Shown: in pieces, positions 1 to 35,066 of the stretch
Layout: every line of letters starts with the position of its first letter
Numbering within the stretch: position 1 is the stretch's first letter
DNA from: Flavobacteriales bacterium
GTDB lineage: Bacteria; Bacteroidota; Bacteroidia; Flavobacteriales_G; JALEGO01
DNA length: 35,066 nucleotides
Assembly: GCA_020629755.1 (NCBI GenBank)
Contig: JAHDCS010000026.1
Location: 1-35,066, forward strand
Direction of reading: 5' to 3'
The notes under the pieces: model-generated
Database searches by the model: none
What the model was told of the DNA's origin: nothing
What the model saw: the letters and a program-made list of their open reading frames with translations, nothing else
Translations under genes and position numbers: made by a program

Positions 1-1323
1 TTGTTTATTGAACGTTTGATTGGTATATAAAAGATGTTTTGCTCCAAACCCATACAAAACCTTAACCTTATTGAAAGCCTTTAACGATTCAAAACGCAAT
101 TTATTTTCATGCTCACTTGAATTATAATCGTAGAGTAAATTTGAAGCTACGCTTCGGTCATTCATAAAATATTTTTGAGCCGTATTATTTAAAAAAGAGC
201 GGCTAACAATAATTTTTTGGAAGGATGAGGCATTAAAATGCGTATAAACCATTCCTAAAGTATAATTTCTTTGATTGTTTACAGGAATATTGCCTAAGGC
301 ATAGTTATTTCTTGCAATAAGACTCGAATCTTCAAGACCATCATTTGCCTTGAGATTTAAAACAAAATCATCTATAGCCCCAATACCAATAAAATGGATT
401 TTATTTTTATCATTTATTTGGTGTGTAATTTTAAATTGAGCATCATTATATGTGGGTAAAAACGGGAGTTTAAGGGCGGTAAATAAAAATTGTAAATACG
501 ACCGTCTTAAAGAAAACAAAAAGCCAGTCTTTTCTGATAATGGACCATCCAATGAAATGGCAGCATCAGAGGATCCTAGTAAAAAAGAGCCTTTTATTTT
601 TTTACGCTCAGGATCTTTAAGTTTAAAATTAAATACACTACTCAGAGAATTCCCTCTTGAAACTGGAAAAGCGGATGCAAAATAGTCTACTTCACTAATC
701 AGATTTACGTTTAATATACCTACAGGACCTCCTGAAGAACCCTGTGTGGCAAAGTGATTGATATTAGGAATTTCTACATCATCTAAAAAAAATCTATTCT
801 CACTGGGGGCTCCACCGCGAATGATAACATCATTTCTAAACGAAGGCGTTGAGGCTACTCCAGGTAAATTCTGAATTACCTTTGAAATATCTCTATTGCC
901 TCCGGGTGCTCTTCGAATCTCTGCTACACCTATAGTTCGTAAAGAGAGTGGGCTTTCTTCAGTTTTATTAAACCCTTGTGCCTTCACCACTACCTCATTG
1001 AGCGTTTGTTGGTCTTTTTCAAGATAAAAGTCTAATGAAACATCTGCTCTTGTATTAATTTCAAATTCAAACTTAGTAAGCAGCTTATACCCTACAGAGC
1101 GTACTAAAAATGTGTAAATACCTGGCTTTTCAATCTCAAAACTATAATAGCCGTTAGTATCAGTCACTGCACCTAAAGATGCATCTCGAATTTGAACTGT
1201 CGCAAACAAAACAGGCTGATTATTTATTTTGTCAAATACACGCCCTTCAACACGTATTTGGGCAATAGTCTCAAGACTGAGTAATGCAAGTGAAAAAGGG
1301 AGCCAAAAAAGAAAATTTTTCAT
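1..1323 (-). CDS. TonB-dependent receptor, N-terminal part (cut by window edge)
   Basis: Outer-membrane active-transport receptor; the substrate cannot be told. The reading frame is open for 441 codons from an ATG at 1323 down to base 1, so the C-terminal barrel lies outside the window. Residues 1-21 are a signal peptide ending in ETIA before Gln. About 22-105 form a carboxypeptidase-regulatory-like beta domain (VEGRVFD, VTDTNGYYSF, VRSVGYK). The plug domain follows, with the typical LNEVVVKAQ, VIQNLPGVAS, VIIRGGAPSENRFFLDDVEI and a GGPVGILNVNLI stretch, and then early barrel strands (SSVFNFKLKD, FLFSLRRSY). This domain order is the usual one in Bacteroidota. No SusD partner is visible on this side. 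A near-consensus -7 box (GAACTTTG) lies 12 bases upstream of the ATG. The neighbour is divergent, so the gene starts its own transcript. Confidence 0.93.
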   Translation of the reverse strand, partial: MKNFLFWLPFSLALLSLETIAQIRVEGRVFDKINNQPVLFATVQIRDASLGAVTDTNGYYSFEIEKPGIYTFLVRSVGYKLLTKFEFEINTRADVSLDFYLEKDQQTLNEVVVKAQGFNKTEESPLSLRTIGVAEIRRAPGGNRDISKVIQNLPGVASTPSFRNDVIIRGGAPSENRFFLDDVEIPNINHFATQGSSGGPVGILNVNLISEVDYFASAFPVSRGNSLSSVFNFKLKDPERKKIKGSFLLGSSDAAISLDGPLSEKTGFLFSLRRSYLQFLFTALKLPFLPTYNDAQFKITHQINDKNKIHFIGIGAIDDFVLNLKANDGLEDSSLIARNNYALGNIPVNNQRNYTLGMVYTHFNASSFQKIIVSRSFLNNTAQKYFMNDRSVASNLLYDYNSSEHENKLRFESLKAFNKVKVLYGFGAKHLLYTNQTFNKQ

Positions 1324-1384
1324 ACGTAATTAAAACAAAGTTCAAGCATATTTGTTTAGTAGAAGTATGTTTAACAAATAAAGT

Positions 1385-2266
1385 GTGAGCGAATACTCTA
1401 TAAGACAATTATCAGAATTATCAGGAATAAAGGCGCATACCATACGCATATGGGAAAAACGCTATCAAATTTTTACGCCTACTCGTACCTCAACAAATAT
1501 TAGAATATATAGCGATCAACAGCTCAAAATGCTGATTAATGTATCAGTTTTGCTTCAACACAAATACAAAATATCTTCTTTAGCCAAATTCAATGAAGAA
1601 AAAATTCATACTCTGGTTACAGATCTTGAGCCTAAAACCCAAGCACTAGACATACAAAAAACCATTGGTCAGCTTATCAAAAGCATGATTGATTTAAAAG
1701 AAGAAGACTTTATTCTTGAGTTACAACGCCATATTGTGAATTATTCCTTTGAAGAGACCATAGAGCAGCTTATTTACCCTTTTCTTAGACGGGTAGGGAT
1801 TTTATGGCTATCTGGAAAAATACATCCAGCTCAAGAACATTTTATCTCGAACTTAATTCGTCAAAAAATCATTTGTGAAATTGCGCACTTACCATCTTTA
1901 AAAGCAGAGAAACAAAAAACTTATATTTTATTTTTAAAAGAAAATGAATGGCATGAGATCGCCCTTTTAATGGCTTACTACCATTTAAAAAAGAATGGGC
2001 ATTCTGTTTTTTATTTTGGTCAAAATACGCCTGTGTTAGATGTTAAAAGGTCTATTTCATCTACACATGCAGATCATATACTTACCATCTGCACACATCC
2101 TCTCTCAGACAAAAAAGCCCAACGCTTTGTAGATCAACTCTCTGAATTAGAAAGACCTATATTTTTATCGACCAATTGTAAAACATTGCAAAAAAAGTGT
2201 CAAACTAAAATACAAAACATTCACTTATTAAATGACCTTGAAGATTTTAAACTCCGCTGTTTATAG
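1385..2266 (+). CDS. MerR-family regulator with C-terminal cobalamin-binding domain (CarH/LitR-like)
   Basis: Predicted DNA-binding repressor related to the B12-dependent photoreceptors CarH/LitR. The GTG start gives MSEYSI, where the MerR winged helix begins (about 4-75; HTIRIWEKRY, TNIRIY). About 90-165 is the helical cap over cobalamin, with W141, nine residues, then E151-H152, matching the W-x9-EH signature of the adenosylcobalamin-sensing family. About 178-293 is the Rossmann-like B12 domain; its lower-ligand motif reads ExHxxA (H190), with Ala for the usual Gly. The residue after W141 is Leu, where Thermus CarH has the His that ligates cobalt after illumination. Light sensing is therefore uncertain. 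No carotenoid or photolyase gene, a common target elsewhere, is in the window. The stop TAG is the first triplet of a palindromic repeat arm. It is divergent from the TonB receptor gene. Confidence 0.88.
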   Translation: MSEYSIRQLSELSGIKAHTIRIWEKRYQIFTPTRTSTNIRIYSDQQLKMLINVSVLLQHKYKISSLAKFNEEKIHTLVTDLEPKTQALDIQKTIGQLIKSMIDLKEEDFILELQRHIVNYSFEETIEQLIYPFLRRVGILWLSGKIHPAQEHFISNLIRQKIICEIAHLPSLKAEKQKTYILFLKENEWHEIALLMAYYHLKKNGHSVFYFGQNTPVLDVKRSISSTHADHILTICTHPLSDKKAQRFVDQLSELERPIFLSTNCKTLQKKCQTKIQNIHLLNDLEDFKLRCL

Positions 2267-2426
2267 AGCTAAATTGTGATAAAATGACATAAAAGATTTT
2301 TAATAGAAAAGATAAATTTTGAGACAAAAAACACAGGTATAGCAGTAGTTATGGCGAGTATTTTTAACGAAGAAACTTGGTTTTTACATATAAAGATTTG
2401 TGACGTTTTATCATAATTTAGCTCTA
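2264..2426. repeat. MITE-like pair of long inverted arms between convergent genes
   Basis: Left arm 2264-2293 and right arm 2397-2426 are inverted copies matching at 26 of 30 positions; both outer ends read TAGAGCTAAATT inward. They enclose 103 bases with no ORF. The same arm sequence recurs at 20610-20648. The left arm supplies the TAG stop of the MerR-family gene, and the patatin gene converges from the other side. The element could be a small non-autonomous mobile element, a relic, or a two-way terminator. No clear target duplication was found. Confidence 0.7.
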
Positions 2427-2446
2427 ACTCTTCTGTTAATGTGTCA

Positions 2447-4756
2447 TTATTCTAACGCTCTCTTGTTAAAAAGAGGAAAGCCAAAGTGAAAAAAGAACGT
2501 TAGTGGCGTTTTCTTTTCATCTGCAATTTCAGGAGAATTACTATAATAATTAGCCGAAAAACTAACAGGGGCTACTGGGGTCTGAAGTACTAAATTAGCT
2601 GACAACGCAAACAATTGGCTATCAAAATTATCTGAAAAGTACGCCTGATTGTTTTGATCTCTGAGAATTCTCTGATAAGGCTGAAACAAATGACCAGACA
2701 GTCTAAGTTCAAGATTATTTCTTAATGAAAATACCACATTTTTAGACAATGCTGCAAAGGCATTTGCTCTAAAACTCTCTAAAAAGAGATAGTGGCTCTC
2801 AATGGTTGATTTATAAGACTTTGATTTTGCAATACTTGCTGAATAGTTATTAAATAGTTCTTGATTTGAATAATAGGCTTCAAAGCCTATCCCTAAATTT
2901 AATTTACCGCTTCTTTTGTAAAAGTTATCATACACAATATGGGCCTGTAACCAATTATGAAATTTTGCAAATCTATAGGGTGTAAAAGATGTTGAACCTG
3001 GAATATGTCTTTCTTCACCAATCACGCCACGCAAAGAAATAGAAGTATAGGTGCCTTTGTTTCCGTATATTTTTTTCACTCTAGAGTCTCTTTGATACAT
3101 CACATAAGGAGAAGTGAAATAAAAATCTGTAAAATCTACAGTATCTGATTTATTAAAATCACGTGTTTGATAATAACTATCTTTTGTTTTCCCACTACTA
3201 AATCCAACGATTACTTTTCCCTTATTTGAAACAGGAAGTCCAATATTAAGACCCGCATATTGCTCATTCAAATTAAAAAAAGACGGCCTATCCTCATCAA
3301 AAAAAACATTTTTCGTTTTAAAATAATCTAGTGCATTGTACTGAAAAAATGGTTCTAAATAAAAGGGCATATTTAAAGGCACATCAACTCTTGCTTTTAA
3401 GAGCAGTGAATTATAAAACTGGCCAAAATAATACTTAGCTGAGAAGCTAGAAGAAACAAAACCCAGGTAATTATATTTTATGCCTATAAATCCGGTTGTG
3501 ACAGGTCTTGATGTTAAATTGCCCCCTAAACCAATTTTAAAATCTTTTTCTTTTTTTACGGATAGATTTAAATCGTAGAGCCCTACTTCTGGTTTATATG
3601 TCATACTTGGATATATAGATCTAATCTTATCATCAGAAAATACTTTTAGATATTTTTCTCTGATAATAGATAAGTCTTCTGCTTTCTTTTTATTAGAAAA
3701 TAAAGAACGCTCAATATATCTTTGCTGGGCCCAATTTAATCCTTGAATTTTAACACTGTCAAATTGAATAGGCACAAACTTTTTTTGAAAATCTGCTCTT
3801 CGTTTTGCTCTTGTTTCTGGCGAGACGCTTCTTTTTATTTGAGATTTTATGTCGTCTATTTGCGCTTTTGTTTTTTCATAGCCTTTTTGAATGGCAAATG
3901 AAACCTGATCAAAATCAAAAGTACCTACATGCTGAACTTCAGGTGAAATCATAATCCCATTTTCACAAGGCACATCATACTGAGTAGACTGCATGATCAT
4001 GGCTTTGAATTGACTGATAAAATCGTCCTCTTCTGGCTTCGTAATAGCACTGGATACATTTGACCCTATGATGATATCTGGAAAAAAATCATTGTACATG
4101 ATATCAGACGGAAAGTTATTATACAATCCCCCATCAAAAAGTAATTTACCATCTATGGATATTGGATTAAAGTACAGAGGATAAGCAGAAGTCGCACGCA
4201 CAGCTTTTGTCAAATGGCCCGAGTCTAAAACAAGGGCTTGCTTGTTGTATATATCTGCTGCCACGCATCGAAATGGGATGTAAAGAGAATCAAAATCATA
4301 TTGCGCCGCAGCTTCTGCCATACCTAATATTTCAAGCGAACGAAAATCTATGGCTACCGAAGAGACAATGCCTGTCGGAATTACCTCAGATATGCGGCCC
4401 GAAGGAGAGAGTTTAAAATTAAACCATGAGGCATCCGAATCTTCTTTTTTAAAAAAGAAGATGTTTTTATTCATATACGTGCCCTTAATCATAGAAATAT
4501 ATTCATCTGACGTAATTATTTTTTCTATTTGTTCGGGAGAATATCCGGATGCATAGATCCCCCCAACAATCCCCCCCATAGAAGTTCCTGCAATAAAATC
4601 GATAGGTATATTTTCTTCTTCTAAGGCTTTAAGCACGCCAATATGTGCCGCACCCGCAGCTCCACCGCCACTAAATACCACCCCTACCTTTTGTGCATAA
4701 GGTAGGGCCATTAGTCCTAAATAAAAGAACATACAAAATGTAAGGCGCATCAACAT
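2447..4756 (-). CDS. Patatin-like phospholipase with POTRA and outer-membrane barrel (PlpD-like)
   Basis: Predicted secreted lipid acyl hydrolase carried by its own outer-membrane barrel, as in type Vd (PlpD) proteins. Residues 1-21 are a signal peptide. About 24-225 are the patatin domain: oxyanion loop GGGAAG (30-35), nucleophile elbow GTSMG with Ser59, and catalytic Asp208 in DGG. About 325-400 look like one POTRA domain (VPIQFDSVKIQGL). About 405-769 are beta-strand rich and resemble the Omp85/surface-antigen barrel. Two starts are possible: the ATG at 4756, or the second Met at 4750, whose A is also the last base of the upstream NUDIX stop (TGATG). The second suggests translational coupling. 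The two genes form an operon. Catalytic residues are intact. The physiological substrate is unknown. Confidence 0.9.
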   Translation of the reverse strand: MLMRLTFCMFFYLGLMALPYAQKVGVVFSGGGAAGAAHIGVLKALEEENIPIDFIAGTSMGGIVGGIYASGYSPEQIEKIITSDEYISMIKGTYMNKNIFFFKKEDSDASWFNFKLSPSGRISEVIPTGIVSSVAIDFRSLEILGMAEAAAQYDFDSLYIPFRCVAADIYNKQALVLDSGHLTKAVRATSAYPLYFNPISIDGKLLFDGGLYNNFPSDIMYNDFFPDIIIGSNVSSAITKPEEDDFISQFKAMIMQSTQYDVPCENGIMISPEVQHVGTFDFDQVSFAIQKGYEKTKAQIDDIKSQIKRSVSPETRAKRRADFQKKFVPIQFDSVKIQGLNWAQQRYIERSLFSNKKKAEDLSIIREKYLKVFSDDKIRSIYPSMTYKPEVGLYDLNLSVKKEKDFKIGLGGNLTSRPVTTGFIGIKYNYLGFVSSSFSAKYYFGQFYNSLLLKARVDVPLNMPFYLEPFFQYNALDYFKTKNVFFDEDRPSFFNLNEQYAGLNIGLPVSNKGKVIVGFSSGKTKDSYYQTRDFNKSDTVDFTDFYFTSPYVMYQRDSRVKKIYGNKGTYTSISLRGVIGEERHIPGSTSFTPYRFAKFHNWLQAHIVYDNFYKRSGKLNLGIGFEAYYSNQELFNNYSASIAKSKSYKSTIESHYLFLESFRANAFAALSKNVVFSLRNNLELRLSGHLFQPYQRILRDQNNQAYFSDNFDSQLFALSANLVLQTPVAPVSFSANYYSNSPEIADEKKTPLTFFFHFGFPLFNKRALE

Positions 4757-5304
4757 TTTATTTGTTTTTGATCAAGTAAAAATTTCAACTTAAATACGCC
4801 AGCAACCGACAGACTATCCGTTATTTCGCCCTTCATGACCTTTGAAAATAGTTCATCAAAAGAAAGTTTTTTGACCTGTAACTCTTCTGTTTCTTCAGGC
4901 GCAGCCTTTTCAAAACTTAAGTCTGTGGCTACAAATACCATTCCTAATTCATCTGAAACAGAGTTACTTAAATGAAGATCTAATATCTTCACAAATTTTT
5001 GAGCCCTAATACCTGTCTCTTCTAAAAGCTCTCTTTGTGCTGAAACAATTGGATCTACATCAAGCGCCCCACCTCCTTCTGGAATTTCCCAGCTATAAGC
5101 ATCTAAAGGAAAGCGATATTGACCCACAATCCATGTATGTAAATTAATATCAAGCGGAATAACACCAATGGCTAGATGTTTAAAATGTACTTTTCCATAT
5201 ATACCTGGATTTCCTTTTGGGTTTAAAACCTTATGATCATCTACTTTAATCCAAGAATTTTCATACACTGTTTGAGAATCTTGAACTTTCCATGGATTAT
5301 CCAT
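4750..5304 (-). CDS. NUDIX hydrolase, ADP-ribose/nucleotide-sugar pyrophosphatase-like
   Basis: Cytosolic pyrophosphatase of 184 residues, likely cleaving a nucleoside diphosphate linked to another moiety such as ADP-ribose. The N-terminal beta region (QTVYENSWIKVDDHKVL, YGKVHFKHLAIGVIPL) is typical of the ADP-ribose pyrophosphatase subgroup. The Nudix box spans about 77-99 (EGGGALDVDPIVSAQ, then RELLEETGI); the core REUxEExGU with Glu92, Glu95 and Glu96 is intact, while the upstream conserved Glu position is Val83. Substrate cannot be assigned. The stop overlaps the start of the patatin gene, so the pair is co-transcribed. The start lies only 21 bases from the divergent Smr gene, so the two promoters must interlock. 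Confidence 0.9.
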   Translation of the reverse strand: MDNPWKVQDSQTVYENSWIKVDDHKVLNPKGNPGIYGKVHFKHLAIGVIPLDINLHTWIVGQYRFPLDAYSWEIPEGGGALDVDPIVSAQRELLEETGIRAQKFVKILDLHLSNSVSDELGMVFVATDLSFEKAAPEETEELQVKKLSFDELFSKVMKGEITDSLSVAGVFKLKFLLDQKQIKC

Positions 5305-5313
5305 CCTAAAAAT

Positions 5314-5321
5314 TATATTTG
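5314..5321 (+). promoter_or_regulatory. Bacteroidota-type -7 box (TATATTTG) for the Smr gene
   Basis: Exact match to the TAnnTTTG consensus. Its last base is four bases before the ATG at 5326, so transcription would begin at or next to the A of the start codon. A clear -33 TTG at normal spacing was not found. Confidence 0.5.
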
Positions 5322-5325
5322 TTTT

Positions 5326-5841
5326 ATGGATTTAAAAGCAGGCATGAAGGTACGTATTTTAGATGAAAATGCAAAAGGAGAAATCATAGAAATACTAGAG
5401 AATTCAAGAGTTAGCGTAAGGGTGGATGGATTTGATTACATTTACAGTTCATCTGATTTAATTATAGAAAAACAGGTGGATTATGCCTCTAATAATCATG
5501 CATTTAACATCCAAGAACCCACATCTAAACCTGGGGGAGGTACAGCAAGTGATTACAATAAAAAAATCAAAGGCTTAGAGAAAACCATTGACTTACACTA
5601 TGAAGAATTACATCCCGCTAAAAAACACTATAATGCCTATGAGAAGTTAAATTATCAGCTCTCCGTTTTTGCTAAATGTTTTGAAGAATGCCAAGAAAAG
5701 AAATACAAAAAACTCACTGTTATTCACGGCAAAGGAAAAGGACAACTAAAGCAAGAGATCTATAGATTTTTATCTCAAAAAAATGTGCGCTTTCACCATG
5801 CGCCCTTTTCTGAAGGGGGCGCTACTGAAGTTTTATTTTAA
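5326..5841 (+). CDS. Smr-domain protein with N-terminal Tudor/KOW-like beta domain
   Basis: Protein of 171 residues. The C-terminal Smr domain (about 85-171) carries DLH at 89-91 and HGKGKG at 134-139 (LTVIHGKGKGQLKQEI), the two hallmark motifs of the MutS2/SmrA-type nuclease or nucleic-acid binding fold. About 4-48 form a small beta domain (MKVRILDENAKGEIIEI, VRVDGFDYIY) like the one preceding Smr in many Bacteroidota proteins; a linker joins them. Role unproven; Smr domains elsewhere cut branched DNA or act in ribosome rescue. The ATG at 5326 was chosen because the in-frame extension back to 5233 overlaps the divergent NUDIX gene and resembles no domain. The 3' end overlaps the convergent lipoprotein gene by nine bases. 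Confidence 0.88.
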   Translation: MDLKAGMKVRILDENAKGEIIEILENSRVSVRVDGFDYIYSSSDLIIEKQVDYASNNHAFNIQEPTSKPGGGTASDYNKKIKGLEKTIDLHYEELHPAKKHYNAYEKLNYQLSVFAKCFEECQEKKYKKLTVIHGKGKGQLKQEIYRFLSQKNVRFHHAPFSEGGATEVLF

Positions 5842-6618
5842 GACTACACCAACAGAAGAAAGATAATCAATACACAACTGCCTTTTTTGTTTGACAATAG
5901 GATATTTCAAACTCCATTCTTCTAGGGCTTCTGGCATTAAAAAAAGGGCTTCACAATAGGTGGCAAAATCTTCTCTAAAAGATCTTTCACCGTGATCCCT
6001 AATAAACCCTTTACTTAATAAATCTTCTTCTCCTAAGCAATACCCGCTTTCACCAAATTCATGACAGGGATAGCCATTTTCTGATGTCGCACTTGCAGTA
6101 TTTTCATAGCCAATATAATGATATCCGCCCATGGCATCAGACCAATTAATTCTGAAATCTAAACTCCAATGGTTAGAATGAATCACATGAAAGAATTCAT
6201 GCAATAAAACAAAAAGATAGACATTTGCATTGGGCTGATTTGCATCAATGGCTATTTCTCCATCACCGATAGAAACCCCTTTTATTTTTTGGCCATTATA
6301 CCAATGAAGGTCTTCTACAATAAATACCTTGTTTAATTCATTACGTATAAAATCGATGTCAAAATATGGGGTAAATGCATTTTCAAACACTTCTAACACC
6401 TTGTAGGCGTCTTCGCAAGTAGTTTCACTTGCAGTGCTTCCTCCATGAGAAGTGAAGCCATTGTCAAATGAATAAATAAACTGCGTATTCCATACATCAG
6501 TAAGGGCAACAGCCTTGGAATCGAGATGCTCATAGCATTCTTCCTCTTTTACGCAACCCGTTTGACTAGAAGTAAGAATAAATAGAGCTAACGAAATAAA
6601 AATAGTAATATGGCGCAT
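5833..6618 (-). CDS. Putative zinc metallopeptidase lipoprotein
   Basis: Lipoprotein of 261 residues: a hydrophobic signal ends with SQTG followed by Cys22, so the ATG at 6618 (MRHITIF) is preferred over an in-frame start nine codons upstream. HEFFH at about 140-144 is a canonical HExxH zinc motif. Downstream, FREDFATYCEALF resembles the EDFAE-type third-ligand region of Bacteroidota lipoprotein peptidases (Peptidase_Mx1-like, PF15890). Several cysteines (ECYEH, TTCEDA, YPCHEF, GYCLGE) could form disulfides in the periplasm or on the cell surface. Substrate unknown. It stands alone: divergent from the helical-repeat gene and convergent with the Smr gene. A GAACTTTG box lies upstream. Confidence 0.75.
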   Translation of the reverse strand: MRHITIFISLALFILTSSQTGCVKEEECYEHLDSKAVALTDVWNTQFIYSFDNGFTSHGGSTASETTCEDAYKVLEVFENAFTPYFDIDFIRNELNKVFIVEDLHWYNGQKIKGVSIGDGEIAIDANQPNANVYLFVLLHEFFHVIHSNHWSLDFRINWSDAMGGYHYIGYENTASATSENGYPCHEFGESGYCLGEEDLLSKGFIRDHGERSFREDFATYCEALFLMPEALEEWSLKYPIVKQKRQLCIDYLSSVGVVLK

Positions 6619-6702
6619 GACTAAGATTCTATATTGACTCTGCAAAGTTCACAAACAGAACAATGCAAGTCAAATTAAAAAGCAATTTAAACCCTTCAAT
6701 AA

Positions 6703-6714
6703 ATGAATATTCAT
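6703..6714. other. 12-base perfect palindrome ATGAATATTCAT upstream of the helical-repeat/ftcD pair
   Basis: The palindrome lies two bases before the TACCTTTA box of the downstream gene pair, where an operator could sit. Its short AT-rich sequence means chance is a serious alternative. Confidence 0.25.
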
Positions 6715-6716
6715 GT

Positions 6717-6724
6717 TACCTTTA
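6717..6724 (+). promoter_or_regulatory. -7-like box (TACCTTTA) before the helical-repeat/ftcD pair
   Basis: Seven of eight positions fit TAnnTTTG, and it ends 14 bases before the GTG start at 6739, leaving a leader of roughly eight bases. The same string occurs before the gene at 28366. Confidence 0.4.
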
Positions 6725-6738
6725 TAGTAATTTAAGTT

Positions 6739-7275
6739 GTGAATAAAAAAGAAAAAACTCTTGCGCTCAAACGTCTTTTAACCTCTGGCAATACCACATT
6801 AATAGACAAAGGATTAGAGGATGTTAAAAAATCTGGAACTGCAGATTCTTTGTGGTTTATTTTTGACATTCTTAATCAAGAAACCACTCAGGAATCGATT
6901 GTAAAAAAAGCAAAAGACATTCTCTTTTCATTGAAAGACCAAAAATGCACTGAAATAATAATCAAAGGTGCTAAAGATAAAACATACAAAACATTAAGAG
7001 CAACACTATTAAGCGCATTATGGCAATCTAATTTAGATTGCTCTTCTTACTTATCAGACCTTCTTCAGATCACTTTAGATTCGAATTTTCAAACGGGCAT
7101 AGAATATTACTCAATCATAGAAAGTTTAAAGCCTCCTTTGCCTATTAACGAATTAAAAGAGGCGTTACAAGTACTAGAAAAAGCACTCTCAAACAAAAGT
7201 TATGAGCATTTTGCTATTTTAGAGCAAATTAAAACTATTATCCACCAAACAATTCAATCGCATGGAAATCATTGA
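6739..7275 (+). CDS. Small all-helical HEAT-like repeat protein
   Basis: Protein of 178 residues with no signal peptide or membrane segment, made of successive amphipathic helices (TLALKRLLTSGNTTLI, DSLWFIFDILNQET, SIVKKAKDILFSLK, TYKTLRATLLSALWQS) in the rhythm of HEAT/ARM repeats. This suggests a cytosolic binding scaffold rather than an enzyme. I do not recognise a specific family. It starts with GTG, the first possible start after a -7-like box. Its last 14 bases overlap the start of ftcD, so the two are almost certainly co-translated. Whether it works with FtcD is only an inference from this coupling. Confidence 0.75.
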   Translation: MNKKEKTLALKRLLTSGNTTLIDKGLEDVKKSGTADSLWFIFDILNQETTQESIVKKAKDILFSLKDQKCTEIIIKGAKDKTYKTLRATLLSALWQSNLDCSSYLSDLLQITLDSNFQTGIEYYSIIESLKPPLPINELKEALQVLEKALSNKSYEHFAILEQIKTIIHQTIQSHGNH

Positions 7276-8953
7276 ATGTGTCCCCAATATAAGCGAAGGA
7301 AGAGATCTCAAAAAGATTAATGCCATTGCAGATGTTGTAAAACTAGTTCAGGGCGTTCAGCTCTTAGATGTTGATCCAGGGTATGACACTAACAGAACGG
7401 TAATTACCTTTGCTGGACCACCTCAAAGTGTTATTGATGCTGCATTTTTATTGGTTCAAAAGGCTGCTGAACTCATCGACATGCAGCAACACAAAGGAGA
7501 ACACCCTCGTTTTGGTGCAACAGATGTATGTCCGCTTATTCCTATTTCAGGAATTACCCTAGATAAAACGGCGCATTACGCCCAAAAGCTCGGTAAAAAA
7601 ATTGGCCGTGAGATTCAAATCCCAGTATATCTATACGAACGTGCTGCACAAAGTAAAAATAGACAAAACTTAGCCCTTTGTAGATCTGGCGAGTATGAAG
7701 GATTAGAGCAAAAGTTAAAAGACCCTAAATGGAAACCAGATTTTGGCCCTTCTGATTTTAAAATCGCCAAAAAAACAGGTGCCATTGCCGTGGGGGCAAG
7801 AGATTTTTTAGTTGCCTACAACATCAATCTAAACACCACTTCTACCCGGCGTGCAAATGCCATTGCTTTTGATGTTAGAGAAGCCGGAAGAGTAAAAAGA
7901 GAAGGACATCCATTAACCGGAAAAATACTCAGAAAAAAAAATGGTGAACCACTGAAAAAGCCAGGAAGCTTAAAGCATGTTAAAGCTATAGGTTGGTTTA
8001 TTGAAGAATATGGCATTGCTCAAATTTCTATGAACCTGACCAACATTAATGTCACTCCAGTTCATGTTGCCTTTGATGAAGTCTGTAAAAAAGCAACCCA
8101 AAGAGGCATTAGAGTGACTGGGTCTGAGCTCGTCGGGCTTATTCCATTAAAATGTATGTTGGCTGCGGCAGACTATTTTTTAGAAAAACAACAACGTTCT
8201 TTAGGGATTTCTGAGCGTGAAAAAATAAAAATTGCAGTTAAATCCCTTGGCCTTGATGATTTAAAACCCTTTATCCCAGAAGAAAAAATCATCGAGTATA
8301 AACTTAAAGCTAGTACGTCAAGCAAACTCATTGATCAAAATTTATACTCTTTCTCACATCAAACTGCTTCTGAATCACCGGCGCCCGGCGGAGGTTCTGT
8401 CTCAGCGTACATTGGCGCTTTAGGCGCTGCACTTAGCGCCATGGTAGCCAACATATCTGCACACAAAAGAGGCTGGGATGAACAATGGAATTTCTATTCA
8501 AATTGGGCCAAAAAAGCATGTGAGATACAAGACGAACTCTTAGGATTGGTCGATGAAGACACACACGCTTTTGACGCCATTATGTCTTGTTTTTCTATGC
8601 CAAAAAACTCAAAAAAAGAAATACAAGACAGGAAAAAAGCCCTACAAAAAGCCACAAAAAAAGCGAGTGAGGTGCCCTATCAGGTTATGACAAGTTCTTT
8701 TAAAGCCTTTGAAATAGCCAAACAAATGGCTCAAAAAGGACTTCAGGCATCTGTATCTGATGCTGGCGTTGCGGCTTTAGCGCTCAGAACTTCTATTTAT
8801 GGGGCTTATCTAAATGTGATCATCAATTTACAAGGCATAGAAGACGAAAAATTCAAAAAAAGTCTAAAGAAAAAAGCAAAATCACTTCTTAAAAAGGCGT
8901 GCCAAGAAGAGAAAGACATTGTAAAGATCGTCACGGCTAAAATAGAAGGCTAA
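7262..8953 (+). CDS. ftcD: Bifunctional glutamate formimidoyltransferase / formimidoyl-THF cyclodeaminase
   Basis: Cytosolic folate enzyme that moves the formimino group of N-formimino-glutamate to tetrahydrofolate and then releases ammonia to give 5,10-methenyl-THF, linking histidine degradation to one-carbon metabolism. The transferase half (about 1-330) begins MEIIECVPNISEGRD and contains HKGEHPRFGATDV with His81, matching the catalytic His region of the animal enzyme. The cyclodeaminase half (about 350-563) begins with ASESPAPGGGSVSAYIGALG and is helix rich. At 563 residues it matches the fused animal-type enzyme (about 540). No hutH, hutU or hutI is in the window, so this is an unlinked copy. 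It overlaps the upstream helical-repeat gene by 14 bases. Confidence 0.95.
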   Translation: MEIIECVPNISEGRDLKKINAIADVVKLVQGVQLLDVDPGYDTNRTVITFAGPPQSVIDAAFLLVQKAAELIDMQQHKGEHPRFGATDVCPLIPISGITLDKTAHYAQKLGKKIGREIQIPVYLYERAAQSKNRQNLALCRSGEYEGLEQKLKDPKWKPDFGPSDFKIAKKTGAIAVGARDFLVAYNINLNTTSTRRANAIAFDVREAGRVKREGHPLTGKILRKKNGEPLKKPGSLKHVKAIGWFIEEYGIAQISMNLTNINVTPVHVAFDEVCKKATQRGIRVTGSELVGLIPLKCMLAAADYFLEKQQRSLGISEREKIKIAVKSLGLDDLKPFIPEEKIIEYKLKASTSSKLIDQNLYSFSHQTASESPAPGGGSVSAYIGALGAALSAMVANISAHKRGWDEQWNFYSNWAKKACEIQDELLGLVDEDTHAFDAIMSCFSMPKNSKKEIQDRKKALQKATKKASEVPYQVMTSSFKAFEIAKQMAQKGLQASVSDAGVAALALRTSIYGAYLNVIINLQGIEDEKFKKSLKKKAKSLLKKACQEEKDIVKIVTAKIEG

Positions 8954-9016
8954 AAACTCCCAAAAAATGCCCTTGAACTAAAGCAACTTTTTTTTCTTTT
9001 TTTCGTACAAAACGCC

Positions 9017-11281
9017 ATGAACACAAACGATAAACCACCTTTTAAGACTAGACTTAAACGGTTTATCTATTTCTTTCCGTTTCAACTGTTTATTGCTCAT
9101 CTTAAAAAAAACTTAATCCTTATAGGCCTTTGGGTGGCTCTTTTTGCGCTGATCACCTACAATTTAGGCAAAGGTTTCGGCATACCCTATCTTTTACTTT
9201 CACCAGAGTATCTGGGTGAAATCAGCTTTATTTCTCACTTAATTCTGGGGTTTAGTTTGGGGGGATTTATTATGGCCTTTAATATCTCAAGCTATATTCT
9301 TAATTCATACAGTTTTTCGTTTATTGCTACTTTATCTCGGCCCTTTCTCAAATATTGTTTTAATAATTTCATACTCCCAATTAGCTTTAGCTTAGTCTAT
9401 CTGTATCAATTAATTGATTTTCAAATCCAAAACGATTATCTCACCACTCACATTATTTTAAACACTACCGGATTTGTGTTTGGACTTGTATTGTTTATTG
9501 TGTTATCACTAAGCTATTTTTTCTCAACCAACAGAAGTGTTTTTGAAATTTTAAAACTCAAAGAAAAAGACAAACCAGAGCGGCAAGAACAAAACTTGGT
9601 TCGTGGTTTTTTCTACCGATTTGATTCTTTTTCATCACAAGAAATCAAAAAACATGAATTTAATGTTGAAACCTATTTAGTTCATCCCTTTAAGATAGGC
9701 TTAGCAAGAGAGAGTGATCACTATGAGGATGAGACCTTAAAAATGGTCTTTTCACAAAATCATATTAACGCCTCTCTTTTCGAAGCTTTTGTGATTATTA
9801 CCATTATTATTCTTGGACTATTTAGAGATAATGATTTGTTTCAAATTCCGGCTGGAGCTAGTATTTTTATTATGCTTTCGATGATTTTAATGGCGTTTAG
9901 CGCCCTGTATTCTTGGCTAAGAGGATGGTCAACTTTTGTGTTGATTGGCCTTATTATTAGTTTGACCTACATTACTGGAGATAACTCTGACTCTTTGACA
10001 AAGGCTTCAGGAATCTCTTATGAAAACCACCACCCAGCTTACACAGCCGAGAATCTTTTAAAGCTCACGCATGACTCTATTCAAATAAAAAATGACATCA
10101 CTCATCATCTATCTATTCTTGAAAATTGGAAAAAGAAAAACCAAAGTCTTCAACAAAAAGAAAAACCCATTTTAGTATTTTTAAATTCTAGCGGCGGTGG
10201 GCTGCGGTCAACTTTATGGAATTACCATTGCATCTCTGTTTTAGATAGCATCTTTGAAAGAAACTTCTTAGATTATGTGCATTTAATGTCTGGTTCTTCT
10301 GGGGGGATGTTAGGCAGCGCCTATGCAAGGACATTGCATTTAAAACGAAAAAAAGGAAAGAACATACACCTCTACGCAAAAAAATATTACGAAAACATCT
10401 CTAATGATTTGCTCAATGCGATTGGCTTTACCATTGTGGTGCATGATCTTTATTTTAATTTTTCAAGATCTATAAAAGACGATCAAATTCTTAAAGATAG
10501 AGCCTTTGCCTTTGAAAAAAGATTTAATCATAATACCCAACAAGCTTTAAGCGTACCAATTAAAGACTATTCTCAGCCAGAATTTGAGTCTAAAATACCG
10601 TTAATGATACTTTCACCTACTATTTTAAATGACAATCGAAAACTCTACATTTCGCCTCAACCTTCTCGGTTTTTAAGCGCCTTACATGCAGAAAATTTAC
10701 ACAACACAAACGCGATTGATCGTATTGAATATACAGCCCTTTTTAAACACAACAACCCCTTAGATCTATCTATGACTTCAGCTCTAAGAATGAATGCAAC
10801 CTTTCCTTATATATTGCCAAACACCTCTTTGCCGACTGAACCTGAAATTAAAGTATTTGATGCGGGCTGGAGAGACAATTTTGGACTTGAAACAAGCGTT
10901 GATTATGCCAGTCATTTCAAAGAATGGCTCAACGAAAATACCAGCGGAATATTAGTCATTCAGATTAGAGACCTCTTTAAACGACAAGACGATTTTTCAA
11001 AAGCACCAAAAAATTATGAACAACAAGCCAATTCTTTAACCCCTATAGGTAATGCAGTCTCTACACACAACTACCATCAAGATCAACTCTTGTCACAGCT
11101 CTCAATGTGGTATGCACATCCACTAAATGTTCAGACCATTGAATTAGAAAATCCGAAAGAAGATCAAATATCTCTTTCGTGGCATTTAACTAAAAAAGAA
11201 AAAAAGCGCATTTTATCGTCCATAAAAATTGATAAGAATAAGGCCTCTTTAGACCAAATAAAAAACATCCTTTCAGACTAG
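9017..11281 (+). CDS. Patatin-like phospholipase with polytopic membrane N-terminus
   Basis: Predicted inner-membrane lipid hydrolase of 754 residues. About 30-330 contain several hydrophobic helices (near 31-50, 70-98, 118-135, 145-170, 255-270, 278-300, 306-320). The patatin domain follows from about 383: oxyanion loop SSGGGLR (391-397), elbow GSSGG with Ser428, and the second dyad residue Asp615 in DAG (instead of the usual DGG/DGA) within VFDAGWRDNFGLET. It is not a paralogue of the barrel-type patatin at 2447, whose architecture is quite different. The upstream gap (8954-9016) is T-rich, without an obvious terminator or -7 box. Its stop is two bases from the convergent ccmE stop. Likely role in membrane lipid turnover; substrate unknown. 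Confidence 0.85.
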   Translation: MNTNDKPPFKTRLKRFIYFFPFQLFIAHLKKNLILIGLWVALFALITYNLGKGFGIPYLLLSPEYLGEISFISHLILGFSLGGFIMAFNISSYILNSYSFSFIATLSRPFLKYCFNNFILPISFSLVYLYQLIDFQIQNDYLTTHIILNTTGFVFGLVLFIVLSLSYFFSTNRSVFEILKLKEKDKPERQEQNLVRGFFYRFDSFSSQEIKKHEFNVETYLVHPFKIGLARESDHYEDETLKMVFSQNHINASLFEAFVIITIIILGLFRDNDLFQIPAGASIFIMLSMILMAFSALYSWLRGWSTFVLIGLIISLTYITGDNSDSLTKASGISYENHHPAYTAENLLKLTHDSIQIKNDITHHLSILENWKKKNQSLQQKEKPILVFLNSSGGGLRSTLWNYHCISVLDSIFERNFLDYVHLMSGSSGGMLGSAYARTLHLKRKKGKNIHLYAKKYYENISNDLLNAIGFTIVVHDLYFNFSRSIKDDQILKDRAFAFEKRFNHNTQQALSVPIKDYSQPEFESKIPLMILSPTILNDNRKLYISPQPSRFLSALHAENLHNTNAIDRIEYTALFKHNNPLDLSMTSALRMNATFPYILPNTSLPTEPEIKVFDAGWRDNFGLETSVDYASHFKEWLNENTSGILVIQIRDLFKRQDDFSKAPKNYEQQANSLTPIGNAVSTHNYHQDQLLSQLSMWYAHPLNVQTIELENPKEDQISLSWHLTKKEKKRILSSIKIDKNKASLDQIKNILSD

Positions 11282-11283
11282 AG

Positions 11284-11688
11284 TTAAATACCCTTTTGGG
11301 CTAAATCTTGAGGGGCTTGTTGGTATTTTGAAGGACACTTCAATAAAATGTCTTTAGCTACAAAATGCTCCTGATTAACGGAACCAAAACCAACGACCAC
11401 TATTTTTTCAGACTTATCAAAATCTGCAGGCATAGCCTTTAACAAAACTACCTTACGCTGCTGATTCAATTGATCTATCATATAAAACTCAAATCTGTTT
11501 GGATCTTTCTGAGGATTATAGTTATAAGGAATTTCTCTGTTTAGTGTGCCCACAACATGAAACTCTTCTCCTCTATTTTCAAAGGCCTGAGAAAAATCAG
11601 CATAGGTACTTGAATCTACAAGAGTCACAAATAATGCCCCAATGGAACACGCGATAAGAACTAAAAAAAGAATAGATGTTTTATTCAT
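11284..11688 (-). CDS. ccmE: Cytochrome c maturation protein CcmE, CxxxY variant
   Basis: Periplasmic haem chaperone that holds haem covalently before transfer to apocytochrome c. Residues 1-24 are one membrane anchor, followed by an OB-fold beta domain (FHVVGTLNREIP, FEFYMIDQLNQQRKVVLL, KIVVVGFG, HFVAKDILLK). In the classical enzyme the segment after this last strand carries the haem-binding His (HDENY); here it reads Cys118-Pro-Ser-Lys-Tyr122, i.e. the CxxxY form known from Desulfovibrio and archaea. Length is normal (134). It is last in a ccmBCDE cluster; its start overlaps the ccmD end by eight bases. No ccmF follows. Confidence 0.88.
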   Translation of the reverse strand: MNKTSILFLVLIACSIGALFVTLVDSSTYADFSQAFENRGEEFHVVGTLNREIPYNYNPQKDPNRFEFYMIDQLNQQRKVVLLKAMPADFDKSEKIVVVGFGSVNQEHFVAKDILLKCPSKYQQAPQDLAQKGI

Positions 11689-11896
11689 TTTTATCTTTTA
11701 TTTTTTTTGAAAACTTACGATCTAATACAATCAGATAAGAAAATAAACCTACAAAAATAATCAGCAAACAAAGTACTACGACGTATATCTTACCGCTTTC
11801 TCTTAAAGCTTCAGCCATTTGAGGGTCTTCTTGTGCTGTAATTTGAGAGACAAAAAAAACACTAAAAATAAAACACGATATTACTCTTTTAAGCAT
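11681..11896 (-). CDS. ccmD: CcmD-family small membrane protein
   Basis: Protein of 71 residues. From the ATG at 11896 it has a signal-like hydrophobic start (LKRVISCFIFSVFFVSQITA), a short stretch EDPQMAEALRESGKIYV, one membrane helix (VVLCLLIIFVGLFSYLIVL) and a basic tail DRKFSKKIKDK. This is the form of CcmD found in Bacteroidota ccm clusters, where it tethers haem released from the CcmABC exporter to CcmE. The ORF continues in frame to 11977, but that extension lies inside ccmC and is not needed. It overlaps ccmC by eight bases and ccmE by eight bases, giving a tightly coupled operon. The small family has little sequence conservation, so position supports the call strongly. Confidence 0.8.
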   Translation of the reverse strand: MLKRVISCFIFSVFFVSQITAQEDPQMAEALRESGKIYVVVLCLLIIFVGLFSYLIVLDRKFSKKIKDKNE

Positions 11897-12542
11897 AGGT
11901 CTGAGAAAGTTTAAATCGAACATTAGAAATCCAAAGGCCAAAACAAATCCATCCAATAACTGCTGGATAAAATACAAGGCGCATACTGTGGTCTAAATCA
12001 TAAGAATTGAACCCAGGATTACCTCCATTTCCGGGATGTAAAGAGTCTGTCATTCTTGGCAATACAATTAAAAATACAATCCACATTACATAACAAAACA
12101 CAACATACACATTGCTTAACCTGGCCTTTAAACGCTCGTCTCTAATAGAAGAACGCAATAAAAAATAAGCGCCATACATTAAAAGTGTAATCGCTGAACC
12201 ATTAAGTTTTGGATCAGAGACCCACCAACTGCCCCAAGTATATTTAGCCCACAACATCCCAGTTAAAAGCCCAAGTACACCAAACACCATGGCTGTTTCG
12301 TTAAATGCTATAGCTTTTGCATCTAATGTATATTCTTTTTTAATTAAAAAAAGCAAGGCATAATAAAGCCCAAAAGAGAGCAACACAAACATAGTGAACC
12401 ACATTGGCACGTGAAAATACAAATTACGAATACTCTCATTTAAAATATGACGAGCAGGCACCGAAGAGATGAAGCCAAAATAAATCGTATACACCAGAAG
12501 TCCAAAAGAAAATACAGCCAAAAGTTGATTGGTACGTCCCAT
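11889..12542 (-). CDS. ccmC: Haem exporter/handling protein CcmC
   Basis: Inner-membrane protein of 217 residues with six predicted helices that delivers haem to CcmE. The tryptophan-rich WWD signature is at 103-111 (WGSWWVSDP). The two external haem-ligand histidines are visible as His44 in FHVPMW and His169 in DSLHPGN. The ATG at 12542 (MGRTNQLL), one base after the ccmB stop, is preferred to a TTG start eight codons earlier inside ccmB. It lies between ccmB and ccmD, the normal order. CcmC and CcmF share the WWD motif, but the short length and single WWD region fit CcmC. Confidence 0.92.
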   Translation of the reverse strand: MGRTNQLLAVFSFGLLVYTIYFGFISSVPARHILNESIRNLYFHVPMWFTMFVLLSFGLYYALLFLIKKEYTLDAKAIAFNETAMVFGVLGLLTGMLWAKYTWGSWWVSDPKLNGSAITLLMYGAYFLLRSSIRDERLKARLSNVYVVFCYVMWIVFLIVLPRMTDSLHPGNGGNPGFNSYDLDHSMRLVFYPAVIGWICFGLWISNVRFKLSQTYA

Positions 12543-12543
12543 T

Positions 12544-13203
12544 TTATTCGCGCCAAAGATAGGCAAATAAAAGGTAAGACAATGAAAAGGTAATGATGGC
12601 TAAAAATGTAAGCCCCATGGTGTACTTATATATGATCGTCAAAGAAAATCCCTCCAAAATATAACGCGAAAGCTTCGTAATTAATAATAAATCAGGAAGC
12701 AAAAGGGGTAATGCTAAAATAGAAAGAAGCATAAAATTACCATCTGCCTTTTCCGTTATAAAAGACAAAAGAGAAAACAATGCAGATACAACCACCCCTT
12801 GAATAAGTAGTACCAAAAACATTAGGCTATTGAATTCTAGGTTAAACCCCATAATCCACCAAAATAAAAAAGCCAGCATACCTACCCATAAAGAAAGTAA
12901 AAAATAAGCCAATACTTTGGCTATAAAATAGCTCGAAGAAGAACCCATAAAAAAAATATACTTCATTCTATTTTTATGGTACTCACTGGTATTGTTTTGT
13001 GCGTGACTGATCATGGTGAAAACGTAAATAAACCAATAAAAAGCAGCCCAATGGTAAATAGTTAAACTTTTAGCCGCCATCAAAAAAATAAGGTAAGAGC
13101 TAATTAAAAGAAAGAAAAACACAGAAAGCCAAGAGCTCTTTGATTTAAATATGAGTGCATACTCAATTTTCAAGAAGGATTTTATTTCACGTATATCAAA
13201 CAC
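12544..13203 (-). CDS. ccmB: Haem exporter permease CcmB
   Basis: Membrane subunit of the CcmABC transporter, 219 residues, with about six hydrophobic helices (SSWLSVFFFLLISSYLIFL, WAAFYWFIYVFTMISHA, FIAKVLAYFLLSLWVGMLAF, FNSLMFLVLLIQGVVVSALF, FMLLSILALPLLLPDLLLI, YKYTMGLTFLAIITFSLSY). The motif QNNTSEYHKNRMKYIFFMGS matches the CcmB helix 2-3 loop. The GTG at 13203 gives the standard family length; the long upstream extension of the frame is the antisense of bshB1 and is discarded. The gene is divergent from bshB1-tamB, and the two proposed starts overlap. No ccmA ATPase gene is nearby; it must be elsewhere. Confidence 0.87.
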   Translation of the reverse strand: MFDIREIKSFLKIEYALIFKSKSSWLSVFFFLLISSYLIFLMAAKSLTIYHWAAFYWFIYVFTMISHAQNNTSEYHKNRMKYIFFMGSSSSYFIAKVLAYFLLSLWVGMLAFLFWWIMGFNLEFNSLMFLVLLIQGVVVSALFSLLSFITEKADGNFMLLSILALPLLLPDLLLITKLSRYILEGFSLTIIYKYTMGLTFLAIITFSLSYLLFAYLWRE

Positions 13204-16200
13204 TTTTTTAACACGAAAGATTATATTTGTTAAAAGCAAACACCCTATCAAAGTTAAAAAAAATAAACGCCTAGACATTCTTGCTTTTGGGGCACATCCA
13301 GATGATGTTGAGCTTGGCTGTGCGGGAACCTTGATCGCCCAAGTTAAAAACAACAAAACCGTAGGCATCATTGATTTAACAAAAGGCGAACTTGGCACCA
13401 GAGGCAGTGTACAGACACGTAAAAAAGAAGCAGAAAAAGCCGCTAAAATTATTGGGGCCTCTCTGAGAGAAAATCTTGGTTTTAAAGACGGCTTTATAGA
13501 CTCCTCTGAAAAAAATTTAAAAAAGGTGATTCGAATTATTCGAATGTATCGGCCACACTTAGTCCTTTGCAATGCCCCAAAAGACAGACATCCTGATCAT
13601 AAAATAGCTTCAGAATTAGTCAGAAGAGCGTGTTTTTTGAGTGGATTAAAAAAAATTAAAACCTCTAATCTGCCCGCACATAGGCCGAAAATGGTTCTTC
13701 AATACATTCAAGACTTTTATCTTCAGCCCACTGTAATTCTTGATGTATCTCATAGTTTTTCACAAAAAATGGAGGCCATCAAAGCATTTAAGACACAGTT
13801 TTATGACCCTAAAACATCACATCTAAACCCTACGCCTATTTCTGGAAAGTCATTTTTAGCACATCTTAAAGGGCGTGCTATCAGCTTAGGACGCCTGATC
13901 AACACCCAATACGCAGAAGGATTTATTGCTGAAAAACCAGTAGGCTGCAATGATGTCTTTAACTTAATTTTCATTGTTTTGTTTTGTTTGTTTTTGTACT
14001 TGAGCTTCTTAGTTAGTCTATTTTTAAAGGTTCCGGTTGTGCAATCTTGGGCCCTAAAAAAGGCAAGCACCTTTATTTCTCAAAAAATTGACACTGAAGT
14101 TTCATTAGGCGAAATTCAACTTGATTTGATCCAAACATTACGCCTAAATGATCTTTTAATTAAAGACGCTAAACAAGATACTTTAATCTATATTAAACAT
14201 ATACGTGTCAATGCGCTGAGTGATTTAGAAGCTTTTAAAAATTTAAATTTTTCTCACATAGAAGCACAAAAAGGAGTTGTGAAAATTGTAAAATATCCGT
14301 TTGAAAATGCATTTAATATTGAATCATTTATTCAAAAATTAAGCCAAAAAAACAACCCATCCACTTCACAAACAGAGTTGCTGTTTAAAAGCATTAATGT
14401 ACAGGCGTTTAAAGTCTTAATCGATGATCAAACAGACTCTAATAAGATATACCCAATACACTTTAGTGCTCTTAATATCAACACAAACTTAAAAATTGAT
14501 TCCTCAGCAAACATCCACTTGAATGTCGCACACTTATCTGCCGCTAACAGCTTGTTAAGTGAGATTACTTCTTTTAATGGCCAACTTCTTATCAATTCAA
14601 CACACATAAAGGGAGAGAAACTTCATTTAAAAACTTTGTTCTCAGACATAGAAAGCTCGGGCCTTGAGATTGAATTACCTAAAGATACTTCTGATTTAAA
14701 ACTAGAAACACAAATACAAAATGCCCTTGTTTCTAGCAAAGATCTCAATCACTTTTTAGACTCTATTATTAATATAGATGTTAAACTAAATACATGGCTT
14801 AGTTATGAAAATAGTTCTATGCAACTTAAAAAAACACAGGCCTCACTTTTAGACCATTCCAGGATCAATGGCGATATATACTTAAGTTTCAAAGACAACT
14901 TTTTTGGCTACAGCCCCAATATTGATCTGTCTTCACATGTGCAAGATGTACTCGACATACTCTCTAGAATTGACTCTAATAACGCTCTTGACACGCATTA
15001 TATAAATAAATTAAGCTTTTTAAATTATAAAGGAAATCTCTCTTTCACCAATCACTTTTTTGAGAATAATGGGGTGCTTACTAGTAAGATGGGACGTTTA
15101 GAAAATCAAAATAAAATCACTTTCAATAAAGAATCATTAAGCATTCAAAGCAAACTAAATACCGACTCTTTTTTAATAGGACAATTCACCAATGATAGCC
15201 TTTTAAAACAAATCTCTACCACAGCAAGTCTCACCTATCGCAAACAAGATAAACGCCCTGCACTAATGACTATTCAAGGTGCAATTAATAAGATCAATTA
15301 TAAAAATTATACCTACTCAAATATATGGATGGATGGGCACTTAGAAAATGAATCCTTTTCTGGACTTATCAATATAAAAGATCCGAATTTATCAGCTTCT
15401 TTTAACGGCCAAACAAGTTTAACTGGGTCTAACGGGTTTTCTGACCATCATTTTGATTTAGACATTCAGCATTTTAACCCTATAAAAACCAATTTACTAA
15501 ACAGTAAAAAAGAGATTACGCTAAGTGCAAAAAGCACCATCAATATTCAAGCAAAAGACCTCAATCAATGGAATGGGCAGATTAATCTTTCAAAGCTCTC
15601 TTTTCAAGACAAAGATACACGCATAGACATTAATGATATTGCTATTAACCGAACCCATTTAAACAATAATCATGAACGCATAGAAGTCACCTCAGATCTT
15701 TTAAATGCTTCTTTTCGTGGCCGTTTACAGCAAAAAAATATCCAAAACCATCTCACTTATCTGTATGATTTTATAAAATCTGATACCTTATTACCCAATC
15801 CGAATCCTTCCATCCAAGGACAAGTAAACATCAATAATATAGATTCTGTAATGGATTTTTTTAAATTCTCTATGAGCATCGCACCTTTATCTCGTTTAAG
15901 TTTTAACCTTTCTAATGATCATCCCCCCATAGTACATTCACAATCTAGTTATATCGAATATGATTCTATATTATTTACACATTTAGACCTTAAAACAGAC
16001 ACCTCAAATCTATACTCCCTTAAGCTTAAAACCCAAAAAACAAAATGGAAACACCATGAATTTGAATCTGTAGCTGCCCATTTAAAAAAAGCCTCAAATA
16101 AGACTTCCAATTCATTTAATATAAAAGGAGAATACATCAATTATGACCATGCAGCCTTCTTATTAGAATCTACCATCTCACAAAAAGATTCAGGATTTCA

Positions 16201-18334
16201 TATACACATTCACGATCCATCATATATAAGAATGCGCGATGAAGACTGGACAATAAGCTCAAAAATTTTAGGCTACAAAAACGATATTTATCTTGATTAT
16301 TTCGATGTTTTCTTACCAAAAAAAGGATCTGTACATTTAGCCGGCAAGCATAAATCTAATCAAACCATACTCTCAGGCGCATTCAAAGAAGTTCCGTTGG
16401 GGTTTATAAAAGCCTTTTTCAACTCTTCAGACCTTGAAGTGCAGGGTGAAATTAACGGAGACATGCAATTAGAAACCGACTTAAAAAAGAATCTACACAT
16501 CAATAGTGATCTTCAATTTTCAGACCTAAAAATTGATTCTATCACCACAGGCCATGGCTCTTTGCAAACCAAATGGAATAAAAAAAATGAAAACCTGAGC
16601 CTTAACTTAGATATAAAACACCCTGACATGTCAAAAACAATACATTTGAATGGGCACCTCTATGTAAATGATCCGTTTAACATAAACCTAACCTGCACGG
16701 CCGAGCAATTGCCTTTACAACTATTAGAGCCTTATACCTCAAGTGTTTTTTCATCGCTATCTGGACATGCTGATCTAAATATCAAAGTCAAAGGCTCGCT
16801 CAAGTCGCCTGAAATTAGTGGCTTTGCCGAATTACAAAATACCAAAGCAGAAATTGATTACTTAAAAAGTACCTTCTATTTGCCAAAAGCTAAAATAAAA
16901 ATCAAAAAAGATTATCTCGCCATAAATCATGCCAAGATATTAGATGCAGATAGTAACACTGGGCACTTAACAGCCACGGTTTTACATGAAAACTTTAAAA
17001 AAATGAATTACGATCTTAGCTTTAGCTCTAAAAATATGTTTAAAGCCTTAAATACCACTCAAAAAGACAATGATTTGTTTTATGGAACAGCCTTCATCTC
17101 TTCTCCGACAGTTAATGTGAGTGGATATGAAAAGAATTTATTTATAAGCCTCTCTGGTTCAACGGCTGAAGAGAGTGAAATTAACTTTCCGTTGTCTGGA
17201 TCAGAACATATTGAAACCGCTAAATTCATCAGCTTTATCAGCACAAAAGACAAAACTACTTCTTTAAAAGAGACAAAAGAAAACAACCAAGACCTTGAAG
17301 AACTTCACACTCAAATACACATGTATTTAGATGTTAAAGACAATACTGTAATCAACATTATATTTGATGAAAAACTAGGCGATGTAATTAAAACAAGAGG
17401 AAATGGAGAAATCAAAATAGAATACGATTCAAAAGAAGACCCTAAACTATTTGGCCGCTATGAAATTACAAAAGGCGACTATCTCTTCACATTTCAAAAC
17501 TTAATCAATAAAAAATTTAAACTCAGAAAAGGCAGTTCTATCAACTGGACAGGCAATCCTTACAAAGGGCAACTAGACATGACTGCATCTTACAATCTAA
17601 GAACATCTCTGGCTTCTTTACTGGTCAATGAAACTGAATCTGATTTAGTAAACAAGCGCATCCCTGTAGAATGCCTGATTGATATCAGCGATGATTTATA
17701 TAGCCCAAATATTAAATTCAATATCGACTTACCTACAATCCCTGAAAACCATGACTTAAAGTCTCAATTTCATAGTCTTGTCACTCATAATGAAGATCAA
17801 ATAAGAAATCAGTTTTTCTCACTTTTAATGCTCAATAGATTTATGCCTGATGACAATTCAGCCTACGCCTCTACTAGTAAAAATGATGCTACAAATAACT
17901 TGTCTGAACTGGTCTCTAATCAGCTCAGCAATTGGGCCTCTAAAATCAGTTCAGATGTAGATGTTGGGCTTAATTACAGACCTGGCGATCAATACACACA
18001 AAACGAACTAGAACTTGCTCTTTCAACACGCTTATTGAATGATAGATTAACATTAGAAGGTAATTTTGGAGTTGGAGGGAGTTCAAATATAGGCACTGAA
18101 GGCGACGAACGCTCAGGCTCTGGTCTTATCGGAGATTTTTTTATTGAATATGCCTTAAACAAAGAACGTAATGTGTCTGTAAAAGCCTATCACAAATCGA
18201 ATGATGATCGATTAGAAATCAACAACTCTTCTTATACCCAAGGCGTTGGATTAGTCTTTAAAAAAGAGTTCAATAAAGTAAAAGACTTATTCAGTACTTG
18301 GTTCAATAAATCTGAAAATCCCCCCAAAGAATGA
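13151..18334 (+). CDS. BshB1 bacillithiol deacetylase fused in frame to TamB
   Basis: One open frame of 1727 codons with two complete modules. About 41-272 is BshB1, the zinc deacetylase acting on N-acetylglucosaminyl-malate in bacillithiol synthesis: AHPDD at 48-52 and DRHPDH at 145-150 give the metal and catalytic residues, and it ends with the family's AEGFIAEKPVG. Directly afterwards comes one membrane helix (about 273-294) and a full TamB/DUF490 protein: SQKIDTEVSLGEIQLD and DTLIYIKHIRVN near the start, a very long beta-helical groove, and the C-terminal DUF490 domain (about 1350-1700). The helix would leave BshB1 in the cytoplasm and TamB in the periplasm, so the fusion is topologically sensible. 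No stop or internal ATG lies at the junction. The true start is unclear: ATG 13151 overlaps ccmB, while a promoter-like box lies at 13222 with no ATG after it. It overlaps mpl by four bases (ATGA). Confidence 0.88.
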   Translation: MSAYSIFKKDFISRISNTFLTRKIIFVKSKHPIKVKKNKRLDILAFGAHPDDVELGCAGTLIAQVKNNKTVGIIDLTKGELGTRGSVQTRKKEAEKAAKIIGASLRENLGFKDGFIDSSEKNLKKVIRIIRMYRPHLVLCNAPKDRHPDHKIASELVRRACFLSGLKKIKTSNLPAHRPKMVLQYIQDFYLQPTVILDVSHSFSQKMEAIKAFKTQFYDPKTSHLNPTPISGKSFLAHLKGRAISLGRLINTQYAEGFIAEKPVGCNDVFNLIFIVLFCLFLYLSFLVSLFLKVPVVQSWALKKASTFISQKIDTEVSLGEIQLDLIQTLRLNDLLIKDAKQDTLIYIKHIRVNALSDLEAFKNLNFSHIEAQKGVVKIVKYPFENAFNIESFIQKLSQKNNPSTSQTELLFKSINVQAFKVLIDDQTDSNKIYPIHFSALNINTNLKIDSSANIHLNVAHLSAANSLLSEITSFNGQLLINSTHIKGEKLHLKTLFSDIESSGLEIELPKDTSDLKLETQIQNALVSSKDLNHFLDSIINIDVKLNTWLSYENSSMQLKKTQASLLDHSRINGDIYLSFKDNFFGYSPNIDLSSHVQDVLDILSRIDSNNALDTHYINKLSFLNYKGNLSFTNHFFENNGVLTSKMGRLENQNKITFNKESLSIQSKLNTDSFLIGQFTNDSLLKQISTTASLTYRKQDKRPALMTIQGAINKINYKNYTYSNIWMDGHLENESFSGLINIKDPNLSASFNGQTSLTGSNGFSDHHFDLDIQHFNPIKTNLLNSKKEITLSAKSTINIQAKDLNQWNGQINLSKLSFQDKDTRIDINDIAINRTHLNNNHERIEVTSDLLNASFRGRLQQKNIQNHLTYLYDFIKSDTLLPNPNPSIQGQVNINNIDSVMDFFKFSMSIAPLSRLSFNLSNDHPPIVHSQSSYIEYDSILFTHLDLKTDTSNLYSLKLKTQKTKWKHHEFESVAAHLKKASNKTSNSFNIKGEYINYDHAAFLLESTISQKDSGFHIHIHDPSYIRMRDEDWTISSKILGYKNDIYLDYFDVFLPKKGSVHLAGKHKSNQTILSGAFKEVPLGFIKAFFNSSDLEVQGEINGDMQLETDLKKNLHINSDLQFSDLKIDSITTGHGSLQTKWNKKNENLSLNLDIKHPDMSKTIHLNGHLYVNDPFNINLTCTAEQLPLQLLEPYTSSVFSSLSGHADLNIKVKGSLKSPEISGFAELQNTKAEIDYLKSTFYLPKAKIKIKKDYLAINHAKILDADSNTGHLTATVLHENFKKMNYDLSFSSKNMFKALNTTQKDNDLFYGTAFISSPTVNVSGYEKNLFISLSGSTAEESEINFPLSGSEHIETAKFISFISTKDKTTSLKETKENNQDLEELHTQIHMYLDVKDNTVINIIFDEKLGDVIKTRGNGEIKIEYDSKEDPKLFGRYEITKGDYLFTFQNLINKKFKLRKGSSINWTGNPYKGQLDMTASYNLRTSLASLLVNETESDLVNKRIPVECLIDISDDLYSPNIKFNIDLPTIPENHDLKSQFHSLVTHNEDQIRNQFFSLLMLNRFMPDDNSAYASTSKNDATNNLSELVSNQLSNWASKISSDVDVGLNYRPGDQYTQNELELALSTRLLNDRLTLEGNFGVGGSSNIGTEGDERSGSGLIGDFFIEYALNKERNVSVKAYHKSNDDRLEINNSSYTQGVGLVFKKEFNKVKDLFSTWFNKSENPPKE
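13222..13229 (+). promoter_or_regulatory. -7 box (TATATTTG) inside the annotated 5' end of bshB1-tamB
   Basis: Exact TAnnTTTG match, identical to the box before the Smr gene. A transcript from it would begin near 13235, after the only ATG available for the fusion gene, so either the box is not used or translation starts at a non-standard codon. Confidence 0.35.
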
Positions 18335-19695
18335 ACATCCATTTTATAGCCATTGGCGGAAGCATTATGCACAATCTTGCCTTAGAATTACACGATAAGG
18401 GTTATCGTATTACAGGATCAGACGATTATTTTTATGAACCTTCTAAATCTCGTCTTAAAAGCGCAGGCTTATTGCCTAAAGAGAATGGTTGGTTTACAGA
18501 TAAAATAGAGGATCATTTAGATGCTATTATTTTAGGGATGCATGCAAAAAAAGACAATCCTGAGCTGATAAAAGCGCAAAAAATGGGGCTTAAAATTTAT
18601 TCTTTTCCATCCTACATTTATCAAGAAACACAACACAAAAAACGAATCTCTATTTGCGGCTCTCATGGCAAAACTACTCTTACCAGTATGCTTTTACATA
18701 TCCTTAAACACCACAACATTGGAGCAGACTACCTAGTTGGCGCTCAGATTGACGGATTTAAAAACATGGTGTCTTTAAAAAAAGAACATACTCTAGCTGT
18801 TTTTGAAGGCGATGAATACCTCTCTTCAGCCATCGATGCTCAATCAAAATTTTTGCATTACCAATCTCACATTACTTTACTTACAGGCATTGCCTGGGAC
18901 CACATCAATATTTTTAAAACCTTTGATGATTACTTAAATTGTTTTATTCAGCTGATCAAGCAAAAATCAAACGATGATATTATTGTTTATAACACTGAAG
19001 ATCCAACACTTAAATCCTGTGTAGAAGCGCATGCTGTATGTAGAGTAATTGGCTATAAGAATCCTGAATCGTGTAATCTAAAAGACAATAGTATTGACTA
19101 TCAAAACAACACGTTTACGTTTTCTCTTTTTGGCATGCACAATTTTAACAACATGCAAGGTGCGGTAACTCTTACTAATCTTCTAGGCATCCCTAAAGAG
19201 AAAAGCTATGCGTATTTAAGCTCTTTTAAAGGGCCTAGTAAAAGACAAGAAATTTTACTTGACACTGACGCGATACAAGTATACAAAGATTTCGCACATG
19301 CTCCTTCAAAAGTAAAAGCCACCTCACAAGCCTTTAAAGATAAATTTCAAGACAAAACCCTTATCGGCTGTTTAGAATTGCACACCTTCAGCAGCCTTAA
19401 TAAGGCCTTTTTGCCACACTATAAAGCCTCGTTAAGCGCTTTTGATTATCGTTATGTATTCATTGATCCTAAGATTGTGAAAAACAAAAAATTAGACGCC
19501 ATTAGCCTTTTAGACATACAAGACTATTTTGACGACTCTGAGCTTGTTTTAGTGCATAACAATGATGATTTATCAAAGCACATCATAGACAAAACCAGGA
19601 AGAATTGCGTCATTGTATTTATGTCTTCTGGCAGTTTTTCAAATTTGAATTTTGATGAATTAAATCAAAAAATTATACATAAATTAGACCTCTAA
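18331..19695 (+). CDS. mpl: UDP-N-acetylmuramate : L-Ala-gamma-D-Glu-meso-DAP ligase (murein tripeptide recycling)
   Basis: Cytosolic Mur-ligase family enzyme of 454 residues that joins recycled tripeptide to UDP-MurNAc with ATP. The N-terminal Rossmann part reads MNIHFIAIGGSIMHNLALEL with TGSDDYFYEPS, the Mpl form of the MurC-like start. The ATP loop GSHGKTT is at 110-116, followed by VFEGDEY and TGIAWDHINIF, typical of Mpl rather than MurC. The C-terminal domain includes YKDFAHAPSKVKAT. Its ATG overlaps the stop of the fused bshB1-tamB gene (ATGA), and its stop overlaps the next gene (TAATG), so the three genes are translationally linked. Confidence 0.93.
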   Translation: MNIHFIAIGGSIMHNLALELHDKGYRITGSDDYFYEPSKSRLKSAGLLPKENGWFTDKIEDHLDAIILGMHAKKDNPELIKAQKMGLKIYSFPSYIYQETQHKKRISICGSHGKTTLTSMLLHILKHHNIGADYLVGAQIDGFKNMVSLKKEHTLAVFEGDEYLSSAIDAQSKFLHYQSHITLLTGIAWDHINIFKTFDDYLNCFIQLIKQKSNDDIIVYNTEDPTLKSCVEAHAVCRVIGYKNPESCNLKDNSIDYQNNTFTFSLFGMHNFNNMQGAVTLTNLLGIPKEKSYAYLSSFKGPSKRQEILLDTDAIQVYKDFAHAPSKVKATSQAFKDKFQDKTLIGCLELHTFSSLNKAFLPHYKASLSAFDYRYVFIDPKIVKNKKLDAISLLDIQDYFDDSELVLVHNNDDLSKHIIDKTRKNCVIVFMSSGSFSNLNFDELNQKIIHKLDL

Positions 19696-20600
19696 TGAAT
19701 GCATACTCTTTATTAAGCTCAGCACTTTTATTATTTTTTTTGGGGGGATGTGCAACCACGTCCTCTGAAACTGATAAAAACGTAAACGTCAAAAAAACAG
19801 ATTCAAACACCATGGCCCCTAATTCATTTGACATTCAAGGACATAGAGGATGTAGAGGTTTATTGCCTGAAAATTCTATTATAGCTTTTGAACATGCTAT
19901 TAAACTAGGTGTTACAACGCTAGAGATGGATGTTGTTGTAAGTAAAGATCAACAGATCATTGTATCACACGAGCCTCAGTTTTCTGAGGAGATTTGCGAT
20001 AATAATTATGGCATTACAAACTTTTTTAAAACCCCTTACGAAGAGATAAAAAAGGTAGCCTGCAGTGCTATTCCGCATCCACGCTTTAGTGAGCAAAAGA
20101 ACATCCCTATATATAAACCCTTGCTCAAGGATGTCATTCAGAAGATGGACAGCATAAGTAACCAATCTATTCGTTACAATATTGAGCTTAAATCTATCGC
20201 AAAAGACTATGGTGTTTTTTATCCGGAGCCTGAAATCTTTATCTCACTGGTTGTTGACATTTTAAACCGTTATGATCTAACCTCTCGCACTACCTTGCAG
20301 TCTTTTGATGTCAATATTCTAAACCTTCTAAACAAAAAACATCCAGAAATTACAACGGCTTATTTAGTCGAAGGCAATGAGAACTTTAGAGATGCTTTTT
20401 CTAAAATCACATTTACACCCAGTATCTATAGCCCAGATTATACATTAATCAATGATAGCCTTATCACTTTTCTTAAAGAAAAAAACATCCAACTTATCCC
20501 CTGGACGGTTAATGATCCTAAAGACATGAAAAGATTAATCTCAAAAGGCGTAAATGGTATTATTACAGATTATCCAGATAAGCTTATTGCCTTACTCTGA
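19695..20600 (+). CDS. Glycerophosphodiester phosphodiesterase, lipoprotein
   Basis: Enzyme of 301 residues releasing glycerol-3-phosphate and an alcohol from glycerophosphodiesters. Signal peptide with lipobox LGGC (Cys19) predicts a membrane-anchored periplasmic or surface lipoprotein. The GDPD catalytic set is visible: His50-Arg51 (QGHRGCRG), Glu77 and Asp79 (TLEMDVVV), and His92 (IVSHEP). ENSIIAFEHAI and the C-terminal LIPWTVNDPKDMKRLISKGVNGIITDYP complete the TIM barrel. It follows mpl with a TAATG overlap. The lipid-turnover role fits the two patatin genes in the window but no direct link is shown. Confidence 0.93.
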   Translation: MNAYSLLSSALLLFFLGGCATTSSETDKNVNVKKTDSNTMAPNSFDIQGHRGCRGLLPENSIIAFEHAIKLGVTTLEMDVVVSKDQQIIVSHEPQFSEEICDNNYGITNFFKTPYEEIKKVACSAIPHPRFSEQKNIPIYKPLLKDVIQKMDSISNQSIRYNIELKSIAKDYGVFYPEPEIFISLVVDILNRYDLTSRTTLQSFDVNILNLLNKKHPEITTAYLVEGNENFRDAFSKITFTPSIYSPDYTLINDSLITFLKEKNIQLIPWTVNDPKDMKRLISKGVNGIITDYPDKLIALL

Positions 20601-20609
20601 AAAAAACAC

Positions 20610-20648
20610 TAGAGCTAAATTATGACGTTTTATCACAAATTAACTCTA
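20610..20648. repeat. 39-base imperfect palindrome, compact copy of the 2264-2426 repeat arm
   Basis: Runs from TAGAGCTAAATTATGACG to the mirror-image AATTAACTCTA. Its minus-strand reading starts TAGAGTTAATTTGTGATAAA, closely matching the left arm at 2264. It fills the 45-base gap between two convergent genes, and its final triplet is the TAG stop of the phosphatase gene on the minus strand. It may act as a bidirectional terminator or be an element insertion. Confidence 0.7.
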
Positions 20649-22265
20649 TATCTGAGTAATCCAAAAGCTAACATCATCCGTTTGACTATTGGCTCCTTTC
20701 CAATTTTCAAACTCTGATTGTATAAACAGCCCTATTTTTTCTGTTGAAAAATCACCTTCAGCACCTAAAGCTTCAAGCAATCTATGCGATTTAAATCGTT
20801 CGTTATTCTTTTCTCCTATTTGGTCTACCAAACCATCTGATTTCATCATTAAGATATAGCCTTGATTTTCAAATACATGAGATTTTAAATTTTCAACTTC
20901 ATAAATGGGCTGACCTAGAACCACTTTATTAGGCTCAAGTCTTGCTACATTTTTAGTGAGCTCTTCTGCATTTACAGGAAATGCAAAGGCGTTTTTTTGG
21001 GGTCTTAAAAGCCATAACGAAATATTAGCTCCAGAAAACTCAAAGGTGTTTTGTACTTGATCATAGAGCACTAAGCCTATTTCTACGCCATCTTTTGTGG
21101 CTTCCTTTGAATCATTATGTAAAAATGCGTACAGTTTATGATGCAATTGCTCCAATATTTGTGCCGTAGACATCTGTTGTTTCTCTAAAATAATTGTATT
21201 TAAAAGCGTATGAACTGTCATGGTCATTAAGGCACCAGAAACACCATGACCAGTACAATCCCCAAGTATCCACAACACCTTTTCATTAAGCTGTTTGCAA
21301 TAGTAAAAATCTCCACTTAGAATATCTTTGGCTTGATAAAATAAAAAATGGGTTTTAAATACATTATCTAATTCATTTTTAGTCGGTAAAATAGCCGTTT
21401 GTATTTTCTTGGCATACTCAATATTATCAATGATGGCTTTATTGTTTTGATCTAATAATGTCTTTTGCGCATCAAGTAATGCATGACTTTTCTCTAATTG
21501 ATTTTTATAAGCCGTCATTCTTAGAAAATGATCTACTTTAGCCTGAATAATTCGTTCATCAATAGGTTTGTACAAATAATCAATAACCCCTAGATCCATG
21601 ATGGCCTCTTTCACGTGTTGGGCATCTTTTTGGTTGGCAGTTAAAAAAATGATCGGAATATCCTTGTAAAACATATTTTGTTTTAGAATTCGGGCAATCT
21701 CATACCCATTCATCCCTGGCATCTGTATGTCTAAAATAATTAAATCAATATGTTGTTGCGCCAATACAGAAAAGCAATCTGAAGCATTTTCACCTGTATG
21801 AATAATATAATTAGCATTATTTTTCAAGTGATGTTTTAGAATCATCAAATTTGATGCGATATCATCAATCACCAATATATGCTTGTGGGTATTGTCTTGA
21901 GAAATTTTATTTGAAAACGTATGATTAGAGAGTTTTTCAGACAGTTTTTGCATTGAAAACGCCTTTGCCTCAAAAAACGAATCCACGCCTGCTTTTACTA
22001 ATTCTTCTATTTGGTCTAATGTAAAATCAGAATCCACACAGATCACTTTGCTCATATCAATCTGATATGACTTTAACGAATCAAGCGTTTGTTTACCAAT
22101 TAAGTAATACACATAATTTAAATCATATGATCCAGAGGAAATTTGTTCCAAAAATGGTTTTGGCTTTACTATCCATTCATAATTCACCACCAATGGCTCT
22201 TGGGTGATTTGCGCATGCAAATGCTGATTTTCAGATAAAAAACACAAAATTTTTTGAACAGCCAC
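20646..22265 (-). CDS. Response regulator with PP2C-type (SpoIIE) serine phosphatase output
   Basis: Signalling protein of 539 residues. About 1-120 resemble a degenerate receiver-like domain lacking the phospho-acceptor site (ends VDSFFEAKAF). About 128-245 are a complete receiver: acidic pair Asp134-Asp135, phospho-acceptor Asp179 (LDIQMPGMNGYE), Thr209 and Lys233. A coiled-coil helix (about 250-295) leads into the SpoIIE/PP2C domain with SGDFYY, LGDCTGHGVSGALM and KSDGLVDQ, whose aspartates bind metal. The output would dephosphorylate an anti-sigma-factor antagonist or similar protein in a partner-switching pathway. No kinase or anti-sigma partner lies nearby. The GTG start at 22265 sits five bases after a TACCTTTT box, so the mRNA may be leaderless. 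Confidence 0.9.
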   Translation of the reverse strand: MAVQKILCFLSENQHLHAQITQEPLVVNYEWIVKPKPFLEQISSGSYDLNYVYYLIGKQTLDSLKSYQIDMSKVICVDSDFTLDQIEELVKAGVDSFFEAKAFSMQKLSEKLSNHTFSNKISQDNTHKHILVIDDIASNLMILKHHLKNNANYIIHTGENASDCFSVLAQQHIDLIILDIQMPGMNGYEIARILKQNMFYKDIPIIFLTANQKDAQHVKEAIMDLGVIDYLYKPIDERIIQAKVDHFLRMTAYKNQLEKSHALLDAQKTLLDQNNKAIIDNIEYAKKIQTAILPTKNELDNVFKTHFLFYQAKDILSGDFYYCKQLNEKVLWILGDCTGHGVSGALMTMTVHTLLNTIILEKQQMSTAQILEQLHHKLYAFLHNDSKEATKDGVEIGLVLYDQVQNTFEFSGANISLWLLRPQKNAFAFPVNAEELTKNVARLEPNKVVLGQPIYEVENLKSHVFENQGYILMMKSDGLVDQIGEKNNERFKSHRLLEALGAEGDFSTEKIGLFIQSEFENWKGANSQTDDVSFWITQI

Positions 22266-22270
22266 AATCC

Positions 22271-22278
22271 AAAAGGTA
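22271..22278 (-). promoter_or_regulatory. -7-like box (TACCTTTT) before the SpoIIE-phosphatase gene
   Basis: Read on the minus strand, it matches TAnnTTTG at seven of eight positions and ends five bases before the GTG start at 22265. The rest of the 157-base gap to the next gene is AT-rich and holds no other gene. Confidence 0.35.
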
Positions 22279-22372
22279 CATCATTATTGTAATATTTAAA
22301 AACTTTAAGGGTAGATCCACTAGGTTTCTCAACAAATTAACATTATTTATACACAATTTTGGGCCACAAAAC

Positions 22373-22402
22373 TTGCATTGAAGTTATATTTATATATATT
22401 TT
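22373..22402 (+). promoter_or_regulatory. Promoter TTG-N19-TATATTTT for the START-like/LptFG pair
   Basis: A TTG at 22373-22375 is followed after exactly 19 bases by TATATTTT at 22395-22402, seven of eight matches to the Bacteroidota -33/-7 arrangement. It leaves a leader of roughly 14 bases before the ATG at 22423. An overlapping alternative -7 box is TATATTTA at 22385. Confidence 0.45.
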
Positions 22403-22422
22403 AAGTTGAAAATCTTAAGAAA

Positions 22423-22809
22423 ATGGCAGACAAAGTGCGTTATGAGGTTGAAGTAATGATTAAAACTTCAGCTAAGATTTTATTTCCGCGGCTCAGCACC
22501 CCAGATGGTTTGGCCGAATGGTTTTGTGATGACGTTGATATTAGCAACGATAATTTTGTATTTAATTGGGGAGGCAGTGAAGAAATTGCTAAGATTTTAA
22601 ATAAAAAGAATGAACAATTCATAAAATTTCAGTGGGAAGAAGACGCCGATTCTGATTACTTTTTTGAATTTAGATTAGAACCTCAAGCTATGACTGGAGA
22701 AATCTTATTCAGAGTTACTGATTTTGCCTCTGAAGACGAAGTTCAAGAATCAAGAGAACTTTGGGAACAACAAATCTCTGATTTGAAATCTAATATTGGC
22801 CTTGGCTAA
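22423..22809 (+). CDS. START-like domain protein (Bacteroidota family)
   Basis: Small cytosolic protein of 128 residues with the helix-grip pattern of the AHSA1/START superfamily: RYEVEVMIKTSAKILFPRLS, then STPDGLAEWFCDDV, FNWGGSEEIAKI, FIKFQWEEDAD, FEFRLEPQAMTGEILFRVTD and a C-terminal helix ESRELWEQQISDLKSNIG. It matches a family common in Bacteroidota genomes, thought to bind a hydrophobic ligand in its central groove; ligand and role are unknown. It is followed after three bases by an LptF/LptG permease, and the two share a promoter. A link with lipid or LPS handling is suggested only by this pairing. Confidence 0.82.
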   Translation: MADKVRYEVEVMIKTSAKILFPRLSTPDGLAEWFCDDVDISNDNFVFNWGGSEEIAKILNKKNEQFIKFQWEEDADSDYFFEFRLEPQAMTGEILFRVTDFASEDEVQESRELWEQQISDLKSNIGLG

Positions 22810-22812
22810 GAG

Positions 22813-24270
22813 GTGAAAAAACTCCATAAGCTTTTTCTAAGCGCATACATTGGGCCTTTTTTAGTGACCCTAATGGTTGTGTTGTTTTTTTTAGTCATGC
22901 AGTTCTTATGGAAGTACATGGACGATATGATAGGTAAAGGCCTTGAGCTTTATCTTATCGGAAAGCTCTTATTCTTTGCTTCAGCTAACCTTGTCCCTAT
23001 GGCACTACCATTAGCAGTACTTCTAGCCTCAATTATGACCTTTGGTAATTTTGCTGAACACTTTGAATTAACAGCGATTAAATCTGCCGGCATATCACTG
23101 CAAAAATCAATGCGTCCCTTGATTCTTTTTAGCTTGTTTGTAGCGTTGAGCTCTTTTTTATTTATGAATTATGTTTGGCCTGTTGCCAATTTAAAAATGA
23201 AAACTTTACTGTATGATATTACGCATAAAAAGCCAGCACTTGAGATTAGAGAAAAACAGTTTTATAAAGAAATAGACGGCTATATCATTCGAGTTGAACA
23301 AAAAAGTGACGATCAACAAGTTCTTTATGGCGTGAGTATTTATGACCATACTGAACAAAAAGGAAACAATAAAATCATTCGTGCTGACAGTGGTAAAATG
23401 ACGTTTAGTAACGATGAAAAACACATGATTTTTGAACTTTATAACGGAACCGTATATCACGAAAACGCTAAGAAGAAACAACAAAAGAAATCATATATTG
23501 TTTCTAGAACCAAATTTGAAAAACAAAAAGTATTGTTTGACTTATCTAGCTTTGAGATGAAAAAAACTGAGGAAGACCTCTTCAAAGACAATTACGAGAT
23601 GCTCTCACTCAGACAGCTTTCAAATGGCATCGATTCTACTGAAAAACAAATACAAAATGCCTCAGAAAAATTCAATCATTTCATTACCGCTCAAACCAAT
23701 TTATTAAAACTTTCAGAAGATTCTATTCTGGCCTTAAAAGTAGCCCCTAAAGACCACGCATTAACAAAAAATTTTATACAACTTGATTATTTCAAGAAAC
23801 TACATATACTTGAAATTAACCCTTTAGACCAAAAACAACTGATTAAAAATCAGCTTAAACTCATACGTAATGCCAAGTCTTATGCTTCTGCATCTGAAAA
23901 CGGCAATAAGCATCAAATCTCAAAAATCAATCGGTATAAAATCGAATGGCATCGAAAATTCAGCATCGCTTATATGACACTGGTTTTGTTTTTTATAGGC
24001 GCACCCCTTGGTGCCATTACAAAAAAAGGCGGCATTGGCCTACCTGTTTTAATTTCAGTTGTGTTTTTTATCTTTTATTATGTCATTGGCATGGTCGGAG
24101 AAAAACTAATCAAGCAAGGTTCTTTAGAGGCACTTCAAGGCATGTGGCTTTCTTCTATAGTACTTACTCCAATTGCTTTGTTTTTAACTTATAAGGCTAC
24201 CAAAGACTCTCAGATATTTAATATTGAAGCCTATACAAGGTTTTTCAGCAAGTTTAAACCCCAGTCTTAA
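22813..24270 (+). CDS. LptF/LptG-family permease (LPS export)
   Basis: Inner-membrane subunit of the Lpt transporter that extracts lipopolysaccharide, 485 residues. Three N-terminal helices (about 12-34, 52-75, 100-122) with VPMALPLAVLLASIMTFGNF and HFELTAIKSAGIS, the conserved coupling segment to the LptB ATPase, are followed by a large periplasmic domain (about 125-380) and three C-terminal helices (about 385-465; FFIGAPLGAITKKGGIGLPV). Bacteroidota often encode single LptF/LptG genes apart, so which paralogue this is cannot be decided. GTG start three bases after the START-like gene. Its last 17 bases overlap the convergent NlpC/P60 gene. Confidence 0.92.
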   Translation: MKKLHKLFLSAYIGPFLVTLMVVLFFLVMQFLWKYMDDMIGKGLELYLIGKLLFFASANLVPMALPLAVLLASIMTFGNFAEHFELTAIKSAGISLQKSMRPLILFSLFVALSSFLFMNYVWPVANLKMKTLLYDITHKKPALEIREKQFYKEIDGYIIRVEQKSDDQQVLYGVSIYDHTEQKGNNKIIRADSGKMTFSNDEKHMIFELYNGTVYHENAKKKQQKKSYIVSRTKFEKQKVLFDLSSFEMKKTEEDLFKDNYEMLSLRQLSNGIDSTEKQIQNASEKFNHFITAQTNLLKLSEDSILALKVAPKDHALTKNFIQLDYFKKLHILEINPLDQKQLIKNQLKLIRNAKSYASASENGNKHQISKINRYKIEWHRKFSIAYMTLVLFFIGAPLGAITKKGGIGLPVLISVVFFIFYYVIGMVGEKLIKQGSLEALQGMWLSSIVLTPIALFLTYKATKDSQIFNIEAYTRFFSKFKPQS

Positions 24271-24958
24271 CAAAAAGCAAAGCGTGCGTAAAATTACCTT
24301 GTTGATCTACAATGCCCTTTTCTGAAATCTTATCTTTTTTAACACATCCGCTTGCGTGCAAAATAGAATTCTCTTCTAGAAGAATACCCACATGCGTAAT
24401 CTTTTTTGATGCTTCAGACTCAGAAAAAAAACATAAATCTCCTTTTTGGGCAGATGAAAATGGTATCTCTTCACCAAGCTCGGCTTGATCTTTAGCATCT
24501 CTTGGAATAAAACGACCTTGTGAGCGCCATACAAGTTGAGTGAATCCAGAACAATCGATACCCCAAATAGACTTTCCTCCCCATAAATAAGGCGTATTTA
24601 AAAATTGAAACGCAAAGCCCTCAAGTGTCAATTTTGATGCCTTGTTTACCTCTTGATCTAATCCTGACAAATAACTTCCCGGACTAATTAAGTGACCATT
24701 ACCTGTCGCTTGTGTTTTTAAGACAAGATTTCTGTCCAATACTAATTCTTCTTGTAATGAAAAATACTGATTTTGGGCCATCCATCCGTGGTAACCATCA
24801 ATGTCTAGTTGAATCAATAGCCACCCTTTTTTTTGGTCTACAACTTTATAGGTTTCTCCAAACAAAAGTTGAGAGACCTGTGCAGAAGTATGTTTAGGTT
24901 CTAATCTAAGTGGAATAACGGATAGTTGAGCGATACCTGATAATCCGACTAATTTCAT
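24254..24958 (-). CDS. NlpC/P60 (C40) cysteine peptidase with SH3-like domains
   Basis: Putative murein-peptide hydrolase of 234 residues. About 10-65 form an SH3-like domain (SQLLFGETYKVVDQKKGWLLI, GYHGWMAQNQY), and a second beta segment lies at about 66-110. The catalytic NlpC/P60 domain spans about 112-234, with Cys136 (GIDCSGFTQ), His189 (THVGI) and His201 (LHASG) as the triad. No signal peptide is visible, which suggests cytosolic action on recycled muropeptides and pairs logically with mpl, although the two genes are far apart. It is last in the accC-DUF4294-thiolase transcript, with its start one base after the thiolase stop, and overlaps the convergent lptF/G-type gene by 17 bases. 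Confidence 0.92.
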   Translation of the reverse strand: MKLVGLSGIAQLSVIPLRLEPKHTSAQVSQLLFGETYKVVDQKKGWLLIQLDIDGYHGWMAQNQYFSLQEELVLDRNLVLKTQATGNGHLISPGSYLSGLDQEVNKASKLTLEGFAFQFLNTPYLWGGKSIWGIDCSGFTQLVWRSQGRFIPRDAKDQAELGEEIPFSSAQKGDLCFFSESEASKKITHVGILLEENSILHASGCVKKDKISEKGIVDQQGNFTHALLFVKTGV

Positions 24959-24959
24959 T

Positions 24960-26138
24960 TTATAGGCGTTCTATAACCATAGCAGAAGCCCCACCACCGC
25001 CATTGCAAATCCCTGCAGCACCAATGGTGCCCTTATGTTGGGCTAAAACATGTAAAAGAGTCACTATGATTCGAGAACCAGAATTACCAAGCGGATGTCC
25101 AAGGGCAACGGCTCCACCATGCACATCTACTTTTCCAGGGTCTAAGCCTAACTTATTTATGTTGGCCAACCCAACGACCGAAAAGGCTTGATTAAGCTCC
25201 CAAAAATCAACCTGATCTTTAGACACTCCTGCTTTATCTAATGCCAAGGGAATCGCTTTAGAAGGGGCTGTAGTAAACCACTCTGGAGCCTGCGCTGCAT
25301 CTGCATAACCACGTATTTTAGCTAAAGGCTTTAATCCCATTTTCTGAACGGCTTCTTCACTAGCTAAAACCAGAGCCGAGGCGCCATCATTAAGGGTAGA
25401 GGCGTTGGCTGCTGTCACGGTTCCTTCTTTTTGAAAAGCAGGTCTTAAAAGCGGTATCTTCTCCATTTTAACATTTGTGTACTCTTCATCTTTAGACACT
25501 ATTATAGGGTCTTTTTTTCTTTGAGGGACTTCTACAGAAACTACTTCTTTATCAAACCATCCGTTTTGCCAAGCCTTCCCTGCTCTCTTATAAGACTCAA
25601 TGGCAAAATGATCTTGGTCCTCTCTTGAAATATTACATTCTTTTGCACATAATTCTGCTGCATTACCCATATGATACGCATGGTATACATCTGTGAGCCC
25701 ATCTAACAGCATCCCGTCTTGCAACTGAACATTGCCAAACTTCTGTGCCTTTCTAGCATTATAATAGTGCGGCACTTGACTCATATTCTCCATCCCCCCA
25801 GCAATCACAATATGTGCATCTCCAGATAAAATAGCTGAGGCCCCTAAGGAAATCGCCTTCATGCCTGAAGCGCATACTTTGTTAATGGTTGTACATGGCA
25901 CATTTTGATCGAGCCCCGCAAAGATGGCCGCTTGTCTAGCAGGAGCCTGTCCAAGGCCAGCCTGAAGTACATTTCCCATGAATACCTCATTGACATCTGA
26001 TGGTTTAATGCCAGCCTGCTCAATAGCCGCTTTAATGGCCACAGCGCCTAATTTAGGGGCAGAAATAGTACTTAAACCACCCAGAAAACTCCCCATTGGA
26101 GTACGTTTAGCACTTATGATATATACGTTTTTTGACAT
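24960..26138 (-). CDS. Acetyl-CoA C-acetyltransferase (thiolase)
   Basis: Cytosolic thiolase of 392 residues, the normal family length, which condenses or cleaves acyl-CoA (acetoacetyl-CoA type). The ATG at 26138 gives MSKNVYIISAKRTPMGSFLG; an in-frame ATG 14 codons earlier adds residues foreign to the family. The nucleophile Cys89 is in NKVCASGMKA, with NQAFSVVGLANINKLG, the active-site His in GHPLGNSGSR and the second Cys in CNGGGGA. Such genes serve fatty-acid, ketone-body or amino-acid breakdown; the upstream biotin carboxylase suggests acyl-CoA metabolism. The operon is accC, DUF4294, this gene, then NlpC/P60. Confidence 0.95.
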   Translation of the reverse strand: MSKNVYIISAKRTPMGSFLGGLSTISAPKLGAVAIKAAIEQAGIKPSDVNEVFMGNVLQAGLGQAPARQAAIFAGLDQNVPCTTINKVCASGMKAISLGASAILSGDAHIVIAGGMENMSQVPHYYNARKAQKFGNVQLQDGMLLDGLTDVYHAYHMGNAAELCAKECNISREDQDHFAIESYKRAGKAWQNGWFDKEVVSVEVPQRKKDPIIVSKDEEYTNVKMEKIPLLRPAFQKEGTVTAANASTLNDGASALVLASEEAVQKMGLKPLAKIRGYADAAQAPEWFTTAPSKAIPLALDKAGVSKDQVDFWELNQAFSVVGLANINKLGLDPGKVDVHGGAVALGHPLGNSGSRIIVTLLHVLAQHKGTIGAAGICNGGGGASAMVIERL

Positions 26139-26186
26139 TTTTTGAAGATTTACACAACAAATGTAGCGATTCAGAATCATTAGACC

Positions 26187-26810
26187 CTAATCGTAAGCCC
26201 CATTCTCAATGTTTTTTATGATTTGTTCAATGATTTTATCTTCTCCTTGACTGGGGTCGTATCTATTTTTAAGATTGTTACCCCATATTTTGGCAAAGGT
26301 TTGCCAAAAAGTAGCAGAAATTACCCCTCTTAATTCTCTAAGTAATTGATAGGATGATTGCCCGGTTTCTCGATCTACAAGCCTAACCAATATTCTACCT
26401 TCACTAATGGTGAGCTTTGTGAGGTCTTTCATGAACTCCTTCTTAATTTGTTTTTCAGCCTTTTTCGTATACGCCTTTCTTTTAATTTCATTTTTAATTT
26501 TTGAGAGGGTATCGTTGTAAATTTTAAGCCTTATACCTGCTTCTTTAGCATAGGGATAGGTTCGTCTTACCTTACGTTCTAAATTGCGATACCGACGACG
26601 TTGTTTTTTGCTTTTAAATACCCTTTGTGAACTTACCTTAACAGGTTCAAATTGCATCATGGGCATAGTGTCTCCTTGAAAAACTGTAACATAAGTCACC
26701 ACACCTTTTTCTAATAGTTGATCCTTATTCTTTTGATATTCTTCTTCTGATATAGTTTGAGAAAAACTAGTCAAACTGACAAAAACAAAACAAAAATATA
26801 AGCATCTCAT
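26187..26810 (-). CDS. DUF4294 secreted protein
   Basis: Protein of 207 residues belonging to the Bacteroidota-specific DUF4294 family. A signal peptide (CLYFCFVFVSLTSFS, cleaved near Gln18) directs it to the periplasm or beyond. The middle is very basic and helical (SKKQRRRYRNLERKVRRTYP, KEAGIRLKIYNDTLSKI), followed by RILVRLVDRETGQSSYQLLR and FWQTFAKIWGNNLKNRYDP, which are the recognisable family motifs. Function is unknown. It sits between accC (20 bases upstream) and thiolase (48 bases downstream), the three genes running in the same direction. Confidence 0.88.
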   Translation of the reverse strand: MRCLYFCFVFVSLTSFSQTISEEEYQKNKDQLLEKGVVTYVTVFQGDTMPMMQFEPVKVSSQRVFKSKKQRRRYRNLERKVRRTYPYAKEAGIRLKIYNDTLSKIKNEIKRKAYTKKAEKQIKKEFMKDLTKLTISEGRILVRLVDRETGQSSYQLLRELRGVISATFWQTFAKIWGNNLKNRYDPSQGEDKIIEQIIKNIENGAYD

Positions 26811-26830
26811 CGTGTAATGCTAAAACGTAA

Positions 26831-28315
26831 TTATGTGCGCAAAAGTTTCCATACCGGCTTAGAATCTTCAAATTGACTGTCTTTTTTCTCTTTTTCAGCA
26901 TGTTGACAAACCGAAAACAGAGCTAAACTCTCTAATGTTTTCTCAGATAACGTATGGGTTTGTTTATCTGTAAAGTATTTTTTCACAAAATGTGTATCAA
27001 AATTACCCTCTTTGAAACTCTTATGTGCCAACGCAAAACTGCAAAATGGCAACGTGGTCTTTATCCCCCCAATAAAATACTCATCGATAGCTTGCAATGA
27101 TTTTTCAATCGCTTTTTCTCTTGTCGAGGCATAACAAATCAGTTTTGAAATCATCGGGTCATAATAAATTGGCACTGGCATTCCTTCTCTAAAACCTCCA
27201 TCCACTCTTACGCCTTCTGCTACAGGCTCTTTGTAAACCGTTAAAGTACCAATATCTGGTAAAAAATCATCATACGGATCTTCTGCGTACACACGCATTT
27301 CAATGGCATGCCCCTTGATTTTAAGCTCTTTTTGGGTAAAAAAAAGCGTTTCTGATTGTGCAACTCTAATTTGTTGCTCGACTAAATCAATGCCGGTAAT
27401 AAGCTCTGTAACAGGATGTTCTACTTGCAAGCGGGTATTCATCTCTAAAAAGTAGAAGTTTAAATCTTTATCTAACAAAAACTCTACTGTTCCGGCACCT
27501 TCGTACCGGCAGGCTTTGGCAATTTTCACCGCACAATCCCCCATTTTTTTTCTTAATTTATCATCTAAAATTGAAGAGGGTGCTTCTTCAATAACTTTTT
27601 GATGTCTTCTTTGTATAGAACACTCTCTCTCAAAAAGATGAACGGTATTCCCTTTTTTATCTGCTAAAATTTGAATCTCTATATGACGAGGTTTTTCAAC
27701 AAACTTTTCTATAAAAACAGAAGGATCGCCAAAAGAATTCTCTGCCTCACTCATCGCCCTTTTCATTTGTGATTCAAACTCACTTTCTTTAGACACTATG
27801 CGCATCCCCTTTCCGCCCCCACCAGCAGAAGCTTTAATTAAAATCGGATAGCCAATCTCTTTTGCTCTTTTCTTCGCTTTCACAAGATCCGTTACAGGCT
27901 CAGAAGTGCCTGGCACTAGAGGTATATTGTATTTTTCAGCTAAGGCTTTGGCTGCTAACTTACTTCCCATAGTTAAAATCGATGCTTCTGATGGGCCAAT
28001 AAAAATCAGTTTACTTTTTTTAACCTGTTTTGCAAACTCAGCATTCTCAGATAAAAACCCATATCCTGGATGAATAGCATCTGCTCCGGATTCAAGTGCA
28101 GCTTGAATAATTTTGTCAATACACAAATAAGATTCGCTAGAAGGTGACTTCCCGATATAACACGCCTGATCCGCTTCTAAAACATGAGGAGAAAACTCAT
28201 CAGCATCTGAATAAACGGCAACAGTTTGAATGCCCATTTTTCTTGCTGTTCGTATGACTCTTCTGGCTATTTCGCCTCTATTGGCTATTAAAATCTTGGT
28301 GATTTTTTTACTCAT
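26831..28315 (-). CDS. accC: Biotin carboxylase subunit of an acyl-CoA/acetyl-CoA carboxylase
   Basis: Cytosolic ATP-dependent enzyme that carboxylates biotin on a carrier protein; 494 residues, about 45 longer than a typical AccC. It starts ILIANRGEIARRVIRTARKM; the ATP-grasp glycine loop is KASAGGGGKGMRIV, followed by the substrate and metal motifs EKPRHIEIQI, RECSIQRRHQKVIEEAPS and EMNTRLQVEHPVTE, and the C-terminal EGMPVPIYYDPMISKLI. The last motif and the tail resemble propionyl/methylcrotonyl-type subunits as much as AccC. No biotin carrier protein or carboxyltransferase gene is adjacent. First gene of a four-gene run, divergent from the gene at 28366. Confidence 0.92.
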   Translation of the reverse strand: MSKKITKILIANRGEIARRVIRTARKMGIQTVAVYSDADEFSPHVLEADQACYIGKSPSSESYLCIDKIIQAALESGADAIHPGYGFLSENAEFAKQVKKSKLIFIGPSEASILTMGSKLAAKALAEKYNIPLVPGTSEPVTDLVKAKKRAKEIGYPILIKASAGGGGKGMRIVSKESEFESQMKRAMSEAENSFGDPSVFIEKFVEKPRHIEIQILADKKGNTVHLFERECSIQRRHQKVIEEAPSSILDDKLRKKMGDCAVKIAKACRYEGAGTVEFLLDKDLNFYFLEMNTRLQVEHPVTELITGIDLVEQQIRVAQSETLFFTQKELKIKGHAIEMRVYAEDPYDDFLPDIGTLTVYKEPVAEGVRVDGGFREGMPVPIYYDPMISKLICYASTREKAIEKSLQAIDEYFIGGIKTTLPFCSFALAHKSFKEGNFDTHFVKKYFTDKQTHTLSEKTLESLALFSVCQHAEKEKKDSQFEDSKPVWKLLRT

Positions 28316-28353
28316 AATCTATCTCTAAGATATAAAAATTGATGGGTTTGTTC

Positions 28354-28361
28354 TACCTTTA
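28354..28361 (+). promoter_or_regulatory. -7-like box (TACCTTTA) before the barrel-like protein gene
   Basis: Identical to the box at 6717; ends four bases before the ATG at 28366, so transcription would start at about the start codon. No clear -33 element at standard spacing. Confidence 0.4.
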
Positions 28362-28365
28362 TAAC

Positions 28366-29034
28366 ATGAGAGGTGCATTAAAGATTTTATTTTGGGCATT
28401 CTTATTTCTACCTTCTCTTGCTCACACACAAGTTCTTCCGCAACAAGACACTGAGTTAGAGTCAGTTGAAACAGACAAAAAACACGCCCTTAAAATACGG
28501 CTTGGATTCCCTACAAAACCTATTGCTGGCAAATCCTTTAAAAGTAATTTCAGAGGAGTTTTTTTCTCAAGAATTAGCTATCAAAAGAAGTTTTTAAAAC
28601 ATTTTGTCATAGGGCCTTATTTTGATTATTACTCCTATAATAACGCGCAGAGCGATAGCATTAGACCGTCGTTAAAAAGAGAAATTACGAAAAACACCAA
28701 CAAAGCGACAGGCCTTGAAATAGGCTTTGAAAAACCAACTGGAAAAAAGAATATGTTAAACCTTATTTTTAATGCTGGTTATATCTGGGGAGACTTTACC
28801 AGAAGCGAACACCAAAGCAATGAGATGATTGTGAGCTATAAAGAGCAGGGTGAAAATTTCGGATTTAGTGCGCACTGGCACCATTTTATTGAGGCTTCAT
28901 ACAGTATTGGGCCTATGATTTCATATCAATACTCAGATGTAAAATACCGTTCTGAAATACTTGGATTTGATCCAAAATCCATACAGCCCTCTCATCATCT
29001 TTTCATAGGGTTTGTAATGAGTTTCGGATTCTAA
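28366..29034 (+). CDS. Secreted putative outer-membrane beta-barrel protein
   Basis: Protein of 222 residues, function unknown. The ATG at 28366 gives a signal peptide (MRGALKILFWAFLFLPSLAH, cut near TQ); an ATG nine codons earlier is in frame but lies before the promoter-like box. The mature part alternates aromatic and polar residues in strands typical of small outer-membrane barrels: ALKIRLGFPTKP, FRGVFFSRISYQKKFL, FVIGPYFDYYSYN, TGLEIGFEKP, LIFNAGYIWGDFT, FGFSAHWHHFIEASYSIGPM, ISYQYSDVKY and a last strand HHLFIGFVMSFGF with a C-terminal Phe. It is monocistronic, between divergent accC and the convergent M1 peptidase gene. Confidence 0.75.
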   Translation: MRGALKILFWAFLFLPSLAHTQVLPQQDTELESVETDKKHALKIRLGFPTKPIAGKSFKSNFRGVFFSRISYQKKFLKHFVIGPYFDYYSYNNAQSDSIRPSLKREITKNTNKATGLEIGFEKPTGKKNMLNLIFNAGYIWGDFTRSEHQSNEMIVSYKEQGENFGFSAHWHHFIEASYSIGPMISYQYSDVKYRSEILGFDPKSIQPSHHLFIGFVMSFGF

Positions 29035-29049
29035 GAAAAACCAAAAGTG

Positions 29050-29063
29050 TTCTTTATAAAGAA
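29050..29063. terminator. 14-base palindrome between convergent genes
   Basis: TTCTTTATAAAGAA is a perfect palindrome in the 32-base gap between the convergent genes ending at 29034 and 29067. It could mark a two-way terminator but is AT-only at its core, so the hairpin would be weak. Confidence 0.3.
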
Positions 29064-29066
29064 TAA

Positions 29067-32000
29067 TCAAAAGGCTCTTTCAATACCAATTACCCATCTA
29101 AAATCAAAATAGTTTGTCTCTCCAAAAGGAATTCTATTTAAAAACATTGGAAAATCAACTCTAAAAGTCAATGGTTTAACCGTTTGTAAAGGACCAAATT
29201 TATACTGCGTATAAGCCAAGCCTAAACCTGCATCCGCTCTTAAATCAGATACATAAAGCCTATTGCTGTTTTGATTATCTAAACGAACCGTACCAGCATC
29301 GGCAAATCCATACATCCACAAATCGACTTTTTTAGACCTTTTAAACATTTGTAAAAAATCATACTCTAAATTTACTGCCATCCCTGAAGTTGAAGCATAT
29401 GAAGCCATCACATTTGTATTTTGATCATTGATAAATTGAGTCGCAAGATTATCAAAATATCCTCTTAGGTTTAATCCTCCGCCTAAGCGCATAGTTGGGT
29501 TCACATCTAAAGCCGCTAAAACGCCAGCAGATCTTGTAAACTTGTTTTCCATTTGTGCTTCTAGATTAGCGCCTTCCAACAAGAGCATTGACTCATTGGC
29601 CCATCTATTGCCCATTCCGAGTTGCGCAAAAATACGCGTACGCAATTTAGTTTTATTTAAATGCCAAATGTTCTTATAGGTGGCATTCACATAAGAATAA
29701 TCATAATGAGACGTAAACATAGATGTTTTAAGTGCAAAATCAAGAGTACTTTTCGCATTAAAATGTGCCCATTTTTTTTGAGCGGTCAAATTTAATGTGT
29801 TATTCCAATTGCCCAATTGCCACCTTAACGGATACACATAATCAAACAAATAAAACGCATCATGAAACGCCCGGTGCATAGATTTGAAATACACCGAAAA
29901 ATGCGTCTCTCTTTTTCTATTATCAAAAGATAGCCCTAAGGTATTGGCAAATAATCCATCCAAATATTTGCTTGACATAAATACACGACTGCCTTTCGCT
30001 ATTTTCAAAAGAGGTGTCGAGTAATTTAAGCGATATGAAATGGGGGAAGGATTGTAATTAATAAATGCACTATTGCTTAGTTGTTTGGCCTTATCGTCTT
30101 GAAACAGCATTGTATTGGCCCATAGATTAAAATCAAAGACATGTTTTACTTTCATATAATCGCCATTTAAATGAAGTCCCATTTTTACACCATCATAGGC
30201 ATTATACCACATATCAGGTCTAATCCTATATTGATAATGCGTCCTAGACGGCATTTCATAAAGGTGATGGTCAAATGAAAATTTAGAAGGGAGTCTGTTG
30301 TGATTGTTCAGCATATTAATATCCGCCAAACGATTGCTCGGATCAATATGCACATGCTTGGGTTTGTTTTCTAAGGCAATTGTAGTGGTATAGTCTGTGT
30401 TAAATCCGCTCCAACCGGTCCATTTGGGCAGCACAACAGCATTGGTCTTCTTTTCAAACCAGGTATTGGGAATATGAAAATCATAGCGCTTTCCCTCTAC
30501 ATCTTCAACACTAAAATCAAGAGGCATCTGCATCTCTCCTTTTCTTTTAAAACGGACCTGATAAACCCCTTGTTCTGCCTTAACTTTTCTAAGTGTTTTA
30601 AATTTATAATCGATGTTTTTAGTGGTTTCAAGCCATTGATCAAAAAACCAATTTAAATCAACTCCAGTAAATTGAATAACTGAATTTCTGAAATCTTCTG
30701 GGTATGGATGCGCCATTTTCCAAGCACTGAAATAATGCTTCATTGCCTCTAAGAACAGCTGATCACCCAAAACATATTGCAGATTGTACAACATAGTCGC
30801 TGTTTTATAGTAAACATGCCTGTAGCCTCCGCCATGTCTTAATTTAGAACCAAAATCATCTGAATGGGTATTTAGTGGGGCATCTTGATGACGTATCGCA
30901 TCAGACAAATACCCATAATACACACGACGGTCTTTTGCCAAAGTAGGTTCTTTAAACCATTTGTGATAGGTTTTTACGGGGGGATCTTCAGCCAGTGTAT
31001 CCCCATCAATAGCTTCTAAACCCCAGGCGGTTAAAAATTGTGTAAATCCTTCGTCCATAAATGCTCTATACGTTTCATTGGTACCAACTTGCCCATAAAA
31101 CCAATTATGCCCTACTTCATGGACCAATAAACCACGATAAGACGGATCTTTACCTCCATCTAGTGTTATCATGGGATACTCCATTCCATCTCTCGCATCC
31201 GCCACAACCATTTTATTGTATTGATACATGCCTATGTCTTCAGAAAAAGTTTTGATAATACGCGCCGTATAATCCGCTGCATTTTGCCACTTAGACGCAT
31301 GAGGTTCTTGAACCAATGCCACACATTTTACGTCTTTCCAGTAGGCTTCTCCAATACGGTAGGTAGGATCTGCCGTAAAGGCAAAATCATGCACATTTTC
31401 AGCATGGTATTTCCAAGTTTTTCTTTTATTGGGATCATAGGGCGTAATCTCAGAAGCTTTCTCTCCCCATGGCTTGTCTTTAAAATTTTCTAGCCTTAAT
31501 TTTTCTTTTAAATCTCTTGGTAATACTTCAGAGTCGTTAAGCAGTTTACCTGTCGCTTCGACCACATAGTTATCTGAAAAGGTAAGTTCAACATCAAAAC
31601 ATCCAAAATCTCCATAAAACTCTCTGCCTAAGTGCTGATCGGTGGTCCATCCAAATTTTCTATCATACACCGAGATGCGCGGATACCAATGTACGCCATC
31701 GTAATGTGTGTGCCCAGAGGAAGAGAATTTCTTCATTCTTCGACGAATCTCACCGGTATCAAAATAGGTATCAAATACAATATCAAACGTAATATTATCA
31801 CCACTTTTTAGTGGTTTGTCTAACATCACTTTAACTACCGTATTGTCGTAAATTAATTCAGGACTAAAATCCTGAACTTTCAAAGACTTGATAACCGTTC
31901 CTTTTTTTTCTTTTTCATATTTCCCAAAAGTGGGTTCTCTCTTGTTATCTCTATATAAATCATGGTAATGTGACTCGGGCTGAAATGCATTTTGGTAAAG

Positions 32001-32270
32001 ATGAAAATACACAAAGGGCAAATCATCCGGAGAATTATTCCAGTATGTAAGCTTTAAATTACCTTGAATAACATCGATAGTCTCATCAATGTTAGCCTTA
32101 ATTTGATAGGCAACATCTTGCTGCCAGTAACCTAAAAAAGGCATTTTATTTTTCCAATAATTAGGATTGGCTTTAGAGGCATAGGTATTTGGTTTTTTTG
32201 TTGGATCGTAGTCTTGTGCTGGCAAAAAAAGCGCATACAAGCTAAAGCAAAGAAGTAATCCTTTTTTCAT
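29067..32270 (-). CDS. M1-family metallopeptidase fused to an outer-membrane beta-barrel
   Basis: Protein of 1067 residues. A signal peptide (LLLCFSLYALFLPA, cut near Gln19) leads into an M1 aminopeptidase fold of about 600 residues: a beta N-domain (YQIKANIDETIDVIQGNL), the substrate motif GMEYPM at 362-367, and the zinc site HEVGH at 384-388 followed by Glu407, a proper HExxH-x18-E. From about 680 to the end the sequence has barrel-like strands (MGLHLNGDYMKVKHVFDFNL, RETHFSVYFKSM, LGLAYTQYKFG) and finishes with a C-terminal Phe (RWVIGIERAF), as in outer-membrane proteins assembled by Bam. It would therefore hold the peptidase at the outer membrane; which side it faces cannot be told. The -7 box TAATTTTG lies upstream. 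Divergent from the pRiA4b-like gene. Confidence 0.88.
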   Translation of the reverse strand: MKKGLLLCFSLYALFLPAQDYDPTKKPNTYASKANPNYWKNKMPFLGYWQQDVAYQIKANIDETIDVIQGNLKLTYWNNSPDDLPFVYFHLYQNAFQPESHYHDLYRDNKREPTFGKYEKEKKGTVIKSLKVQDFSPELIYDNTVVKVMLDKPLKSGDNITFDIVFDTYFDTGEIRRRMKKFSSSGHTHYDGVHWYPRISVYDRKFGWTTDQHLGREFYGDFGCFDVELTFSDNYVVEATGKLLNDSEVLPRDLKEKLRLENFKDKPWGEKASEITPYDPNKRKTWKYHAENVHDFAFTADPTYRIGEAYWKDVKCVALVQEPHASKWQNAADYTARIIKTFSEDIGMYQYNKMVVADARDGMEYPMITLDGGKDPSYRGLLVHEVGHNWFYGQVGTNETYRAFMDEGFTQFLTAWGLEAIDGDTLAEDPPVKTYHKWFKEPTLAKDRRVYYGYLSDAIRHQDAPLNTHSDDFGSKLRHGGGYRHVYYKTATMLYNLQYVLGDQLFLEAMKHYFSAWKMAHPYPEDFRNSVIQFTGVDLNWFFDQWLETTKNIDYKFKTLRKVKAEQGVYQVRFKRKGEMQMPLDFSVEDVEGKRYDFHIPNTWFEKKTNAVVLPKWTGWSGFNTDYTTTIALENKPKHVHIDPSNRLADINMLNNHNRLPSKFSFDHHLYEMPSRTHYQYRIRPDMWYNAYDGVKMGLHLNGDYMKVKHVFDFNLWANTMLFQDDKAKQLSNSAFINYNPSPISYRLNYSTPLLKIAKGSRVFMSSKYLDGLFANTLGLSFDNRKRETHFSVYFKSMHRAFHDAFYLFDYVYPLRWQLGNWNNTLNLTAQKKWAHFNAKSTLDFALKTSMFTSHYDYSYVNATYKNIWHLNKTKLRTRIFAQLGMGNRWANESMLLLEGANLEAQMENKFTRSAGVLAALDVNPTMRLGGGLNLRGYFDNLATQFINDQNTNVMASYASTSGMAVNLEYDFLQMFKRSKKVDLWMYGFADAGTVRLDNQNSNRLYVSDLRADAGLGLAYTQYKFGPLQTVKPLTFRVDFPMFLNRIPFGETNYFDFRWVIGIERAF

Positions 32271-32287
32271 TTTTTAAATTTACCTCG

Positions 32288-32295
32288 CAAAATTA
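32288..32295 (-). promoter_or_regulatory. -7 box (TAATTTTG) for the M1-peptidase gene
   Basis: Exact TAnnTTTG match on the minus strand, 17 bases before the ATG at 32270. A TTG on the same strand at 32320-32318 lies 22 bases further up, within the range allowed for the -33 element. Confidence 0.5.
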
Positions 32296-32301
32296 TTAAA
32301 A

Positions 32302-32317
32302 AAAGAAAGCTTTCTTT
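32302..32317. other. 16-base palindrome in a divergent promoter region
   Basis: AAAGAAAGCTTTCTTT is perfectly symmetrical. It lies between the -7 boxes of two divergent genes and abuts the likely -33 TTG of the M1-peptidase promoter. Position suits an operator for a dimeric regulator; chance in AT-rich DNA remains possible. Confidence 0.35.
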
Positions 32318-32338
32318 CAAAAAAGGATCAATTAATAA

Positions 32339-32346
32339 TACCTTTG
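32339..32346 (+). promoter_or_regulatory. -7 box (TACCTTTG) for the pRiA4b-like/miaA pair
   Basis: Exact TAnnTTTG match ending 16 bases before the TTG start at 32363, leaving a leader of about ten bases. Confidence 0.5.
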
Positions 32347-32362
32347 AGGGTAAAATTAAATT

Positions 32363-32914
32363 TTGAATTACACCATAAGAGTTGTTTTAGACGCGCCAGA
32401 AGATATTGCTCGTGATATCTCTATTGACTCTAGATCAACTTTCCTAGAACTTCACGCCACTATTCAACAGGCCTTTGAATTTGACAACTCTCAAATGGCT
32501 TCTTTTTTTATGAGTGATGAAAACTGGTCAAAAGGGCAAGAGGTTACCTTAATGAAAATGGATTTTGACGATGGCAGTTCTTCAAAAGAAATGAGTGACA
32601 CCATTTTGATTGACTTACTTGAAAAACAAGGCGATAAAATGGTCTACGTCTTTGATTTTATGCTGATGTGGTGTTTTTATGTCGAGCTTTTAGAAATTAC
32701 ACCATCAAAAAGCCAACATCCCCCCAAAATCATCAGATCAATAGGTAAATCTCCTTACCAGTATAGCAAAAAAATTGACCTAGACCCAAAGGATGATAAA
32801 CACCTCTTAAAAAACAAGCATGTGCCCTCTGCAGATGACTTATTAGAAGAATTCAAAGAAGAGCTTGGTGAAATTGGCGGAAGCGAATTTGAACCTCTAC
32901 CAGACGATTTATAG
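32363..32914 (+). CDS. pRiA4b ORF-3-like protein (PF07929 family)
   Basis: Protein of 183 residues. The family fold is clear: YTIRVVLDAPEDIARDISID, STFLELHATIQQAFEFDN, MASFFMSDENW, a middle EMSDTILIDLLEKQGDKMVY and VFDFMLMWCFYVELLEI, then a strongly acidic tail (LLEEFKEELGEIGGSEFEPL). The family is named after a plasmid ORF and an IS1096 passenger gene, but chromosomal copies are common in Bacteroidota and nothing mobile is present here. Function unknown. The TTG start at 32363 is the only start between the promoter box and the conserved YTIRVVL. miaA follows nine bases after the stop, so the two form an operon. Confidence 0.82.
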   Translation: MNYTIRVVLDAPEDIARDISIDSRSTFLELHATIQQAFEFDNSQMASFFMSDENWSKGQEVTLMKMDFDDGSSSKEMSDTILIDLLEKQGDKMVYVFDFMLMWCFYVELLEITPSKSQHPPKIIRSIGKSPYQYSKKIDLDPKDDKHLLKNKHVPSADDLLEEFKEELGEIGGSEFEPLPDDL

Positions 32915-32923
32915 TTTTTTTTT

Positions 32924-33829
32924 TTGCAAAAACGACTCATTGCTATATCAGGGCCTACAGCCGTTGGAAAAACAGCGATCAGTATTGAGTTGGCTCGTTT
33001 TTTTCAAACAGAAATCATTTCTTTTGATTCGCGTCAATTTTATAAAGAGCTTTCTATTGGCACTGCAAAACGTTTTGCAGTAGAACAACAATGCATTACT
33101 CACCATTTCATAGATAACCTAAGCATTCACGATCGCTATACTGTTGCTGATTACCAGAAAGAGGCTTTACATACTCTAAATAGGTTATTTAAAAACACGG
33201 ATCTTATTATAGCTGTGGGTGGATCTGGTTTGTTTTTAAAAAGCATTATTGAAGGCTTAGACCACATCCCCCCAATATCTGAAAACATTAAAAATCATGT
33301 CGAAAAGCTCTATAAAGAAAAAGGGCTTTCTGCACTGCAAGATCAACTTCTCCAGCTTGACCCTCAAGGCGCTGCACAAATAGACCTGCTAAACCCAAGA
33401 CGACTCATGCGCGCTCTTATGGTATACAAACAAACCCAAAAATCAATTGTCTCTTACAGAAAAAAAAAGCCAAAACGCCCATTTAAAACACTTCATTTTT
33501 TTATCGATCAACCTCGTGATCTACTCTATAAAAAAATCAACAACCGTGTAGATAAAATGATTCAAGCAGGCTTAATAGAAGAATGCCAATCCCTATTACC
33601 TCATGAATCTTTACCTAGTCTAAACACCGTAGGATACAAAGAAATATTCAGCTATTTGCATAAAAAAATCTCTAAGCAGCAGGCTATAGAGAATATTAAA
33701 AAGAACACCAGAAACTATGCGAAAAGACAAAAAACCTGGTTTTACAACCAAGGTTTTGATTACAGAATCTCAAATAATCAACGGCTAAATGTTCATAAGA
33801 TTTTAACACAAATCATTAAAAACCATTAA
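32924..33829 (+). CDS. miaA: tRNA dimethylallyltransferase
   Basis: Cytosolic enzyme of 301 residues that attaches a dimethylallyl group to A37 of tRNAs reading UNN codons. The P-loop GPTAVGKT is at 10-17, then SFDSRQFYKELSIGTAK, HHFIDNLSIHDRYTVADYQ, AVGGSGLFLKSIIEGLD, NPRRLMRALMVY and GYKEIFSYL with TRNYAKRQKTWF, all landmark MiaA motifs. Length is normal. It starts with TTG, itself part of a run of eleven T (32915-32925) that begins right after the TAG of the preceding gene; there is no Shine-Dalgarno sequence. The run could slip during replication without disturbing the reading frame. Confidence 0.95.
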   Translation: MQKRLIAISGPTAVGKTAISIELARFFQTEIISFDSRQFYKELSIGTAKRFAVEQQCITHHFIDNLSIHDRYTVADYQKEALHTLNRLFKNTDLIIAVGGSGLFLKSIIEGLDHIPPISENIKNHVEKLYKEKGLSALQDQLLQLDPQGAAQIDLLNPRRLMRALMVYKQTQKSIVSYRKKKPKRPFKTLHFFIDQPRDLLYKKINNRVDKMIQAGLIEECQSLLPHESLPSLNTVGYKEIFSYLHKKISKQQAIENIKKNTRNYAKRQKTWFYNQGFDYRISNNQRLNVHKILTQIIKNH

Positions 33830-33857
33830 AACACCCCCCTTCTTTGAATGATATTTA

Positions 33858-33865
33858 TTAATTTG
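33858..33865 (+). promoter_or_regulatory. -7-like box (TTAATTTG) for the downstream barrel gene
   Basis: Seven of eight matches to TAnnTTTG. It ends 12 bases before the ATG at 33878, supporting that ATG as the original start of the next gene. Confidence 0.35.
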
Positions 33866-33877
33866 GACTCATAGTTT

Positions 33878-34832
33878 ATGGACAAAACGGACCATATTTT
33901 TAGCCTTACTTTGCTTATTTATAAGCACTAGTTTTGCCCAACGAAGTGTATTTCATGGCAGTTACTGGAAACAAATACGAAAAGAAATTATGCTTGGCTT
34001 TGGTGGCACTAATTTCTTAGGCGATCTGGCCGGTAAAAATCAAATTGGGTCTGATTTTTATCAAGATTTAGAGCTTGTTTCTACACGTTATTTATTAAAC
34101 GCTGGTTTTAGATATTATGTATTACGTACAGCCTCTTTAAGAGCTAGCCTTTCTTACGGCCAACTCACTGGAGATGACGCATTAACCAAAGAACCTTTTC
34201 GAAGTAATCGAAACATCCATTTTAAATCTCCAATCGCTGAATTATCGGTTTTAGCTGAGTGGCATATCATTAAAGAAAATTATGGAAAACGCTATAAAAT
34301 AAGGGGTGCAAAAGCACAAAACAGAAAGTTTGGTTTAGTCGGTTTTGGAGGGATTGGCGTGGCTTATTTCAACCCTAAGGGTCAGTATTTTGATGGAGAA
34401 TGGTATAATCTTAAATCTCTAAACACTGAAGGGCAAGGCTTATTTGGAGGTGCAGACCCCTATTCAAATTTCACACTTGTTTTCCCATTAGGTTTTGGGG
34501 CTAAATATATCTTCAATCGAAACTGGAAAATGGAAGTTGATTTTGGTTTAAGAAAAACCATGACGGACTATATAGATGATGTCAGTAATGTATATTTTGA
34601 TAAAAGTGTATTAGAAAATCAATTTGGTGAAGTCTCTGCCTATTTTTCTGACCCAAGTTTAAGCCCTGTTAACCCACAAACACAACTTTGGCAAACAAGA
34701 CCAGGAGAAAGACGAGGTGATCCTTCAGATAAGGATGCCTATATGTTTGGTACTATTACCCTAAATTACATCATTAATCAGAGAAGAGGGTATCGAAGAA
34801 TAAAGAAAAGACGTTCTGTTCCTTCTTTTTAA
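33878..34832 (+). CDS. Outer-membrane beta-barrel protein (DUF6089/PorG-like), start codon out of frame
   Basis: The open frame ending at 34832 encodes a barrel protein resembling Bacteroidota proteins annotated DUF6089/PorG-like: GFGGTNFLGDLAG, LLNAGFRYYVLR, LRASLSYGQLTGDD, IHFKSPIAELSVLAEWHI, GLVGFGGIGVAYFNPK, MEVDFGLRKTMTDYIDDVS, GDPSDKDAYMFGTITLNYII. The first in-frame ATG is at 33990, inside the mature protein. Upstream of it the same frame encodes a signal peptide (TKRTIFLALLCLFISTSFAQ) from about 33882, with no ATG, GTG or TTG before it. An ATG at 33878 is well placed after a promoter-like box but is one base out of frame (ATGGACA). Removing one G would give M-T-K-R-T-I-F directly. A frameshift, sequencing error or unusual start is likely. 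Confidence 0.72.
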
Positions 34833-34991
34833 CCCCGTACGTACTTTTTAGAGTTCTTTTCAAAACTAAAATTCAAAATTTTATTCCGCTTTTAGGAATA
34901 CTTATCTCCTCTTTTTGCCCCTATTAAGGCGTTTTTTCATTAGCGAATCTTTCATAAACCTCATTATCATTGAATTTTAGAGATCTCACAA

Positions 34992-35066
34992 GTGAAAAAG
35001 AAAATTTTCATAGTGCGTTCAAAAGTGCGCTGGCCTGCCAAGAATGGCGGGCGTGGGTTGAAGGTG
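34992..35066 (+). CDS. 5' end of an unidentified gene (cut by window edge)
   Basis: A GTG start opens 25 codons to the window end: K-K-K-I-F-I-V-R-S-K-V-R-W-P-A-K-N-G-G-R and on. The beta-strand plus SKVRWPAKNGG resembles the first strand and loop of GT-B glycosyltransferases (compare SKVPYPxxDGG), but 25 residues cannot prove it. The gap 34833-34991 shows no other gene. Confidence 0.35.
   Translation, partial: MKKKIFIVRSKVRWPAKNGGRGLKV

Follow-up and report, generated by a model that had tools for sequence, protein, structure and literature searches.

An in-frame fusion of bshB1 to tamB in a single Flavobacteriales genome, derived from genes that are separate neighbours in its family

The closest described counterparts of the locus studied here are the bacillithiol deacetylase BshB1 (TIGR04001; PDB 6p2t, 2ixd and 1uan) and the TamB proteins of the Bacteroidota. 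BshB-type enzymes, 2IXD and 1UAN among them, are hexamers. Bacteroidota TamB is the inner-membrane-anchored partner of TamL, and consists of an N-terminal anchor, a long periplasmic part and a C-terminal TamB domain. Both partners are essential in Flavobacterium johnsoniae and Capnocytophaga canimorsus, and their genes do not share one operon in the Bacteroidota (PMC12045153), which fits with a lone tamB gene being free to sit elsewhere.

We analysed a stretch of 35,066 nt from a Flavobacteriales bacterium (contig JAHDCS010000026.1; hereafter, the window). ORF listing and domain searches identified one forward-strand frame of 1727 codons (13151-18331, with a stop codon ending at 18334) that runs without interruption through BshB1 and then TamB. 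The features of the locus, with positions in the window, are listed below.

12544 to 13203, reverse strand: divergent ccmB-like gene, whose start is probably the GTG at 13203, judged by homology to genome G003; the name is taken from synteny and resemblance, with no family match above threshold.
13151 to 13264, forward strand: doubtful N-terminal extension from ATG 13151, which lies inside the divergent ccmB-like gene; no counterpart in the family.
13222 to 13229, forward strand: promoter-like box TATATTTG, which fits the Bacteroidota -7 box; genome G001 has the same box 23 nt ahead of its bshB1 ATG.
13247 to 13249, forward strand: ATC (followed by AAA), a near-cognate codon lying in frame after the promoter-like box and ahead of the BshB1 domain; a possible non-AUG start.
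13265 to 13969, forward strand: BshB1 (bacillithiol deacetylase) domain, complete to its last conserved residue and without a stop, by TIGR04001 match, motifs and a C-terminus of EGF plus 15 residues.
13967 to 13972, forward strand: junction, where ATT encodes the final BshB1 residue and the next codon is TTC, a stop in relatives.
13970 to 14029, forward strand: TamB membrane anchor helix FIVLFCLFLYLSFLVSLFLK (predicted helix; alignment with genome G002), without the basic flank seen in relatives.
14030 to 18334, forward strand: remainder of TamB to its stop codon, with the periplasmic part and the C-terminal TamB/DUF490 domain, homologous to the separate TamB proteins of G001 and G002.
18331 to 19695, forward strand: Mur-ligase-family gene (murC/mpl-like, below the equivalog cut-offs).

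The BshB1 half resembles known BshB1 proteins in its full-length domain and intact motifs, with at most 60 % identity to its relatives. The TIGR04001 equivalog model matches residues 41-264 with 279.9 bits (cut-off 182.5), and PF02585 (PIG-L) matches residues 44-161. The metal-binding and catalytic motifs HPDD and DRHPDH are intact in the window and conserved across a 17-row alignment (A2). A further contig scan detected 11 BshB1 loci at 40-52 % identity, none of them a close relative. The host genome is a draft of 2.36 Mb in 92 contigs, 98 % complete, in which a search with the whole fused protein, or with its BshB1 part, found a single match; neither BshB1 nor TamB has a further copy outside the fused ORF. 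BshA (393.5 bits) and BshC (378.8 bits) are both present above their cut-offs, and together with the single copy of BshB1 this argues that the BshB1 half is probably still needed. The half is predicted to deacetylate GlcNAc-malate in bacillithiol synthesis. The bshA gene itself (L088; G000:C29:5-784) is truncated by a contig edge and covers model positions 1-262 of 375.

The TamB half is also complete. PF04357 (TamB) matches residues 1264-1707 with 167.6 bits (cut-off 22.4), so that the claim of the initial annotation that an entire BshB1 passes into an entire TamB in one open frame is confirmed. The anchor is a 20-residue hydrophobic helix that aligns with the anchor of G002 and is predicted to insert into the membrane. 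Homology to the TamB proteins of G001 and G002 is full-length, and a long beta-taco groove would lie between the anchor and the C-terminal domain. In an AlphaFold model of residues 29-450, the BshB1 domain is confidently predicted (pLDDT mostly >85) and its C-terminus continues without a linker into a 26-residue helix (model residues 238-263) of moderate confidence (pLDDT ~60-66); the first ~160 residues after the anchor are modelled at low confidence. Three Omp85 proteins, possible partners of TamB, are encoded in the genome, none of them on the contig of the window. Elsewhere in the window (20646-22265, reverse strand), a response regulator is joined to a SiaA-like phosphatase domain, with all family matches below cut-off.

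To place the fusion in its family, we compared the window with the genus mate G001 and two further members, G002 and G003. Each of the three genomes carries bshB1 next to tamB as separate genes, G003 having one short ORF between them. Divergent ccmB- and ccmC-like genes lie upstream of bshB1 in each (the ccmB-like gene adjoins bshB1 in G001 and G002 and is near it in G003), and in G001 and G002 tamB is followed by the Mur-ligase-family gene, the G003 contig ending within tamB. The BshB1 half of the window occupies the same operon position as the BshB1 of its family relatives. The boundary between the genes differs among them. In G001, bshB1 ends with TGA and tamB starts with GTG; in G002 the two genes are in one frame, separated by a single TAA, with no ATG, GTG or TTG before the TamB helix; and in G003 bshB1 ends with TAA and tamB lies in a different frame, again with no such codon before the helix. 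Outside the family, bshB1 and tamB were not neighbours among the matches listed; most tamB genes sampled there are divergent to tsaD, in contrast to the tamB part of the window, which sits after bshB1.

Separate neighbours in the family and a fusion in one genome indicate that adjacency is the family trait and that the fusion is derived. Among 60 genomes, both domains occurred in one frame in the window only, and no second fusion was found among the matches listed in a class sample of 395 genomes. Two long frames were rejected as fusions: the 1689-codon TamB frame of G377 reflects chance openness antisense to tsaD, and the 406-codon BshB1 frame of G042 is an upstream extension without TamB. 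Where the initial annotation had weighed two separate genes in relatives, together with peptide evidence for two N-termini, against a fusion, the separate genes are found in all three, and the fusion stands as the derived state. The pairing of the two proteins is consequently gene-order history, and the proposal that it tethers thiol synthesis to lipid transport is not supported by it, as ordinary neighbours in G001, G002 and G003 are no evidence of coupling between pathways.

The junction itself is sharp. The last BshB1 residue is the Ile encoded at 13967-13969, and the TamB helix begins at 13970, refining the earlier observation that the anchor follows directly on the BshB1 C-terminus. The scan detected the C-terminus in 24 relatives, and in 24/24 a stop follows 15 residues after EGF (for L049 an earlier EGF was picked up, with an identical end). 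The C-terminus of the window, EGFIAEKPVGCNDVFNLI, is equal in length to that of the relatives, and is followed by TTC instead of a stop. In this the half differs from known BshB1 proteins: the free C-terminus 15 residues past EGF, which is regular in relatives although non-catalytic, is absent, the stop has been lost, and the chain runs on into a membrane helix. When G002 is read through its stop, the alignment shows the window to be short by 11 columns, QNTRIRRIIKI (with Q for the TAA), which indicates that the lost piece comprises the bshB1 stop together with TamB's basic flank. No basic residue is present between the end of BshB1 and the helix; compared with Bacteroidota TamB, the window has the BshB1 domain in place of the gene's own start and basic cytosolic flank.

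These observations are best explained by a recent, short in-frame deletion between adjacent genes, confined to this genome, after which both halves would retain their usual work; we consider this likely, with a neutral fusion as its most probable form. The origin of the fusion is clear and probably recent. A deletion of ~30 bp within one operon would have removed the bshB1 stop together with the tamB start and its basic N-terminal flank, and the product would be one protein of ~1690-1727 residues. The BshB1 half would remain in the cytosol, deacetylating GlcNAc-malate for bacillithiol synthesis; its C-terminus would pass straight into the TamB anchor, and the TamB half would cross the periplasm as usual. 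The anchor is normally oriented by a positively charged cytosolic flank, whose place the BshB1 domain would take. As BshB-type enzymes are hexameric, tethering could also cluster TamB. Functional coupling of the halves is unnecessary to this explanation. The in-frame fusion with a cytosol-in anchor that the initial annotation proposed is supported, its orientation being a prediction.

A sequencing or assembly artefact, in which the real genome has a bshB1 stop and a tamB start of its own, is unlikely. The fusion rests on one example in a draft of 92 contigs, a T-rich stretch lies directly after the junction, and the gene has an unusual start region as well. However, the frame matches BshB1 relatives to the last residue and TamB immediately thereafter, so a one-base error would have to sit in the anchor itself. 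Within the anchor, the other two frames stay open for ~11-16 codons before a stop and contain no ATG from which TamB could start. The loss of ~11 whole codons relative to G002 is atypical of a base error, and the flanking gene order is that of the relatives.

It is improbable to a slightly greater degree that the frame is fused as read while translation from an internal start (TTG or ATT near 13967-14000) supplies some or most of the TamB, giving two products. The initial annotation was right that no ATG lies between the halves, and in-frame TTG codons are present inside the helix at 13979, 13988, 13994 and 14000; tamB genes of relatives, moreover, often lack ATG, GTG and TTG before the helix. 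Against this, a TamB begun at the junction would be without the usual orienting flank, as no basic residue lies between the end of BshB1 and the helix, and a start at the TTG codons would shorten the helix. Nearly all of the relatives' TamB proteins inspected keep the basic flank before the helix, and BshB1 would still be unable to end alone. Selection for a fusion linking bacillithiol synthesis with the envelope, for example by gathering BshB1 at TamB sites, is very improbable: the catalytic and anchor parts are both intact, but the fusion is known from one genome, adjacency in the family suffices to explain the choice of partners, we found no link between bacillithiol synthesis and lipid transport in the literature searched, and, with no second fusion among the matches listed, nothing shows that selection keeps it.

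The start of the fused gene is the second peculiarity of the locus. In 28/28 other BshB1 genes an ATG, GTG or TTG is found 8-13 codons before HPDD, and in relatives it stands directly before the LDIL motif. The window differs from known BshB1 genes in having none of these codons at the usual position; the nearest is ATG 13151, 48 codons before HPDD. The frame is indeed open from residue 1, where the initial annotation placed the start, but the conserved start of BshB1 corresponds to approximately residue 39, and the preceding stretch overlaps ccmB and lacks a family counterpart. As ATG 13151 lies inside the probable coding part of the ccmB-like gene and upstream of the conserved promoter-like box, it is a doubtful start, and the first 33-38 residues are unproven. 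The box fits the Bacteroidota -7 promoter consensus TAnnTTTG (PMC6847099, PMC9723704); if it is a promoter, the start must be non-AUG, with ATC 13247 as the candidate. A normal start could also be masked by a minor sequence error in the A-rich stretch ahead of the domain, and the missing canonical start could hint at sequence error or decay.

The initial annotation had taken the missing internal ATG as support for the fusion. To judge this argument, we inspected the 5' regions of 78 separate Bacteroidia tamB genes, from the last in-frame stop to the membrane helix. No ATG, GTG or TTG precedes the helix in 40/78 (including L098-L101, L108, L112, L115-L117, L126, L128, L140, L146 and L166-L173); ATG is found in 20, and GTG or TTG only in 18. 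The argument is therefore weak, as the absence of a canonical start is common in tamB and says little about the fusion. The tsaD genes on the opposite strand of the same stretches served as a control, and none of 62 lacked a canonical start codon; the 28 other BshB1 genes, all with such a codon, provided a second control.

In 38 of the 40 start-less tamB genes, ATT (24) or ATC (14) precedes a Lys or Arg codon upstream of the helix; in L100 and L101, ATC is the sole near-cognate codon noticed there. The codon nearest the helix was scored, which differs from the IKK codon in L106, L113, L121, L144 and L164. ATA never occurs at this position, yet it makes up 26 % of the Ile codons further downstream in the same genes. 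A T is found at -1 of the ATT or ATC codon in 33/38, and the conserved bases from -7 to 0, CAAANNTA, are the reverse complement of TAnnTTTG. Of the 26 start-less loci with a tsaD ATG, 21 have a TAnnTTTG box within the 120 nt preceding that ATG. The CAAANNT-ATY motif, considered as a start-codon context for tamB, was accordingly reread as this reverse complement and is maybe only the divergent tsaD promoter, which may lie inside the first codons of tamB. The absence of canonical tamB starts stands independently of the motif. Reasoning from the lack of alternatives, we regard the ATT or ATC at the I-K-K motif as the likely tamB start. Tentatively, and with more doubt than confidence, we suggest that in much of the Bacteroidia tamB is started at AUU or AUC, that the fused gene likewise starts at AUC 13247, and that the fusion keeps the rate of TamB synthesis low and controlled.

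We found no report of a BshB1-TamB fusion and none of non-AUG tamB starts in the literature searched. Both families are known, and their fused combination is a curiosity of gene order rather than a new system. If translated as read, it would be a naturally occurring example of a cytosolic metabolic enzyme attached to the TamB lipid bridge at its cytosolic end, and the TamB anchor would accept a folded domain of ~235 residues where its flank normally is, a tolerance useful for tagging TamB. The comparison of tamB start codons may matter more than the fusion itself: with approximately half of the sampled separate tamB genes lacking a canonical start, annotated TamB N-termini in the phylum are probably often wrong.
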